This document shows positions 1-64,000 of a stretch of DNA of 64,000 bases, one piece after another. The position numbers and the translations under genes are program-made. Position 1 is the stretch's first letter. Each line of letters opens with the position of its first letter. A model generated the notes under the pieces. That model saw nothing but the letters and a program-made list of their open reading frames with translations, had not been told where the DNA came from and did no database searches. The DNA comes from Lentimicrobiaceae bacterium. Lineage in GTDB: Bacteria > Bacteroidota > Bacteroidia > Bacteroidales > F082. Location of the stretch: positions 1 through 64,000 of the forward strand of contig JABJIE010000080.1 in assembly GCA_018661505.1 (NCBI GenBank), written 5' to 3'.

Positions 1-1402
1 ACTTTCCGATACAGAATTTCCCAAAAATATTACCAAGTAGGTCATCTGTGGTTATCTCACCAGTTATAGTACCAAGTTCATGTAATGCATGTCTAATATC
101 TATTGCAATGAGGTCAGTGGGTACATTATTATCAAAACCTAGCCTTACATTGTCAATGGATTTTTTAGCATTTACTAATGAATTATAATGACGTGAATTA
201 GTTATTATAACATCATTGTTGATGTTGTATCTTTTTACAACCTTTACAAGCGATTCCTTTAGTAAATCTATATTCTGATTTTGTTTTGCTGAAACTAACA
301 CCAAATTAATATCACTCACATTTGAAAGTTTGAAATTAGGCTCATTAATCTCATCAATCTTATTTGCAACAAAAATAAAATGCTTTGATTCATCATTAAT
401 GTATTCACTGAACTCCTTGGTTACTTTGTGGATGCTATCTTTGGATAGTGCAGTAACATCACCTACATATATTATGATACTTGCTTGTTTAATTTTGTCA
501 TAAGCTCTCTCAATTCCAATATTTTCAACTAAATCTTGTGATTTTCTCAGGCCTGCAGTATCAATAAATCTGAACTTAAAACCATCTAATACATATGTAT
601 CCTCAATCGTATCTCTTGTGGTTCCTGGTATATGACTTACTATTGCCTTTTCTTCATTTAATATCGCATTTAATAAAGTTGATTTACCCACATTTGGTTT
701 GCCAATTATTGCAACTGGAATACCATCTTTCATAACATTGCCTATTTTAAATGAATCTATTAGAGATGTAAGTTCTTCATTTAAATCATCAATTAATGTG
801 AGAAATTGTTTTCTGTCGGCAAATTCAACATCTTCCTCACTAAAATCTAGCTCCAGTTCTATGAGTGATGCGAAGTCAATTAATTTTGAACGTAATTCGT
901 TAATTTTAGTGCTAATTCCACCACGCATTTGGTTCATTGCTACCCTGTGAGCATTTTCAGATTGTGAGGCAATTAAATCTGCAACAGCTTCAGCTTGACT
1001 AAGATCCATTTTTCCATTCATGAAAGCCCTAAGGGTAAATTCACCTGGTTCAGCAATCCTTGCCCCACTATCTAATACCGCATTAAGTATTTTTTGTTGT
1101 ATATATTCTGAGCCATGGCAAGATATTTCTATGGCATCCTCAGATGTATATGATTTTGGAGATTTGAAATAACTAACCAAAACGTCATCAATCACTTTAT
1201 CTTCTTCATTAAATGATCCAAAATATAATCTATGACTTTCAATATCATCAATTGATATTTTTGAAGCTGGTATAAAATGATTCCAAAGTATTTTTAAACT
1301 ATTTGAACCTGACAACCTAATTACAGAAATAGCTCCAAAGCCTGATGGCGTGGCTATTGCCGCTATTGTGTCCGTGTTATAACCTGCTGATTTAAAGCTC
1401 AT
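1..1402 (-). CDS. mnmE: tRNA uridine-5-carboxymethylaminomethyl GTPase MnmE
   Basis: MnmE acts with MnmG to build the carboxymethylaminomethyl group on wobble U34 of certain tRNAs. Reading the minus strand from the ATG at 1402 gives 467 codons with the family order: an N-terminal folate-binding domain, a helical domain, and an embedded G domain near residues 225-385. The P-loop is GKPNVGKS and the switch is GTTRDTIED, followed by DTAG. The last residues in the window are FCIGK, the invariant C-terminus with the catalytic Cys. Base 1 is the first base of the stop codon, so the gene is complete except for two stop bases. A TATTTTTG box lies 32 bp upstream. The neighbouring sucD is divergent. 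Confidence 0.97.
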   Translation of the reverse strand, partial: MSFKSAGYNTDTIAAIATPSGFGAISVIRLSGSNSLKILWNHFIPASKISIDDIESHRLYFGSFNEEDKVIDDVLVSYFKSPKSYTSEDAIEISCHGSEYIQQKILNAVLDSGARIAEPGEFTLRAFMNGKMDLSQAEAVADLIASQSENAHRVAMNQMRGGISTKINELRSKLIDFASLIELELDFSEEDVEFADRKQFLTLIDDLNEELTSLIDSFKIGNVMKDGIPVAIIGKPNVGKSTLLNAILNEEKAIVSHIPGTTRDTIEDTYVLDGFKFRFIDTAGLRKSQDLVENIGIERAYDKIKQASIIIYVGDVTALSKDSIHKVTKEFSEYINDESKHFIFVANKIDEINEPNFKLSNVSDINLVLVSAKQNQNIDLLKESLVKVVKRYNINNDVIITNSRHYNSLVNAKKSIDNVRLGFDNNVPTDLIAIDIRHALHELGTITGEITTDDLLGNIFGKFCIGK

Positions 1403-1433
1403 AAAATGATATTATTGAGAAATTAATAAAAAG

Positions 1434-1441
1434 CAAAAATA
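1434..1441 (-). promoter_or_regulatory. candidate -7 box of mnmE
   Basis: Minus-strand TATTTTTG matches the Bacteroidota -7 consensus TAnnTTTG and lies 32 bp upstream of the mnmE ATG. No convincing -33 TTG is present at the expected distance. Confidence 0.4.
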
Positions 1442-1475
1442 ATATTTTATTACTTCCATATTTTTAAAAACATAT

Positions 1476-1483
1476 TACCTTTG
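1476..1483 (+). promoter_or_regulatory. candidate -7 box of sucD
   Basis: TACCTTTG is an exact match to TAnnTTTG, 32 bp before the sucD ATG. The same octamer is used for the RNase P RNA promoter in this window. A -33 TTG is not evident. Confidence 0.55.
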
Positions 1484-1515
1484 CGCAACAAAAAAACTAA
1501 CAATATTATTTTACT

Positions 1516-2385
1516 ATGAGCGTATTGGTTAATGCAGATTCAAAGATAATCGTACAGGGATTTACTGGCGGTGAAGGCACATTTCATGCTGGTCAAATGA
1601 TTGATTATGGCACAAACGTAGTAGGAGGGGTTACTCCTGGTAAAGGTGGTACAACTCATTTGGATAAACCTGTTTTTAATACAGTAAAAGAAGCAGTAGA
1701 TAATACAAATGCTGATGTTAGTATAATTTTTGTTCCACCACCATTTGCTGCTGATGCAATAATGGAAGCAGCCGAGTCTGGTATAAAGGTTATAGTTTGT
1801 ATAACAGAAGGTATACCTACAGAAGACATGGTTCAAGTAAAGGAATATTTACGTGGTACTGATTCAAGGTTAATCGGCCCCAATTGTCCAGGTATTATAA
1901 CCCCAGAAGGGGCAAAGGTTGGAATAATGCCTGGCTTTATTCATGAGAAAGGGATAGTGGGTATTGTTAGCCGTTCAGGTACATTAACATATGAAGCTGT
2001 TGATCAGCTAACCAAAGTAGGACTTGGTCAAACAACTGCCATAGGAATTGGAGGGGATCCAATTATAGGAACCACTACCAAAGATGCAGTTGAACTGTTC
2101 ATGAATGATCCTGAAACAAAAGGTATCGTTATGATAGGTGAGATTGGTGGTAATATGGAGGCAGATGCAGCCAAATGGATAAAAGAAAATGGCACAAAAC
2201 CAGTTGTTGGTTTTATTGCAGGGGCTACAGCACCAAAAGGAAGAACAATGGGTCATGCTGGAGCGATTATCGGTGGTAAGGCCGATACAGCAGAAGCCAA
2301 AAAACAAATAATGAGTGATTGTGGGATCTATGTTGTTGATTTACCTGCAGATATAGGTAAAAAGATGGCAGAGGTGTTAAAGTAA
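1516..2385 (+). CDS. sucD: succinate-CoA ligase subunit alpha
   Basis: Alpha subunit of succinyl-CoA synthetase, which interconverts succinyl-CoA and succinate with substrate-level ATP or GTP formation in the TCA cycle. At 289 residues it has the usual family length. It shows an N-terminal CoA-binding Rossmann domain, then the ligase domain with [10 protein letters not shown] and the phosphohistidine loop GHAGAIIGG, where His247 is the expected phosphorylated residue. The beta subunit gene sucC is not next to it, as is often the case in Bacteroidota. A single-gene unit is likely: it has its own promoter box and a shared terminator immediately downstream. Confidence 0.97.
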
Positions 2386-2409
2386 TCACCCTCATTGAAA
2401 GACATAAAG

Positions 2410-2444
2410 AGCTGTAAAGGGTATTTCCTTTTACAGCTTTTTTT
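2410..2444. terminator. bidirectional terminator between sucD and trmD
   Basis: The stem AGCTGTAAA...TTTACAGCT is followed by a run of T on the plus strand and preceded by an A-rich stretch for the minus strand. It sits between convergent genes; the trmD stop codon overlaps its T-run. Confidence 0.8.
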
Positions 2445-3120
2445 ATTCCTTAATAATATCAGGTCGTCTTACCTTAGTGCGTTCTAAACTCTGGTCGTGT
2501 TTCCATTCTTCAATGAGTTGTTCGTTACCGCTTAGGAGAACTTCAGGTACTTGCATCCCCCTAAAATTGCGTGGTCTGGTATAAACCGGTGGGGCAACCA
2601 AATTATTTTGAAAGGAATCACTAAGTGCTGAAACTTCGTTTCCAAGCACACCTGGTAATAATCTAACCAAAGCATCTGTAATAACAGCTGCTGCTAGTTC
2701 TCCCCCTGAAAGAACATAATTTCCAATGGATATTTCTTTGGTGATAAAATGTTCTCTTATCCTTTCATCAATTCCTTTATAATGACCACACAGAATAATA
2801 ATATTTTTTAATAGCGACATTGAGTTTGCCATAGGTTGATCAAACATTTCACCATCTGGGCTTGTGTAAATTATCTCATCATAATCTCTTTCCTTTTTCA
2901 AGGATTCAATGCATGCAGCTATTGGTTCAATCATCATTACCATACCCGCTCCACCTGAAAAAGCATAGTCATCTACTTTTTTGTGCTTGTCGGTTGTAAA
3001 ATCTCTTAATTGATGTAAATATATATTCACGAGCTTCTTTTCCTGTGCTCTTTTAACAATGGAGTGGTTAAAAGGCTCAGTGAGCATTTCTGGGAATATT
3101 GTTATTATATCAATTCTCAT
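2443..3120 (-). CDS. trmD: tRNA (guanine37-N1)-methyltransferase
   Basis: Methylates G37 next to the anticodon, preventing +1 frameshifting, with S-adenosylmethionine as donor. The 225-residue protein shows the SPOUT knot motifs [10 protein letters not shown] and [10 protein letters not shown], plus an N-terminal [12 protein letters not shown]. It is slightly shorter than the E. coli protein, the shortening being at the C-terminus, which is common in this phylum. In many bacteria trmD sits with rpsP, rimM and rplS; here it instead lies directly downstream of the RNase P RNA gene on the same strand, so read-through from that RNA gene is possible. Confidence 0.96.
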
Positions 3121-3159
3121 GGTAACTAAGTATTCAATATTCTAGATTAAAAAAAATGA

Positions 3160-3553
3160 TTGACAAGCCAATAAGCGGGATTCTGTAATCCACTGCAAAA
3201 GCAGTAGTTTCCATCATTTATCTGCGATAACAGTCACCCGTTACCTGTAGCAATCTACCCACCAGTTTCGGGCGGGCAGCCCTTATCCGCCTAAGCGGAG
3301 TACTGGTTTATTTGATCTTGCAGCTCCTGAGGTTTACCCCTCTGAGATGTTACCATCACAGAGCGTGAGCTCTTACCTCACGTTTTCACATTCACCTGAA
3401 GTTACAGAGTAACAACATAGGTTACCTTCTCTGCGGCACTGTCTGTATTGGCCAATGGCCAATCCTTCTATCTAAGAAGCAGGATGCCCTGCGCTGTCCC
3501 GACTTTCCTCCCCAATTTCAAAAGAAAAAGAGGCGATGGAATAGCTTGTCAAT
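3160..3553 (-). ncRNA. rnpB: RNase P RNA (class A)
   Basis: Catalytic RNA that removes 5' leaders from pre-tRNAs. On the minus strand the conserved 5' core GAGGAAAGTC is followed by CGGGACAGCGCAGGG, and the ends TTGACAAGC (3553 side: GACAAGCTATTCC) and GGCTTGTCAA pair to form helix P1. A conserved-looking 3' segment with GGATTACAGAATCCCGCTTA precedes the end. The length of about 394 nt fits bacterial class A. A TACCTTTG promoter box ends 7 bp before the inferred 5' end, which matches a transcription start at 3553. Confidence 0.93.
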
Positions 3554-3559
3554 TCTCTG

Positions 3560-3593
3560 CAAAGGTAATAAAAAAAGGAGGTTGAGACATCAA
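3560..3593 (-). promoter_or_regulatory. promoter of RNase P RNA
   Basis: On the minus strand TTG (3593-3591) is followed by 23 bases and then TACCTTTG (3567-3560), a Bacteroidota-type promoter whose start would fall at about 3553. The -33 element lies inside the terminator hairpin of the upstream tRNA gene. Confidence 0.65.
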
Positions 3594-3598
3594 CCTCC
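3570..3598 (-). terminator. terminator of tRNA-His
   Basis: GGAGGTTGA (3577-3585) pairs with TCAACCTCC (3590-3598) around a 4-base loop; on the minus strand this hairpin is followed by a T-run. It separates tRNA-His from rnpB. Confidence 0.8.
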
Positions 3599-3604
3599 TA
3601 AGAG

Positions 3605-3679
3605 GGTGGAAGACCGGATTTGAACCGGCGACCCCTAGAACCACAATCTAGTGCTCTAACCAACTGAGCTACATCCACC
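3605..3679 (-). tRNA. tRNA-His (GTG)
   Basis: The minus strand folds into a cloverleaf: acceptor GTGGATG/CTTCCAC, D-arm GCTC...GAGC, anticodon arm CTAGA-TTGTGGT-TCTAG and T-arm GCCGG-TTCAAAT-CCGGT. The anticodon is GTG. A G at position -1 opposite C73, the histidine identity element, is encoded at 3679/3605. The acceptor has one U-U mismatch (pair 6-67). The CCA end is not encoded. Confidence 0.96.
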
Positions 3680-3707
3680 ATGTGACCTATGGTCATTTTT
3701 GAGGCTG

Positions 3708-3733
3708 CAAATATACTATTTTTTTATATCCAA
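3708..3733 (-). promoter_or_regulatory. candidate promoter of tRNA-His
   Basis: Minus-strand TATATTTG (3715-3708) fits TAnnTTTG, with TTG at 3733-3731. The spacer of 15 bp is shorter than the usual 17-23, so the -33 part is uncertain. Confidence 0.45.
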
Positions 3734-3894
3734 GGTGTATCGAAGGGTATATTTAGTGTAATAATTATTACCCGAAAAATACCATAAAATAATCTATAAT
3801 TATGGATTAATATATGACCATTAAATCAATATTAGATTGATTTTTCATTCGAGAAATAATATATTAATTATAACACCTTTATTTATTATTTTTG

Positions 3895-5118
3895 ATGACA
3901 ATGATATTTGGCAAAAGAATATATACATCAGGTAATTCATTATCACAACTTGCATGGAATAGATTCAGAAAAAACAGTATTGGTGTAATATCTCTGGGCG
4001 TAATAATAATCAGCGTATTAATAGCCGTGCTGGGATATCTTATTACACCTGATTCAACTCCCATGTGTAATAATCAGGTGCTTGAAATAAGTACCCAAAG
4101 ACCAGGATTTGAAACAGATTTTCTATTGGTAAGAAAGAATACAATAGAGATTAAAACAACAATATTTAATAAGATGTTGTTCGGAGCACCCTCGAATTAT
4201 AAAACAATTCCTGTAGATGCAATAGAATTTGATGGAGACATGGTTGTAGCTCATATATTTGATCAGGATAACAATGAATTCCTAGAATTATTTAATATAG
4301 CAGACGTATGCTATCCATTAGCTGGTGATCCAATATTTAATGATGATATAATGTATTTTACGACGATAAACGGAGATGAAATGCAGATACCTATTTCAGA
4401 ATTATATTCACAGGTACTAGATAATAATATTAAACTTAAAAGATATATACTCGGCACAGATCAGTTTGGTAGAGACTTGCTAAGCAGATTATTGATAGGA
4501 AGCAGGATTAGTTTGTCAGTTGGGGCCATTTCAGTTGCAATATCATTATTGGTTGGTATTTTTCTTGGTTCAATGGCTGGATTCTATAGAGGAAGAACAG
4601 ATGATATAATAATGTGGTTTATAAATGTTGTTTGGTCAATACCAACGCTACTGTTGGTTATTGCCATAACATTTGCTTTGGGACGTGGTTTTTGGCAGAT
4701 TTTTGTGGCTGTTGGCCTCACAATGTGGGTTGAAGTAGCAAGGGTTGTAAGAGGTCAAATAATGAGCATTCGAGAGAAGGAGTTTGTTGAAGCTGGGTTT
4801 GCTTTGGGCTATTCAAATTTTAGAATAATATTTAAACATATTCTTCCAAATATAATGAGCCCTGTGATTGTTATTTCGGCGGCTAATTTTGCAGCTGCAA
4901 TATTGATAGAAGCTGGATTAAGCTTTCTTGGTATAGGAGTTCAACCTCCAATGCCATCATGGGGAAGTATGATAAAGGAGTATTATAGTTTTATAATACT
5001 TGATAGTGCCTACCTGGCAATTGTACCAGGTATAGCTATTGTGATATTAGTTCTTGCATTTATGACTCTTGGTAATGCATTAAGAGATACTCTTGATGTT
5101 AAAATGCAAAGCAAATAG
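3895..5118 (+). CDS. oligopeptide/dipeptide-type ABC transporter permease (OppC/DppC family)
   Basis: Inner-membrane permease half of a peptide-type ABC importer. The N-terminal NSLSQLAWNRFRKN leads into TM1, and an approximately 130-residue extracytoplasmic insert follows. The landmark LGTDQFGRDLLSRLL then opens the permease domain, with several TM helices and the EAA-like loop EAGFALGYSNFRIIFKHILP that docks onto the ATPase. The long insert between TM1 and the permease core is typical of Bacteroidota OppC-type proteins. No partner permease, ATPase or binding protein is nearby, so it is an orphan and its substrate is unknown. A TATTTTTG box lies directly before the ATG at 3895; the next ATG at 3901 would give a leaderless message, so the start is not certain. 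Confidence 0.88.
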   Translation: MTMIFGKRIYTSGNSLSQLAWNRFRKNSIGVISLGVIIISVLIAVLGYLITPDSTPMCNNQVLEISTQRPGFETDFLLVRKNTIEIKTTIFNKMLFGAPSNYKTIPVDAIEFDGDMVVAHIFDQDNNEFLELFNIADVCYPLAGDPIFNDDIMYFTTINGDEMQIPISELYSQVLDNNIKLKRYILGTDQFGRDLLSRLLIGSRISLSVGAISVAISLLVGIFLGSMAGFYRGRTDDIIMWFINVVWSIPTLLLVIAITFALGRGFWQIFVAVGLTMWVEVARVVRGQIMSIREKEFVEAGFALGYSNFRIIFKHILPNIMSPVIVISAANFAAAILIEAGLSFLGIGVQPPMPSWGSMIKEYYSFIILDSAYLAIVPGIAIVILVLAFMTLGNALRDTLDVKMQSK

Positions 5119-5137
5119 GTTATAATAATGTTTAATT

Positions 5138-5839
5138 ATGTTGGAGAAGATAAAGGTAATAGGTTTTGATGCAGATGATACCTTATGGGTTAATGAGCCA
5201 TTTTATCGTCAATCGGAAATGGAATTTGCTGAAATGCTTTCGGATTATGGCGATGAAGAATATATAAATAATGAATTCTTAAGGTTTCAGTTAGCAAATC
5301 TTGATAGATATGGATATGGAATAAAGAGTTTTATATTGTCGATGATTGAAACTGCCCTTTTCATAACTAATAATAAGGCTAACATCTCAATTATCAATGA
5401 TATCATCGATATTGGTAAGCGAATGATTGATAAGCCTGTTGAATTACTAGATGGTGTAAAGGCTACTCTAGAAGTACTAAGTGATAAAGGGTACACCCTT
5501 ATTGTTGCAACAAAGGGAGATCTATTGGATCAGGAAAGGAAACTTAATAAATCTGGTATCGAAAAATTCTTTCATCATATTGAAATAATGAGCGACAAAA
5601 CAGAATTTAGTTACAGGAAACTTTTAAAACATCTTGACATAAATGCTGAGGAATTTATGATGGTGGGTAATTCCATGAAATCAGATATTATTCCTGTAAT
5701 TGATATTGGAGGTAACGCAATTCACATACCTTTTCATACTACATGGATACATGAGCAAGTTGACTCGTCTAAGGATCTGAAATTTTACAGAGAAATGGAG
5801 GATATTTCAGAGGTAGTGAAGCTTTTTAGCAGCTATTAA
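5138..5839 (+). CDS. HAD-family hydrolase (YjjG/pyrophosphatase-like)
   Basis: Cytoplasmic phosphatase of the haloacid dehalogenase superfamily. Motif I is GFDADDTLW, with nucleophile Asp11 and acid/base Asp13. Motif II is near IVATKGD, the motif III region is in the middle, and motif IV is GNSMKSDIIPVIDIGGNAI followed by HTTWIHE, a block typical of the YjjG-like nucleotidase branch. The helical cap lies at about residues 20-95. It starts 19 bp after the ABC permease and probably shares its message, but there is no functional link between the two. The substrate cannot be told from sequence. Confidence 0.85.
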   Translation: MLEKIKVIGFDADDTLWVNEPFYRQSEMEFAEMLSDYGDEEYINNEFLRFQLANLDRYGYGIKSFILSMIETALFITNNKANISIINDIIDIGKRMIDKPVELLDGVKATLEVLSDKGYTLIVATKGDLLDQERKLNKSGIEKFFHHIEIMSDKTEFSYRKLLKHLDINAEEFMMVGNSMKSDIIPVIDIGGNAIHIPFHTTWIHEQVDSSKDLKFYREMEDISEVVKLFSSY

Positions 5840-5898
5840 GCAGATGCTTGTTATATGATTGCCCCCTCAATCGTTGGAATTAAGACCAACTATTAATA

Positions 5899-7398
5899 CT
5901 ACCTTTTTCTTCGTAGTATATTGTTTCCAAAATTATTGTTATCACATGCTCCACCAAATCTTTCTTTACATGACCCTTTATTGATGCCAATTTTGATTGA
6001 TGCGTATATATCCATACCATTCATGTCAGATAACCCCAAATATGTACCCAATCTTTCTGTTCCAATTGTTATGAAGTAAAACCTTGCAGCAATACCAACA
6101 CGAGGATAATTATAGTCGTATAAAGATATGGGGACACTAAGTTCAAAGTATTTGGTTTCGTACCTAGGTATAATTGCCAATTGGGGCGTTCTTCTTAGTG
6201 TACTTTTGTTTAATCTCAATGGGTGAATGAAAAATCCTGCAACATAGATGTTATTTCTTAGATTAAAATCTGCTTGTATACTGAGGGCTGTCGGTAACCC
6301 AATCTTTATGTTGTCTCCAACATACGATGCATTTGGGTTTCCATAGAAGGTATTGCTTAATTCATGTAAAAATGAATTTGCGTTGTTAAACTGAAGTGTG
6401 TCTACATCTTCCCAGTAAATGGATACTTCATCAAATTGATGTTCTTGGGCATTTTCCTTAAATTTTACTCTTCCTATATCTACAATTGATACTCCGATCT
6501 TATAGTCATAGTCTACAATATTTTGAGCACATAGTCTTTCACCGTTCCATTTATTTAACTCCACTTGACGTCTTTTTACATATACTACGCCAATGTCCAT
6601 ACCAACTCCACTTCCACGGAAAGTAGGACTAGTATTAAGAAACTCTGAGTTGTCATAATTAATTGGACCCGAGAACCCCAAGCTTGCATTCATTTCTTTA
6701 ATATCAATGGTTGTATCGTTTGGCACAAGGTAGTTTAGTTTATCTGAATATACATATGCTCCGGCGTATCCCCATAATTTTTTGACCGATAATCCAACTG
6801 TTAATTGCTGATCATAGTATTTCCATACATCATAGGCATAACTTAAACCAACTTCCATCCAGGAGTTACTACCAAAATCAATATTCTTCTCATCAAAATC
6901 AATATTGTGTAATGGTCCATAATCAAGTCCCCAGTAACCAAACTCTGCAACGTTCCAAGGTATATTGTTTCCAGATGTGAATACTCTAACACCCGTTGTG
7001 ATTCCAAAGGCATGATCGCCTATCTGAATCATTGCTGATGGCCCTAGGATTCGTGTGTTTTGAGTTATTTGTTTTGCTTTTGAATTATTGTAGTAGAGAA
7101 CATTTTTTTCTTCCTCTCCATATGTTGGGAATTGGTAGTTTTTGTCCAATAGATCCCAGATTACAAAATCTTCTTTTGGTAAGTACGCGAAGTTATTTCT
7201 AAGGAAAACATTAGCCGTTGCTAAGTTTATATCTAGGTATACCTTGTTGGTTGTCATACTCGCAGGGTTTATCATAACACCTGTAATACCCTTGTAGTTG
7301 CCCATGGTAAGACCCAACATTTCCTGAGATTGAGCAATGTTAAAGGTGCTGATTAGACCTAATAATGCAAGAATATATTTTAAGTTCTTTAATCTCAT
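5899..7398 (-). CDS. DUF5723 family protein, probable outer-membrane beta-barrel
   Basis: A 499-residue exported protein with a signal peptide ending near AQSQ (residues 22-25). It is followed by the family hallmark LGLTMGNYKGITGVMINPAS, a stretch shared with PorP/SprF-like and DUF5723 proteins of Bacteroidota. The body has alternating aromatic beta strands and ends in a region compatible with a barrel followed by a short Arg/Asn-rich tail (NNFGNNILRRKR). Its role is unknown; many relatives are outer-membrane proteins of unknown substrate. It is monocistronic and divergent from the S41 protease, with a TATTTTTG box at 7480-7473 on its strand. Confidence 0.75.
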   Translation of the reverse strand: MRLKNLKYILALLGLISTFNIAQSQEMLGLTMGNYKGITGVMINPASMTTNKVYLDINLATANVFLRNNFAYLPKEDFVIWDLLDKNYQFPTYGEEEKNVLYYNNSKAKQITQNTRILGPSAMIQIGDHAFGITTGVRVFTSGNNIPWNVAEFGYWGLDYGPLHNIDFDEKNIDFGSNSWMEVGLSYAYDVWKYYDQQLTVGLSVKKLWGYAGAYVYSDKLNYLVPNDTTIDIKEMNASLGFSGPINYDNSEFLNTSPTFRGSGVGMDIGVVYVKRRQVELNKWNGERLCAQNIVDYDYKIGVSIVDIGRVKFKENAQEHQFDEVSIYWEDVDTLQFNNANSFLHELSNTFYGNPNASYVGDNIKIGLPTALSIQADFNLRNNIYVAGFFIHPLRLNKSTLRRTPQLAIIPRYETKYFELSVPISLYDYNYPRVGIAARFYFITIGTERLGTYLGLSDMNGMDIYASIKIGINKGSCKERFGGACDNNNFGNNILRRKR

Positions 7399-7472
7399 GG
7401 GTGGATTTATAATTATAAACGATAAAATAATAGATTTGGTCTATGTACTTGAAACCCTCATAATATCTCAGA

Positions 7473-7480
7473 CAAAAATA
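7473..7480 (-). promoter_or_regulatory. candidate -7 box of the DUF5723 gene
   Basis: Minus-strand TATTTTTG fits TAnnTTTG and lies about 75 bp upstream of the start. No good -33 element is seen. Confidence 0.35.
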
Positions 7481-7663
7481 ATGCTTACAAGGTTGACATA
7501 AATGCTCTATTATTATAGATATTCACAACTTAGAGTTAGTTAGTATACCTGAATATTGGTGTATTATTACCGCTAAATAGTAAGTAATGAGCTACTTGTA
7601 TGCATTTTAGAATTATTAACAATAAAAATACAATAGCCATGAAGCTTGAGGAGTTTTAAATCA

Positions 7664-7671
7664 TACATTTG
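7664..7671 (+). promoter_or_regulatory. candidate -7 box of the S41 peptidase gene
   Basis: TACATTTG fits TAnnTTTG, 19 bp before the ATG at 7691. A TTG at 7646-7648 gives a 15-bp spacer, a little short. Confidence 0.45.
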
Positions 7672-7690
7672 AAATGTTAAATTTACCGTT

Positions 7691-9286
7691 ATGCAGAGAT
7701 ACATCATAGTTATTATATTATTTACCCAATCCTTGGTGGGTTTTTCCCAGAGTTATAATAAACTTAACCCGGATGAAACCGTAAAAAAAATCAGCACTTT
7801 ACTATACCTGATAAATAACTACTATGTTGACACATTAAATATGTCGAAAGTTACGGAGGATGCCATACAGATGACACTCAAGGAATTAGACCCTCATTCT
7901 GCATATATTTCATCCAAAGACGTAAAAAAGGCGAACGAAGGTCTTGAGGGTAGCTTTGAGGGTGTAGGTCTTACTTTCCAAATATTTAAGGATACAATTC
8001 TTGTTGTTTCACCAATACCAGGAGGACCATCCGACAAGGTTGGTATAATGGCTGGTGATAAAATAATCACTGTGGATGGAGAAGATGCATATGGCAAATC
8101 AATTACCAATAAGTGGGTTATGGATCACCTAAGAGGTAAAAAGGACTCTAAGGTAGTAGTAGGGATATTCAGGCGAGGTAATAGCGAGTTAATAGATTTT
8201 GAGATAACTAGAGATAAAATTCCCATTAACAGTCTTGATGCTGCTTTTATGCTTGATAAAACAACTGGTTATATCAAACTTAACAGATTTGCAAAGCAGT
8301 CATTGGATGAATTTACTAAGGCTGTAAATGACCTTAAATCACAAGGAATGAAGGACTTGGTTTTTGATTTACGTGGTAATACGGGAGGATATCTTGGAAC
8401 TGCACTAAGTATAACCGATGAATTTCTGGGCGACGGTAATCTTGTGGTATATACAGAGGGAGTAAATCAACCACGACAGGAATTAAAATCAACTAGTAAG
8501 GGTGATTTTGAAAATGGAAAACTTGTTGTATTAATAAATGAAGGGTCTGCTTCAGCAAGCGAAATTGTTAGTGGTGCTGTGCAGGACTGGGATCGCGGTG
8601 TAATTGTTGGAAGGCGTTCCTTTGGTAAAGGGCTGGTTCAAAGACCTTTTCCTTTGCCAGATGGTTCAATTGTGCGTTTAACAGTAGCACGATACTACAC
8701 TCCTTCGGGTAGATGCATCCAAAAGCCATATGAAGATGGTTCAGAAGAATACTACAAGGATTTTTATAACAGAATGAAACAGGGTGAAGTTTATCATGCA
8801 GATAGCATACGTTTTCCAGATTCATTAAAATACCAAACCAAAGCAGGAAGAACTGTGTATGGAGGGGGTGGTGTTATGTCAGATATATTTATTCCTTTGG
8901 ATTCAGCAAGATACAATGACATATATTCATCTCTGGTAAGAAAAGGCATAATGAACATGTATGTAAATAATTACCTAGATAAATATAGAATTAACATTAA
9001 AAATAAGTTTCCAACTTTTAAGGATTATGATGAGGAATTTTTCCTAACAGAAATTGATTTTGACGTTTTTGTTTCAGATGCCAATGATAAAGATATGGAG
9101 ATTAGCGAGGAGAGTATAGCTTCGAATAAGAAATTTATCATGCTTCAATTGAAAGCTCTAATGGCCAGAAATATTTATGATGTTGGAGACTATTTTGAAG
9201 TTATTTCTCCGGAGGATGCCGAAATCCAAATGGCTATTCAGATAATTCATGACAAAAAAGAGTATAAGCGTTTAATATCAAGGTAG
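7691..9286 (+). CDS. S41 family peptidase (carboxyl-terminal processing protease, CTP/Tsp type)
   Basis: Exported serine protease that trims or degrades envelope proteins from their C-termini. The 531-residue protein has a signal peptide ending at about GFSQ (residue 20). A PDZ domain follows near residues 85-165, with the carboxylate-binding loop around SFEGVGLTF. The S41 catalytic domain carries GSASASE (residues 285-291) and Lys313 in RRSFGKG, forming the Ser/Lys dyad. The C-terminal 140 residues form a helical extension seen in Bacteroidota CTPs. It stands alone with its own promoter box. Confidence 0.92.
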   Translation: MQRYIIVIILFTQSLVGFSQSYNKLNPDETVKKISTLLYLINNYYVDTLNMSKVTEDAIQMTLKELDPHSAYISSKDVKKANEGLEGSFEGVGLTFQIFKDTILVVSPIPGGPSDKVGIMAGDKIITVDGEDAYGKSITNKWVMDHLRGKKDSKVVVGIFRRGNSELIDFEITRDKIPINSLDAAFMLDKTTGYIKLNRFAKQSLDEFTKAVNDLKSQGMKDLVFDLRGNTGGYLGTALSITDEFLGDGNLVVYTEGVNQPRQELKSTSKGDFENGKLVVLINEGSASASEIVSGAVQDWDRGVIVGRRSFGKGLVQRPFPLPDGSIVRLTVARYYTPSGRCIQKPYEDGSEEYYKDFYNRMKQGEVYHADSIRFPDSLKYQTKAGRTVYGGGGVMSDIFIPLDSARYNDIYSSLVRKGIMNMYVNNYLDKYRINIKNKFPTFKDYDEEFFLTEIDFDVFVSDANDKDMEISEESIASNKKFIMLQLKALMARNIYDVGDYFEVISPEDAEIQMAIQIIHDKKEYKRLISR

Positions 9287-9367
9287 TATAATAAATATAG
9301 ATAATTTATCGGAATTATTGTAAATAAATAAATAAAAGACAAACAGGTCCTTTATAGAAAAATATTA

Positions 9368-9375
9368 TAATTTTG
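9368..9375 (+). promoter_or_regulatory. candidate -7 box of the DUF1858/DUF2249 operon
   Basis: TAATTTTG fits TAnnTTTG, 18 bp before the ATG at 9394, at the head of the three-gene unit. Confidence 0.45.
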
Positions 9376-9393
9376 TAAAATATTTAACTCCTT

Positions 9394-10200
9394 ATGATTA
9401 TAACTCGCAAAACTAAGATTTCCGAAATATTAAATCATGATATTAATGCGATAGATTCAATCGCCTCCATTAATTCAAATTTTTTAAAACTTAAAAATCC
9501 GTTTTTAAGGAAAATATTAGCAAGAAGAGTAACTGTGGAGGATGCGGCACGCATAGGGGGAGTTAGTGTCAAAGAATTTTTGATGACATTAATGAAAAGT
9601 GGAATTAAGGTTAAATGTTTAGAAATTGATGAAATAAATAATTCAAAATCAAATAAAATAAAACAGATGATAAAAACAGATATTGTTGAGTTAGATGTAA
9701 GACCAATACTTGAGGGTGGGGTAGACCCTTTTAAAGAAATTATGGCAAAATTAGATACACTGAGAAGCGATCAAACACTACTTATTGTAAACACTTTTGA
9801 GCCAATACCATTGTTGAATATCCTTAAAGCACAGGGCTACGTTTATGAAACTGAGAGATTGACAGATGGTGTTGTGAAAACATATATAACTAAATCAGAT
9901 GGTAATACTTCTCAGTCCGATGACCCTAGTTATCGAATTAATGATAATGAGTTGTCATTTAGTGATATTGAAACAAAGTATGATGGTAAAATGGTTGAGG
10001 TAGATGTAAGAGACCTCGAGATGCCTATGCCTATGGTATTAATACTTGGTGAAATTGAAAGAATAAGCGATGATAATGCTTTATATGTTCATCATAAAAA
10101 GTTACCCCAATACTTATTACCCGAGATAAAGAACAGAGGATATAAGCTTGTTCATAAAGAAATTGATGAAAATAATATCAAATTAATAATTTACAAATAA
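9394..10200 (+). CDS. DUF1858 and DUF2249 domain protein
   Basis: A 268-residue cytoplasmic protein of unknown biochemical role. Residues about 1-75 resemble DUF1858, a small helical domain seen in hybrid-cluster and iron-sulfur contexts: KISEILN at the start, then RRVTVEDAARIGGVSVKEFL. Residues about 90-165 form a DUF2249 domain (VELDVRPILEGGVDPFKEIM, then LLIVNTFEPIPLLNIL). Residues 200-268 look like a second, diverged DUF2249 copy (VEVDVRDLEMPMPMVLIL). The stop TAA shares its last A with the ATG of the next gene, so translation is probably coupled. In other Bacteroidota, DUF2249 genes travel with nitric-oxide and heme-copper genes, as here. Confidence 0.75.
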   Translation: MIITRKTKISEILNHDINAIDSIASINSNFLKLKNPFLRKILARRVTVEDAARIGGVSVKEFLMTLMKSGIKVKCLEIDEINNSKSNKIKQMIKTDIVELDVRPILEGGVDPFKEIMAKLDTLRSDQTLLIVNTFEPIPLLNILKAQGYVYETERLTDGVVKTYITKSDGNTSQSDDPSYRINDNELSFSDIETKYDGKMVEVDVRDLEMPMPMVLILGEIERISDDNALYVHHKKLPQYLLPEIKNRGYKLVHKEIDENNIKLIIYK

Positions 10201-11498
10201 TGGAAGCAGGTTTAAGTACGAAAAATGCACCATCACCAAGTATTGTACTTCCTCACTATATCTTCGGAGCCATTTCATTTTTGATCGCTACAGTATTATT
10301 GTTAATTAGTAGCTCTGGAGATTTTACACATTATATGAGTCCAAAGTTACTATCAATAACTCACATCATGGTGTTGGGTTGGATAACAATGATTATAATG
10401 GGGGCTCTCTATCAGCTGGTTCCAGTGGTTATGGAGGTTCGACTGCATAGCGAAAAAATAGCTCTAATTACTTTTATTGTGTTTGGTTTAGGAGTCACTT
10501 TCATGTCAATAGCATTTTGGTCATTTACATTTAGTCGAAGTATTCTTCTTGAAATTGGGGGTGTATTGGTATTAATCGCTATGATATTATTTGCTTTTAA
10601 TATACTTAAAAGTGCATTAAAAACCCAACGTAAGGACATAGAAAATACTTTCGTTATAACATCTGTTTTTTGGTTATTAATAACCGTAATTGCTGGAATT
10701 ATCATAACCTTCAATTTTGCTTTTAATTTCATTCATGAATCACATATTCAGTTATTAAAAATGCATGCACATATTGGTGTAGTGGGCTGGTTCTTGTTAT
10801 TGGTAATCGGTGTTGCTTCCAAGTTAATGCCGATGTTTTTAATAGTACATAAACTTCCTCGCACATTATTAATTTATTCCTTCATATTTACGAACATTGG
10901 GCTTATAATGCTGACCACAGGATATTACTACATAAACCACCAATGGTTTCTAATTCTGTCATCAGGTCTTATTATTTTGGGCATTTTCTTTTTTCTTCGA
11001 TTTAATTTAATTGCTTTTAGAAAACGAATAAGGAAAAACCTTGATACAGGAATGAAACTATCTGCGGCTGCATTTATGATGCTTGGGATAAGTGTTTTGT
11101 TCGGACTATTTTCAGTTATAACACCAGATTTATTTACAGACATTCAGAATCGTATTGATATTACATATGGTTTTTTGATATTATTTGGATTTTTAACATC
11201 GCTAGTATTGGGTCAAACTTATAAAACACTTCCTTTTATAATTTGGTTGCACAGATATAAATCACTTGTTGGTAAGTTTAAAGTACCTCTTCCTGTTGAG
11301 TTGTATTCTGACAGAATGGCTAATATTCATTATTACACATATTTGGTAGGAATGTTATTCATGATAATAGGAATACTTTCAAATAATGTTCTCGCATTAA
11401 AGGCAGGAGCATCATGCCTATTAATAACAGCAATTCTTTATAACTACAATGTTTTTAAAATAATCTTTCATAAAACTCAAAATAATGAATCTAAATAA
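10200..11498 (+). CDS. heme-copper oxidase subunit I-like membrane protein (CcoN/NnrS-related)
   Basis: A 432-residue, very hydrophobic protein with about a dozen membrane helices. His residues sit in positions recalling heme and copper ligands: LPHYIFG, ITHIMVLGW, LKMHAHIGVVGW and WLHRYK. It looks like the orphan subunit I-type proteins often annotated as cbb3-like in Bacteroidota. No subunit II, CcoO or CcoP gene is nearby, so a respiratory oxidase is unlikely. The one-base overlap with the DUF2249 gene and 14-base overlap with the DUF59 gene imply a functional unit. A role in nitric-oxide handling is inferred from the usual context of these families. Whether heme is bound is untested. Confidence 0.7.
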   Translation: MEAGLSTKNAPSPSIVLPHYIFGAISFLIATVLLLISSSGDFTHYMSPKLLSITHIMVLGWITMIIMGALYQLVPVVMEVRLHSEKIALITFIVFGLGVTFMSIAFWSFTFSRSILLEIGGVLVLIAMILFAFNILKSALKTQRKDIENTFVITSVFWLLITVIAGIIITFNFAFNFIHESHIQLLKMHAHIGVVGWFLLLVIGVASKLMPMFLIVHKLPRTLLIYSFIFTNIGLIMLTTGYYYINHQWFLILSSGLIILGIFFFLRFNLIAFRKRIRKNLDTGMKLSAAAFMMLGISVLFGLFSVITPDLFTDIQNRIDITYGFLILFGFLTSLVLGQTYKTLPFIIWLHRYKSLVGKFKVPLPVELYSDRMANIHYYTYLVGMLFMIIGILSNNVLALKAGASCLLITAILYNYNVFKIIFHKTQNNESK

Positions 11499-11802
11499 TT
11501 TAACTCATGAAGAATCAAATATTCTAGAGCTACTTAAAACGGTTATGGATCCTGAAGTAGCAGTTAATGTGGTTGACCTTGGATTGATTTATGAAGTTCA
11601 CCATAATCCAGATTCAAAAAATATTCATGTTTTATCAACTTTGTCAACACGAGGTTGCCCATTGGGAGATACAATCATGGAAAATATACGGGTTGTAATA
11701 GCAAATAAATATCCTGAGTATAATGTTGATGTAGAACTTACATGGGAACCAGAATGGAATCCTGATATGATAACCAGAGAAGGTAGAATTGCTATTGATT
11801 AA
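11485..11802 (+). CDS. DUF59/MIP18 family metal-sulfur cluster assembly factor
   Basis: A 105-residue protein of the SufT/PaaD-like DUF59 family, implicated in iron-sulfur cluster maturation. Visible family features are MDPEVAVNVVDLGLIY and the loop TRGCPLGD, containing Cys58. It overlaps the 3' end of the subunit I-like gene by 14 bases, so it is the last gene of a coupled trio. The pairing suggests that it supplies or inserts metal centres for the upstream proteins. It could equally serve general cluster assembly. Confidence 0.88.
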   Translation: MNLNNLTHEESNILELLKTVMDPEVAVNVVDLGLIYEVHHNPDSKNIHVLSTLSTRGCPLGDTIMENIRVVIANKYPEYNVDVELTWEPEWNPDMITREGRIAID

Positions 11803-12205
11803 TGCACGATGTTATCAAAAAAGGCTGAACATTCAATAAGAGTGATATTGTTTTTGGTTCGGTCTAGGTCTTCACTCATGCAGTAAAGAAGAGCATGCCC
11901 AATACATAACGACTATAAACATGTAGAAGTTATATTTTGAAAAGCATTGTCAAACAAAACCATAAGAGAAATTAATGAAGTTTTCTTATGTGCGAACAAG
12001 TCCAAGGAAATATTTATTTAGGTTATATATTCTGAAAACCAATCAAAAATGTGATCGTATTTAATACACAATTTTAAATGCTTATTTGTATGTTTTAAAC
12101 ATATAGTTCGCAGTTAGATATCATATGGTTGGTAATACATATCTCACTACTTGTAAATAGAACGATTCTAAGTGATTTTATACTATTTAAACATAAAAAG
12201 GTTAG
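11803..12205. other. gene-free stretch before serC
   Basis: About 400 bases with no open frame of coding quality, no strong hairpin and no repeat recognised. The only supported element is the serC promoter box at its right end. Confidence 0.5.
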
Positions 12206-12213
12206 TATATTTG
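12206..12213 (+). promoter_or_regulatory. candidate -7 box of the serC operon
   Basis: TATATTTG fits TAnnTTTG, 27 bp before the serC ATG. Confidence 0.5.
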
Positions 12214-12240
12214 CCATGGATATAATAAAACACTAAAACA

Positions 12241-13311
12241 ATGAAAAAACATAACTTTTACGCGGGACCTTCGATACTGCCTGAGCTTACAATTAATGAA
12301 ACCGCAAAGGCTGTGGTAAACTTTTCAGATACAGGCTTATCTGTAATGGAGGTGAGTCACCGCAGTAAAGAGTTTGTTGCAGTTGTTGATGAGGCAACAG
12401 AATTATTTAAAGAGCTATTGAATATTCCAGATAATTATTCAATTTTATTTCTTGGGGGTGGTGCAAGCACTCAGTTTGCAATGGTTCCGTTCAACCTTTT
12501 TGTTAATAAGGCCGCATATCTAAATACAGGAGCATGGTCAAAAAAAGCAATTAAAGAGGCCAAGATGTTTGGCGAAGTCGAAGTTGTAGGATCCTCAGAA
12601 GATAGAAATTTTAACTATATCCCGAAAGGTTATACAATTCCACAGAACGCAGATTATTTCCACATTACTACAAATAATACCATATACGGTACCGAAATAA
12701 AGCATGATATAGAATCTCCTGTGCCACTTGTTGCTGATATGTCATCGGATATCTTTTCTCGTCCAATAGACATAAAAAAATATGCGATTATTTATGGTGG
12801 TGCTCAAAAAAATCTCGCACCGGCAGGTGTTACATTTGTAATTATAAAGAATGATATTCTTGGAAAGGTAAAGCATCATCTACCCACAATGCTAAATTAT
12901 CAAACCCATATTGATAAAGAAAGTATGTTTAACACACCTCCCGTTTTACCAATATTTGCTGCTTTACAGACACTTAAGTGGCTTAAAAAAGAGGGCGGTA
13001 TAGAGTCCGCTCACAAAAGAAATATTCAGAAGGCACAATTGTTATACGACGAAATTGACAGAAATAGTTTATTTAAGACCAGCGTTGATGATTTAGAAGA
13101 CCGTTCGATAATGAACATATGCTTTGTAATGACTCATGGTAATGAAGACAAAGAGAGTGCATTTTTTGATTATGCATCATCAAAAGGTATGATTGGTATA
13201 AAGGGACATCGCTCTGTGGGTGGTTTCAGAGCTTCTACTTATAATGCTTTACCACTGGATAGTGTTCAAGCATTGGTTGAAGTAATGCAAGACTTCGAAA
13301 AAAAATATTAA
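12241..13311 (+). CDS. serC: phosphoserine aminotransferase
   Basis: PLP enzyme converting 3-phosphohydroxypyruvate and glutamate to phosphoserine, the second step of serine synthesis. The 356-residue protein starts [10 protein letters not shown] and carries the substrate loop EVSHRSKEF. The PLP-binding region is VADMSSD, and [12 protein letters not shown] contains Lys190 for the internal aldimine. The C-terminal arm [14 protein letters not shown] is also typical. The length is normal. It is followed 35 bp later by serA, so the first two steps of the pathway are co-transcribed. Confidence 0.97.
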
Positions 13312-13346
13312 TAAATAACTTCTACTAAAACTTAAATATTACTGAT

Positions 13347-14267
13347 ATGACAAAGGTATTAGTTGCTACCGAGAAACCATTCGCAGAAGCTGCGGTTGAG
13401 CAAATAAAGAAAATATTTGATAATTATGGATATCAAGTTTTCTTTCTAGAGAAATATACTAGCCAAGAACAGCTGATTAATGCACTTTTAGATATTGATG
13501 CCTTGATAGTGAGAAGTGATAAGATTACACCTGATATTATAAATGCTGCCAAGGATCTTAAAATAGTTGTAAGGGCAGGAGCTGGATATGATAATGTAAA
13601 CCTAGAAGCAGCAACGAAGAATAATGTTGTTGTAATGAATACACCTGGTCAAAACTCAAATGCAGTAGCAGAACTTGCAATTGGAATGATGGTGTATCAG
13701 GCTAGAAATCATTTTAATGGGAAGTCAGGAAGCGAGTTGTGTTGTAAAACCCTTGGAATTCATGCATATGGTAATGTTGGAAAACTAGTTTCAAAAATAG
13801 CAAAGGGATTTGGTATGAGTGTAATTGCATTTGATCCTTTTGTAGATAAAGCCTCCATTGAAGCAGATGGTGTAAAAGTTGTTGAGACCATTGAAGAGTT
13901 ATATGGCAATTGCGATTATATCAGTTTGCATATTCCTGCCAATGAGCATACCACTAAGTCCATAAATTATGATCTGCTTTCTTTGATGAAAGATAATACC
14001 ACACTGATTAATACTGCTCGCAAAGAGGTTATTGATGAGGATGGTATGATTAGGGCAATGGAAGAAAATTCTGGCCTTTCTTATGTTAGCGATATCGCTC
14101 CAGTAAAATGTGATATAATGATTGATAAGTTTGGTAATAGATGCTTCTTTACTCCAAAAAAAATGGGAGCGCAAACTGCAGAGGCAAATATCAATGCAGG
14201 TAAAGCAGCAGCAAACCAAATAATAAATTTTATTGAAAAAGAAGATGTAACCTTCAAAGTAAACTAA
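13347..14267 (+). CDS. serA: D-3-phosphoglycerate dehydrogenase, short Lys-type
   Basis: Catalyses the first committed step of serine synthesis, oxidising 3-phosphoglycerate with NAD. At 306 residues it lacks the C-terminal ACT regulatory domain of the long SerA proteins. The substrate loop VVRAGAGYDNV with the catalytic Arg and the NAD-binding motif GIHAYGNVG are present. The canonical TPHIGAS block, with the catalytic His, reads TPKKMGAQTAEAN, so Lys271/272 stands where His is expected. This Lys variant is known in other Bacteroidota and in Entamoeba-type enzymes, so it is a lineage trait and not decay. Confidence 0.94.
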   Translation: MTKVLVATEKPFAEAAVEQIKKIFDNYGYQVFFLEKYTSQEQLINALLDIDALIVRSDKITPDIINAAKDLKIVVRAGAGYDNVNLEAATKNNVVVMNTPGQNSNAVAELAIGMMVYQARNHFNGKSGSELCCKTLGIHAYGNVGKLVSKIAKGFGMSVIAFDPFVDKASIEADGVKVVETIEELYGNCDYISLHIPANEHTTKSINYDLLSLMKDNTTLINTARKEVIDEDGMIRAMEENSGLSYVSDIAPVKCDIMIDKFGNRCFFTPKKMGAQTAEANINAGKAAANQIINFIEKEDVTFKVN

Positions 14268-14361
14268 ATGTAATTACAATATGCCATTCATATTAAAAAG
14301 CATGATTGGCATTATTTAAATATAATTAATACTAAATCAACCCAAATTAACTTTAACTATC

Positions 14362-14910
14362 ATGTTTAACAAAAAAGAAAAAGTAGAAAAAGTAGAAAAA
14401 TCAGAAAAAAATGGAACTTTCTTCCGTTTTGAAGATCTCAGGATTTATAATAAATCTTTGGATTACATAAATTGGTTACAAGACCAAACTTCTCTCTTTC
14501 CCTCGGATAATAACTCCGAATTTGTACTTCGATTCTGCGATTCTGCAAGAAATATAGCTTTATTCATTGCAGAAGGCTCATCAAGAAATAAAGGTCAGTT
14601 TATTTACTATTTAAAGATGTCTAAATCCGCCATACGTGACTGTGTTGTATATACAAGCTTGGCTTATAAACAATCTAATATCAGTGATATGCAGTTCGAG
14701 GAATCAAGACAGCAATTAATGGAGATGACAAAAATGATTGGTGCATTAATAACATCACTTCAGAGACCCAACACATCATCGGGAAATAATAATTCAAATA
14801 CTAACCTTAAGCATGGAATGAATACAGGATCCTATATAAGTACTAAGGAAAGGTATGAAGATTTTGACCAAAACAATGTTGAAAATCAATATTCAGAATC
14901 CACATATTAA
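14362..14910 (+). CDS. four-helix bundle protein (23S rRNA intervening-sequence family)
   Basis: A 182-residue protein of unknown function. Residues about 20-125 match the four-helix-bundle family first seen encoded in rRNA intervening sequences: FEDLRIYNKSLDYINWL near the start, then the conserved RNIALFIAEGSSR and FIYYLKMSKSAIRDC. It is preceded by a Lys/Glu repeat (EKVEKVEKSEK) and followed by a low-complexity Asn/Ser-rich tail that most family members lack. It lies 94 bp after serA and 37 bp before the DUF1015 gene, in the same direction, so it probably belongs to the serine operon. The reason for that placement is unknown. Confidence 0.82.
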   Translation: MFNKKEKVEKVEKSEKNGTFFRFEDLRIYNKSLDYINWLQDQTSLFPSDNNSEFVLRFCDSARNIALFIAEGSSRNKGQFIYYLKMSKSAIRDCVVYTSLAYKQSNISDMQFEESRQQLMEMTKMIGALITSLQRPNTSSGNNNSNTNLKHGMNTGSYISTKERYEDFDQNNVENQYSESTY

Positions 14911-14947
14911 ACTTGGAATATAGTCCCAACTAAAAATACTAACTATT

Positions 14948-16195
14948 ATGGCAAAACTAAAAGCATTCAAGGGATATAGACCTACAAATGATAAAGTAAA
15001 ACAAGTAGCATCAAGACCGTATGATGTTCTTAATTCCTCAGAGGCGAGAGAAGAAGCAAAGGATAACATTTATTCGTTATTACGCATAATTAAACCAGAA
15101 ATAGGCTTAACACCTGGAGTAGATTTATATACTAAAGAGGTCTATGATAAGGCAAAGTCGAATTTTGATTTTTTCAAAGAGAATGGATGGCTGGTCCAAG
15201 ATGAAGAGGAGTATCTATACATTTATGCTCAAACAATGTTTGGTAAAACGCAATATGGTATCGTAGGTTGTGCTTCAGTTGATGACTATATGAATAACGT
15301 CATAAAGAAACATGAGCTAACTAGACCTGATAAGGAGGAGGATCGCATGAAACATGTTCGCGTTACAAATGCGAACATGGAGCCAGTATTCTTTTCCTAT
15401 ACTGCTGTTGATGAAATTGATAGTATTGTAGGTGCATTTGTTAAAGAGAATAATCCAGTATTTGACTTTACTGCTGATGATGGAGTAGGACATCATTTCT
15501 GGGTGATAAAAGACAAACATATCATTAAATCCATAATTGATTTATTTGAAAAATTACCAGCTACTTATGTTGCAGATGGTCACCATAGAACAGCAGCAGC
15601 AGCTCTTGTTGGAAATGAAAAGAAAAGAAATAATCCAGAGCACACTGGCGAAGAAAGTTATAATTATTTCCTTGCGGTGCATTTCCCTGATAATCAACTA
15701 ACAATTATTGACTACAACAGAGTGGTTAAGGACCTCTCTGGATATTCGAAGGATGAGTTTATGGACAAACTAAAATTATCCTTTGATATTGAAGAGATTG
15801 GTTCTGAAGTTTATAAGCCTAATAAACTACATGAGTTTTCAATGTATATTGAAGGAAGATGGTATAAATTAACTGCAAAACCTGGAACTTACGATGATAG
15901 TGATCCAATTGGCATATTAGATGTGACAATACTTACAAATCAGGTACTAAAACCATTGTTGGATATTGAAGACCTTAGAAGATCTAAACGAATTGATTTT
16001 GTTGGAGGTATTAGAGGTCTAGAAGAATTATCAAAACGAGTAGATAGCGGAGAAATGAAAGTGGCATTTGCACTTTACCCAGTTAGTATGAAACAACTTA
16101 TTGACATAGCTAATAGTGGTGAAATAATGCCTCCTAAAACAACTTGGTTTGAACCTAAACTACGTTCTGGTTTGGTAATACATGAGTTGGAATAG
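14948..16195 (+). CDS. DUF1015 family protein
   Basis: A 415-residue cytoplasmic protein of the DUF1015 family, whose members are repeatedly found beside serC and serA in Bacteroidota and other phyla. Recognisable blocks are the N-terminal FKGYRPTNDKVKQVASRPYD, the central VADGHHRTAAA and the C-terminal MPPKTTWFEPKLRSGLVIH, which ends the family. The HHRTAAA block recalls ParB/Srx-type nucleotide-binding folds, so a kinase- or phosphotransfer-like activity linked to serine metabolism is plausible but unproven here. It is the last gene of the serC unit. Confidence 0.87.
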   Translation: MAKLKAFKGYRPTNDKVKQVASRPYDVLNSSEAREEAKDNIYSLLRIIKPEIGLTPGVDLYTKEVYDKAKSNFDFFKENGWLVQDEEEYLYIYAQTMFGKTQYGIVGCASVDDYMNNVIKKHELTRPDKEEDRMKHVRVTNANMEPVFFSYTAVDEIDSIVGAFVKENNPVFDFTADDGVGHHFWVIKDKHIIKSIIDLFEKLPATYVADGHHRTAAAALVGNEKKRNNPEHTGEESYNYFLAVHFPDNQLTIIDYNRVVKDLSGYSKDEFMDKLKLSFDIEEIGSEVYKPNKLHEFSMYIEGRWYKLTAKPGTYDDSDPIGILDVTILTNQVLKPLLDIEDLRRSKRIDFVGGIRGLEELSKRVDSGEMKVAFALYPVSMKQLIDIANSGEIMPPKTTWFEPKLRSGLVIHELE

Positions 16196-16407
16196 ACCAG
16201 TATTTGTTATAAAGTAATGGATTGGTATATTATGTAATTACCAAATAATAAGCAAAGAAATACAAATAGAAGATTTGTCAAAGATCTTAATCAGCTGGCA
16301 GCTAAACATAGGCACCTAATTAACCAATAAAAATCAAAATCCAGCTTCAAAGTTATATCAGGTAATCATATATTTTGTTGGACACCATTTAAATCTATTA
16401 TCCGAAA

Positions 16408-16438
16408 TTGGATACTTGTCGCAAATTTATTACTTTTG
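16408..16438 (+). promoter_or_regulatory. promoter of the DUF1684/two-component operon
   Basis: TTG (16408-16410), a 20-bp spacer and TACTTTTG (16431-16438) give a textbook Bacteroidota promoter. It lies inside the longer open frame beginning with TTG at 16416, so the start must be the ATG at 16464. Confidence 0.75.
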
Positions 16439-16463
16439 GAAAAGTAAACCATATAACCCGACT

Positions 16464-17129
16464 ATGTCAAAAGCATCTTTAAGCAATCAGTATTATAAAT
16501 CACCTATTTTCATGTTATTATTGATAGCTATTATTATTGTAATCTCTATAGTGTACCCCGATAGTGATAGCTTAGAAGTTAAAACGGATGATATTTATAA
16601 AGATAGTATAAACATTGATAGAGAGGACAAGTATATAAAGTTTGCGGATACTTCTACATCACGATTTAGTGTAGAAGAAATTTCAATGTTTACTGGTTTC
16701 AAGTATTTTGAACCAGACATAAATTATAGGGTGAATGCCAAATTTACTGTGGATACTACAAAACCAAATTTTGAAATGAAAACTTCCACTGATAGGACGC
16801 CAACATACAGAACGTACGGTTATTTAGATTTTACTCTAAATGATACAGCAATCAGATTATATGCTTATCAAAATATGGCCTTCATTGATCACCCGGAATA
16901 TGGCAACTATTTATTTATTCCTTTTAAGGACCGTACAAATACTATAACTACATATGGTTCTGGTAGATATATTGACATCGATATTCCAGAGGAGAGCATT
17001 GTGATTATTGATTTTAATGAAGCATATAATCCCTATTGCGCTTACTATGATAGATGGTCATGCCCATTGGTTCCATTTGAAAACCATTTGGACATACATA
17101 TTTACGCAGGAGAAAAAAAATACAAATGA
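16464..17129 (+). CDS. DUF1684 domain-containing protein, membrane-anchored
   Basis: A 221-residue protein with one hydrophobic segment near residues 15-32 (FMLLLIAIIIVISIVYP), then an extracytoplasmic DUF1684 domain. Family hallmarks are YGYLDFTL, FIPFKDRTNTITTYGSGRY, and the C-terminal block DFNEAYNPYCAYYDRWSCP with two conserved Cys and PFENHLDIHIYAGEK. The function of DUF1684 is unknown. The in-frame TTG at 16416 is rejected as start because a strong promoter lies between it and the ATG at 16464. Its stop overlaps the ATG of the following kinase gene (ATGATG), suggesting that it is translated with, and perhaps monitored by, that sensor. Confidence 0.85.
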   Translation: MSKASLSNQYYKSPIFMLLLIAIIIVISIVYPDSDSLEVKTDDIYKDSINIDREDKYIKFADTSTSRFSVEEISMFTGFKYFEPDINYRVNAKFTVDTTKPNFEMKTSTDRTPTYRTYGYLDFTLNDTAIRLYAYQNMAFIDHPEYGNYLFIPFKDRTNTITTYGSGRYIDIDIPEESIVIIDFNEAYNPYCAYYDRWSCPLVPFENHLDIHIYAGEKKYK

Positions 17130-19336
17130 TGGAGAAACTTGATATAAAACTTCTGTTTGTTGAAGATGATACAATAATTAGAAATGTTTATAAACAGATT
17201 TTAAAACAATTTGTTAAAACCTTATATGTTGCATCAGATGGTAAGGAGGGTTATGATAGTTACCTTATCAATAAACCTGACCTGATTGTTACTGATATTA
17301 AAATGCCCATAATGAATGGGCTTGATATGATAAACAAGATCAGGGAACAAGACAAAGAAATGCGCATCATAATAATGTCCGCCTATAGTGAGTCCAGATT
17401 TTTCATAAATGCCATTGAATCAGGGGTAAAAGGGTTTTTAATAAAGCCAGTTGAAACTCCTAACCTAAAAGATGTAATACAGGAACAGGCAAATGATATT
17501 TTAATGGAAAAAAGGTTGGATGAAGAGGCCCATAAAAGACATCAAGCTGAAAGTGAGCGCAATAAGGGAGAAGATTTATTGCGAGCATTATTAACTACAA
17601 TAACTAGTTTCTTCCATGATGGTATTAATGATAAAGTACTGAACGCAGTTCTATCACTAATTGGTGATAAAACAAATGTTTCCCGTGCATATATCTTTAA
17701 AGTTCATTACGATGGTGATAAACAATTAATAAGTCAAAATAATGAATGGGTTGCTGATGGCATTACTGCTGAAATAAAAAACCCGGAACTGAAAAACATG
17801 GACATGAATTCGGATCACTTGTTAATAGTAAAGGAACGTTTATCACAAAAGCAGAGTCTTTTAGGTAAACCTGAAGATTTCATTGAGCCGTTAAGAAGCC
17901 AACTAATAAAACAAAGCATAAAATCTCTAATTATCATACCAATCTTTGTAAAAGAAACATGGTGGGGATTTGTTGGGTTTGATGATTGTTACGATGTTAG
18001 GAATTGGACTGATTCTGAGGTATATTCATTGGAGATGCTTGCTATAATGCTTGGTGGTGCCTTATACAGGAAAAAGGTTGAGGATGAAATGACACGTCTT
18101 AATCTAAAACTTGAAGAAAGAGTTTTGGAAAGAACAAAGGAATTAGAACTGGAAATAGTAGAACGCACAAATGCACAAATGCGATTAAAGGATAGTGAAG
18201 AGAAGTACAGGTTAATATATGAGAATGCAAATGATGGTATATTCCTACTCATAAATAATGTAATTATTCTAATAAATCCAAAAGTATCTGAAATACTTGA
18301 TGCTCCTCCTAAGAATATCATAGGATATGCCTTGGGAGAGTTTGTTAAGGATGAATATATAGAGATAATCAAGAAATCATTTAGTGAAAATTCAGTTAAT
18401 AAGTATGAAGTTGAGGCTCAGGTTCAACTTAAGAATGAAGTTTGGTTGGAAATGAAAGCCACATCGATATTTTGGGAAGATGATCCTGCATACCTTGTAT
18501 TTGTGTCGAACATTACAATGCGCAAAAAAGCAGAGTATGAGGTAAATAGCCTCAATAAAAATCTCGAAATTCGAATTGAAGATGAAATTAAAAGAGTTAA
18601 TGCACAACAGCAATTGTTGGTGCAAAAATCAAAACTAGAATCAATTGGTGAACTGTCTGCAGGTCTTGCTCATGAAATTAATCAGCCACTGGGAGGTATT
18701 TCAATGGGATTGGAAAACATAATGATTAACCTTAGTTCTGATAGCATTGATAATACTTATCTAAAAACAAAAATAGATGTATTGTTCTCGGATATTGAAC
18801 GGATTAAAAAGATAATAGAGCATGTTAGATTGTTCTCAAGAGATCAGGATAGTGCTAAGGTTGATAAGTTTAGTATATCTGACGTTATTAATAATGCATT
18901 GGGACTTGTAAGCAAGCAGATGAGAGGGAAAAATATTGAATTAATAACACCATCCATGGATGATGGAATAGCTATTATGGGCAATCAATATCGCTTAGAG
19001 CAAGTATTTCTTAACATATTGTCAAATGCAAGATATGCTGTTCAAGAAAAGGAAAAGACAATATCCCCTGAGAAGTTCAATAAAAAGATAGATATAAATA
19101 TTCACAAGGATAATGGGTTTGCGAAAATCATAATCACTGATAATGGTATAGGTATCGACAATTCAATAATCTCAAAAGTATTTGATCCATTCTTTACAAC
19201 AAAAAGTGAAGATAAGGGTACTGGTTTGGGGTTATCTATTTCATATGGTATTATCTCAGAAATGGATGGCAAAATAGATATTGAAAGTAAACCAAACGAA
19301 TTTACCAAAATGACCATTCAATTACCTATAGTTTAA
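17126..19336 (+). CDS. receiver-first sensor histidine kinase (REC-GAF-PAS-HisKA-HATPase)
   Basis: A 736-residue soluble sensor kinase. The order is a receiver domain (residues 4-125, phospho-acceptor Asp57 in VTDIKMP), a GAF domain (about 150-310, ending ETWWGFVGFDDC) and a short coiled coil (about 315-350). A PAS domain (about 352-470), an H-box with His516 in GLAHEINQPLGG and an ATPase domain (DNGIGIDNS, then GTGLGLSISYG) complete it. No membrane segment is visible, so it senses a cytoplasmic signal. Having the receiver at the N-terminus means another kinase may phosphorylate it. It is followed 3 bp later by a sigma-54 activator, its likely output partner. ATG at 17126 or 17129 are both possible starts. 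Confidence 0.9.
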   Translation: MMEKLDIKLLFVEDDTIIRNVYKQILKQFVKTLYVASDGKEGYDSYLINKPDLIVTDIKMPIMNGLDMINKIREQDKEMRIIIMSAYSESRFFINAIESGVKGFLIKPVETPNLKDVIQEQANDILMEKRLDEEAHKRHQAESERNKGEDLLRALLTTITSFFHDGINDKVLNAVLSLIGDKTNVSRAYIFKVHYDGDKQLISQNNEWVADGITAEIKNPELKNMDMNSDHLLIVKERLSQKQSLLGKPEDFIEPLRSQLIKQSIKSLIIIPIFVKETWWGFVGFDDCYDVRNWTDSEVYSLEMLAIMLGGALYRKKVEDEMTRLNLKLEERVLERTKELELEIVERTNAQMRLKDSEEKYRLIYENANDGIFLLINNVIILINPKVSEILDAPPKNIIGYALGEFVKDEYIEIIKKSFSENSVNKYEVEAQVQLKNEVWLEMKATSIFWEDDPAYLVFVSNITMRKKAEYEVNSLNKNLEIRIEDEIKRVNAQQQLLVQKSKLESIGELSAGLAHEINQPLGGISMGLENIMINLSSDSIDNTYLKTKIDVLFSDIERIKKIIEHVRLFSRDQDSAKVDKFSISDVINNALGLVSKQMRGKNIELITPSMDDGIAIMGNQYRLEQVFLNILSNARYAVQEKEKTISPEKFNKKIDINIHKDNGFAKIIITDNGIGIDNSIISKVFDPFFTTKSEDKGTGLGLSISYGIISEMDGKIDIESKPNEFTKMTIQLPIV

Positions 19337-19339
19337 TAA

Positions 19340-20728
19340 ATGGAAGAAAAAATAAACATACTTATCATAGATGATGAGCCAAGAGTGGCAGATGAAATAG
19401 AAGAATTCCTTCATACAAGAGATTATACTGTTTTCAAAGCAAACGTGCCAAGCAAGGCTTTCAAGGTTCTTGAGAAAGAGAATATAAATATAGTAATACT
19501 TGATATCAAACTTCCTGAAATGGATGGGATTGAAGTTCTCAAGAAAATTAAGGCAACATATCCAGATATTGAGGTTATTATGATCTCAGGCCATGGCGAT
19601 ATGGAAATAGTAATTCAGGCTATGAGATTCGGGGCAACCGACTATTTTGCTAAACCATTCAGGTTATTTGAAATTGATAATGCCATATCTCGAACCACAA
19701 AATACCTAGAACTGAATCAAAAACTTAAAAGTGTAGAACAGAATGTTCATGAACTTTCAAAAAAAATTCTTAGTACACAAGGTGCTAGATTGATTGGGAA
19801 TAGTAAACCCATGAAAATTCTCATCGACTTAATAGAAAAAGTAGCAAAAGCGGAAAACACCTCTGTACTAATTTTAGGAGAGAGTGGCACAGGTAAGGAG
19901 TTGGTTGCTCATGGTATACACCAGCTTAGTAAGCGCAGTAAGAAGATGTTCTATTCAGTAAACTGCTCAGCCGTTCCAGAGAGTTTATTTGAAAGTGAGT
20001 TCTTTGGTCATAAAAAAGGTGCTTTTACTGGCGCTGTTGAGGATAAATCAGGTTGGTTTGAAATTTCTAATAATGGCACATTATTTCTTGATGAAATTAG
20101 TGACATGCCATTGGGACAACAAGCAAAGCTACTAAGAGTCTTGGAGGAACGTACGGTTAGCAAAGTTGGATCAAGAAAATCAGTAGATGTTGATGTAAGA
20201 GTTGTGGCTGCAAGCAATACCAAATTGGAAGAATTAGCTTCTGAAAATAAATTTAGACTGGATTTATACCACAGACTTAGTGTATTTGTTATAAACGTTC
20301 CTCCTTTGAGAGATCGTAAAGATGATATACCACTGCTGCTCAATTATTATTTGGACTTTTATAATAAGCAAATGCAAAAGCAAGTGTTAAAGGTAGATGA
20401 TTCAGTTATGTCATCATTAATGAATTATAATTTTCCAGGAAATATTAGAGAGTTAAGAAATATTGTTGAACGCGCTGTTATTTTATGCGATACTGATACA
20501 ATAAAATCAGAACATGTTACACTTTCCGGTGATTTAAATTCTGAAAATAATGATAGTTCTTCTGAAAATATATACTCTAATGATAACCTTGACTTAGAGT
20601 ATCATGAAAGAGAGTTAATAAAAATGGCCTTGAAGCGCACAGACAACAATAAATCAAAGGCGGCAGCTATGTTAAATGTAACTTGGCAGGCACTTGACCG
20701 ACGAATGAAGAAGTTTGGATTGGAGTAG
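19340..20728 (+). CDS. sigma-54-dependent response regulator (NtrC family)
   Basis: A 462-residue transcription activator. The receiver domain spans residues 1-125 (IIDDEPRVADE, acceptor Asp in VILDIKLPEMDG). The AAA+ domain covers about 150-385, with Walker A GESGTGKE, the sigma-54 contact loop GAFTGA and Walker B GTLFLDEISD. A Fis-type helix-turn-helix lies at the C-terminus (NKSKAAAMLNVTWQALDRRM). It is an immediate neighbour of the sensor kinase, so the two form a two-component system feeding RpoN. No clear -24/-12 promoter was found in the window, so its targets lie elsewhere or were missed. Confidence 0.94.
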   Translation: MEEKINILIIDDEPRVADEIEEFLHTRDYTVFKANVPSKAFKVLEKENINIVILDIKLPEMDGIEVLKKIKATYPDIEVIMISGHGDMEIVIQAMRFGATDYFAKPFRLFEIDNAISRTTKYLELNQKLKSVEQNVHELSKKILSTQGARLIGNSKPMKILIDLIEKVAKAENTSVLILGESGTGKELVAHGIHQLSKRSKKMFYSVNCSAVPESLFESEFFGHKKGAFTGAVEDKSGWFEISNNGTLFLDEISDMPLGQQAKLLRVLEERTVSKVGSRKSVDVDVRVVAASNTKLEELASENKFRLDLYHRLSVFVINVPPLRDRKDDIPLLLNYYLDFYNKQMQKQVLKVDDSVMSSLMNYNFPGNIRELRNIVERAVILCDTDTIKSEHVTLSGDLNSENNDSSSENIYSNDNLDLEYHERELIKMALKRTDNNKSKAAAMLNVTWQALDRRMKKFGLE

Positions 20729-20790
20729 AGTAGGGGTAGATTAACAATGTATAATCCCTTATATTGATTCTGATACATTGATACATACAA

Positions 20791-20834
20791 CAAAAAAAAC
20801 TCTGGAATGGTAAAAAACCAAACCAGAGTTTTAT
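20791..20834. terminator. bidirectional terminator between the activator gene and rplT
   Basis: AACTCTGG (20798-20805) pairs with CCAGAGTT (20823-20830), with an inner TGGT/ACCA pairing. A run of eight A before it serves as the T-run for the minus strand, and TTTT follows on the plus strand. It lies between convergent genes. Confidence 0.85.
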
Positions 20835-20855
20835 ATTCTGAGGATAATTGTTGTA

Positions 20856-21200
20856 CTATTTTACTGCATCAACAATAGCTTTGAAAGCTTCGGGATTATT
20901 CATAGCAAGATCTGCAAGAACTTTACGGCTTATTTCGATATTCTTGGCGTGTAACTTACCCATAAATACAGAGTAACTCATATCGTATAACCTTGCAGCT
21001 GCATTAATCCTTTGAATCCATAATGCTCTGAAATTACGTTTATTAACTCGTCTGTCTCGGTATGCATATACTTGTCCTTTTTCATATGCATTTTTGGCAA
21101 CCGTCCAAACATTTTTTCTGCGACCAAATTGTCCTTTGGTCTCCTTCATGATCTTTTTTCTACGTGCTTTTGAAGCAACGGTGTTTACTGATCTAGGCAT
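20856..21200 (-). CDS. rplT: 50S ribosomal protein L20
   Basis: Ribosomal protein of the large subunit, needed for early assembly on 23S rRNA. At 114 residues it is of standard length, with the N-terminal basic tail [20 protein letters not shown] and the core [21 protein letters not shown]. It is the last gene of thrS-infC-rpmI-rplT, followed by a strong terminator. In other bacteria L20 represses this operon by binding its leader; no such leader structure was identified here. Confidence 0.98.
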
Positions 21201-21277
21201 TTTAATTTAATTTTTTTATTATCATAGCGTTTCCGTTTGGAACTCTTCATGTGCTATGACAAACGTTAAACATTAGT

Positions 21278-21472
21278 TTAGCTACGAATCATTAATCTGA
21301 TATTCTTTTCATCTGCCTTATCTATGATGGCAGAATATGTCAAGTTGCGTTTACGCTTCTTTGACTTCTTTGTCAGAATATGACTTTTGTAAGCATGCTT
21401 TCTTTTAATTTTACCTGAGCCCGTAAGAGTGAACCTCTTTTTGGCACCGGATTTAGTCTTCATTTTTGGCAT
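21278..21472 (-). CDS. rpmI: 50S ribosomal protein L35
   Basis: A 64-residue basic large-subunit protein, beginning [14 protein letters not shown] and containing [20 protein letters not shown], both diagnostic. It lies 29 bp after infC and 77 bp before rplT, the conserved order across bacteria. Confidence 0.98.
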
Positions 21473-21501
21473 TACTTAAATATTAATTATTAATTAGAAA
21501 T

Positions 21502-22056
21502 TTATTTTTTTGGAGCTACTATCATTATCATTCTCTTTCCTTCAAGTTTAGGCAAGCGTTCAACCTTACCAAACTCTTCAAGTTCCTGAGCAAATCTTAA
21601 TAAGATATATTCTCCTTTATCTTTATATATTATCGATCTTCCTTTGAAGAAGACATCTACTTTAACTTTAGCACCTTCCTGAAGAAATTTAATGGCATGC
21701 TTTAGTTTAAAGTTAAAGTCATGATCATCAGTATTTGGTCCAAGTCTTATTTCTTTTACAACAACTTTAGCAGATTTGGATTTAATTTCCTTCTGTTTTT
21801 TCTTTTGTTCATAAAGAAATTTCTTGTAATCCATTATTTTACAAACAGGTGGATTTGCTGAGGGTGAAATTTCAACCAAATCCAAATCAAGATCTTCAGC
21901 TAGCGTTAAAGCATCTCTTAACTGGAAAATTCCAGTGTCAACATTTTCTCCCACCAATCTAACTATTGGAGCGGTTATAAATTTGTTGATCTTGTTTGGA
22001 TCTTCCTTTTTTACAAAAGGTCTACGTGGGCCTCTTTTTCCTCTAAACTGTGCTAT
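21502..22056 (-). CDS. infC: translation initiation factor IF-3, non-AUG start
   Basis: IF-3 binds the 30S subunit and rejects non-canonical starts. The conserved body is plain: [13 protein letters not shown], then the linker rich in Lys and the C-terminal domain ending [10 protein letters not shown]-like ([12 protein letters not shown]). Homology extends 33 codons upstream of the first TTG/GTG (21957), with [20 protein letters not shown] in frame. An in-frame TAG follows at 22071-22069. Between that stop and the homology there is no ATG, GTG or TTG. An AGGAGG (22070-22065) sits 8 bases before ATA (22056) and 2 before ATT (22062). ATA is preferred on spacing, giving 184 residues. A rare start fits the known self-regulation of infC. 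Confidence 0.9.
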
Positions 22057-22064
22057 TTTAATGT

Positions 22065-22070
22065 CCTCCT
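22065..22070 (-). promoter_or_regulatory. ribosome binding site that fixes the infC start
   Basis: Perfect AGGAGG on the minus strand, unusual in this genome where Shine-Dalgarno sites are weak. It lies 8 bases before ATA (22056) and 2 bases before ATT (22062). Confidence 0.75.
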
Positions 22071-22084
22071 ATATTAGTTAATAA

Positions 22085-24025
22085 TTACTTTAAATTCATC
22101 ATAACTTCAACTTCTGAATTTATGATTTTTGAAATCTCTTCTACACTATATTTACCTAAATCCCCTTCACCATGTTTTCTAACAGAAAGGTTGTTATCGT
22201 TTTCTTCTTGTTCTCCCACGATAAACATGTAAGGAATTTTCTTAATCTCGGCATCCCTAATTTTTCTTCCAGTCTTTTCACTACGAGTATCTATGGCAGC
22301 TCTTATTCCCAATTCTTGTAGCAAAATTAGTATTTTTTTTCCGTACTCATTATATTTTTCACTGATTGGAAGTATTATTGCCTGCTCTGGTATTAACCAT
22401 AGAGGAAAATTACCACCACAATGTTCAATTAACACAGCAACAAACCTTTCCATTGAACCAAATGGAGCACGATGTATCATTACTGGTCGATGCTTTTCAT
22501 TATCAGCTCCATTGTAAGTCAGGTCAAACCTCTCAGGGAGATTGTAATCAACTTGAATTGTGCCAAGTTGCCATTTACGTCCTATTGCATCCTTTACCAT
22601 GAAATCCATCTTTGGACCGTAGAAAGCAGCTTCACCATACTCAATAACAGCATTTAATCCACGCTCTTCAGCTACCTCTATTATTGCCTTTTCAGATTTA
22701 TCCCAATTTTCAATACTTCCTATATATTTCTCATGGTTATCAGGATCACGTAATGATATCTGAATTATTACTTCTTTAAAATCTAAAGCTGCAAAAATCT
22801 GTTGTATTATATCAATTACTCCATTGAACTCGTCCTTTATTTGTTCTGGAGTACAGAATATATGGGCATCATCCTGTGTAAAACCTCTTACCCTTGTTAA
22901 CCCATGTAATTCACCACTTTGCTCATAACGGTATACAGTGCCAAATTCCGCGTATCTAATTGGTAATTCTTTATATGAATGAGGCTTAGAATTAAATATC
23001 TCACAGTGATGAGGACAATTCATTGGTTTTAAAAAAAACTCTTCACCCTCCACAGGGGTAGTTATCGGACGGAAAGACTCTGCACCATACTTATCATAAT
23101 GTCCAGAGGTTTTATATAGCTTCACATTACCGATGTGAGGACTTATAACAGGCTCATAACCTGCTTTTCTTTGTACTTCTTTCAAATAGCTTTCTAGTCT
23201 TTCTCGAAGCTCTGCGCCTTTTGGAAGCCATAATGGTAAGCCTTGTCCAACTTTATGGGAAAAAGTAAAAAGATCAAGTTCTTTACCAAGTATTCTATGA
23301 TCTCTTTTTTTAGCTTCTTCGAGAAGAACTAGGTATTCGTCAAGTTCTTTCTTTTTCGGAAATGTAATTCCGTATATTCTTGTGAGTTGCTTTCGCTTTT
23401 CGTCACCCCTCCAGTAGGCACCTGCTACTTTAGTTAACTTTATGGCTTTGATAAATCCTGTTGATGGAATATGAGGACCACGACAAAGGTCAGTAAATGA
23501 ACCTGATTTGTAGAAAGTTATACTACCATCTTCCAATTCATTTATAAGTTCTAGTTTATACTCATCACCCTTTTCTTCAAAATAACTAATTGCATCCTTT
23601 TTTGAGACATCATTACGCTCATATGATTGCTTTTCTCGGGCAAGCTCCTGCATTTTCTTTTCTATCTTACCCAAATCTTTTTCAGAGATCTCATAATCCA
23701 TGAAATCTACATCATAATAAAAACCCTGCTCTATATCTGGGCCAATACCGAATTTAACTCCTGGATAAAGTTTCTCAATGGCCTCAGCCATAAGATGTGC
23801 AGATGAATGCCACATAGCAGCTTTACCGTCATCATCGTTCCATGTAAGTAACTGCAAGTCTGCATCGGTATTAATCGGACGAGTTGCATCCCATACCTCT
23901 CCATTTATTCTGGCAGCCAAAACATTACGTGCTAAACCTTCGCTTATGTCACGAGCAACATCTAAAGCAGTAGTGCCTTCTTCATAGGAGCGAACTGAAT
24001 TATCTGGTAAATGTATGTCTATCAT
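22085..24025 (-). CDS. thrS: threonyl-tRNA synthetase
   Basis: Charges tRNA-Thr. The 646-residue protein has a TGS domain (1-60) and an editing domain with [11 protein letters not shown] and the FTDLCRGPH metal-binding block. The class II catalytic core follows, with motif 2 [12 protein letters not shown] and motif 3 [13 protein letters not shown], and then a C-terminal anticodon-binding domain. The Zn ligand Cys is in [13 protein letters not shown]. It opens the thrS-infC-rpmI-rplT unit, 28 bp before infC. Its promoter is very well formed. Confidence 0.98.
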
Positions 24026-24053
24026 TGTTATTTTTCCACAAAAAAATTGGCTG

Positions 24054-24083
24054 CAAAAGTAGTAAATAATTGAATATTACCAA
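24054..24083 (-). promoter_or_regulatory. promoter of thrS-infC-rpmI-rplT
   Basis: On the minus strand TTG (24083-24081), a 19-bp spacer and TACTTTTG (24061-24054) match the Bacteroidota consensus exactly. The thrS ATG is 29 bp downstream. Confidence 0.8.
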
Positions 24084-24420
24084 TAAAAAGGGTCAATTAA
24101 AACAAAAAATATATCAAATTTTATTTGAAGATGTGTATGGTATAATTACATTATTTATGAGAATATGAAATACATAACGTTTGACTCAATATAATGATTA
24201 ATAAAAATTTAAAGTTTATACCAATAATTGCCTTTGACGTAAAGCATAGCCCACTATCATAACAGATTATAGATTAGGCATTAATAATGTTTTAAGAAAA
24301 CGTTAATCTAAAACTCTAAATATTCATTTGTATATTTATAAGATGTGATTATTCCATTACCAAAAATTCTAGATGCAACTTTTAATGCATTTTCGTGTCT
24401 ATAATGAAAACCCCTGACTT
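24084..24420. other. gene-free stretch upstream of the GH5 gene
   Basis: About 340 AT-rich bases without a coding frame. A small inverted repeat TCAAAT-TTT-ATTTGA occurs near 24114. No consensus promoter box for the GH5 gene was found. Confidence 0.4.
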
Positions 24421-25686
24421 ATGAAAAAACAATCATTTCTACTTGTGATTCTTACTGTTATGATGTCAGGTATTCTATCATCGCAGGTTCCTTTTGGGGT
24501 TAATTTAGCAGGAGCGGAATTCGGTACAAATATGCCTGGAACATACAACATCGATTATACATATCCCACAAGTTCCGAATTAGACTACTATAAGTCGAAA
24601 GGGCTTGATTTAGTTAGGTTACCCATTAGGTGGGAAAGAATACAGGAATCTTTAAATGGAAATATTAACTCTGCCGAATTACTCAGATTAAACTCATTTT
24701 TGCAATCAGCTGAAGATCGAAATATTGATGTAATTATTGACTTACACAATTACTGCAGATATAAACTAAACGGAGTTTATGAAATAATTGGATCGCCAAA
24801 TCTTAGTATATCTGATATCAAGGATTTGTGGACTAAGTTATCATATGAGCTAAAGGATTCTCCAAATATATGGGGCTATGGAATTATGAATGAACCTCAT
24901 GATTTATTGCCAAGTGCTCCATGGTTTAATATAGCCCAAGAGATTATTTATGGAATTCGTTCTAGTGATATTGATACAAGAATAATTGTTGGTGGAGATA
25001 GTTGGAGTTCTGCTGAAAGATGGCTGCAGTACAGTGATAACCTTAAAATCCTTGTTGATCCCTCGAACAAGTTAATATATGAGGCCCATGTTTATTTTGA
25101 TAATGATGCGTCGGGTAGTTACAACCAAAGTTATGATGGGGAAGGTGCTTATCCAAATATTGGAATTGATAGAGTGACCCCATTTGTAAACTGGTTAGAA
25201 GATAATAATCTAACTGGTTTTATAGGCGAGTATGGTATTCCAGCTGACGATGATCGTTGGTTGATTGTACTTGATAACTTTTTAAGTCACCTTGAACAAA
25301 ATTGTATCAATGGAACCTATTGGGCAGGAGGTCCTTGGTGGGGTAATTATAAACTATCCATAGAGCCTTACAATGGAAATGATAAACCTCAAATGAGTAT
25401 CGTGGAGAAATACCTTACCACAAATGTTAATTGTTCAACGATAATTTACAATGATTTGAACGAATCTACCACTGAATTAATCGTTTATCCAAATCCATTT
25501 TCAAACCATCTATTCATAAATGATATTAAAGATGGTGAGCTAATAGAAATTTATGATATCAGTGGAAGGTGCTATAAGAGTAAAAGATCAAAGGGTACAA
25601 TGATTGACGGATTAGGTTTGCTAATGCCTGGAATATATATAGTTAGGTCTCAAGAAGGTTTGATAAAAAAAATAGTCAAGTATTAA
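24421..25686 (+). CDS. secreted glycoside hydrolase family 5 (cellulase-type) with T9SS tail
   Basis: Predicted endo-beta-glucanase-like enzyme exported by Sec and then T9SS. The 421-residue protein has a signal peptide ending near ILSSQ. The GH5 TIM barrel spans about 22-340: PFGVNLAGAEFG, the strand LVRLPIRWERIQ, IDLHNYCRY, acid/base Glu in GYGIMNEPHD, the EAHVYFD strand and the nucleophile Glu in FIGEYGIP. A T9SS sorting domain occupies about 352-421 (LIVYPNPFSNHLFIND, then PGIYIVRSQEG). The target is probably a beta-glucan or cellulose-like polymer. A lipocalin-like lipoprotein gene and a GH18 gene follow. Confidence 0.9.
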   Translation: MKKQSFLLVILTVMMSGILSSQVPFGVNLAGAEFGTNMPGTYNIDYTYPTSSELDYYKSKGLDLVRLPIRWERIQESLNGNINSAELLRLNSFLQSAEDRNIDVIIDLHNYCRYKLNGVYEIIGSPNLSISDIKDLWTKLSYELKDSPNIWGYGIMNEPHDLLPSAPWFNIAQEIIYGIRSSDIDTRIIVGGDSWSSAERWLQYSDNLKILVDPSNKLIYEAHVYFDNDASGSYNQSYDGEGAYPNIGIDRVTPFVNWLEDNNLTGFIGEYGIPADDDRWLIVLDNFLSHLEQNCINGTYWAGGPWWGNYKLSIEPYNGNDKPQMSIVEKYLTTNVNCSTIIYNDLNESTTELIVYPNPFSNHLFINDIKDGELIEIYDISGRCYKSKRSKGTMIDGLGLLMPGIYIVRSQEGLIKKIVKY

Positions 25687-25738
25687 TTAAAGCATCATAT
25701 TATTAGATTTGTAAAAGAATTTGTTCAAAACAATTTAA

Positions 25739-26233
25739 ATGAAAGAATGCATTTACATAGTTATCATTAGCATATTTTTACATGGATGTAATGAAAATTG
25801 CGATGAAGTAAATACCAATGATATAAATGGTCTGTGGTCTCTAGAAGTTATGGAGCAAAAAGATATTAATACGGGTGAATGGCGTGAATGGAGAAATGGA
25901 ATGCAAGGATATTTACTCTATGACGATAATGATAACATGGCCCTGCACCTCACAACTGAAGGCTATGAAGAAACTGATTTAAGATTTCCCAATTTTACCG
26001 ATACCATTTCTATTGATGCGTTGAAACATTTAACAAACTCTTATGTCTATTTTGCAAAATATAAAGTAGATAAAGAAAACAATATTGTAGAACATTCTAG
26101 AATTTCTCATTCCAATCCTGGAGATTGGAATAAGGTGGTAAGAAGAGGATTTGAACTTAACAAAGATACGCTGATTATAAGGCCATTAGAAGATAGCAAT
26201 TCTGGCTTGAGGTTGACTTGGATTAGATATTAA
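25739..26233 (+). CDS. lipocalin-like lipoprotein
   Basis: A 164-residue protein with a short signal peptide and lipobox FLHGC (Cys near residue 17), so probably an outer-membrane or periplasmic lipoprotein. The mature part, NGLWSLEVMEQKDINTGEWR and then GYLLYDDNDNMALHL, resembles the lipocalin-like family (Lipocalin_5 type) that makes a small beta barrel. The ligand is unknown. It starts 52 bp after the GH5 gene in the same direction and may share its transcript. Confidence 0.65.
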   Translation: MKECIYIVIISIFLHGCNENCDEVNTNDINGLWSLEVMEQKDINTGEWREWRNGMQGYLLYDDNDNMALHLTTEGYEETDLRFPNFTDTISIDALKHLTNSYVYFAKYKVDKENNIVEHSRISHSNPGDWNKVVRRGFELNKDTLIIRPLEDSNSGLRLTWIRY

Positions 26234-26450
26234 GGCATGAAAATATAATAATTAATGCTAATGTTTAGTTTTTATAAGAGAGTTAATCATAAGAACTTAC
26301 TTATGCTAAAAGATATTCGCATCTAGCTTTTTCAACTATCACGTTTGGGTCAGGTAATCCCGAGCTTCATTATTATGAAGTAATTATCAAAAACAGCATT
26401 TCAACTGTTAGCATTAGCGAAACAATTTTATTAACTAAAAATACAGAGCT

Positions 26451-28028
26451 ATGAAGAAACTAACAATAACACTATTGGTATGTATTTTGACATTTTCTGC
26501 GGTACAAACTATTGGACAAACAAATGACAGAATTGTATTAGGCTATTTTCCTTCTTGGTCAGAAACATGGACCACCACAAACCAAAACTCCTCACTAAGA
26601 GAAGTCCCTAATTTTGTTAATTATATATTTCTTGCTTTTGCAAAACCAAATTTAGAGTATATCTCAGGCTCCTATGATATATCAGCTACAGGAATAGAAA
26701 CTCCATATGATGGTTGTCAACTAAAGGAGAGTGTTTCTGCTCTTAAGGATAAAGGTATTAATGTAATATTATCCATTGGTGGTGAAACTTATTGGGGAAC
26801 CCCTGACGCATATAACATAGATTATCAACAAATAAAGGATCTTGTTGATGACATAGGGTTTGCTGGTATAGATTGGGATTATGAGCCCAATGGTTCCTTT
26901 GCGGAAATAGGTAATCCAACTAATGTTCAGCATTATATAGATTTTTTTAATAACTCAAGAGCACTAATGCCAGAAAGTGAAGGTTACATTTTAGCATGTG
27001 CTCCCAGCGGTGTTGGGGCTCTGGGAGGACAAATTAATGATGATCCAAATTCTCTATTTGCATTTGCAAATAGAAATAGTCTCACAGGAGAAAATGATAA
27101 TAACTTGTATAATGGAGCAGCTGTAACAAATGGGATTAATTTATTCGGATTTACATCAACAGGTCATATGATACCAGTGATACAGAGTGTTGGAGATAAA
27201 ATAGATTTGATAGCATATCAAGGTTATAATGCTGGTGGTAGTACAAACCGTTCAATAATGTATGACGCATACGCTTATTATGCTAATCAGTATGGTTTCA
27301 GTATTGCTGCGGGTGTTCATTATCCAAATGAACCGTGGGGTCCCTATTATGAATACACTCATACAAATGTAGCATCATTATCAAATCACATACTCCAACA
27401 TCCTGAAAGAATAGATAGTGATGATGGCATCATGATATGGCAAATTCTTCTTGAAAACCCAGCTTTAAATAGCTCAGCCTATTCATATATGAATGTAGCA
27501 TCAATGGTTTTAGGAGGAACCTCAGAAAATACAGCGATTCAAAATGCAAATAATTATTCATTGGCTCCTTATACTGGAGGTGCACAAGGATGTAATTCCG
27601 GTGGTGGCGGTGTTTATTGTGGTGTAAATGAATATAATATTAGCTATTCATACCCCGAACCAAATACGCAAGTTTATTATGAATGTAAAATATGGTATAA
27701 TCAATGGTATGCTAACCCAAATGAGGTTCCTGGTGTTAATAGCGTATGGGTTGAAGAATCAGTATGTTACGAAGATCCTAGTTGCATTGCTTCTATAGAG
27801 GATAACTCGGATAATAATATTATCGTATTTCCAATACCCTCCAAAAGTTATATCCAAACCTTAGGTGCAAATAAAAATGAGAAATATTTTATATACAATA
27901 CCTTTGGTCATAATATTGAATCTGGTTTTATAAGTGATGACCAAATGATTGACATTAGAAGTTTATCATATGGGTTATATTTTCTTAAATTTGAAAACGG
28001 AACAACAATAAAATTTCTAAAGAATTAA
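26451..28028 (+). CDS. secreted glycoside hydrolase family 18 (chitinase-like) with T9SS tail
   Basis: A 525-residue exported enzyme. The signal peptide ends near TIGQ (residue 23). The GH18 barrel runs about 25-360, with ILSIGGETY for strand 3 and the catalytic block FAGIDWDYEP. The Asp-x-Asp-x-Glu is intact, but the first Asp of DxxDxDxE is Ala. The strand-6 motif reads IAYQGYNAGG where MxYD is usual. A Cys- and Trp-rich region (about 385-450, IWYNQWYANPNEVPG) looks like a CBM5/12-type chitin-binding module. A T9SS sorting domain closes the protein (IIVFPIPSKSYIQT, then YGLYFLKFENG). It probably acts on chitin or another GlcNAc polymer. Confidence 0.87.
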   Translation: MKKLTITLLVCILTFSAVQTIGQTNDRIVLGYFPSWSETWTTTNQNSSLREVPNFVNYIFLAFAKPNLEYISGSYDISATGIETPYDGCQLKESVSALKDKGINVILSIGGETYWGTPDAYNIDYQQIKDLVDDIGFAGIDWDYEPNGSFAEIGNPTNVQHYIDFFNNSRALMPESEGYILACAPSGVGALGGQINDDPNSLFAFANRNSLTGENDNNLYNGAAVTNGINLFGFTSTGHMIPVIQSVGDKIDLIAYQGYNAGGSTNRSIMYDAYAYYANQYGFSIAAGVHYPNEPWGPYYEYTHTNVASLSNHILQHPERIDSDDGIMIWQILLENPALNSSAYSYMNVASMVLGGTSENTAIQNANNYSLAPYTGGAQGCNSGGGGVYCGVNEYNISYSYPEPNTQVYYECKIWYNQWYANPNEVPGVNSVWVEESVCYEDPSCIASIEDNSDNNIIVFPIPSKSYIQTLGANKNEKYFIYNTFGHNIESGFISDDQMIDIRSLSYGLYFLKFENGTTIKFLKN

Positions 28029-28125
28029 CGCTTACTTTAACAAATAGTTATATCCAATGATTTGTTGTTTCCCTATTTTTAGGTAAATAACTTTTTTTGT
28101 TTGATTTTAGAGAACTTCCAACATA

Positions 28126-29409
28126 ATGAGCAGTAAAAAAATTGGATTCTGGTCGAGTACATCTCTAGTAGTTGGTAATATGATTGGTTCGGGAGTATTT
28201 TTATTACCGGCATCCTTGGCTGCATTCGGATCAATTAGTCTGTTAGGTTGGCTATTCTCATCATTGGGAGCCATTTTGTTGGCAGTTGTTTTTGGCAAAC
28301 TAGCCAGAGTGGCACCAAATACCATAGGCGGCCCCTATGCTTACACTAGATTAGGTTTTGGGGATTTTCCCGCCTATCTTGTTGCATGGGGTTATTGGAT
28401 CTCCATATGGGCAACAAATGCAGCAATTGCTGTTGCTTTCGTTGGATATTTGAATGTTTTTTTCCCTGTCATTTTAGAATACAAACCATTGGCAATTTGC
28501 TTGGGTTTGGGAGTCATATGGATATTTACTTGGATAAATTCAAAACCCATAAGAACAGTTGCTCTTATTCAAATAATAACAACTATTTTCAAGATACTAC
28601 CCATATTCCTCGTGGGCTTCATAGGTATAGCATATATAAATTCAGAAAATTTTTATCCCATTAACATAAGTGGCGAATCAAATTTTTCTGCAATAACTTC
28701 CACTACAACATTAACTCTCTTTGCTTTTTTAGGAATGGAAAGTGCAACTGTGTCAAGTAAATTCACAAAAGATGCATCAACTACCATAAGAAAGTCCACT
28801 ATGATGGGAACTCTTGTAACAGTAATTGTGTACATACTAAGTTCTGTTGCTATTATGGGTATTGTTCCACAAGAAATTCTGGCTAAATCCAGTGCTCCCT
28901 TTGCTGATGCCGCTGGCGTATTCTGGGGAGAAGCCGCTAAGTATGTAGTTGCAGGAGGTGCAGTGGTAGCAACCCTAGGCGCTTTAAATGGTTGGATTCT
29001 AATTCAGGGACAAATACCAATGGCAGCGTCAAGTGATAATCTCTTTCCAAAGATTTTTGGGAAAGTAAATAGTAATAACTCCCCAATTCTTGGCATTATA
29101 TTATCAAGTATTCTTGCTTCCATATTAATGAGCTTGAATTATTCTAAAAGTTTAATAGACGCTTTCACATTTATGATGAAACTTTCTACTCTTTCAGTTT
29201 TAACACCATACTTGTTGTCTACGCTTAGTTTAATGATTATAATATGGAAGACTGAGGGAAAGATTTCATTGGGAAAATTAATTTTGATTTCTTTAAGTGT
29301 TGTTTTTTGTGTCTGGGTAATTATAGGTTGTGGACTAGAAATAGTATGCTGGGGTCTATTGTTATTAGCGGTTGGAATCCCATTTTATTTTAAATTAGTA
29401 AAAAAATAA
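28126..29409 (+). CDS. APC-superfamily amino acid/amine permease
   Basis: A 427-residue inner-membrane transporter with about 12 helices. The N-terminal GFWSSTSLVVGNMIGSGVFL is the APC family substrate and ion site (GSG motif in TM1). Further conserved parts are GGPYAYTRLGFGDF in TM2-3 and LTLFAFLGMESATV in TM6, similar to the basic amino-acid/polyamine antiporter branch. It sits 10 bp upstream of a Rieske oxygenase gene in the same direction, suggesting uptake of the oxygenase substrate, possibly an amine or amino-acid derivative. Confidence 0.88.
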   Translation: MSSKKIGFWSSTSLVVGNMIGSGVFLLPASLAAFGSISLLGWLFSSLGAILLAVVFGKLARVAPNTIGGPYAYTRLGFGDFPAYLVAWGYWISIWATNAAIAVAFVGYLNVFFPVILEYKPLAICLGLGVIWIFTWINSKPIRTVALIQIITTIFKILPIFLVGFIGIAYINSENFYPINISGESNFSAITSTTTLTLFAFLGMESATVSSKFTKDASTTIRKSTMMGTLVTVIVYILSSVAIMGIVPQEILAKSSAPFADAAGVFWGEAAKYVVAGGAVVATLGALNGWILIQGQIPMAASSDNLFPKIFGKVNSNNSPILGIILSSILASILMSLNYSKSLIDAFTFMMKLSTLSVLTPYLLSTLSLMIIIWKTEGKISLGKLILISLSVVFCVWVIIGCGLEIVCWGLLLLAVGIPFYFKLVKK

Positions 29410-29419
29410 GCGGATTTAA

Positions 29420-30526
29420 ATGGAAAGGTTCTATGTAAACCCAGATATTAGAGTTGCAGAAACACTGCCAGCCTCATTTTATCGAAGTCAAAATATTTTT
29501 AATGCTCTTAAGGATAAAGTTTTTGAGCAAACATGGCAATGGATAGGAGATACAAATAATATTTTACCGAGTGCGGAAAGTGTTTATCCATTTGTATTTC
29601 TTGATAAGTTCATTTCTGAACCTATGGTAATGATTAAAGATGGGACGGGAGTTATAAGATGCTTCAGCAATGTATGCACACATCGTGGAAATATAATAGC
29701 ACATAATCCTGAAAAAGCTGATCAATTGGTTTGTTTGTACCATGGAAGGCAATTTAATTTGGATGGTAGTCTAAAAAGAATGCCAGAATTTAAAGATGCC
29801 AAAGATTTTCCAAGAGCATGTGATAATTTGCATGAATTTGAAGTTTTTAATTGGTCAAATCATTTATTTGTTGGACTGAAGCCCATATTTGATTTTACTG
29901 AAGTTATTGATGTTATGAATGAACGCATAGGGTTTTTACCAATTAAGAATTTTAAACTGGATAAAGCCATATGTTCCGATTATTATGTCAATTGTCATTG
30001 GGCGTTGTATTGTGATAACTATTTGGAAGGTTTTCACATCCCATTTGTTCATGAGGATCTAAATATCGCTTTAAATTATGGTAAGTACACCACAGAGTTA
30101 TATGAACACATGAATTTACAAATAGGATACGCCGGAGGAACGGATGAAGTTTTTGATTTACCAGAAGGCCATCCCGATGAAGGTAAACAAATTGCAGCAT
30201 ACTACTACTGGGTCTTTCCAAATATCATGTTTAATTTCTATCCTTGGGGTTTATCAATAAACCTTGTCAAGCCAATAAGTCCTACAGAAACAAAAGTATC
30301 TTTTATAACTTATGTTTTTGATGCGAGTAAAATTGATAAAGGTGCTGGTGCAATGCTTAATAAGGTGCAAAAGGAAGATGAGTTCGTAGTTGAAGGGGTT
30401 CAGTCTGGAATACAATCCAAATATTACACTACTGGACGGTTTTCTCCAAAGATGGAAAAGGGAGTACATCATTTTCATATGTTGTTATCCAAATATCTTA
30501 ATAACAAAGTAAAGGTTGCAACATAG
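29420..30526 (+). CDS. Rieske [2Fe-2S] aromatic-ring-hydroxylating oxygenase alpha subunit
   Basis: A 368-residue cytoplasmic oxygenase. The Rieske domain (about 40-145) has the cluster motif CTH...CLYHGRQF, and the catalytic domain holds the mononuclear iron site DNYLEGFHIPFVH. The single-gene layout and the NYLEGFH form resemble choline-monooxygenase-like and carnitine-oxygenase-like members rather than dioxygenases with a beta subunit. No ferredoxin or reductase is adjacent. It is cotranscribed with the upstream APC permease, which supports a small nitrogen-containing substrate. The exact reaction is unknown. Confidence 0.88.
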   Translation: MERFYVNPDIRVAETLPASFYRSQNIFNALKDKVFEQTWQWIGDTNNILPSAESVYPFVFLDKFISEPMVMIKDGTGVIRCFSNVCTHRGNIIAHNPEKADQLVCLYHGRQFNLDGSLKRMPEFKDAKDFPRACDNLHEFEVFNWSNHLFVGLKPIFDFTEVIDVMNERIGFLPIKNFKLDKAICSDYYVNCHWALYCDNYLEGFHIPFVHEDLNIALNYGKYTTELYEHMNLQIGYAGGTDEVFDLPEGHPDEGKQIAAYYYWVFPNIMFNFYPWGLSINLVKPISPTETKVSFITYVFDASKIDKGAGAMLNKVQKEDEFVVEGVQSGIQSKYYTTGRFSPKMEKGVHHFHMLLSKYLNNKVKVAT

Positions 30527-30560
30527 TAGTATATATTTTAGAATTTATATTTAGAATTAT

Positions 30561-30568
30561 TAAATTTG
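30561..30568 (+). promoter_or_regulatory. candidate -7 box upstream of the HXXEE gene
   Basis: TAAATTTG fits TAnnTTTG, about 110 bp before the ATG at 30677. The long leader and missing -33 make it tentative. Confidence 0.3.
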
Positions 30569-30676
30569 TTTCATTACAAAATTAAAGGATCAATCTTAAT
30601 ACCCTAAAAAGAATATTAATTATATACTTCTTCAAAAAAGAAAAGTATTATAATCATAAACAAAACAAGTAAACCC

Positions 30677-31240
30677 ATGAAACATTTAGATATAATAGGA
30701 CCTGGTCTTTTAGTAATAGGAATTGGACTGTTTTCATATTTTCTTCTTGGTATAATTGGACCAGTGGTAATAGGTGGAGCAGGAACAGGTGGTTTTATAC
30801 TGTACTTAAAAACAGGGTATAAATATCGCTTTGATACATCCAAAGTTATAATCTCATATCTCTTAACCATAATTTTCTTTACTATCCATGTATATGAAGA
30901 GTATATCTTTGGGTTTAACGAGGTGGCATCAAGTTTATCTGGTACAGTAGTAACTCAAAAAGAATTTCTAACATTTGCAGGTTTCTTCGCTCCAATAATG
31001 TGGGTTACAGGAGCTATTTTAATAATAAAGAGATGGGCAGTTGGTTATTATTTTTTAACCTTCTTCTTCGTTGCAATGACTATTGCTGAGCTTACACACT
31101 TCATCTTCCCATTCGTATTATACGGTGAGTGGAAATACACTGCTGGAGTTGCCACTGCAGCTCTTCCGCTTATTCCAGCATGGTTTGGCCTCATAATCAC
31201 GCTAAAAGAAACAAGAAAATTAAAGTATGCCAAAGCTTAA
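30677..31240 (+). CDS. HXXEE-domain membrane protein
   Basis: A 187-residue protein with about five membrane helices. It contains HVYEE after a hydrophobic stretch, the signature of the HXXEE family, and a second His/Glu pair in AELTHFIFPF, giving a possible intramembrane metal-binding or catalytic set. The family's function is unknown. The last 14 bases overlap the start of a 62-residue membrane protein, implying coupled translation and perhaps a two-part membrane complex. Confidence 0.75.
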   Translation: MKHLDIIGPGLLVIGIGLFSYFLLGIIGPVVIGGAGTGGFILYLKTGYKYRFDTSKVIISYLLTIIFFTIHVYEEYIFGFNEVASSLSGTVVTQKEFLTFAGFFAPIMWVTGAILIIKRWAVGYYFLTFFFVAMTIAELTHFIFPFVLYGEWKYTAGVATAALPLIPAWFGLIITLKETRKLKYAKA

Positions 31241-31415
31241 GTATTTAATTATCATATCCTTTTTGCTATTTACCCCCATTGGGGTGCTTGGTCACAATAG
31301 TTTACGAACAGAGAAAGATGTTGTTGTGTATTTAATTGCCCTTGGTATAGTAATGCTTACAATATCTTTTGTATGGATAGTTAGCAAGTGGATAGATAAA
31401 AATAGAAATAATTGA
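31227..31415 (+). CDS. small membrane protein
   Basis: A 62-residue protein with two hydrophobic segments (LIIISFLLFTPIGVLG, possibly a signal peptide, and VVYLIALGIVMLTISFVWIV) and a short basic tail. It overlaps the HXXEE gene by 14 bases. It is not recognised as a named family. The overlap and coding character support it as a real gene. Confidence 0.6.
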   Translation: MPKLKYLIIISFLLFTPIGVLGHNSLRTEKDVVVYLIALGIVMLTISFVWIVSKWIDKNRNN

Positions 31416-31478
31416 TATTTATACCTCTATATTTTTTCACTGACGTTGATCATCAGTTACTCAACTAAGTGAATTCAG

Positions 31479-31486
31479 TACTTTTG
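31479..31486 (+). promoter_or_regulatory. candidate -7 box of the 31.5-kb secreted-protein gene
   Basis: TACTTTTG fits TAnnTTTG, 31 bp before the ATG at 31518. Confidence 0.45.
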
Positions 31487-31517
31487 TAGCTTTTTCCATT
31501 GTTAATACTAAAATGAC

Positions 31518-32207
31518 ATGAAACATTTATCATTAATCTTTTTAACTATTTTTTCATTACAAACTTTAGCACAAGACAATAATATTAAGGATATTCTAAA
31601 AGAACATGAGTTTGAAATCCAATATTTAACAACGAGTTTAAAAGATGGTAATGCAGAATATTTTTTTGATGTAAAGATATCAACTACCAATGGTGATAAA
31701 CATAATATTGAAATTGCCAAGTTTGATCCAACCAAAGCAGTGGGAGAGAGGTGGATTTTGATATCTGTAAATAACAACACTCCAAGTACAGATGACTTTA
31801 TAAAATTCAATAAGGCACACAATACTCAAAAAAGTGGGGTTAATGGAAAGATAGATGCAAGTTCATGGACTATAGTTACCAATGATAGTAATTATCTAGT
31901 TCTTAGTTATAGATTTGATAAGTCAACTCTTCCTGAAAAATATAAATTTCTTGGTGATTGTAAGGGCTTAGCTTACTTTAATAAGAAAACTAAGAGATTA
32001 GAAAAATCGGAATTTGTTAATGAGAGCCCCTTAAAGGTAAAAATATTTAAGGTTGATGAGCTTGACATGGTAATGTACTATGAATATATATCGAAAGATA
32101 ATACATATGTGATTGAAAGGGAAGTTATAGATATGGAGGGAAGATTACTGGGGACAAAAGTAACTGTTAAAGAAGTAGATGATTTCTCTAATTATAGAAA
32201 AAATTGA
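31518..32207 (+). CDS. hypothetical secreted protein
   Basis: A 229-residue protein with a clear signal peptide (LSLIFLTIFSLQTLAQ) and a mature part rich in Lys, Asn and beta-prone segments. No Cys lipobox is present, so a soluble periplasmic location is likely. No family is recognised. It stands alone with its own promoter box, downstream of the HXXEE pair and upstream of the FabH gene. Confidence 0.7.
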   Translation: MKHLSLIFLTIFSLQTLAQDNNIKDILKEHEFEIQYLTTSLKDGNAEYFFDVKISTTNGDKHNIEIAKFDPTKAVGERWILISVNNNTPSTDDFIKFNKAHNTQKSGVNGKIDASSWTIVTNDSNYLVLSYRFDKSTLPEKYKFLGDCKGLAYFNKKTKRLEKSEFVNESPLKVKIFKVDELDMVMYYEYISKDNTYVIEREVIDMEGRLLGTKVTVKEVDDFSNYRKN

Positions 32208-32313
32208 CAGGAATTTAAGTTTTCCATACTATCCTAATTAAAAACTTAGAATAGATTAATAGTTGTAATTGGATCATAGTAATTGTAAATAAAATCTATT
32301 TTATTTGACTACA

Positions 32314-32321
32314 TAGTTTTG
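32314..32321 (+). promoter_or_regulatory. candidate -7 box of the FabH/FabI-like unit
   Basis: TAGTTTTG fits TAnnTTTG about 100 bp before the ATG at 32423; no -33 element at the right distance. Confidence 0.35.
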
Positions 32322-32422
32322 CAATAAGCTGAATGCCTGTTTATTACCCTGATAATAAGCGAGCTATTATAATTTGTTGTTCGTATTAAAAAAAATCAGA
32401 CTTTTACCCCTAAAATACTTTA

Positions 32423-33397
32423 ATGCTAAACGCTTACATAAAAGGTACGGGATCCTATGCTCCTAAAAATATAGTTAAAAATGATTTTTTTGATAGTATA
32501 GGATCATCTGACAAATGGATTTATGAGAACCTCGGAATAAAAGAGCGAAGAATTTCTGAAGGTGAAACAACAAGTGATCTAGCATATAATGCAGGATTGA
32601 TTGCCATAAAAGATGCTAATTTAACTCCTGAAGACATAGATCTGATAATTGTAGCCACAGCAACACCAGACCGACTTGCTCCATCATGTGCATGTTTTGT
32701 TCAGCAAAAACTCGGAGCAAAAAACGCAGTTGCTTTTGATATTTCTGCTGTATGTTCTGGTGCGCTATTTGCAACTTCTACGGGTGCTCAATACATAATA
32801 AATGGGATGTATTCCAATGTTATTGTAATAGGTGCTGATACATTCTCTAACATAACCGACTGGAATCGAAGAGACGCTGTATTTTTTGGAGATGGTGCAG
32901 GAGCAATTGTTCTTTCTGCAACTAATGATAAAAGTAAAGGGTTTTTAGATTTTATTTTACATACGGATGGAACAGGTAAGGAACACTTTACCATACCAGC
33001 AGGAGGATCTGAAACACCAGCATCTATTGATACCATTGACAATGGGAAACATTTTTTTCAAATGAATGGACCTGAAGTGTTTAAGACTGCAATTAAAGTT
33101 GTTCCTAAATGTATTAATGAGATCCTTACAAGGAATGATATTTCCATTGACGAAATACAATTTCTGTTACCGCATCAACCGAGCATAAAAATTCTTCAGG
33201 AAATTGCAAAAAGAATAAATATGCCATTTGAAAAGGTAAAAACAAATATGGATCGATATGCGAACACCTCAGGAGGTACAATACCAATAATTTTGGATGA
33301 AACCAAAAAGAATAATGAATTTAAGAAAGGCGATTTATTATTGTTTGCAGCTGTTGGTGCTGGTTGGACATGGGGAACAGCTCTTTATAGGTGGTAA
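32423..33397 (+). CDS. fabH: beta-ketoacyl-ACP synthase III
   Basis: Thiolase-fold condensing enzyme that primes fatty-acid synthesis from an acyl-CoA and malonyl-ACP. The 324-residue protein has Cys111 in DISAVCSGALFA, His251 in LLPHQPS and Asn in RYANTSGGTIP, the full Cys-His-Asn triad. The length is normal for FabH. It lies 32 bp upstream of a FabI-like reductase, and not in the usual rpmF-plsX-fabH cluster, so it may be a second FabH serving branched or special acyl primers. The gene symbol is given for the family only. Confidence 0.9.
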   Translation: MLNAYIKGTGSYAPKNIVKNDFFDSIGSSDKWIYENLGIKERRISEGETTSDLAYNAGLIAIKDANLTPEDIDLIIVATATPDRLAPSCACFVQQKLGAKNAVAFDISAVCSGALFATSTGAQYIINGMYSNVIVIGADTFSNITDWNRRDAVFFGDGAGAIVLSATNDKSKGFLDFILHTDGTGKEHFTIPAGGSETPASIDTIDNGKHFFQMNGPEVFKTAIKVVPKCINEILTRNDISIDEIQFLLPHQPSIKILQEIAKRINMPFEKVKTNMDRYANTSGGTIPIILDETKKNNEFKKGDLLLFAAVGAGWTWGTALYRW

Positions 33398-33429
33398 TCT
33401 CAATATGAACTATTAAATACTAAGAAAAT

Positions 33430-34251
33430 ATGTTATCAAATAAGATCTTTTTAATCACTGGAATAGCCGACAATCACTCCCTTGCGATGTATACTGCGAA
33501 AGAAATTATCAAACAAGGAGGTAAGGTAATATGTACAGGATTGGGTGTAAGTGAACATCATAAAGGTTTATCAGAGAAAGCTAAAATATTCCTAACAAAG
33601 AATTTTGAGGATTTTAAGAATGCAGTATCCGAGGAGATAGAGGAGGCTCAGGTTGAAATATTAGATGTTACCATCGATGAAAACATAGAATCATTTGCCA
33701 GAAATCTGTCCCAAAGAAATATTAAACTAGATGGAATGCTCCACGCCATAGCCATGGATAAAACCATTCGCAACAAAGAAGTGAAACCACTTATCGATGT
33801 CACCAAAGATGAATTCTGTGATACCATGGATGTATCTGCATATTCTCTAATAAGACTTATACATTACCTCCTAAAACATAATGTGTTGGAACGAGGTAGT
33901 TCAATATGTTCATTAAGCTACATTGCAGCAGAGAAAGTTACATTTCATCCATATCGAAACATAAGTATTGCAAAAGCTGCTTTGGAAAGAATATCGGTGG
34001 AGTTAGCAGATGAGCTTGGTAGATCACATGACATTCGTGTTAATGTGATTAGGTTTTCTCCATTTATGGGAAGTAAAGCTGGTAACGCAACACTTAATAT
34101 CGAAGATGTCAATACTTCAGATAAAATGAGTCCACTTGGTAATGCAAAACCAATGGATCTAGCTCATGAGGTTGTTCACCTTTTTAGACCAAATCTTAGA
34201 ATTACCGGTGAAATAAGACATGTGGATGGTGGATATCACATAACTGGTTAA
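33430..34251 (+). CDS. enoyl-ACP reductase-like SDR (FabI family)
   Basis: A 273-residue short-chain dehydrogenase most like FabI. It has the atypical nucleotide loop GIADNHSLAMYTAKEI in place of GxxxGxG, and SYIAAEKVTFHPYRNISIAK with the FabI-type Tyr-x6-Lys spacing. A C-terminal GEIRHVDGGYHI also matches. FabI reduces the enoyl-ACP double bond, the last step of each elongation cycle. Placement directly after fabH suggests that the two work together. The second residues around the active Tyr differ from classical FabI, so a related reductase is possible. Confidence 0.82.
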   Translation: MLSNKIFLITGIADNHSLAMYTAKEIIKQGGKVICTGLGVSEHHKGLSEKAKIFLTKNFEDFKNAVSEEIEEAQVEILDVTIDENIESFARNLSQRNIKLDGMLHAIAMDKTIRNKEVKPLIDVTKDEFCDTMDVSAYSLIRLIHYLLKHNVLERGSSICSLSYIAAEKVTFHPYRNISIAKAALERISVELADELGRSHDIRVNVIRFSPFMGSKAGNATLNIEDVNTSDKMSPLGNAKPMDLAHEVVHLFRPNLRITGEIRHVDGGYHITG

Positions 34252-34341
34252 ATGTTGCCAATACATTATGTTTCAGAATATGGCCATTTACGTAAATAAC
34301 TATAATGGGCATCCCTGTATAGAAATAATTGAATTATAATA

Positions 34342-36891
34342 ATGATTAATAGCCTAAAAATAAAAGAGTTTGAGCAGCGTGTAAAGAATAAGTTTGACAT
34401 TTATAATAGCTTGTTCTTAAATCTTCCTTATCCAAATGTAAATAATATTGGGATGCTAATACCACTTCTTCATAGTGTGTGTAAGCATGGTTTAGAATCT
34501 GGGAAAGACCCTCAAGAAACTCTGGACTATTTCTTTGATACTCATACTAATATAAAATCTGAAAAAGAAAAGATAGATTTTATGTTTAGGGTTATTCAGT
34601 ACGTTGAAAGACAAGTTGTTTTGTATGATAGCGTTGAAGATGCTGCATTCAAGGATTTATTAGAACTGGAAGACAAACTATCTCTCAAAGATTACATTAA
34701 GATGTTAGATAATAAAAATGATGATGATGATTCAATAATCAATAAACTATCATCATTTAGCACACGTATAGTGTTAACAGCCCATCCTACTCAATTTTAC
34801 CCTCCAGCAGTACTTGATATAATTGCTAAACTAAAAACACTCATTACTAATAATAGTATCGATGAAATTGATATTACGCTGAGACAGTTAGGTTTAACGT
34901 CTTTAATAAATTCAGAAAAACCTACTCCATTTGATGAAGCAAAGAATATAATATACTTCCTTCGTAATGTATACTATGACGCAGTAATTGATATTTATGC
35001 TGGTATTAAGAAGAATCTGAAAAGTAGCGATTTTAAAAATCATAAAATACTTCGATTTGGATTTTGGCCAGGAGGTGATAGAGACGGAAACCCATTTGTG
35101 ACAGCTAACATAACAAAAGATGTTGCAGATGAACTTCGTATGAATTTAATGAAATGCTACTATAAAGACCTAAAAGCATTGGAGAAGAAACTAACCTTCA
35201 GGGGCATTAAAGAGATAATTTCTAGTCTAAGGTCAAGATTATATGTTACAATGTTTGATAAAAATAAAACAATTAAATATGATAATATATTAAATCCATT
35301 AATTGAGATCAAGGAACATTTAGCCTCAAACTTCAATGGTATTTATATCCAAGATGTTGAAAATCTAATTGATAAGGTTGAAATATTTAGAACCCATTTT
35401 GCGTCGCTTGACATAAGACAAAACCACACCGTTCACAAGCAAGTTGTTGAAGAAATACTTGTAAAGGAAGGATTTGTAAAGAACAATATTGATGAACTTG
35501 ATAAGGAAGAGTTGAAGCATATACTTTTAAATGAGAACTTCAATATCGATGCAAATGACTTTTCAGATACCATTGTAAGTGATACAATCAGGACCATATC
35601 TCAAATCAAGGATATTCAAATAAAAAATGGAGAAGAGGGATGTAATAGATACATAATTAGCAATTCCGAAGATATCTTTGCAGTTTTATATGTGTTCAGC
35701 CTTCTAAGGTGGTGTTGTTGGAAGCAAGAGGATATTCCGATTGATATCATTCCCTTATTTGAGTCAATGGAGAGTATGAAAAACTCTGCAAATATTATGA
35801 AAGAACTGTTTGATACACCTGAGTACAAAAGTCATTTGCTCCAGCGTAATCGTATTCAAACCGTTATGCTTGGATTTTCTGATGGTACCAAAGATGGAGG
35901 TTACTTGCAAGCAAACTGGTCTATCTTCAAAACAAAAGAGAATTTGTCAAAGTTGTGTGAAGGATATGATATAAAACCAATATTCTTTGATGGTAGAGGT
36001 GGTCCACCAGCCAGAGGAGGAGGTAAAACACATAGTTTTTATGCTTCCCAAAGTAAAAATATTGCAAATCACGCTATAGAGCTTACGATACAGGGACAAA
36101 CAATTTCAATCAATTATGGTACAAAAGAGCATTTTATTTATAACTGCGAGCAATTAATTACATCCGGTTTATACCAGAGTTTGTCTGATAGCGAAAATAT
36201 TATTTCCGGTGAATCAAGAGAAATTATTGAGTCATTAGCACGATTAAGTTTTGTTAAATATAATGAACTTAAAAACCATAAAATGTTTATACCGTACCTG
36301 GAGAATAAAAGTACTCTGAAATTTTATGGTGATACAAATATAGGAAGTAGACCAACAAAAAGAGGTAAAAAAGATAAACTTGACCTTAAGGATTTAAGAG
36401 CTATACCTTTTGTTGGTTCGTGGAGTCAACTAAAGCAAAATGTTCCGGGTTACTTTGGCCTAGGAACAGCCTTAAAAGAAATGGTTAATGATGGATATTT
36501 GGATAAGTTACAAAAGCTTTTTAAGGAAGTCCCATTTTTTAGAACACTAATGTTAAATAGTATGATGTCATTGACCAAATGCTACTTTGACCTTACTAAG
36601 TACATAGCAAATGATAAGCAGTTCAAGGATTTCTGGAATATTTTACACGATGAATATTTGCTATCAAAAGAAATGACATTGCTAATATCTCAATATGAAA
36701 TTCTTATGCAGGAAGAACCCGTGTCCAGAAAATCCATAGAGATAAGAGAAAACATAGTGCTTCCCCTTTTGGTAATACAGCAATATGCATTTCAAAAAAC
36801 CGAACAAGGCTCTTCACATTCCTTAAATTATCAAAAAATAATAAGACGCTCCCTCTATGGAAATATTAACGCAAGTCGTAATTCAGCCTAA
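34342..36891 (+). CDS. ppc: phosphoenolpyruvate carboxylase
   Basis: Adds bicarbonate to PEP to form oxaloacetate, topping up the TCA cycle. The 849-residue protein carries the catalytic His148 in LTAHPTQF (Gln where E. coli has Glu), the PEP-site block FWPGGDRDGNPFV, the loop FSDGTKDGGYLQANW, the RGGPPARGGGKTH loop and the conserved C-terminus ASRNSA. The overall length is a little shorter than the E. coli enzyme, as in other Bacteroidota PEPCs. It is transcribed in the same direction as the FabH/FabI-like pair but 90 bp away, so co-transcription is uncertain. Confidence 0.95.
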   Translation: MINSLKIKEFEQRVKNKFDIYNSLFLNLPYPNVNNIGMLIPLLHSVCKHGLESGKDPQETLDYFFDTHTNIKSEKEKIDFMFRVIQYVERQVVLYDSVEDAAFKDLLELEDKLSLKDYIKMLDNKNDDDDSIINKLSSFSTRIVLTAHPTQFYPPAVLDIIAKLKTLITNNSIDEIDITLRQLGLTSLINSEKPTPFDEAKNIIYFLRNVYYDAVIDIYAGIKKNLKSSDFKNHKILRFGFWPGGDRDGNPFVTANITKDVADELRMNLMKCYYKDLKALEKKLTFRGIKEIISSLRSRLYVTMFDKNKTIKYDNILNPLIEIKEHLASNFNGIYIQDVENLIDKVEIFRTHFASLDIRQNHTVHKQVVEEILVKEGFVKNNIDELDKEELKHILLNENFNIDANDFSDTIVSDTIRTISQIKDIQIKNGEEGCNRYIISNSEDIFAVLYVFSLLRWCCWKQEDIPIDIIPLFESMESMKNSANIMKELFDTPEYKSHLLQRNRIQTVMLGFSDGTKDGGYLQANWSIFKTKENLSKLCEGYDIKPIFFDGRGGPPARGGGKTHSFYASQSKNIANHAIELTIQGQTISINYGTKEHFIYNCEQLITSGLYQSLSDSENIISGESREIIESLARLSFVKYNELKNHKMFIPYLENKSTLKFYGDTNIGSRPTKRGKKDKLDLKDLRAIPFVGSWSQLKQNVPGYFGLGTALKEMVNDGYLDKLQKLFKEVPFFRTLMLNSMMSLTKCYFDLTKYIANDKQFKDFWNILHDEYLLSKEMTLLISQYEILMQEEPVSRKSIEIRENIVLPLLVIQQYAFQKTEQGSSHSLNYQKIIRRSLYGNINASRNSA

Positions 36892-36944
36892 AGCCTGATG
36901 TTGATATGATCATTCGATTATACATCGAAACCATGATATTCTAA

Positions 36945-37221
36945 TACGATTATTTTCCCTTCCCAATACCAAGGCCAGAAGTTTATGGTCTAGAAGTTTC
37001 ATTGTCTGGTGCTGGAGATTATGTAATAAACACATATCAGACGAGATTACATTGATGATGTATCGGTGAGAGTATATCCAAATCCTACCTCAAACAGTCT
37101 TAATTTAGAGTTTAATATGATTGATGAGTCTACCGTTGATATTTACCTCCATGATAATACGGGCAATGTAGATGATCTTTATTTTATTGGAACAACTATA
37201 TCTCCTAAGAATTCATACTAA
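36945..37221 (+). pseudogene. remnant of a T9SS cargo gene (sorting-domain fragment, frameshifted)
   Basis: Two overlapping frames read like one decayed protein. From 36945, in frame 0, comes ...RPEVYGLEVSLSGAGDYVIN and then a stop shortly after. One base off, from about 37051, comes DDVSVRVYPNPTSNSLNLEF followed by NMIDESTVDIYLHDNTGN, ending at TAA 37219-37221. VYPNPTSN followed by the strand ESTVDIYLHDNTGN is the start of a T9SS C-terminal sorting domain. No start codon or catalytic domain remains. It is a degraded gene end between ppc and the aminotransferase. Confidence 0.7.
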
Positions 37222-37301
37222 ATAAAGATGTATTAGAATTTAAAAATTATTATAATTTTACTGATGATGATTGTATGATAATGTTTTTTTAATTTGATAT
37301 A

Positions 37302-38228
37302 ATGGTACACGGCACGCACAATGCAAAAGTTGATAAAAGAAATGATGACATCTTTATTCATGTAAATGGTGAACTACTAAAAAGGAAGGATGCTAAAATA
37401 TCTGTTTTTGACAGTGGATACCTTGTGGGTGATGGGGTATGGGAGGGTATGAGACTTAAGGAAGGAGTCCTCATTTCTCAAAGCTTACATTTTGATAGAT
37501 TGTGGCAGGCCGCTTATACCATAGGAATCAAACTTAATTTCAACCGCAAGGAACTTGAGGAGAAGATATGGAGTACTATTAATGCCAATGACATGCATGA
37601 TAATGTTCACATCAGAATTATGGTTACACGCGGTATAAAAAAAACACCATCCCAGGATCCAAGGTTAACAATATCAGGACCAAATCTTGTAATCATAGCT
37701 GAATTTAAAGAAGCTTCTGGTGAAACAAAGGAACGTGGTATAACTTTATTTACGAGCACTTATAGAAGAGGATCACCAGACTATTTAGATCCACGATTGA
37801 ATTGCCATAGTAAACTACATGAGGTTCAAGCATTAATTCAGGCCATTGAAGCAGGTGCGGATGAAGCTCTTATGCTTGATGTAAATGGGTTTGTTTCAAC
37901 ATGTAACGCCACAAACTTTTTCATAATTAAAAATGAAGAAGTATGGACATCAACTGGTCAGTATTGCATGAATGGGATAACTCGAGGAAAGGTAATTGCA
38001 TTATGCAATGAGAATAACATAGTTTGTTTGGAAAAGAATTTTTCATTATTTGATGTTTATGGCGCTGATGAAGCATTCGTAACAGGAACTTTTGGTGGTT
38101 TAACACCCGTAACTAAAATTGATGGTAAAATAATAGGAAAAGGTAATTATGGCTCCTTTACAAGAAAACTGAGTAATATGTATGATAAGGCCATTGCTGA
38201 GGAAGTTAAAAGAAATGTTAATAAATGA
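37302..38228 (+). CDS. class IV PLP aminotransferase (branched-chain aminotransferase-like)
   Basis: A 308-residue fold-type IV PLP enzyme. The N-terminal MVHGTHNAKVDKRNDDIFIH precedes the family core GDGVWEGMRL. The PLP-forming Lys171 is in CHSKLHEVQA, and the phosphate-binding region is FVSTCNATNFF then GITRGKVI. The closing TGTFGGLTPV is typical. It overlaps the next gene by ATGA, so translation is coupled. It resembles the aminotransferase half of the plant branched-chain-aminotransferase-like fusion proteins. The amino donor and acceptor are not predictable. Confidence 0.88.
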   Translation: MVHGTHNAKVDKRNDDIFIHVNGELLKRKDAKISVFDSGYLVGDGVWEGMRLKEGVLISQSLHFDRLWQAAYTIGIKLNFNRKELEEKIWSTINANDMHDNVHIRIMVTRGIKKTPSQDPRLTISGPNLVIIAEFKEASGETKERGITLFTSTYRRGSPDYLDPRLNCHSKLHEVQALIQAIEAGADEALMLDVNGFVSTCNATNFFIIKNEEVWTSTGQYCMNGITRGKVIALCNENNIVCLEKNFSLFDVYGADEAFVTGTFGGLTPVTKIDGKIIGKGNYGSFTRKLSNMYDKAIAEEVKRNVNK

Positions 38229-38953
38229 ATGAAGATAACATAAAACGAATATGTCTTTGGTCTGGTCCAAGAAACATTTCCACTGCATTAATGTATTCAT
38301 TTGCGCAACGTGAAGATACACAGGTATTTGATGAGCCTCTATATGCCTATTATTTGAATAATAGTAAAGCCTCAAAATACCACCCAGATTCACAAAAGAT
38401 AATTTCTTCAATGGAAACAAATGGTAGTAAAGTTATTGATATGATGATGGGTAGTCATGATAAGCAAGTTGTTTTTTTTAAAAATATGACTCATCATCTA
38501 ATGAATTTAGATCGATCTTTTTTAAATAATACAGTGAATGTTATTTTAACAAGAAACCCCGTTGAAATGTTACCATCGTATGCAAAAGTTATCAATAACC
38601 CATCCATGGACGATGTTGGGTATGCTCTTCAGGTTGATTTATTAAACTATTTAAATGAAAGAGATTTAAATCCATTAGTCATTGACTCAACCAAAGTATT
38701 ATTAAATCCAGAGAAGGAATTGATGTATTTGTGTAAAAGAATTAATATTCCATTTAATGACAAGATGTTATTATGGAAACCACAACCCATAAAAGAGGAT
38801 GGTGTATGGGCTAAACACTGGTATAAAAATATTCATAAATCTGAAGGATTTAATAAGTATAAACCAAAAACGGAACCATTTCCCATGGATCTTAATGCTT
38901 TGTTGGAATCATGTATTCCCTGCTATGATGAGCTTATGAGGTTTTCGAATTAA
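38225..38953 (+). CDS. P-loop sulfotransferase-like protein
   Basis: A 242-residue cytoplasmic protein with an N-terminal phosphate-binding loop of the sulfotransferase type (LWSGPRNISTALMYSFAQRE, residues 12-31), DEPLYAYYL, a second nucleotide-contact stretch VILTRNPVEMLPSY and a C-terminal WAKHWYKNIHKSEGF. It belongs to a family found beside class IV aminotransferases. In plants the equivalent domain is fused ahead of the aminotransferase. It starts inside the stop codon of the aminotransferase gene and is followed by a strong terminator, so the pair forms a complete two-gene unit. The substrate is unknown. Confidence 0.82.
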   Translation: MNEDNIKRICLWSGPRNISTALMYSFAQREDTQVFDEPLYAYYLNNSKASKYHPDSQKIISSMETNGSKVIDMMMGSHDKQVVFFKNMTHHLMNLDRSFLNNTVNVILTRNPVEMLPSYAKVINNPSMDDVGYALQVDLLNYLNERDLNPLVIDSTKVLLNPEKELMYLCKRINIPFNDKMLLWKPQPIKEDGVWAKHWYKNIHKSEGFNKYKPKTEPFPMDLNALLESCIPCYDELMRFSN

Positions 38954-38997
38954 TTATCCAGTAAATTATTTGAAGCTTGACGATAGTTTCATTAAAA

Positions 38998-39033
38998 TAA
39001 AAAAAGCTCATCCAAAGTAAGGATGAGCTTTTT
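38998..39033. terminator. bidirectional terminator after the sulfotransferase-like gene
   Basis: AAAAAGCTCATCC pairs with GGATGAGCTTTTT around a 7-base loop; poly-A before and poly-T after let it serve both convergent genes. Confidence 0.9.
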
Positions 39034-39067
39034 ACCTTAATTGCTAAGGTTATAATATTAAACTTTA

Positions 39068-39442
39068 TTAATTACTTTCTCTACTATTGAGGAAGAAAAG
39101 TAAAGCTAATACGGCTGTTATTATAGCATTACCGTAAGCTGTAGCACCTCCGGCAGCGCCGTCAAAAATATGATAACCAATGATTAATAACCACATTAAC
39201 TCTCCAAGAGCCCATAACATTCCAAATCCTTTTAATGAGTCACCTGCAATATCTGGGGTTTTCCACAATAAGATTCCTAGAAAAAGGAATGTTACACCCA
39301 TAAATTGACCTATTGTTGTCGTTTCTCCATTAATAATCTCAAAATTGGCCATTTCGAAGAACATATCTGTGAAAAATAAGCCCATTATTCCATTCAATAA
39401 AAAAATGATGGAATTAATTCTGAAAACTAGTTTTAAATTCAT
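39068..39442 (-). CDS. small integral membrane protein (hypothetical)
   Basis: A 124-residue protein with four hydrophobic helices and little else (FRINSIIFLLNGIMGLFF, FMGVTFLFLGILLW, FGMLWALGELMWLLIIGY, AIITAVLALLFFLN). It resembles DUF4345-like small membrane proteins but the assignment is weak. Its promoter and leader are nearly identical to those of the minus-strand membrane-protein gene about 1 kb upstream, so the two are probably expressed together. Function unknown. Confidence 0.7.
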   Translation of the reverse strand: MNLKLVFRINSIIFLLNGIMGLFFTDMFFEMANFEIINGETTTIGQFMGVTFLFLGILLWKTPDIAGDSLKGFGMLWALGELMWLLIIGYHIFDGAAGGATAYGNAIITAVLALLFFLNSRESN

Positions 39443-39450
39443 AGTATATT

Positions 39451-39506
39451 TAGTTATTAGTTAGATACCTCAAAACTACAAATTAAAATCTATGTTTCAA
39501 ATTAAT
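39451..39506 (-). repeat. duplicated promoter/leader segment, copy A
   Basis: About 55 bp containing promoter A, nearly identical to 40525-40580: both read TTAGTTAGATA[C/T]CTCAAAACTA and continue as ACAAA[T/-]-AAAATCTATG-TTCAAATT on the plus strand, with a few substitutions. It is limited to the regulatory DNA; the two downstream proteins do not look alike. Confidence 0.8.
39471..39500 (-). promoter_or_regulatory. promoter A of a duplicated promoter pair
   Basis: On the minus strand TTG (39500-39498), a 19-bp spacer and TAGTTTTG (39478-39471), 28 bp before the ATG at 39442. Flanking bases on both sides are also shared with promoter B at 40545-40574. Confidence 0.8.
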
Positions 39507-39684
39507 GAAATCTTATGTGAGATTACATAAGAACAAGGCCATAAGCTATTATGGGGTGGTAAACTTAACATAAGTACAGAGATTAATATATCTAGAACCT
39601 TTATGAAATAAAATAATGCTTCGCTTAAATATGAAGATATAGCGAAAATAATGAGTTATTATTTTTAAGTTCAAAGTATAAATA

Positions 39685-39719
39685 CAAAAAAAAGGCGCGA
39701 TTTTAACAAATCGCGCCTT
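39685..39719 (-). terminator. terminator of the 257-residue membrane-protein gene
   Basis: A perfect 12-bp stem, AAGGCGCGATTT (39692-39703) with AAATCGCGCCTT (39708-39719) and a 4-base loop, is followed on the minus strand by a T-run. Confidence 0.9.
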
Positions 39720-39744
39720 AGTTAATAAATACTTTTCTAATAAA

Positions 39745-40518
39745 TTATGAAGCCCTAAAAGGTAAAAATGGACTTTGTATCCATTTAACTAAACTGCTTA
39801 TTATTCCATAGAAGAAATAATAGATCGCTAACGAAACATATAACTTAGCTAGAATAGCAACTACTCCAACATATTGCCATAATACAGCATAGAAACCATT
39901 AACACTCCAAGCTTCTCCAGAGGATACCATTGGATTCCAAGCGTACCAATCAGCAAAGACATTGCTAATAAACTGAAGATGAAGTAGCTCTGCTAATGCA
40001 GCTACAGCTAACATTGGAAGACCAAATGCGTAATCAATCTTTGCGGTCCAGGCTGTGGAAAACTCCCCTGAAACATCAAGACTAGTAACCCAAGTGATTG
40101 TCATGCATATTGCACCAAACAATGCAACTAATGCAGAAACATATCCAAATAACTTAATATTTGCTATGGCGAAGTCTCTAAATACAAAATCTACTATTCC
40201 GCTTTTGGACTCAGATAAGCTATCTCCTGCAGACCTTACGACCTGTGCAATAGGAAATGCGGCATAAACCCAAATAATCATAGCAATCACAACGCTTAAT
40301 ATACCAATTCCTTCACCCATGCCACCACTCCATATAGGAGAAAGCACCCATATTATTGAGCTGATTAAGATAACAAATGCAGCAACGGTGTAGATAGTTC
40401 CTACCCACTTTGCAATTTTGTGCTCCGAATCTTCTACCATTGAATTAAAATTATTCATTGGAAGATTACTGTTGATAGTTTTTGGAAGATCAAAAAACTT
40501 TTTTACATTTTTTTCCAT
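39745..40518 (-). CDS. polytopic membrane protein (hypothetical)
   Basis: A 257-residue protein with about six membrane helices. The soluble N-terminus (residues 1-38, MNNFNSMVEDSEHKIAKW) leads into IYTVAAFVILISSIIWVLS and later helices; the last one ends near the C-terminus PFLPFRAS. No family is recognised. It has its own promoter, nearly identical to that of the 124-residue membrane protein downstream, and a strong terminator, so each gene is a separate transcript under the same control. Confidence 0.65.
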   Translation of the reverse strand: MEKNVKKFFDLPKTINSNLPMNNFNSMVEDSEHKIAKWVGTIYTVAAFVILISSIIWVLSPIWSGGMGEGIGILSVVIAMIIWVYAAFPIAQVVRSAGDSLSESKSGIVDFVFRDFAIANIKLFGYVSALVALFGAICMTITWVTSLDVSGEFSTAWTAKIDYAFGLPMLAVAALAELLHLQFISNVFADWYAWNPMVSSGEAWSVNGFYAVLWQYVGVVAILAKLYVSLAIYYFFYGIISSLVKWIQSPFLPFRAS

Positions 40519-40524
40519 AAAATT

Positions 40525-40580
40525 TAATTATTAGTTAGATATCTCAAAACTACAAATAAAAATCTATGGTTCAAATTCAT
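40525..40580 (-). repeat. duplicated promoter/leader segment, copy B
   Basis: Partner of the 39451-39506 segment. The rest of this 360-bp gap, to 40878, holds the unidentified promoter of the divergent NTF2-like lipoprotein gene and nothing else recognised. Confidence 0.8.
40545..40574 (-). promoter_or_regulatory. promoter B of a duplicated promoter pair
   Basis: On the minus strand TTG (40574-40572), a 19-bp spacer and TAGTTTTG (40552-40545), 26 bp before the ATG at 40518. Confidence 0.8.
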
Positions 40581-40878
40581 AACCTCTTAATCCATAGTGA
40601 ATAACTGAAATAACACCCATATTAACTTACTTTCATTTTGTGTCCAATGTACTGTTTTTAATGATTATCCTACAAATAGAGCAATTTTTATAATGGTTGT
40701 TAATAAGTAATTGAAATAGACCATAAAATGAGCATATTTATGGGGGAATTTTTTAATTTATACTATTAATAGTATGATGAATCGACTACTAAATTATTTC
40801 AGTATTTATTAAAAAATTGATTAGTAGATCAATAGAAAAATTAATTATATTTACTTAAAATTAATAAACAAATTTGTT

Positions 40879-41799
40879 ATGAAAAAATTATTAATGCCAC
40901 TCATGGTGGCGATTATTGTTATGGTTTCGAGTTGCGATATGCAAACTAAAAAAACCAAGGTGGTTAGTGTTGATGATAAAGCAGTTGCTTTAGCCAAGGA
41001 TTTTTCCAAAAAATTTGAAACTAACTATAATGAAGGTAACTCTGAAGGAGTTGCGCTACTCTTTACTAATAATGCCATAAGAGTTATTGGCACAAGTCAG
41101 AAAGCTATAGTTGGTTTTGAGTCAATCAAAAATTCTTTTGAGTCAGAAATCGGTAATAATGGTATTTTGGAAGGGGCAACCATAGCCATTACCACAAAAA
41201 CAGCTCGTTTTTTAACAGATGAATTTCTTATTGGTTGTGGAACATGGGCTATCATGAATAAGGATAATCAATCAGTAATAAGTGGAAAATGGGGTAATAC
41301 CTTTAAACTGATTAATGGCGAGTTAAGAATTTTTATGGAGTCTGCTTATCCAAATACATTGGATGGTATGGATTCAGTTAGTAGGTTAATTCCAATTGAG
41401 GCACATCATGTTTTTGCTTTAACTACCAAAAAGAATTATCGTAAGATAGAAGCTTCTATTAATGATTTTACAAATCTATTTAATACCAAGGAATTTAACG
41501 CTCTTTCCAAAGAGTTTACTGAAGATGGAATAAGATCTGTAAGTGGTATTAAAGATATTATTAAAGGTAGAAAAGCAATTGCAGGATCATTTATAAATGA
41601 AACTGAAGGTATACTAAACGCATCCGTATCAGGATTTAAAAATGTTGGAAATTCATTTATTGTTGCTTATGGACAATGGAATTTGACTGATATTGACGGT
41701 AATTTGATTGAATATGGTCAGTGGGGAAATGTTTTAGAAGTGATAGATGGACGTGCAATTATTGTGATGGAATCTGCAGGTACATTTTATAGCAGATAG
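40879..41799 (+). CDS. lipoprotein with two NTF2/SnoaL-like domains
   Basis: A 306-residue lipoprotein (signal peptide then lipobox VSSC, Cys19). The mature part is two tandem NTF2-like repeats. Repeat 1 (about 35-155) has ALLFTNNAIRVIGTSQKAIVGFESI, split as LLFTNNAIRVIG and AIVGFESIKNSF, and ends GKWGNTFKLINGELRIFMESA. Repeat 2 (about 185-304) has LSKEFTEDGIRSVSG, GRKAIAGSF, then GQWGNVLEVIDGRAIIVMESA. The matching WGN...VMESA endings show an internal duplication. NTF2-like folds bind small ligands or act as enzymes; no catalytic set is evident. Confidence 0.78.
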   Translation: MKKLLMPLMVAIIVMVSSCDMQTKKTKVVSVDDKAVALAKDFSKKFETNYNEGNSEGVALLFTNNAIRVIGTSQKAIVGFESIKNSFESEIGNNGILEGATIAITTKTARFLTDEFLIGCGTWAIMNKDNQSVISGKWGNTFKLINGELRIFMESAYPNTLDGMDSVSRLIPIEAHHVFALTTKKNYRKIEASINDFTNLFNTKEFNALSKEFTEDGIRSVSGIKDIIKGRKAIAGSFINETEGILNASVSGFKNVGNSFIVAYGQWNLTDIDGNLIEYGQWGNVLEVIDGRAIIVMESAGTFYSR

Positions 41800-41863
41800 C
41801 ATGCTATACATATTAAGTTTAATTATGTATTGTTATAGATCTAGGAACAATTTAATATAAATT

Positions 41864-41897
41864 ACTGGTTGGCTTTTTAACGAGGCCAACCAGTTTC
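41864..41897 (+). terminator. terminator of the two-NTF2 lipoprotein gene
   Basis: ACTGGTTGGC (41864-41873) pairs with GCCAACCAGT (41885-41894) around an 11-base loop, followed by a short T-run. Confidence 0.65.
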
Positions 41898-41993
41898 CAT
41901 GCTTATGGTATAAAAAGTTCTAAAATTAATAACTGACACGAGTAATTACTTAATAGTAACTTAGTTGTAAAAACAATTTTTTTAATTTTAATA

Positions 41994-42557
41994 ATGAGTA
42001 TAGAAAATAAAACTAATCCACTAGACGGATTAATTGGAACATGGGAAGGTGATAGAGGAACTGATATAGCTCCGAAACCCATTATAGATGAAAACAATCC
42101 GTATTACGAGACCTTGGAATTTGAAGTTGTTGATATTGACATAGAGAATGCAGAAGAACAGCAACTATTAGCAATTAAATATTATCAATTAGTTAGAGAA
42201 AAAAAGGATGATAAAGTTTCTCATAGTGAAACGGGTTATTGGATATGGAATAAAGATGATGATACCATTATGTGTGCATTTGCAATTCCACGTGGTGTAA
42301 GTGTACTCGCTGGGGGATCATATGAAAGAATCTCTGATGAGGAAATTATATTTACGGTAACTTCTCATAAGGATGATCCAAATTATGGAATTGTACAATC
42401 ACCATTCATGGAAAAAAAGGCTAAAACAATTGAGTTTAAGCGTGAGATAAGAATTAATGGAAATAAAATTTCATATCATCAAGAAACCATTGTAGATATA
42501 TATGGTAAAATATTTAATCATACGGATGATAATTCCTTGGGCAAGCGTAAAGCATAA
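41994..42557 (+). CDS. nitrobindin/FABP-like heme-binding beta-barrel protein
   Basis: A 187-residue cytoplasmic protein. The N-terminal GLIGTWEGDRGTD matches the GxWxGxG opening of nitrobindin/THAP4-like barrels. The strand ETGYWIWNKDDDTIMCAFAIPRG and the C-terminal HTDDNSLGKRKA, with a candidate heme-ligand His, also fit the family. Such proteins bind heme and can react with nitric oxide or peroxynitrite. The TAA stop shares its last A with the next ATG, so it is coupled to the phosphodiesterase gene. Confidence 0.75.
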   Translation: MSIENKTNPLDGLIGTWEGDRGTDIAPKPIIDENNPYYETLEFEVVDIDIENAEEQQLLAIKYYQLVREKKDDKVSHSETGYWIWNKDDDTIMCAFAIPRGVSVLAGGSYERISDEEIIFTVTSHKDDPNYGIVQSPFMEKKAKTIEFKREIRINGNKISYHQETIVDIYGKIFNHTDDNSLGKRKA

Positions 42558-43471
42558 TGTCGCTAAAAACCCAACATATTATGAAACATGCGCCTATTTC
42601 AAGACTGCTTAGGCTTTTATTGATTTCATTTTTTGTAGCAAACATATTGTCATGTTACAATTACAAACACAATAAGGTATTAATTATTGGAATTGATGGT
42701 TGTAAACCTGACGCTCTCCTAAAGGCAAAAACACCAAACATTGATAAATTGTGGAAGAATGGTTCCTATTCATTTTCAGCTACTACAGATGAACTAACGA
42801 TTAGCGGTCCGTGTTGGACAAGTATGCTAACAGGTGTATGGCACGATAAACACAAAGTTATAACAAATAAATATCTAGGCCCCAATATTAAGCAGTATCC
42901 ACACTTATTCAAAAGAGTAAAGCAGTTCAACCCAGATTTGAAAACATACTCAATAGTAAATTGGGAGCCAGTAAATAACATCCTTAATAGGGGAGATGCT
43001 GATTTTGTCCAAACTTTTGAAACTGATGAAGAAGTTGTTAAAAAGACGGTGGATGTTATTAAAAGTGATAATCCCGATATTATATTCGTACAGCTAGATG
43101 AAGTAGACATTGCAGGTCATACTCATTCATTTGACACTATAAGTAATGAATACCTTAAGGCCATTAGTGATGTTGATGAAATGGTAGGGCAAATAGTTAA
43201 TGCTATGAAGAGCCGTGCTAGCTATGAAAAAGAAAATTGGTTGATCATTTTAAGTACCGATCATGGTGGTAGTGGTAATAATCATGGAGAAAATATAAAA
43301 GAACATAAAACCATATTTTATATAGTCTCTGGAAAGCGAGCTAACCAGGGATTGATAAAACAAGATGTATATGTTACGGATGTATCTATAACCGCATTGC
43401 ATCACATGGGTATTCCAATAATGGCGGAATGGGATATAGATGGCAGAGTAATTGGTTTAGACCTATATTAA
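42557..43471 (+). CDS. type I phosphodiesterase/nucleotide pyrophosphatase-family lipoprotein
   Basis: A 304-residue alkaline-phosphatase-superfamily enzyme. Metal and active-site blocks are LIIGIDGCKPDALLKAKTPN, the nucleophile region SGPCWTSMLTGVWHDKH, DEVDIAGHTHS and STDHGGSGNNHG, all in the right order for an NPP-type phosphodiesterase. A hydrophobic segment and lipobox ANILSC follow a second Met at 42581, which may be the true start; the ATG at 42557 overlaps the upstream stop. It is probably exported and membrane-anchored. The substrate is unknown. Confidence 0.82.
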   Translation: MSLKTQHIMKHAPISRLLRLLLISFFVANILSCYNYKHNKVLIIGIDGCKPDALLKAKTPNIDKLWKNGSYSFSATTDELTISGPCWTSMLTGVWHDKHKVITNKYLGPNIKQYPHLFKRVKQFNPDLKTYSIVNWEPVNNILNRGDADFVQTFETDEEVVKKTVDVIKSDNPDIIFVQLDEVDIAGHTHSFDTISNEYLKAISDVDEMVGQIVNAMKSRASYEKENWLIILSTDHGGSGNNHGENIKEHKTIFYIVSGKRANQGLIKQDVYVTDVSITALHHMGIPIMAEWDIDGRVIGLDLY

Positions 43472-43608
43472 ACTAGTATTAAAAATTTCTGTTGTATTTA
43501 TTTATTATAAGTCAAAATACATTAAAAAAGGAGCAAGAATATTCCCATAATAAATTAAAAGGAATATGTTCTCACACCTGATCTAATTATCCAAAAGTTA
43601 ATCAAAGC

Positions 43609-44178
43609 TTATTTTAATACAAGATTTATATCCAAGGTGAAGTCATTATAGATTGCTTTGTCTCCAAGATTATCAAAAAATGAATTAGAGCCGTATCTGA
43701 TACCAAACTTAGTTCTATCTATTTTTAGAGTAGATAAGTAATCAGTGTCTTTCTTGATTATTTCAAATGATATAGTTTCTGTTATCCCCTTGATGGTTAA
43801 TTCACCTGTGATAGAAGCCTTCCCATCAACAAATTTTGAACCCTTTGTAATAACAAATTCGGCAGTTGGATACTTTTCAACTCCAAAAAAGTCATCATCT
43901 TTCAAGTGGGCCACAAGCTTTTGGCTATAATCTTCATTTTCGATATCCGTATTCGTTATGGAATTCATATTAATAACAACCTTTCCTCCAGATACCATAT
44001 CCTTTTTTACATCAAGAAAACCACTCTCTATGCTTATGGTTCCCATATGTTTGCCAGTAATCTTTTCACCGGTCCATTCTATTGTGGATTTTTCTGTATT
44101 AATATCTAATTTTTTGGCAAATAAAACATTGCCGGAAAATAAAATAATTGTTGCTAACGCAAGTTTAATTGATTTCAT
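43609..44178 (-). CDS. YceI family protein
   Basis: A 189-residue periplasmic protein with a signal peptide (IKLALATIILFSGNVLFA). The YceI barrel follows: LDINTEKSTIEWTGEKITGKHMG is split by KHMGTISIESGFLDV, then TAEFVITKG, and the end FTLDINLVL. YceI proteins bind isoprenoid-like ligands in a lipocalin-like pocket and are often induced by stress. It lies 60 bp downstream of the MarR gene on the same strand, so the regulator probably controls it. Confidence 0.9.
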   Translation of the reverse strand: MKSIKLALATIILFSGNVLFAKKLDINTEKSTIEWTGEKITGKHMGTISIESGFLDVKKDMVSGGKVVINMNSITNTDIENEDYSQKLVAHLKDDDFFGVEKYPTAEFVITKGSKFVDGKASITGELTIKGITETISFEIIKKDTDYLSTLKIDRTKFGIRYGSNSFFDNLGDKAIYNDFTLDINLVLK

Positions 44179-44238
44179 ATTTAATAAGTGTTAATGATTA
44201 TTTGTGATTAATTTTATATTCTTAAAATTATATTTGTT

Positions 44239-44670
44239 TTAATTTCTTATTTTTTTTAAAAGCTCTCTTAGCTTAGAAGCTTCATCATCGGAAATTTTAT
44301 TCTTGAAGAAATTCCCCAATGACTCCTTGGCAGCAATATTTGCCTTTTTAAATAGTATTTCACCATCTTTTGTTAGGGATATGTCAACCTTTCTTCGATT
44401 CATGGGACAGGTTTTTCTATTTACACAACCTTTTTTTACTAATCTATCCAATAACCGAGTTACATCTGGACTGGATACTAATATTCCTTTTTTAACGGAT
44501 GAAGCAGAAACAGGGTTTGGATGACTATCCATTAGTATGTGCAAAGCGTTTAGTTGGGCATGAGTTAACCCTAGTGGTTTTAGTGCATCTTTAACATTTA
44601 TCTCAATCCAACCGGCAGTCTTTAATAAATTGAAGTATGCCAATGCATGAATGCTTTCAGAATCTTCCAT
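44239..44670 (-). CDS. MarR-family transcriptional regulator
   Basis: A 143-residue winged-helix repressor. The start is the ATG at 44670 (MEDSESIHALAYFNLLKTAG); a longer frame with TTG at 44706 is rejected because a promoter and a direct repeat occupy that DNA. The DNA-recognition helix region is PVSASSVKKGILVSSPDVTR and the wing is MNRRKVDISLTKDGEIL. The wing is preceded by a Cys (RKTCPMNRR), which could serve as a redox switch, although this is only a suggestion. A direct repeat of GTTATAAAC lies at its transcription start, suggesting autoregulation. Confidence 0.88.
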   Translation of the reverse strand: MEDSESIHALAYFNLLKTAGWIEINVKDALKPLGLTHAQLNALHILMDSHPNPVSASSVKKGILVSSPDVTRLLDRLVKKGCVNRKTCPMNRRKVDISLTKDGEILFKKANIAAKESLGNFFKNKISDDEASKLRELLKKIRN

Positions 44671-44695
44671 ATTATTCAGATTAAACGTTATATTA

Positions 44696-44720
44696 GTTAT
44701 AAACAACTTTTGTTATAAAC
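44696..44720. repeat. direct repeat GTTATAAAC, likely MarR operator
   Basis: Two copies of GTTATAAAC at 44696-44704 and 44712-44720, 16 bp apart, lie at and just downstream of the predicted MarR transcription start near 44716. MarR proteins usually bind palindromes, and TTATAA inside each copy is self-complementary. Confidence 0.5.
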
Positions 44721-44722
44721 GT

Positions 44723-44754
44723 CAAATATATAATTAATTCATTTTACGAATCAA
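44723..44754 (-). promoter_or_regulatory. promoter of the MarR-YceI unit
   Basis: On the minus strand TTG (44754-44752), a 21-bp spacer and TATATTTG (44730-44723), 53 bp before the MarR ATG. Confidence 0.65.
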
Positions 44755-45022
44755 TTAATGGTGTTTTTTTTTAAAAAAACTAAACTTATTTATTGATTAA
44801 AAATTAATGTTGTACATTGTTTCGACGTTAGTCAAGCCACTCCTCAATGGACACTACCTAAACCCAACTTCACAAACTGTGACCCTAATTAACATTTATA
44901 GCAGAGCAAACTAAATATAATCTATTCAGTCTCCTTTACTTCGTATTGATAACTTCACATGTATTACTTAATCTTTAATCAATTATTTTTACCTTCACAA
45001 TCTCAAATAAATATTATCAAGT

Positions 45023-46402
45023 ATCAAAAGGTATTTAAACCAATCCATATTAATATTACTCATATTTACTTCATGTGTTCCTACCATTGAAGAAAATAGA
45101 AACAAGCATAAATCAAATATTGGTTCTGATGTAATTATCATCTCTCGAGATACATATAAAGACCAACTCTATGGTTTTTGGCTTGGGCAATCTATTGCCA
45201 ACTGGACAGGGCTTGTAACGGAGATGGATAAAATTGGCAATATAGGAGAGATTAAAACTGGTGATTTTTATGTAAGAAATGACTGGGGGAAACCAGATGA
45301 ACCTAATATCTGGTCAGATACTATACCTAGTGAGTTATCACACAATATCGACTTTGTTTTTAAGGATACTAACGAGATATGGGGTTCCGATGATGATACT
45401 GATATTGAATATATCTATCAGTATCTTATGTATAATCAAAATACTGCAATTTTAACAGCAAAACAGATAAGAGAAGGATGGTTAAATCACATAATTCTTG
45501 AGGAAGAAAACTATCTGTGGGTTTCCAATCAAAAAGCATTTGACCTAATGTTACAGGGGTATGAGCCTCCAGAAACTAGCGATACATTTTTGAATGAGCA
45601 TACTGAAATGATTGATGCTCAGCTTACAACGGAAATATTTGGCCTATTTGCTCCTGCTAGGCCCGATGTTGCAATAAGGCTAGCTCACCTTCCAATAAGA
45701 ACAACAGCTAATCTTGAGGCAGCTAAAATTGCCGAGTTTTATGTTATTATGTATTCTCTTGCATCAATTACAGATACTCTTGCATCAATGGAAAGCAGGA
45801 TTCAATGTATGGCTGAGAATGCAAGAATGTTTCTTCCCAATAATTCTTATCCAGCTCATATGTACGACTACGTTAAGGAAAAGTTTAATTCTGGAATTAC
45901 CTGGGAGCAAGCCCGAGACTCAATATATTATAGGTATCAAGTATCTGGAAAAGATGGATATGATATTACATCACGAGAACTATACTGCAATGGTTGTTTT
46001 GCAGCAGGTATTAATTTCGCAGCCAGCCTAATAAGTCTTTTTTATGGAAAAGGAAATATCTCTGAGACAATAAAAATTGGCACTTTGGTTGGTTGGGACT
46101 CAGATAACCCAACAGCTACTTGGGGAGGTCTTCTTGGCTTTATGATGGGTAAAAAAGAAATCGAAAAAACCTTCAAAAGAAAATTCTCCAATAGGTTTAA
46201 TATTCATAGAACAAGAAAGAATTTTCCAAATAATGGAATAGATACTTTTGAAAATATGGCAGATATGGGCATTAAAATTACTGATAACGTAATCTTAAAT
46301 GAGATGAATGGAAAAATATCTGAAAAGGATAATAGTTGGTTAATACCAGTAAATGCATCTGATAAGTGCACTAGTATTAACATAAATAAAGTAGGGAAGT
46401 AG
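45023..46402 (+). CDS. ADP-ribosylglycohydrolase-family lipoprotein, ATG start apparently lost
   Basis: The conventional ATG at 45224 would cut off the conserved N-terminus. Upstream, in frame back to a stop at 45008, the DNA encodes a lipoprotein leader (ATC)KRYLNQSILILLIFTSC and then TYKDQLYGFWLGQSIANWTG, which is the ADP-ribosylglycohydrolase opening. No ATG, GTG or TTG lies in this stretch; ATC at 45023 stands where ATG is expected. Metal-binding motifs are intact: GSDDDTDIEY and VGWDSDNPTATWGG. Such enzymes remove ADP-ribose from proteins or hydrolyse related glycosides. The gene is a one-base start loss, a rare-start gene or a base error. Confidence 0.82.
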   Translation: MKRYLNQSILILLIFTSCVPTIEENRNKHKSNIGSDVIIISRDTYKDQLYGFWLGQSIANWTGLVTEMDKIGNIGEIKTGDFYVRNDWGKPDEPNIWSDTIPSELSHNIDFVFKDTNEIWGSDDDTDIEYIYQYLMYNQNTAILTAKQIREGWLNHIILEEENYLWVSNQKAFDLMLQGYEPPETSDTFLNEHTEMIDAQLTTEIFGLFAPARPDVAIRLAHLPIRTTANLEAAKIAEFYVIMYSLASITDTLASMESRIQCMAENARMFLPNNSYPAHMYDYVKEKFNSGITWEQARDSIYYRYQVSGKDGYDITSRELYCNGCFAAGINFAASLISLFYGKGNISETIKIGTLVGWDSDNPTATWGGLLGFMMGKKEIEKTFKRKFSNRFNIHRTRKNFPNNGIDTFENMADMGIKITDNVILNEMNGKISEKDNSWLIPVNASDKCTSININKVGK

Positions 46403-46462
46403 TTATAAACTAAAAGTATAAATGATTAGTGTAAAATCACGATCAATATTTATAAGACACTT

Positions 46463-47812
46463 ATGAAAAGAAGACAATTCATTAAAAACACCATGTTGGC
46501 AATGCCTTCAATTACTCTTATGATGTCAGCATTAGCATGTAATGATGACGATATTATCAATACAGATAAAACTGTATTAGTTATAGGAGCTGGAGTCTCA
46601 GGGCTTGCCGCTGCAAAATATCTTAGCAGTAGGAATGTAACCGTTAATGTAATTGAAGCTCAATCCAAAGTAGGAGGTAGACTTAAAACTAACCGAAGCT
46701 TAGATATAGCTTTTGACGAAGGTGCTAGCTGGATCCATGGTCCCGATGGAAATCCAATTACCGAACTAATTAGTCCATCAGGAGTAAATACATTTCCAAC
46801 CAATGATAATAACGTGGAGGTATATGATATAAATGGGTCGGTATATGATGAAAATGTATTGGATACATCGGAAAATGCATATAATAACATACTAAATAGT
46901 CTTGCTGGAAGCATAGATAAGAGTTTTGAAGAAGTTTTTTATGACAATTATCCTCAGTATAAGAATAACAGGTTATGGTCTTATATGTTGTCAGCATTTC
47001 TTGAATTTGATACCGGTGGAGATATTTCTGAACTTTCGTCATTAGATTACTATGATGATGAAGAGTTTAGCGGCGATGATATTATCGTAACAAATGGATA
47101 TGATAGAATTGCGGATTATTTAGCTAAAGGCTTAAATATTGAGTTGAATAAGAAAGTGACTGGTATTGATTACTCTGCGTCTAAGGTTCTTGTTAGCACT
47201 ACTGATCAAGAGTTTAGTGCGGATTATGTCATAGTTACTGTTCCACTCGGGGTTCTAAAGAATAATGTGGTAAACTTTACCCCATCATTGTCAGGTAATA
47301 TCCAAAATTCCATAAATAATTTAAAAATGGGTTCAGTAAATAAGTTTCTATGCGTTTGGGATACTCCATTTTGGGATACTAATCTTCAATATATTGGATA
47401 TACACCTGAGACCATGGGAAAGTTCAATTATTTTTTGAATCTAAATAAATTTTCAGAATCTAATGCACTGATGACATTTGCTTTTGGAGATTACTCCAAA
47501 ACTACTGAGAACATGGCAGATAATGAGGTGATTGATGAAATTATGAATCATTTAAAATCAATTTATGGATCCGGAATTCCAGAGCCAACAAAATTTCTTA
47601 GAACTAAATGGGTATCGAATGAGTATACATTTGGCTCTTATTCATTTGCTACAAATGGAACTCGAACCTCAGACTTTTCAGTATTCGAAGAATCCATGAA
47701 TAATAAATTATTTTTTGCAGGTGAACATACTTCAAAGGATTATAGAGGTACAGTTCATGGTGCCTATAATAGTGGTTTTAGAGCAGCGGAACAAATTACA
47801 AACCTACTCTAG
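46463..47812 (+). CDS. flavin amine oxidase, Tat-type lipoprotein
   Basis: A 449-residue FAD enzyme. The N-terminus MKRRQFIKNTMLAMPSIT is a twin-Arg-like signal followed by lipobox SALAC (Cys26). The FAD-binding motif is VLVIGAGVSGLAAAKYLSSR, then GGRLKTNR and the flavin-site block GASWIHGPDG. The C-terminal FAGEHTSKDYRGTVHGAYNSG completes the monoamine-oxidase fold. It oxidises an amine to an imine or aldehyde, but the substrate is unknown. Tat export suggests that the flavin is loaded in the cytoplasm. It lies 60 bp downstream of the ADP-ribosylglycohydrolase gene, same direction. Confidence 0.88.
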   Translation: MKRRQFIKNTMLAMPSITLMMSALACNDDDIINTDKTVLVIGAGVSGLAAAKYLSSRNVTVNVIEAQSKVGGRLKTNRSLDIAFDEGASWIHGPDGNPITELISPSGVNTFPTNDNNVEVYDINGSVYDENVLDTSENAYNNILNSLAGSIDKSFEEVFYDNYPQYKNNRLWSYMLSAFLEFDTGGDISELSSLDYYDDEEFSGDDIIVTNGYDRIADYLAKGLNIELNKKVTGIDYSASKVLVSTTDQEFSADYVIVTVPLGVLKNNVVNFTPSLSGNIQNSINNLKMGSVNKFLCVWDTPFWDTNLQYIGYTPETMGKFNYFLNLNKFSESNALMTFAFGDYSKTTENMADNEVIDEIMNHLKSIYGSGIPEPTKFLRTKWVSNEYTFGSYSFATNGTRTSDFSVFEESMNNKLFFAGEHTSKDYRGTVHGAYNSGFRAAEQITNLL

Positions 47813-48015
47813 AAATTATCTTATAACCCCGGATAGTAGCTATTGTTTGTTCCAAAATTGAAATAATTATATGCCTTTTAACTATTTTTTGTATTATTGA
47901 AAGTAAATTAATAAAGTAGATGTGCCTAATTAATAGAAACAACTGAATTTATTTTTATATATCACTACTTGTAATCAAACAACAATTTCCTAACCCTAAG
48001 ACATTATTTAACTTG

Positions 48016-48087
48016 CTATTTTTTGTGGAATACAGAGACCTCATTATAAAACGTCGCGATATACAAAAAGCGTTATGAATAGGAAAA
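48016..48087 (+). repeat. duplicated leader DNA, copy A
   Basis: About 72 bp shared with 48751-48820. Common blocks in order are CTATT-TTTTGTGGA, CAGA-ACC, ACGTCGCGATAT, AAAAGCGTTATGA and AGGAAAA. A -7-like TAT...TTTTG lies at its left end. Copy A precedes the 48.1-kb lipoprotein gene. Confidence 0.8.
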
Positions 48088-48107
48088 CAAAATTAAACAA
48101 CAAAAAG

Positions 48108-48671
48108 ATGAAAATATTTAACTTATTAGTAATACTAACCATAACTTTATTTGTTTCAAGTTGCTCCAAAAACAGCTTAAACGAGGAAGAAGTCCAAGAC
48201 TTTGATAATGTTATCAAAGAATATCAAGATAATTTAGTCAGTAATGATTCTATTGATGTAAGAATGGCTAAATACGAAAGTATATTATCAGAAGACCCTA
48301 TATTATTAGTAAATTTCAAAAATTTTAGTGATGCCCCAACAGAAGTGGGGTATGTGCCACAGCCGCAAATACTTAGGGGGAAAACAGATATTTTAAATTT
48401 CCAAAAGGAAGCTTATGAAACAACTACATGGACGGCTCTATGGTATGAAATAGTTGACAGTAATATTGGAGATAATGAAGGTTATGCTGTGGTTAAAGGA
48501 ACGCACATAGTTTTTAAAGCGGGTGAAGAGGATCCCGTTTATGTTCAGGCTCTAGAAATGTTTGGATTAGTTAAAGAAAATAATGAATGGAAATTAGGTA
48601 CAGTTTCATTCATAGATTATTTATGGACCGAACCTAAAGATGGGGTAAGTACGGTTATAAAACTTCCTTAA
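48108..48671 (+). CDS. NTF2-like lipoprotein
   Basis: A 187-residue lipoprotein starting MKIFNLLVILTITLFVSSC (lipobox Cys19). The mature part ends with VKGTHIVFKAGEEDPVYVQ and FGLVKENNEWKLGTVSFIDY, an NTF2/SnoaL-like pattern. The first 33 residues, including LNEEEVQDF after the lipobox, match the 48.8-kb lipoprotein, and both genes share upstream DNA. An in-frame ATG at 48075 is rejected: the aligned ATG in the other copy (48808) is out of frame with its gene, so the leader is untranslated. Confidence 0.72.
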   Translation: MKIFNLLVILTITLFVSSCSKNSLNEEEVQDFDNVIKEYQDNLVSNDSIDVRMAKYESILSEDPILLVNFKNFSDAPTEVGYVPQPQILRGKTDILNFQKEAYETTTWTALWYEIVDSNIGDNEGYAVVKGTHIVFKAGEEDPVYVQALEMFGLVKENNEWKLGTVSFIDYLWTEPKDGVSTVIKLP

Positions 48672-48750
48672 GTTTAAATAAAAATAAATCCACCTATATG
48701 CATTGGTACATTAATGACCTCCAAATTAGAAGATATTAAATCATCGCTAA

Positions 48751-48820
48751 CTATTTTGTGGAGTGCAGAAACCACAATAAAAAACGTCGCGATATCCGAA
48801 AAGCGTTATGACTAGGAAAA
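48751..48820 (+). repeat. duplicated leader DNA, copy B
   Basis: Partner of 48016-48087; precedes the 48.8-kb lipoprotein gene. ACGTCGCGATAT lies at 48784-48795 and AAAAGCGTTATGA at 48799-48811. Confidence 0.8.
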
Positions 48821-48841
48821 GAATATTTAATACCAAAAAAA

Positions 48842-49948
48842 ATGAAAAGAATTCACTTGTTAGTAATTGTAACTTTAACTTTATTTGTTGCGAGTTGCAC
48901 AAACAAAAGTTTAAATGAGAAAGAAGTAAAAGACTTCGTTAATGTTCACTTTGCAGAGAGAGTGAACGGAGCAGAAGCCGTAGAACCATTTATTAATGAT
49001 TTTAACGACTCAATATATGTGATGTTTGCAAATTATCCTCCTCGATATTGGGACCCTAAAAGTATTGATAGCACAAGCTTTGTGGAAGATTCGGCTGTAT
49101 CAGAAGTTTATTCGGTTGATATTTATGGTAATAATGCCAGTGTTTTTGGTAAGGCATCAATGTATTTAGATGGAGTTGAAATAGATGACTTTCAGTTTCA
49201 TGCAATTATTTCAAAAATGAAGGATAAACTTTACTGGAAAAGATTTTACTGGGTTAACTCTAATTCAATGGCAGATAATTATATGTATCCATCTACATCA
49301 TCTGGCGATGATTCAGAAGGCTACTGGAAAATGCGTGATGCAATGCTAAATATGCGAATTAATGAGGGGGTTAGATTATCCGATTCTCTAGTTGCTGCTG
49401 ATCCTAATTGGGCATCAGCACATCTTGGTCAGTTACACGCTTTTATAGTAAATGAGAATGAAGATGGCTTAAATAATACTTTGAAAGTTATTGATAGTAA
49501 ACTTGATGGTGCATCAACAGCAGAAAAACTCACAATATCTGCATATAACCCTTCTCTTACTAAGCAAGAAAGGCAAAATATACTCTCAAAGGCTCTTGCC
49601 TATGCAAATGATGATATGATGTTAATGTTTTGGTATGGATTTACCATTTCAGATTCTGATACTCAGATTGAATTTTATAATAAGGCTCTTAAAAGATATC
49701 CTATCAGTGGACCAATAAATAACATTATGGGATATGCTTATATGAATAATGGTGACATGGATTTAGCAGGAAAACATTTTGCAATCTATTTAGCTTTTCA
49801 TAGTGATGAACCAAATGCTTATGATTCAATGGGCGATTACCTTGCAAAATTAGGTGACAAAGATGGTGCGAAAAACATGTACCTCATGGCAGCTAAAATG
49901 GATTCAGAGTTTGCAAAGATGTCCACAGCTAAAGCTGAAGCTCTTTAA
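48842..49948 (+). CDS. lipoprotein with NTF2-like and TPR regions
   Basis: A 368-residue lipoprotein (MKRIHLLVIVTLTLFVASC, lipobox Cys19, then LNEKEVKDFVNVHF). Residues about 85-145 have NTF2-like features (VDIYGNNASVFGKASMYLDG and KLYWKRFYWV). Residues about 165-365 are helical repeats. The last two look like TPR units: GYAYMNNGDMDLAGKHFAIY and SMGDYLAKLGDKDGAKNMYL. The shared N-terminus and upstream DNA with the 48.1-kb gene show that a regulatory and export cassette was duplicated onto a different body. Function unknown. Confidence 0.72.
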   Translation: MKRIHLLVIVTLTLFVASCTNKSLNEKEVKDFVNVHFAERVNGAEAVEPFINDFNDSIYVMFANYPPRYWDPKSIDSTSFVEDSAVSEVYSVDIYGNNASVFGKASMYLDGVEIDDFQFHAIISKMKDKLYWKRFYWVNSNSMADNYMYPSTSSGDDSEGYWKMRDAMLNMRINEGVRLSDSLVAADPNWASAHLGQLHAFIVNENEDGLNNTLKVIDSKLDGASTAEKLTISAYNPSLTKQERQNILSKALAYANDDMMLMFWYGFTISDSDTQIEFYNKALKRYPISGPINNIMGYAYMNNGDMDLAGKHFAIYLAFHSDEPNAYDSMGDYLAKLGDKDGAKNMYLMAAKMDSEFAKMSTAKAEAL

Positions 49949-49998
49949 ATCATTTATAGTTTTTACTAAACTTTATACCTAGGCCGTATATGTTTACA

Positions 49999-50042
49999 AA
50001 CCCTACTAATCCTTCTCATAGAAGTGTTAGTAGGGTTTTTTG
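49999..50042 (+). terminator. terminator of the NTF2/TPR lipoprotein gene
   Basis: AACCCTACTAA pairs with TTAGTAGGGTT around a 17-base loop, followed by a T-run. Confidence 0.85.
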
Positions 50043-50107
50043 TTGTAGTATAGTGACTTGTCAAATTGTTTAGAGGTTCTTCCTAATAAACTTTTTATAT
50101 TTTTACA

Positions 50108-50136
50108 TTGGATATGCTAAATTTTTACATATTTTG
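50108..50136 (+). promoter_or_regulatory. candidate promoter of the DUF1622 gene
   Basis: TTG (50108-50110), 19 bp, then TATTTTG (50130-50136), one base shorter than TAnnTTTG; the ATG is 22 bp downstream. Confidence 0.45.
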
Positions 50137-50158
50137 CATGCCTAACTGAGAATGATTT

Positions 50159-50503
50159 ATGGAGAATATCAAAGTTTACATTGAATATGTATCAAATGTA
50201 GTTGAAGCAGTTGGTGTAATAACAATATTTATAGGTATTATTTATTCACTAATTAGGTATTTAATATCCTTGAATAAGCATGATTCAAACACCTTCATTA
50301 ATCTACGACATAACATTGGGAAATCGATTTTATTAGGATTGGAAATATTAATTGCTGCTGATATTATGGGAACCGTTGTAACCGATCCTACATTAGACTC
50401 AGTATTTGTATTGGGGATCATAGTCATAATTAGAACAGTGCTTAGTTTATCCCTTCAGGTTGAGTTGGATGGTAAATTTCCATGGCAAAGAAGTTCCAAA
50501 TAG
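50159..50503 (+). CDS. DUF1622 membrane protein
   Basis: A 114-residue protein with three hydrophobic helices. Family signs are the first helix VEAVGVITIFIGIIYSLIRY, then LRHNIGKSILLGLEILIAAD in the middle and IIRTVLSLSLQVELDGKFPW near the end. DUF1622 proteins are small inner-membrane proteins of unknown function. It lies alone between the NTF2/TPR lipoprotein and the arylsulfatase. Confidence 0.88.
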   Translation: MENIKVYIEYVSNVVEAVGVITIFIGIIYSLIRYLISLNKHDSNTFINLRHNIGKSILLGLEILIAADIMGTVVTDPTLDSVFVLGIIVIIRTVLSLSLQVELDGKFPWQRSSK

Positions 50504-50576
50504 TTGAAATTTATTTGACAATTGTATTTGCTAATTTTTATTTCCCTAAGTTATCCGGAGAATGATTAAATAAAGC

Positions 50577-50609
50577 GTATGTATAGGGTTGTATAACCAC
50601 TATACGTAT
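50577..50609 (+). repeat. imperfect hairpin upstream of the sulfatase gene
   Basis: A 33-base inverted repeat with stem GTATGTATAGGGTT against AACCACTATACGTAT, a GTAT loop, one bulged A and two G-T pairs. It has no T-run after it, so it is unlikely to be a terminator. It lies 73 bp after DUF1622 and about 105 bp before the sulfatase ATG. Confidence 0.5.
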
Positions 50610-50642
50610 ATTACATGTATATAAATCTTTTAAAATTTAAAA

Positions 50643-50666
50643 CAGTGATATTCTTGAATATCACTG
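50643..50666. promoter_or_regulatory. perfect 24-bp palindrome, likely operator of the sulfatase gene
   Basis: Each half is CAGTGATATTC (11 bp) around a TT centre with no mismatch. It lies 15 bp upstream of the -7 box TACATTTG, where it would cover the -33 region, a classical position for a repressor or dimeric regulator. No regulator gene is adjacent. Confidence 0.65.
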
Positions 50667-50681
50667 GTAATTGTAAAATTT

Positions 50682-50689
50682 TACATTTG
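50682..50689 (+). promoter_or_regulatory. -7 box of the sulfatase gene
   Basis: TACATTTG fits TAnnTTTG, 24 bp before the ATG at 50714. A TTG at 50654-50656 lies in the palindrome with a 25-bp spacer, a little long. Confidence 0.55.
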
Positions 50690-50713
50690 CATTATCTATT
50701 AAGTAATTAAGTT

Positions 50714-52411
50714 ATGCTCAAGGCAACAACGTATGTGTATATTATAGCTTTGCTAGTATTTTTAGTTGGGTGTAATGTTATTCATAACAATAAAGAAGGA
50801 GCAAGTTCACCCAACATTTTGCTAATTGTAGCTGATGACCTTGGTTATACAGACCTTGGATGCTTTGGAAGTGAAATTAGTACTCCTAACATAGATAAAC
50901 TAGCCGAAGTGGGTGTAATTAACACTTCTTTCTACACATCCCCCACATGTGCACCCACAAGAGCTATGCTGCTTACTGGTGTAGATAATCATAGAAATGG
51001 TTTAGGAACGATGGGAAGGGCTGCAAACAATCAAAAAGGAGCTCCTGGTTATGAAGGATATTTAAACTTTGATGTTGCGACACTACCAGAAATTTTACTT
51101 GAAAACGGTTATCACACATCCATGGCAGGTAAATGGCATCTGAGTAGACCATCATTAGATACTACTAAATGGCCAGGTAATAGAGGTTTTCAAAGATATT
51201 TTAGTCTTATTCAGGCAGGAGCTAGTCACTTTTCAGATAAACAACCACTATTTTCAAGCAGGCAAACCACGTATGTTGAGGATGGACAAATCGTGGATAG
51301 ACTACCTGAAAATTTTTATTCTAGTAATTATTACGCAGATAAGATCATAGAATATATTGACGAAAGTAGCAAACAAAATAAGCCATTCTTCTCGTATGTT
51401 GCCTTCACCGCTCCTCATTGGCCACTACATGTACCCGATCAACATATAAATACTTATAGGGGCTTTTATGATGATGGCTATGAAGTTTTGGCAAAAAAGA
51501 GAATACAATCTGCAAAGGACTTGAAAATCATAGATGACAATGTGGTCTTAAACCCACTAACACCTAATGTTATTCCATGGGAAGATCTAAACACATCAGA
51601 AAAGCAATTATCAGCACGGACAATGGAGGTATATGCTGCAATGGTTAACCTGATGGATTACAATATCGGAAGAATAATAAACCATCTTAAAGTCACAGGT
51701 CAATATGATAATACATTAATCATTTTCATGTCAGATAATGGAGCAGAGGGTAACTCAATACTTGGAATTGGAGATACTCGAGAATGGATCGCCGTTAATA
51801 ATGATAATACCCTTGAAAACATTGGCCGTAAGAACTCTTATGTATCGACAGGGCCGTCTTGGGCTCAGGTAAGCTCACTGCCGTTTAGCTGGTATAAAAG
51901 TTTCTCCACAGAAGGTGGAGTTAGGTCACCTTCAGTTATTTCATATCCCAAATGGAAACATAATTTTAAAACCATTAACAATAATGTTTTAACGGTTATG
52001 GATATAACACCAACTATTTTAGATTTTGTGAACATTAAAAATCCAGGAGGATCTTTTAAGAATCGTAAAATTCACCCAATTGATGGTAAATCGTTACTTC
52101 CATGGCTCCAAGGAATTGAAAACATAACACATTCTGATGAAAAAGCTCATTGTTGGGAACTTTACGGTAGGCGAGGAGTAAGAAAGGGAAAATGGAAAGC
52201 TGAAAAGTATGATAAGCCCTATGGAACGGGTAATTGGGAACTTTATAATCTGGAAGATGATCCCGGAGAATTTACCAATCTTTCAAGTGATTACCCTAAC
52301 AAGCTAAAGGAACTAGTAAATGATTGGGATATTTATGCCAAAGATTATTCCGTAATACTGCCCGAAGAAAAAGTTACCTATGGTACCGATGAAATTTGGA
52401 GGGTAAATTAA
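50714..52411 (+). CDS. sulfatase (arylsulfatase type), lipoprotein
   Basis: A 565-residue exported sulfatase. Its signal peptide and lipobox are ALLVFLVGC. The metal block is ADDLGYTDLGCFGS. The formylglycine site is CAPTRAMLLTG, with the Cys as the modified residue. Further conserved motifs are AGKWHLS and FMSDNGAEGN. The C-terminal part YDKPYGTGNWELYNLEDDPG is typical of arylsulfatase A/choline-sulfatase-like enzymes. It should remove sulfate esters from sugars or small molecules, given FGE-type maturation elsewhere in the genome. It lies behind the palindrome and is followed 84 bp later by an alcohol dehydrogenase. Confidence 0.93.
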   Translation: MLKATTYVYIIALLVFLVGCNVIHNNKEGASSPNILLIVADDLGYTDLGCFGSEISTPNIDKLAEVGVINTSFYTSPTCAPTRAMLLTGVDNHRNGLGTMGRAANNQKGAPGYEGYLNFDVATLPEILLENGYHTSMAGKWHLSRPSLDTTKWPGNRGFQRYFSLIQAGASHFSDKQPLFSSRQTTYVEDGQIVDRLPENFYSSNYYADKIIEYIDESSKQNKPFFSYVAFTAPHWPLHVPDQHINTYRGFYDDGYEVLAKKRIQSAKDLKIIDDNVVLNPLTPNVIPWEDLNTSEKQLSARTMEVYAAMVNLMDYNIGRIINHLKVTGQYDNTLIIFMSDNGAEGNSILGIGDTREWIAVNNDNTLENIGRKNSYVSTGPSWAQVSSLPFSWYKSFSTEGGVRSPSVISYPKWKHNFKTINNNVLTVMDITPTILDFVNIKNPGGSFKNRKIHPIDGKSLLPWLQGIENITHSDEKAHCWELYGRRGVRKGKWKAEKYDKPYGTGNWELYNLEDDPGEFTNLSSDYPNKLKELVNDWDIYAKDYSVILPEEKVTYGTDEIWRVN

Positions 52412-52495
52412 TACTTAATGAATATTATTAAAACAATCAATATTAATATATAACATTACACCCATCCACATATTAGATAAAACAAAAATTACAAA

Positions 52496-53500
52496 ATGAA
52501 GATAAATGCATACGCATCACATGAGCCCAAAGGCAAATTGAAAGAATATTCATTCGATAATGGAGACCTTGGTCCTGAAGAAGTTGATATAAAAGTAGCT
52601 TATTGTGGTATTTGCCACTCTGATCTTAGTATGATTAATAATGATTGGGGAATGACTCAGTTTCCGCTTGTTCCTGGCCATGAAATTGTTGGTGAAGTTG
52701 TTGCTGCTGGTGACACTGTAAAAAATATAAAAGTGGGAGATAAAGTTGGCCTCGGGTGGCTATCAGAATCATGTATGAGCTGTGAGCAATGCATGAAAGG
52801 TAATCATCATCTGTGTGCCAAGTCGCAAGCCACTATAGTTGGCAGAAAAGGGGGCTTTGCGGATTATGTTCGTGGACATTGGTCATGGGCAATACCATTA
52901 CCAGAAAACATAGATATGAGTAAGGCAGGGCCTTTATTATGTGGTGGAATAACAGTATTTAATCCAATAATTGCATCGGGTGTAAAGCCTACGGATCGTG
53001 TTGGTGTTATTGGTATAGGAGGATTAGGACATATGGCAATTAATTTTCTTAAACACTGGGGATGCGAAGTAATTGCATTTAGTTCTAACCCAGATAAAAA
53101 GGATGCAATTCTTAATATGGGTGCACACAAAGTAGTTAATTCCAAATCACCTGAAGAATTAGAGAGTTTGTCCGGGCAACTAGATTTTATACTTAATACC
53201 ACAAATGTAACTCTTGATTGGAATTCATATCTACTAGCATTGGCGCCGAAAGGAAGGTTTCATAATGTTGGCGCTGTTCTTGATCCAATGGCTATTCCAG
53301 CTTTTTCATTAATGGTGGGTGAAAAAACACTTGGAGCTAGCCCAATAGGAAGTCCTGCTCTAACTAAAACAATGCTGGATTTTTGTGTTAGACATAATAT
53401 TTATCCCATAGTAGAAGAGTATCCGATGGATAATGTAAATGAAGCTATGGAGCACTTAGAGTCTGGTAAAGCAAGATTTAGAATAGTTCTCAAAAATTAG
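52496..53500 (+). CDS. zinc-dependent NAD(P) alcohol dehydrogenase
   Basis: A 334-residue medium-chain dehydrogenase. The catalytic zinc ligands are in CGICHSD and GHEIVGEV, the structural zinc block is CMSCEQCMKGNHHLC, and the nucleotide motif is GVIGIGGLGHMAINFLKHWG. The overall form matches the YahK/AdhA cinnamyl-alcohol-dehydrogenase branch, which acts on aldehydes with NADPH. It is in the same direction as the sulfatase, 84 bp downstream. The role of the pair is unknown. Confidence 0.93.
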   Translation: MKINAYASHEPKGKLKEYSFDNGDLGPEEVDIKVAYCGICHSDLSMINNDWGMTQFPLVPGHEIVGEVVAAGDTVKNIKVGDKVGLGWLSESCMSCEQCMKGNHHLCAKSQATIVGRKGGFADYVRGHWSWAIPLPENIDMSKAGPLLCGGITVFNPIIASGVKPTDRVGVIGIGGLGHMAINFLKHWGCEVIAFSSNPDKKDAILNMGAHKVVNSKSPEELESLSGQLDFILNTTNVTLDWNSYLLALAPKGRFHNVGAVLDPMAIPAFSLMVGEKTLGASPIGSPALTKTMLDFCVRHNIYPIVEEYPMDNVNEAMEHLESGKARFRIVLKN

Positions 53501-53566
53501 AATCTGTATCTTTTGTCTACAAGGCATTTTAGGGTATAGTTAAAATTGATGAAATAAGTTACTAGA

Positions 53567-54574
53567 ATGAAAAAACACAAAATAATAGTATTAACACTTT
53601 TTCTTTTGAACATTTGGTTAAGTTCATTAACTGCTGCTACTGTTAATGTCAAGAATCGTCATATTATGGTTAATGATACAGTTTATGTTATCAAAGGTAT
53701 CTGTTACAACCCCATACCCATTGGAACTAATCAAAGAAGTTTCGGTTCTCTGGCAGATGATATAGAACTAATGGTAGCTGCAGGAATAAATACAATAAGA
53801 GTATATGCACCAATTGATGATGTATCGATATTGGATATTATAAATGAAGCAGGCCTTAAGGTAATAATAAGCTTTGGTTATAATCAAGATGGATACTATG
53901 ATATATTATCTGGATCATTTATTGATTATGTAAATAAATATAAAAATCATGAAGTGATATTATTTTGGGAATTAGGTAATGAGTTTAATTTCCACCCAGA
54001 ATGGTTTGAAGGTGAATTAGAGAATTGGTATACAGCATTAAATAGTGCCGCAGATTTAATACATCAAACAGACTCATCTCACCCTGTAGCTACTGCTCAT
54101 GGTGAATTACCAAATTCTCTTGCCATGAACATGTCAACAAACATTGATATCTGGGGTTTAAATGTTTATAGATGGGATAACCCTGAAGATATTTTCCATG
54201 AATATGCATTAATTAGTAATAAACCAATGTATTTATCTGAGGCTGGTGCCGATAGCTATATGGCAGAGAAATCGAACAATTATGAAATGGGTAAAAACGA
54301 AATAGCACAGGCAAATGCAACTGCTAACATACTAAATGATGTCTTTGATAACCTAGACGTTTGCTCAGGAGTAACCATTTTTGCATTTGTAGATGAATTG
54401 TGGAAGGCTGGTGATAACGACACACAGGATATAGGAGGTTGGGCACCTAAAAGTAGCGGTGTTCCTTATGATGGTACTGCAAATGAAGAGTACTGGGGAA
54501 TTGTTGATATTAACAGAAAAACAAAATTAGCCTATGATGTTGTAAAGAATGCGTTTAAAAACAAAGGACATTAA
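53567..54574 (+). CDS. secreted glycoside hydrolase, GH17/GH72-like TIM barrel
   Basis: A 335-residue exported protein with a signal peptide (LTLFLLNIWLSSLTAA). The barrel begins VIKGICYNPIPIG, has MVAAGINTIRVYAP for strand 2, FWELGNEFN with the acid/base Glu, IWGLNVYR, and the presumed nucleophile Glu in LSEAGADS. This arrangement resembles beta-1,3-glucanosyltransferases and glucanases of GH17/GH72, but GH2-type TIM-barrel families are also possible. There is no T9SS tail and no lipobox. It lies 67 bp after the alcohol dehydrogenase and 53 bp before the T9SS esterase. Confidence 0.78.
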   Translation: MKKHKIIVLTLFLLNIWLSSLTAATVNVKNRHIMVNDTVYVIKGICYNPIPIGTNQRSFGSLADDIELMVAAGINTIRVYAPIDDVSILDIINEAGLKVIISFGYNQDGYYDILSGSFIDYVNKYKNHEVILFWELGNEFNFHPEWFEGELENWYTALNSAADLIHQTDSSHPVATAHGELPNSLAMNMSTNIDIWGLNVYRWDNPEDIFHEYALISNKPMYLSEAGADSYMAEKSNNYEMGKNEIAQANATANILNDVFDNLDVCSGVTIFAFVDELWKAGDNDTQDIGGWAPKSSGVPYDGTANEEYWGIVDINRKTKLAYDVVKNAFKNKGH

Positions 54575-54627
54575 ATATCACTATATTTCATTTTATTAAC
54601 ACATTATTATAAAAGCCCTTAGAATTT

Positions 54628-55773
54628 ATGAAGCCATTACTAAGTTTTCTGTTTACATTTTTTGTTCTAATAAATGGTATAATCTCTCAGCAAACCATAA
54701 ATGGTGTACTTCAACATGAAGGGTTAACGAGGGAGTACATACTTTACATCCCTGCTAGTTATAATGCTGAAGAATCTACACCATTATTATTCTCTTTTCA
54801 TGGCTATACCAGCAATGCACAAACAAATTTGTATTATACAAATTTTAAATCCATAGCAGATACAGCTGGTTTTATATTAATTCATCCCCAGGGAAGCCTT
54901 TTAAATGGTATTACGCACTGGAATGTTGGTGGTTGGACCATTGGAAGCACAGTAGATGATGTTTCATTTGTATCTGAGCTAATGGATACGATATCTAAGG
55001 CATATAATATTGATTCAGATAGAATGTATAGTACAGGAATGTCAAATGGAGGATATATGAGTTTTTTACTGGCCTGTAAATTAAGCGATAGAATCGCTGC
55101 TATCGCATCAGTAACTGGTTCAATGACCCCGCAGAGCTATAATACATGTCAACCATCACATCCAACACCCATAATGCAAATACATGGTACATCTGATGGC
55201 ACAGTTCCCTACAATGGAAACTTCCTATGGACTAAGTCTATTGATGATGTTATTGAGTATTGGGTAGAATACAATAATACTTCTTCTGAACCAATCATTA
55301 TTGAAATACCAGACATAAATACCTCAGATGGAAGTACAGTCGAACATTATATATATGGAGATGGCGATAATTCTACAGCCGTTGAGCATTTTAAGGTAAT
55401 TGGTGGAGATCATGATTGGCCTGGAGTATGGGGTAATATGGACATAGATGCAAGTAAAGAGGTATGGAACTTTCTTTCTAAATACGATATAAATGGATTA
55501 ATAGAAAGCCAACCGAATGCCATAACTGATAATAATAATTCATTTTACGATCAGGTTAGTATCTTTCCAAACCCTGCAACCACAACAATTAAAGTGTCAA
55601 ATAATATCAATAAAAATATTGATTACCAGATATACACTCCACAAGGTCAGATGATTAAATCAGGTACTCTTGATTCAAATAATAGGGAAATTGACATTAC
55701 AAATTTAAAACCTAATCTGTATTTTTTCAATGTAGGAAATAAAACTTTTAAGATCATCAAGGTAAATTATTAA
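54628..55773 (+). CDS. secreted esterase (PHB-depolymerase/feruloyl-esterase-like) with T9SS tail
   Basis: A 381-residue exported alpha/beta hydrolase. The signal peptide ends near NGIISQ. The oxyanion-hole region is LLFSFHGYTSNAQTN, the nucleophile motif is GMSNGGYMS, the acid is near MQIHGTSDGTVPYNG, and the catalytic His is in GGDHDWPG. This fits the LpqC/PHB-depolymerase/CE1-like family. The last 75 residues are a T9SS sorting domain (SIFPNPATTTIKVSNN, then LKPNLYFFNVGN). It probably removes acyl or feruloyl esters from polysaccharides, alongside the GH17-like enzyme upstream. Confidence 0.88.
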   Translation: MKPLLSFLFTFFVLINGIISQQTINGVLQHEGLTREYILYIPASYNAEESTPLLFSFHGYTSNAQTNLYYTNFKSIADTAGFILIHPQGSLLNGITHWNVGGWTIGSTVDDVSFVSELMDTISKAYNIDSDRMYSTGMSNGGYMSFLLACKLSDRIAAIASVTGSMTPQSYNTCQPSHPTPIMQIHGTSDGTVPYNGNFLWTKSIDDVIEYWVEYNNTSSEPIIIEIPDINTSDGSTVEHYIYGDGDNSTAVEHFKVIGGDHDWPGVWGNMDIDASKEVWNFLSKYDINGLIESQPNAITDNNNSFYDQVSIFPNPATTTIKVSNNINKNIDYQIYTPQGQMIKSGTLDSNNREIDITNLKPNLYFFNVGNKTFKIIKVNY

Positions 55774-56064
55774 AAAATGAGGATACTACTAACTGGTATA
55801 CTTTCTTACCATTTCACGAGTTCATATTTCAAGGTATGATAGATAATATCGTTTATGAAGTTTGATATAGTATCTACTTCTATCCTCCATATGCCTTAAA
55901 GATTATATCCGTTTTTATATTAATACAACCTCGCATACAAATGAAATAACCACATTTAGGTATTGACAACAAATTCCATATTAAGGATTTTTATGCATTC
56001 TAAATACACATATTTTCCAATAATCTCTAATTGATTTTTAAAATATGTAATAAAAACTTAAATC

Positions 56065-56400
56065 ATGATAAAGGTTTTAAATACATCAGATAACGGCAGG
56101 GTTTTTAGGTGTTCGTCATGCAACAAAATTCATATTGAATTTAAAAACCTAAATTTTAATTTTAATGATAAAGAATTTAAAAGTTTTTTTGATTATCTGA
56201 TTAGTTTGGATGGTTTACACTGGGAAAACAAAAATAGAAACATTCAATACAAGCGTAAAATACTAATACCAACCAATCAAAACAATATGAATATTCTATT
56301 GAACAAGGATGAATTAAATGAATTAAGACGTTTGTTTATTCTACCAGTATTCAAAAACCTAGAATTTTGTAGAATTAAATATGATATCTGCAATAATTAG
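56065..56400 (+). CDS. DUF6686 family protein
   Basis: A 111-residue cytoplasmic protein. The start RVFRCSSCNKIHIEFKNLNF has a Cys-x2-Cys pair and a pattern typical of DUF6686 (CxxC...IHLEFxN). The C-terminal end has another Cys (LEFCRIKYDIC). A metal-binding or redox role is conceivable. It sits 78 bp upstream of flavodoxin in the same direction. Confidence 0.7.
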   Translation: MIKVLNTSDNGRVFRCSSCNKIHIEFKNLNFNFNDKEFKSFFDYLISLDGLHWENKNRNIQYKRKILIPTNQNNMNILLNKDELNELRRLFILPVFKNLEFCRIKYDICNN

Positions 56401-56477
56401 TGGTAATATTAAATACTTCATTTTGCTAAATATTTATATTTTTAATTTTAAATTTAACACTATTATACTTCAATAAT

Positions 56478-56984
56478 ATGAACAAAATTGTAATCATATA
56501 TGGCACATTAACAGGAAATACAGAGGAGGCGGCCATAGAAATTAAAGAAAAACTTGGAAGTGAACTTACAACATTAATAGATGTTTATGATGCTTCAGCT
56601 AGTGATTTAGAGAATTATGACAACATAATCTTTGGAGCATCTACTTGGGGTATTGGTGATCTGCAAGAAGATTTTACAGATTTTCTTCCGGTAATTGAGG
56701 CCACAAATATGAAAAATAAGAAAGTAGCTATATTTGGTTTCGGAGACCAGGATTATTATCCTGACACATTTGTAGATGGTATGGGTGTAATTTATGAATG
56801 TTTAAATAAGAAAGGTTGCGACATAATCGGTTATGTTTCAACAGAAGGCTATGAGTATGAGGAATCACGAGCTGTAATTAATGGAAAATTTATTGGACTT
56901 CCCTTAGACTATGAAAATCAAGATAAGCTTACTAGCGATAGAATCTCTAATTGGTTAGATCAAATCAAACCTGAGTTTAACTAA
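56478..56984 (+). CDS. flavodoxin
   Basis: A 168-residue FMN electron carrier. The FMN phosphate loop is IIYGTLTGNTEEAA. The isoalloxazine-side loop is FGASTWGIGDLQEDF, and the second loop is FGFGDQDYYPDTFVDGMG. The length fits long-chain flavodoxins. In many marine Bacteroidota flavodoxin substitutes for ferredoxin under iron limitation, but no Fur-like site was identified here. It is followed by an EamA transporter 101 bp later. Confidence 0.96.
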   Translation: MNKIVIIYGTLTGNTEEAAIEIKEKLGSELTTLIDVYDASASDLENYDNIIFGASTWGIGDLQEDFTDFLPVIEATNMKNKKVAIFGFGDQDYYPDTFVDGMGVIYECLNKKGCDIIGYVSTEGYEYEESRAVINGKFIGLPLDYENQDKLTSDRISNWLDQIKPEFN

Positions 56985-57085
56985 TAACATATATTAGCGG
57001 CTCTATTTTCGAATTATTATTGAATTCTAAATCAATTATTCATTTTGAAAATATAATCTCATAAAATATTTGCCAAACATTGTAA

Positions 57086-57964
57086 ATGAACCTTTCACTA
57101 TCCAAATATACAACTGAAGTACTGCTACTATTTACAGCTATTATTTGGGGTTTCGCTTTTGTAGCTCAAAAGGCAGGAATGCAAGATATTGGGCCCTTGG
57201 CATTTACTGGCATTAGATTTCTTTTGGGGGCTATTACACTAATACCAGTAATTTTTCTAACGAAAAAGCAGTATGATATTAAGGTGAATAATGGCTCAAT
57301 CTGGGTTGCAGGTCTAATAAGTGGAATAGTTCTAACATTAGCAGCTGTATTACAACAATATGGAATAGTATACACAACAGCAGGAAATGCTGGCTTTATT
57401 ACTAGCATGTATGTTATCCTTGTTCCCATTATTGGTATCTTTCTTAAGCATAGGGTAACTGTTCAAACATGGGTTGGTGCAGTTCTTGCAATTGTTGGCT
57501 TCTATCTATTATCAGAAAGTGAAGACTTAATGCTCGTAATGGGTGATTTACTAGTATTTATAAGTGCATTATTCTGGGCATTACAAGTAATACTTGCTGG
57601 TATATATTCACTTAAGTTTAATGTAATAAAGCTCGCAGCAATTCAATTTGGATTAACTGGTATTATATGTATCATTCTATCATTGTTCTTTGAAAGCTAC
57701 GATTGGAACAATATAAGAAGTGCTATGATACCCATCTTATATGGAGGGATTATGTCAGTTGCTGTAGGATTTACATTACAATTGGTTGCTCAACGAAAAG
57801 CTAATCCAACTCATTCTGCTATAATCCTAAGTACGGAGGGTCTTTTTGCAGTAGTGGGAGGGTGGTTAATCCTCGATGAATACCTGACAACATTGCAAAG
57901 CATAGGTGGCATAATTATTCTTGTTGGAGTGGCAGTCTCACAATTGAGAAAAAGAAGCGGCTAA
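57086..57964 (+). CDS. EamA/DMT-family transporter
   Basis: A 292-residue inner-membrane protein with ten predicted helices in two EamA repeats: TAIIWGFAFVAQKAGMQDIG begins repeat 1 and ISALFWALQVILAGIYSLKF begins repeat 2. Such proteins export metabolites such as amino acids or nucleotides. The substrate cannot be predicted. Its last 4 bases overlap the stop of the opposing DUF4251 gene, so the two transcripts converge. Confidence 0.9.
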   Translation: MNLSLSKYTTEVLLLFTAIIWGFAFVAQKAGMQDIGPLAFTGIRFLLGAITLIPVIFLTKKQYDIKVNNGSIWVAGLISGIVLTLAAVLQQYGIVYTTAGNAGFITSMYVILVPIIGIFLKHRVTVQTWVGAVLAIVGFYLLSESEDLMLVMGDLLVFISALFWALQVILAGIYSLKFNVIKLAAIQFGLTGIICIILSLFFESYDWNNIRSAMIPILYGGIMSVAVGFTLQLVAQRKANPTHSAIILSTEGLFAVVGGWLILDEYLTTLQSIGGIIILVGVAVSQLRKRSG

Positions 57965-58530
57965 TTCCAGAAAGTAACTCCAAGGTTAATATCTGAATCC
58001 TTAGGGTTCATGAAGTCTCCTACAATAAGAGGAGAGTTACCCACAGTAATTGTGGCAAATCCATCTTTACCAACCGTTATATTAATATTAGTACCTCGAA
58101 AAGTAGTTTCTGAAGAAACATTAAAATTAATCTTAATGGCACCCTTGTTATTTTTTGGCTCCTGAAATTTATAATTATTTATGGTACCATCAATGGTAAT
58201 ACCACCCAAACCATTATCAGAGAGGTACTGGTTAGTTTCTACTTGTATAATTACCCTGTCACCATTAACAGCTATGAAGTTTAATCTACGATTAAGATTG
58301 TATATTTTTCCATTTCTAGTATTCGTGAACCTACTAAATTGTACAATGTAGCTTTTCTCTTCAGCCAATTCCTGAAGCAGTTTCCATTCTTTTTCTTTTT
58401 GTTTCTTTTCAGCGAGTTTCTTTTCTTGGCGTGTCATTTTATGACCTGAGTTCATGTCAACTTGAGCGTGTGAACCCACAATTATTAGAGTTAATAGTCC
58501 AGAAAGCAGTAATCTAATAGTTTGTTTCAT
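57961..58530 (-). CDS. DUF4251 domain-containing protein
   Basis: A 189-residue exported protein (signal peptide LLLSGLLTLIIVGSHAQ) with a Lys/Glu-rich helix (about 33-60) and a DUF4251 domain after residue 70. Its block YNLNRRLNFIAVNGDRVIIQ, then GLGGITIDGTI and GTNINITVGKDG, follows the family. DUF4251 is a Bacteroidota family of unknown role, thought to be periplasmic. The gene is downstream of pepE on the same strand, 22 bp away. Confidence 0.82.
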   Translation of the reverse strand: MKQTIRLLLSGLLTLIIVGSHAQVDMNSGHKMTRQEKKLAEKKQKEKEWKLLQELAEEKSYIVQFSRFTNTRNGKIYNLNRRLNFIAVNGDRVIIQVETNQYLSDNGLGGITIDGTINNYKFQEPKNNKGAIKINFNVSSETTFRGTNINITVGKDGFATITVGNSPLIVGDFMNPKDSDINLGVTFWN

Positions 58531-58552
58531 AATTAAATAAAGTATTTCTAAT

Positions 58553-59287
58553 CTATAATAGGAAGCTTAAATCCGAACCCACTTTAAATTCTTTTGGCTT
58601 AGAACCAAACATAAATAATCTTGCATCTTTTGATCCTAGTAGCTTTATATTATCACCATCAACGTAAAGCATACTGGCTTCCCTTAGTCCAAGAACTTGA
58701 ATAGTACGGTTAACAACCAAGAATTCCTCAATACGCTGTTCTCTTGTTTCACCACCATGGCCCTTCGGATTTGCATCAAGATAATGTGGATTTATCTGAA
58801 AAGGTATTAAACCCATGCAATTGAAACTTGGTGGTTCAATTATGGGCATATCATTTGTCGTCATCAATGATGGGCATGCTACATTGGAACCTGCACTCCA
58901 ACCCATATATGGCATTCCATCAAGAGCTCTTTCCTTTATAGCATCCATAATGCCAGTTTTTTGCATTTCTGATACCAGATGAAATGTATTACCCCCACCA
59001 ACAGCAATGGACTCAGATTCATTTACAAGTGCAACAGGATCACTAACCTGATGAACAGATGTAACTTCAAATCCAAGTTTAATGAATACCTCACTTACTC
59101 TCTTCGTGTATAAATCGTATGATGCTTTTAAACTTTCGGTACACAAACCAACTCCTGCATATGGGACGAAGGTTACTTTCTTTATATTTTCTGAATTTAA
59201 AAAGTCTTTAATATATTTTTGTGGCCAACCAAGATAATCCTCACCAGCCATTGTAGAGTTGCTTATCAATAATAACTTTCTTTTCAT
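58553..59287 (-). CDS. pepE: dipeptidase E (peptidase S51 family)
   Basis: A 244-residue cytoplasmic aspartyl dipeptidase. Its class I glutamine-amidotransferase-like core has AVGGGNTFHLV, the nucleophile Ser in GWSAGSNVACPS, NDMPIIEPPSF and the His-containing INPHYLDANPKGHGGE. These match S51 peptidases, which cleave Asp-X dipeptides. Length is normal. It is upstream of DUF4251 on the same strand, and the 866-residue secreted protein gene ends 38 bp before it. Confidence 0.92.
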   Translation of the reverse strand: MKRKLLLISNSTMAGEDYLGWPQKYIKDFLNSENIKKVTFVPYAGVGLCTESLKASYDLYTKRVSEVFIKLGFEVTSVHQVSDPVALVNESESIAVGGGNTFHLVSEMQKTGIMDAIKERALDGMPYMGWSAGSNVACPSLMTTNDMPIIEPPSFNCMGLIPFQINPHYLDANPKGHGGETREQRIEEFLVVNRTIQVLGLREASMLYVDGDNIKLLGSKDARLFMFGSKPKEFKVGSDLSFLL

Positions 59288-59325
59288 CTTATATTATTTT
59301 CATTGCTAAATTAGGTGATTTTGGT

Positions 59326-61926
59326 TTATTCTGACGGTTTGACAACTCTATTTTTTACATAAATAATCTTAAAATAATTCATTTTTACAAGATCGTCCGT
59401 ATATAGTTGTAAAGTTTCATTTACAGGCAAATTCACCGCATTATCCCTAATTGCTAACAACTTTGCTAGTTTCATTATTGATGGCTTAATTTCCTTCATG
59501 TTTGCACCTTGATCATATGCTAACTTCATGTAATTAATGGCATTATCAAGATCATTATTGCTAATACTATATAACATAGCTTGTATTGTGAGTTGATATA
59601 AATCTTGATTCTTAATAAACGGCATTAAATCATTATGACTAACATCGGTTAATTCTGATTCATGATCATAATAATAACTATCCAATTCTTGATAAATATC
59701 TATGACCATTATATAATCCTTGTCTAACAATGCAATCAGCACATCATTGAATGTTTTTTGGTATTCAATGATATATTTATACTTTGAAATAAAATCATAT
59801 AAAATGTTACTATCTAGTTTACATTCATTATTTTGATGAAGATATGCTGAGGCTTGTGAGACCAAGGTAGGAAGATCAGTAAAACTTTTGTTCCTAATAT
59901 GTATTTCTGCTTTTCTAATGGCATCAATATAACCATTACCTATATCGATACAATCTCTATACATCATTTGTTCCTGAAGATTATCAATGGCTATGTTTAT
60001 CCTATCATTATTACTTAAGAAATATTTCTGATTTAAAGTCATGGCCATATTCAACTTATGACTAGCAGAGTCAATATTATTTTTCCATGTATCGTATTTT
60101 GCGTTGTCAATATATCCAAGTATCATAGGTTCGGCAGCAAATTTTATAAGTTCATTTATCTCATAAATATCATCCCTATTGTTCTCACAAATTTCCTTTG
60201 CATCTAATAGAAACTCTAATGCTTTTGTAGGCTTTTTTACTGAGATTAACTTCTTACCCTCTGATATTAGAGTTGCGTATAAACTGTCAGATAACTGCTT
60301 GTAGTTTTCGCGTAGGTTATTGTCCTCACATTTATAACTATTGATACTATCAACTATTAAAGCTAACGATTTAGATGCATCTAAATATTGATTATTATCA
60401 ATTAGTAATGACAAGTCCATTAGCATAGCATTTAAAATATCTGACTCTAACACACACCTAATGCTATCACCTTTTATGCAGTAATCATATGTTCTACCCA
60501 AACAAATTAGTGCAGAAAGATTACTTAATTCTATTGCATCATCAAATAGTTCCAACTCACTATAACTACCAATTGTCATATTTTGGACAACTAAAATTTC
60601 TTCCAACCTCTCATCGAACTCCTCCAAACCATAAATTGATTGTAAACTGTTATGTAAAAGTTCGTTTGATTTACTTATGTACTTGTTACCAAAATCAATG
60701 TTACCATTACTAAGAGCCATATTGCCAACACGTATAAAGGATAAAGCGAGACCCTCAGTAATTTCTATTTTAAGACTGTCGTAGGATTTTGGTAGAGTAA
60801 TGTCGAACTGTTCCGATATTATAAATGCATTGTTAAGTAAAATCAGAGAATTATTAAAATTCTCCATGGATCTCCAGTAATAGGCCTTTTCTATAAACTC
60901 ACCAATTATAAGTTTATATGTATCATCCGTACTTCTTCCATTTAACTTAGCATAGTAATCTGCTATCGCTTCCAAAGTAAACTGTGAATCAAAATCACCG
61001 TTTAAGTAGGCATTGCTAACAAATGCAAATGCTTCTTGCGGCTGCAACTTATCCGCAATCAGTAAATAATCATTGGATGTATTTGCAAACTGGGAGCAAA
61101 ATTCATTTGGCTCAATTTCATAACTATCAGATGTTGACAAAAGGTTCAAAAAAAGTGTTTCATACCTTTTTAGATACCTGTTAAACTTTTCTAGCTCATC
61201 ACTGAAGGCTATGGGGTCATTATCTTTTATGTTGAGGCTATAAGTATGATTTATCGAATCTAGGTTATAAGCAATTCTATCAAGTTCAATCTTATGCATG
61301 AAAACATCATGACTTGATAGAGTATTTTTCATGCTTATATCAGAATATTTTTCATTTATATAATTTAGAAAATATCCATAGGAATAATAGTTCTTAACTG
61401 CATTAATAAATTTATCTAAACGCAGGTAATCATCAGCATCATAGGCATAAGTCACATTAGCAACTTCAAGGGTTAAATCTCCTTTAAGGTTACTTAACAT
61501 ATTCAAATTATATTGCTCTTCATATGGTGAGCATGATACCTTAAGAGTGTCAATTTGGCCAAATTCATTACTCACTACTAGCATAAAATGTACTAGTGAT
61601 GGTAAAATAATTGTATCTGCATCAAAACCCAATAAATCAAAATCAGGCTCAACATTAATTATGCTCGCTGATAACATAGCATTATAATTATCAGGCGGTT
61701 GTGATTTTATTTTGATAATTAGATTAAAACTAACATCTATTTTAATACTATCAGGATTTGACTGTTTTGTATTACCAATCAAATCAAAAATTTGAATTCC
61801 TATATCTTGATGTAAATTGTTTCTGGTAATAGTAGTATTTATATCAACTTTAACCTCTTTATGCTCTTGTGAGAATAAAAATATATTGGAAACTAACAGA
61901 TAAAGAATAAAAACTTTTTTTAGCAT
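59326..61926 (-). CDS. large secreted helical-repeat protein (hypothetical)
   Basis: An 866-residue exported protein (signal peptide FILYLLVSNIFLFSQ). Residues about 25-160 are beta-rich, with dispersed Asn and Asp. From about 165 to 850 it is almost entirely helical and rich in Leu, Asn, Asp and Ser, with a pattern like degenerate TPR/SEL1 repeats (for example KALEFLLDAKEICENN and NDLDNAINYMKLAYDQGANM). No enzyme motif or sorting tail was seen. It may be a periplasmic or outer-membrane scaffold. No relative is recognised. Confidence 0.7.
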   Translation of the reverse strand: MLKKVFILYLLVSNIFLFSQEHKEVKVDINTTITRNNLHQDIGIQIFDLIGNTKQSNPDSIKIDVSFNLIIKIKSQPPDNYNAMLSASIINVEPDFDLLGFDADTIILPSLVHFMLVVSNEFGQIDTLKVSCSPYEEQYNLNMLSNLKGDLTLEVANVTYAYDADDYLRLDKFINAVKNYYSYGYFLNYINEKYSDISMKNTLSSHDVFMHKIELDRIAYNLDSINHTYSLNIKDNDPIAFSDELEKFNRYLKRYETLFLNLLSTSDSYEIEPNEFCSQFANTSNDYLLIADKLQPQEAFAFVSNAYLNGDFDSQFTLEAIADYYAKLNGRSTDDTYKLIIGEFIEKAYYWRSMENFNNSLILLNNAFIISEQFDITLPKSYDSLKIEITEGLALSFIRVGNMALSNGNIDFGNKYISKSNELLHNSLQSIYGLEEFDERLEEILVVQNMTIGSYSELELFDDAIELSNLSALICLGRTYDYCIKGDSIRCVLESDILNAMLMDLSLLIDNNQYLDASKSLALIVDSINSYKCEDNNLRENYKQLSDSLYATLISEGKKLISVKKPTKALEFLLDAKEICENNRDDIYEINELIKFAAEPMILGYIDNAKYDTWKNNIDSASHKLNMAMTLNQKYFLSNNDRINIAIDNLQEQMMYRDCIDIGNGYIDAIRKAEIHIRNKSFTDLPTLVSQASAYLHQNNECKLDSNILYDFISKYKYIIEYQKTFNDVLIALLDKDYIMVIDIYQELDSYYYDHESELTDVSHNDLMPFIKNQDLYQLTIQAMLYSISNNDLDNAINYMKLAYDQGANMKEIKPSIMKLAKLLAIRDNAVNLPVNETLQLYTDDLVKMNYFKIIYVKNRVVKPSE

Positions 61927-61945
61927 TATTAAAATGTAGGATATA

Positions 61946-61953
61946 CAAATTTA
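61946..61953 (-). promoter_or_regulatory. candidate -7 box of the large secreted protein gene
   Basis: Minus-strand TAAATTTG fits TAnnTTTG, 20 bp upstream of the ATG at 61926. Confidence 0.45.
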
Positions 61954-62030
61954 AAAAGCTTGACGTAATAAGTGTGATATTATATGTAAATAGATCTTAT
62001 AAGCATGCCATTGAAGACATTTACCATTAA

Positions 62031-62741
62031 TTAGAAATTTGGTTGTAGAGAATATTTTGAATAAAACTCTTCAATTACGCCAACAGCTTCATCAACAGTA
62101 TCTACTAAATGGAATATATTCAAATCTCTCTCGCTTATACAGTTACCTTCTAAAAGTGAGTTTTTAATCCATTCTATCAACCCGGACCAATAATCCTTTT
62201 TAATTAATACAATCGGAAAATTCACGAGCTTATTTGTTTGTATCAAGGTAATAGCTTCGAATAATTCATCCAAAGTTCCAAAGCCACCTGGCAGTATAAT
62301 ATAACCTTGAGAATATCTCATGAACATGAGTTTTCTTGTAAAGAAATAATCAAACTGGATTAATTTATCAGAATCTATATATTTATTAGAATCTTGCTCA
62401 AAGGGTAGGTTTATATTTAATCCTACGGACTTACCACCACCATTATGAGCCCCCTTATTGGCTGCCTCCATTATACCAGGTCCACCACCAGTAATAATTC
62501 CAAACCCTTTTTTAGTTAGTTTATATGAAACTTCTTCCGCACTCTGGTAATCAGTATCACCAGGTTTGGTGCGGGCAGAGCCAAATATTGCAACACAAGG
62601 GCCTATTTTTGCTAATGTTTCATACCCATCAACCACTTCAGACATTATCTTAAATACAGACCATGAATCATTAGCTTTGATTTGCGACCATGATTTTGGC
62701 TTAAACTTCTTTTTCATACGAGCTATGTCAATTTTATTCAT
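62031..62741 (-). CDS. TIGR00730/LOG-family nucleotide phosphoribohydrolase
   Basis: A 236-residue Rossmann-fold protein. It has CVAIFGSARTKPGD, the nucleotide-binding GGGPGIMEAANKGA and the catalytic PGGFGTLDELFEA motif with its Glu, along with FFTRKLMFMRYSQG. These are diagnostic for LOG (cytokinin riboside monophosphate phosphoribohydrolase) relatives; bacterial members hydrolyse nucleoside monophosphates such as AMP. It is 21 bp downstream of uvrA on the same strand. Confidence 0.92.
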   Translation of the reverse strand: MNKIDIARMKKKFKPKSWSQIKANDSWSVFKIMSEVVDGYETLAKIGPCVAIFGSARTKPGDTDYQSAEEVSYKLTKKGFGIITGGGPGIMEAANKGAHNGGGKSVGLNINLPFEQDSNKYIDSDKLIQFDYFFTRKLMFMRYSQGYIILPGGFGTLDELFEAITLIQTNKLVNFPIVLIKKDYWSGLIEWIKNSLLEGNCISERDLNIFHLVDTVDEAVGVIEEFYSKYSLQPNF

Positions 62742-62762
62742 GGTATTTATATTTTAATTTGA

Positions 62763-64000
62763 TTATAATTCATTTTTTATAAATGGGGCAGTACAGCTAT
62801 TCGTATTTTTAATAATCTGCTCAGGTGTCCCGAAACAAATTAATTGACCACCTTTTTCACCACCTTCAGGCCCAAGGTCTATAATATGATCAGCAACTTT
62901 TACAACTTCCATGTTATGCTCAATAATAATTATTGTATTACCCTTATCAACAAGTTTATTAAGCACACCAAGTAATACTTTAACATCCTCAAAGTGCAAG
63001 CCTGTTGTAGGTTCATCCAATATATACAAAGTGTTCCCAGTATCTCTTTTTGATAATTCTGATGCAAGTTTAACACGCTGAGCTTCACCACCAGAGATTG
63101 TTGTGGAACTCTGTCCCAATGTTAAATATCCAAGTCCAACATCCTGAAGAGCTTTAAGTTTAGTTATTATAAAATGTATATTCTCGAAGAAATCAATGGC
63201 TTGATTGATTGTCATATCAAGAACATCATTTATTGATTTACCCTTGTATCTTACTTCCAGAGTTTCTCGATTATATCTTTTTCCAAAGCAATCATTACAA
63301 TGAACATATACGTCAGGAAGAAAATTCATCTCAATTACTTGCATACCAGCTCCCTTGCATGTCTCACATCTGCCACCTTTTACGTTAAAAGAAAACCTAC
63401 CTGGCTTGTATCCACGTATCTTAGATTCGGATAAACTTCCATATAGTTTTCTTATCTCATCAAAAACTTTAGTATACGTAGCGGGGTTAGATCTTGGAGT
63501 TCTACCAATAGGGGATTGGTCTATTTCAATAACCTTATCAATGTTTTCAACACCATCAATTGATTCATATGGTAGATGATTACGAGAAGATTTGTAAAAA
63601 TGATTACTTAGAATGGGGTATAGTGTGTTATTTATTAAGGATGATTTTCCACTACCAGAAACTCCAGTTATGCATATTAACTTTCCAAGAGGGAAAGTTG
63701 CGTCTACATTTTTAAGGTTATTACCACTAGCACCTTTAAGGGTAAGGTTCTTTGAATTACCTTCTCGTCTTTTCTTTGGCACTTCTATTTTTTTACTGCC
63801 ACTAAGGTACTCAGCAGTGATTGTACCATTATTTTTGATTTTTACCGGATCTCCCTGAGCAACTATCTCGCCACCATGCATTCCAGCTCCTGGGCCTATA
63901 TCTATAACATGGTCTGCAGATAGAATTGTATCCTTATCATGTTCAACAACAATAACTGAATTTCCAATGTCTCTAAGGTTCTTTAAAGCACTAATTAGCT
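62763..64000 (-). CDS. uvrA: excinuclease ABC subunit A, C-terminal part
   Basis: UvrA recognises DNA damage with UvrB in nucleotide excision repair. The frame is open to the window edge, so the N-terminal half is missing. Present are the end of the first ATPase ([20 protein letters not shown]), Walker A of the second ([15 protein letters not shown]) and a zinc module ([20 protein letters not shown] then CNDC). The ABC signature [18 protein letters not shown] and Walker [14 protein letters not shown] complete it. A Met at 63881 is internal and must not be taken as the start. Confidence 0.97.

Follow-up and report, generated by a model that had tools for sequence, protein, structure and literature searches.

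In the window, that is the whole stretch of 64,000 nucleotides of Lentimicrobiaceae DNA which was analysed, a gene for a class IV aminotransferase-like protein (AT) and a gene for a sulfotransferase (ST) follow each other on the plus strand. The features of this locus are the following:

37302..38228, plus strand: AT, class IV aminotransferase-like protein without Schiff-base lysine (308 aa; open reading frame and Pfam match)
37800..37802, plus strand: codon (aat) of Asn167, the Schiff-base lysine position of normal class IV enzymes
38225..38228, plus strand: ATGA start/stop overlap of the AT and ST genes
38225..38953, plus strand: ST, PF19798 (Sulfotransfer_5) P-loop sulfotransferase with the SGPRNIST loop and R110...S118 (242 aa)
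39001..39033, strand undefined: perfect stem–loop of 13 pairs between the AT/ST unit and the convergent gene at 39068-39442

Both open reading frames are confirmed at the place, on the strand and with the ATGA overlap that a preliminary description of this DNA had given, and the overlap suggests that translation of the two genes is coupled. The AT start at 37302 is supported by the MxHGTHNA motif, which AT shares at its N-terminus with its own subgroup. As had also been described, AT and ST are an isolated two-gene unit: the 410 bases upstream of AT are free of any open reading frame of at least 80 aa, and the next gene after ST (39068-39442) is convergent. The gene preceding the pair is a PEP carboxylase-like open reading frame (named by eye). 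The "perfect terminator" of the preliminary description stands as far as the stem is concerned, whose 13 pairs are all perfect; as the terminator scan reports it for the minus strand alone and shuffled sequence yields 1.0 (sd 1.0) terminator-like sites by chance, the stem is a plausible, not a proven, terminator, probably shared by the AT/ST unit and the convergent gene. Further upstream on the plus strand we noticed by eye a gene remnant (37051-37221) which reads DDVSVRVYPNPTSNSLNLEF and resembles the sorting signal at the C-terminus of proteins secreted by Bacteroidota, an APC-type amino-acid permease followed after 10 bases by a Rieske-type oxygenase-like open reading frame (28126-30526, ∼7 kb upstream of the pair), and two adjacent secreted glycoside-hydrolase-like open reading frames, one cellulase-like and one chitinase-like, with C-terminal sorting-type ends (24421-28028).

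The association of both genes was determined in an even draw of 395 genomes from the phylum of the window (Bacteroidota), using the PF19798 profile for ST and, on the same 395 genomes, an AT profile at E <= 1e-70. ST is found over the cut-off in 54 of the genomes (55 at E <= 0.001) and AT in 61, all at 387 bits or more. AT is present in 53 of the 54 genomes with ST and in 8 of the 341 without it (Fisher p = 6e-56). In the sole ST genome without AT (G168) the ST match is a fragment of 61 positions, and the eight AT genomes that lack a PF19798 protein all belong to the same family (f55). The two genes are adjacent, i.e. within 1.1 kb, in 51 of the 53 genomes holding both, with AT first in 27 and ST first in 24; of the two non-adjacent pairs one is on different contigs and one is 330 kb apart. 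The second sample comprised 185 genomes from the class of a proteobacterial locus (G473). Here the AT search gave 23 matches, 17 with the lysine and 6 lysine-less; ST occurs in 5/185 and lysine-less AT in 6/185 genomes, all five ST genes adjoin AT, and the sixth lysine-less AT is cut by the contig end. In the two evenly drawn samples together, ST accompanies the lysine-less AT in 58 of 67 AT genomes. The pairing is not due to chance, since 51 of the 53 evenly drawn genomes that hold both genes have them side by side. Thus, the joint function which the preliminary description had proposed, and which it had made dependent on co-occurrence in other genomes, is strongly supported by the presence of AT in 53 of the 54 ST genomes, by adjacency in both gene orders and by a bacterial ST–AT fusion protein (see below).

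In addition, we collected 100 ST contexts from both sources, in which one locus is counted twice (L055 = L088). AT lies beside ST in 83 of them; in two of these AT is a fragment where the contig ends, and in one it is 944 bases distant. The 17 contexts without adjacent AT are G291 and 16 further named genomes, and in all of these 16 AT is found elsewhere in the genome. The named loci, at least 80, were ranked by similarity to the window's ST and hence favour clade A (defined below), which is why all rates were taken from the evenly drawn samples. The window's own ST is absent in 60 of 60 near relatives, and the patchy distribution of the pair is what lateral transfer or frequent loss would produce. 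In Poribacteria, ST and AT are unlinked within the genome in 10 of 11 loci (L097, L101, L105, L106, L115, L121, L125, L129, L132, L133) and adjacent in one (L100); in five of the unlinked loci a hisF-like open reading frame precedes AT.

The ST protein matches PF19798 with 142.4 bits at a cut-off of 23.2, and its structural model is confident (pLDDT 95.2). The top structural matches of this model are sulfotransferases, several of them PAP-bound: the PAP-bound tyrosylprotein sulfotransferase TPST1 reaches Z 14.5 (rmsd 4.0, 215 residues aligned), within a tie with the sulfotransferase domain of Ols (Z 14.4) and the CurM domain (Z 14.0). When the ST profile is compared with solved proteins only CurM (E = 9e-6) and Ols (E = 1.7e-4) stand out, with a weak match spanning less than half of the protein. 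ST shares with TPST and with the CurM/Ols sulfotransferases the fold and the pattern of the PAPS site, but it differs from them in its length of ∼242 aa, its family PF19798, its own signature motifs (DEP.YA.YL, K.M.HH and DGVWA..WY) and its near-obligatory AT partner. The preliminary description had proposed to inspect the P-loop lysine and serine residues for PAPS binding. The loop SGPRNIST (S13..T20) is nearly invariant but has Arg16 in place of the lysine that is usual at this position of the 5′-phosphosulfate loop of sulfotransferases, so that the expected lysine is not there. On the positive side, R110 and S118 are invariant in two alignments, and an Arg/Ser pair with this 8-residue spacing forms the PAPS 3′-phosphate site of sulfotransferases. 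From its fold and from these motifs ST is predicted to use PAPS. In the ST of one family (L037 and L038, i.e. G373 and G436, and also G361 and G412) some tens of extra residues separate the P-loop part from the K.M.HH motif, so that the Pfam match falls into two pieces.

For the supply of PAPS, the window's own genome encodes two APS kinases. Among the 395 genomes APS kinase is present at E <= 1e-30 in 52 of 54 ST genomes vs 85 of 341 others, and at E <= 0.001 in 52 of 54 vs 154 of 341; the ST genomes without it are G179 and G396. This association is confounded by phylogeny, since 39 of the 54 ST genomes belong to two families. APS kinase without ST is found in four genomes of the main family. 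Taken together, the "sulfate-group-handling partner" of the preliminary description fits the fold of ST, its PAPS-site motifs and the presence of APS kinase in the genome.

The AT protein matches the Pfam family Aminotran_4 (PF01063) with 136.9 bits at a cut-off of 28.5. In a structure search its model finds PDB entry 7z79, an "aminotransferase-like protein from Variovorax paradoxus" with 47% identity, at Z 35.2 (rmsd 2.3, 298 residues aligned) and the branched-chain aminotransferase (BCAT) 5e25 at Z 32.3 (rmsd 2.2, 283 residues aligned); whole-fold matches to ordinary class IV transaminases range from Z 29.3 to 32.3 among the best 50 matches. By profile and structure the fold is thus PLP fold type IV. 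The protein also matches 18 NCBIfam models, including those for BCAT and D-amino-acid transaminase (DAAT), in all 18 cases below the curated cut-off (best 241.5 vs 363). On these cut-offs and on the missing Schiff-base lysine we rejected a plain BCAT/DAAT annotation.

At the site of this lysine the window's AT has Asn167, and at the site of the glutamate that binds PLP it has Thr200. Among the 81 partner proteins of at least 250 aa (one of them a duplicate locus) the lysine site is occupied by asparagine in 56, by histidine in 25 and by lysine in none. True paralogues, some from genomes which also bear the pair, have the lysine (INPRIKSLNYLNNILAK) in the alignment, in which the motif is ungapped between the groups; opposite this lysine stand the histidine of the ST-first systems (DSKIHHNNLINNILAK) and the asparagine of the AT-first systems (DPRLNCHSKLHEVQAL). 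We refer to the AT-first systems with asparagine as clade A and to the ST-first systems with histidine as clade B; two loci (L114 and L120) in which ST is first on sequence reading, in GC-rich DNA with over-long open reading frames, were counted with clade B. The lone, unlinked and plasmid-borne AT loci are likewise without lysine where the site was read. In the phylum sample the reading covers 45 of the 61 AT genomes, and the remaining 16 were taken as lysine-less because all 61 score at least 387 bits, whereas lysine-containing class IV proteins score at most 268. In the alignment the BCAT of the window's own genome (L003) shows valine in the lysine column through a gap shift of one residue, and another class IV protein of this genome (L001) has a gap there and was excluded from the tree; the fourth hit of this genome (L004) yielded no reading frame that could be used. 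The AT model is weak at this site, with a mean pLDDT of 64 for residues 161-170, and the assignment therefore rests on the alignment and on a PDB entry: the Variovorax protein 7z79 has Asn174 at the lysine site, and entry 9j32 is its N174K mutant, altered at the same site as Asn167 of the window's AT. As the Schiff-base lysine is replaced by asparagine or histidine in all AT partners read, the "class IV transamination" of the preliminary description is contradicted by the sequence; transamination is unlikely and AT is probably not a transaminase.

In a tree, the 104 lysine-less ATs (including one duplicate) form a single clade with a support of 1.0 against 11 other class IV sequences, and 7z79 falls inside this clade. 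The histidine group has a support of 0.97 and the ST-linked asparagine group 0.81, while the union of all asparagine proteins is weakly supported (0.53). We suggest that the class IV fold was probably re-tooled once. The Variovorax protein resembles the window's AT in identity, fold and the asparagine at the same site, and groups with the plasmid relatives; unlike the window's AT it belongs to an Asn/Ser subgroup whose plasmid members have no ST nearby. Searches of the open-access literature found no paper on it among the matches listed, in one case the best 10 of 29.

The lysine-less proteins share with BCAT and DAAT (PF01063, fold type IV) the fold, the phosphate cup and an arginine equivalent to R97. 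In the window's AT the cup consists of R66, G225-I226-T227 and G262-T263, where the residues of IlvE are presumably R59, G219-I220-T221 and G256-T257; R66, G225, T227, G262 and T/S263 are kept in both clades, with one truncated row gapped. Across phyla R66 and R105 are found in all rows and T227 in all but one truncated row. On the other hand, the Schiff-base lysine is missing, the IlvE residues Y31, Y95, Y164 and, in clade A, E193 are replaced, and both clades differ from BCAT by a common Trp47 and by Asn202 and His103, which are present in all but one sequence each. The glutamate that binds the ring nitrogen of PLP is absent in clade A and retained in clade B, so that clade A may not use PLP at all. 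To judge from these residues, the lysine-less AT seems capable of binding a phosphorylated cofactor or ligand and would work without a Schiff base. The divergence of ST and that of AT are correlated (Spearman 0.72 and 0.76), as expected for any two co-inherited genes.

The two domains are also found in one polypeptide. A planctomycete contig (L110) codes for a single uninterrupted protein of 539 aa with PF19798 at 4-233 and PF01063 at 280-503, i.e. with ST first, as the preliminary description had stated it for plants. AT and ST accompany each other in many bacterial groups, and at least one of these has the fusion. According to the preliminary description, plant branched-chain-aminotransferase-like proteins consist of an N-terminal P-loop sulfotransferase-like domain fused to a class IV aminotransferase domain; on this view they would combine both domains with ST ahead of AT, as in clade B and in the planctomycete protein. 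PF19798 is one of nine search models in a survey of plant sulfotransferases (PMC12506393), in the main text of which the word "aminotransferase" occurs 0 times; its passages on PF19798 mention no ST–AT fusion. In the passages of the open-access literature found for PF19798 the family is merely listed, and the open-access search gave nothing for three candidate Arabidopsis loci.

Clustering of the open reading frames in the 100 ST contexts revealed no shared pathway gene but merely lineage-local neighbours, for example, in Flavobacteriaceae, open reading frames resembling AI-2E, dnaB, tgt and transketolase (by eye). Hence the type of substrate was judged from AT relatives that lack a neighbouring ST and whose function may have drifted. 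Proteobacterial plasmids carry such relatives with no ST nearby (20 records matched, 16 regions examined, 15 of them annotated, and the lysine site read in 9); together with the eight ST-less genomes they argue that the AT-like protein can work without ST. A gene of an amino-acid ABC importer is located directly beside AT in 9 of the 15 annotated regions (L200, L201, L203, L205, L208–L212), and in L213 only an ornithine-cyclodeaminase-type gene separates the two. A TRAP component is beside AT in L199 and L207, and other neighbours are found in L198, L202 and L204. In 4/15 regions (L201, L205, L209, L210; L205 and L210 are close Paracoccus relatives, and the lysine site was read in L201 and L205) AT is directly followed by a ClC chloride channel, and the cluster contains a gene named proC. 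This recurrent cluster, composed of a GntR regulator, an amino-acid ABC importer, the lysine-less AT, ClC and the proC-type gene, resembles a transferable unit for the catabolism of some amino acid. On a plasmid of Mameliella alba (L211) a choline-sulfatase-family gene overlaps AT by 4 bases; the region L211:5986-12821 comprises an ABC importer, AT, the choline-sulfatase-family gene and, after it, genes for a DHDPS-family protein, a DAO-type oxidoreductase, an SDR and an aldehyde dehydrogenase. In the window's phylum an amino-acid permease precedes AT in 5 of the 8 ST-less loci (by eye; one confirmed by Pfam), and an AT–ST pair of the second class (L237) is situated among genes for a BCCT transporter, sarcosine oxidase and a DAO-type protein. 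We therefore favour an amino-acid-type compound, possibly N-substituted or sulfated, as the substrate. A hydroxyproline- or betaine-type compound is a lead, given by MR/MLE, OCD, DHDPS, ALDH, BCCT and sarcosine-oxidase neighbours in a few loci.

These observations are best read, with a probability of about one half, as a PAPS-dependent sulfation to which a lysine-independent reaction of an amino-acid-type metabolite is coupled. AT and ST would share a single metabolic step, each contributing one half, or would carry out two consecutive steps. With PAPS and a small molecule as partners, ST would transfer or remove a sulfo group. The AT-like half retains the class IV fold and the phosphate-cup residues for PLP or PMP, but it has lost the lysine of the internal aldimine and the rest of its pocket is remodelled; it might hold PLP/PMP (or a phosphorylated substrate) non-covalently or work without a cofactor, and would perform a step other than transamination on the amino-acid-type compound that ST sulfates or desulfates. 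We infer the non-covalent binding of the cofactor, the amino-acid type of the substrate and a physical contact between AT and ST.

Other explanations have to be weighed against this reading. That AT is an ordinary branched-chain or D-amino-acid transaminase which by chance lies beside a sulfotransferase is hardly credible: the whole-fold matches and the hits to BCAT and DAAT models would agree with it, but all 18 NCBIfam matches stay below the curated cut-off, asparagine or histidine takes the lysine site in the partners read, and the association with ST is far too strong (p = 6e-56). AT could also have no catalytic activity and serve ST as a substrate-binding or regulatory partner; ST alone would then do the chemistry. 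The loss of the lysine in both clades, the loss of the PLP glutamate in clade A and the near-obligatory pairing are in line with such a pseudoenzyme; nevertheless, we consider it unlikely, as the polar pocket residues R66, R105, T227, H103 and N202 are kept across phyla and as the ST-less relatives adjoin transporters, a setting more easily explained for an enzyme than for a regulator whose ST is missing. Concerning the other half of the pair, the arginine in the SGPRNIST loop might indicate a different P-loop group-transfer enzyme instead of a PAPS sulfotransferase. This is very unlikely in view of the top structural matches, which are sulfotransferases and in several cases PAP-bound, of the invariant R110 and S118 with the spacing of the 3′-phosphate site, and of the association with APS kinase.

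A more specific chemistry, which we regard as distinctly unlikely, is that ST sulfates a hydroxyl group of an amino-acid-type compound and that the lysine-less AT, with non-covalently bound PLP/PMP or with its own residues, eliminates the sulfate; the ST-less relatives would then use substrates already bearing a leaving group. The closest solved relatives of ST by profile, CurM and Ols, are sulfotransferases that sulfate a β-hydroxyl to drive an elimination. This match is weak, however, covers under half of the protein, and by structure TPST is equal. The ClC channel directly after AT in four of the 15 annotated ST-less plasmid regions and the choline-sulfatase-family gene overlapping AT in one plasmid locus would suit such a chemistry, but these neighbours belong to loci of different subgroups and could have a role in other reactions, and two of the four ClC loci are the close Paracoccus relatives. 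Dehydratases of the ColD type, in which PLP chemistry proceeds without a Schiff-base lysine and with histidine in its place, provide a precedent. The resemblance is one of principle only, since ColD belongs to fold type I, whereas the lysine-less ATs are of fold type IV with asparagine or histidine. It is a long shot that such a two-enzyme route, with sulfate as leaving group and elimination by a lysine-less fold type IV protein, is widespread in many bacterial phyla and perhaps in plants; if true, it would represent a new chemistry of the PLP family (or of the PLP fold) and a new role for sulfate beyond signalling and detoxification.

With respect to previous knowledge, the fold, the Pfam families and the crystal structure of a relative are already known. 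That AT and ST are paired, that they occur in two gene orders and as a bacterial fusion, and that the lysine is replaced in two different ways was not found among the matches listed in a search of the open-access literature. The AT/ST pair suggests that both proteins take part in a step of sulfur metabolism which has apparently not been described. Few catalysts are as well understood as PLP enzymes, nearly all of which have the lysine; a lysine-less AT together with ST is a clear lead to a sulfur-containing metabolite and to an unusual cofactor chemistry. In fact, the plasmid records annotate the genes of lysine-less ATs as aminotransferases, and models of amino-acid metabolism may therefore credit genomes with a transaminase that is absent.
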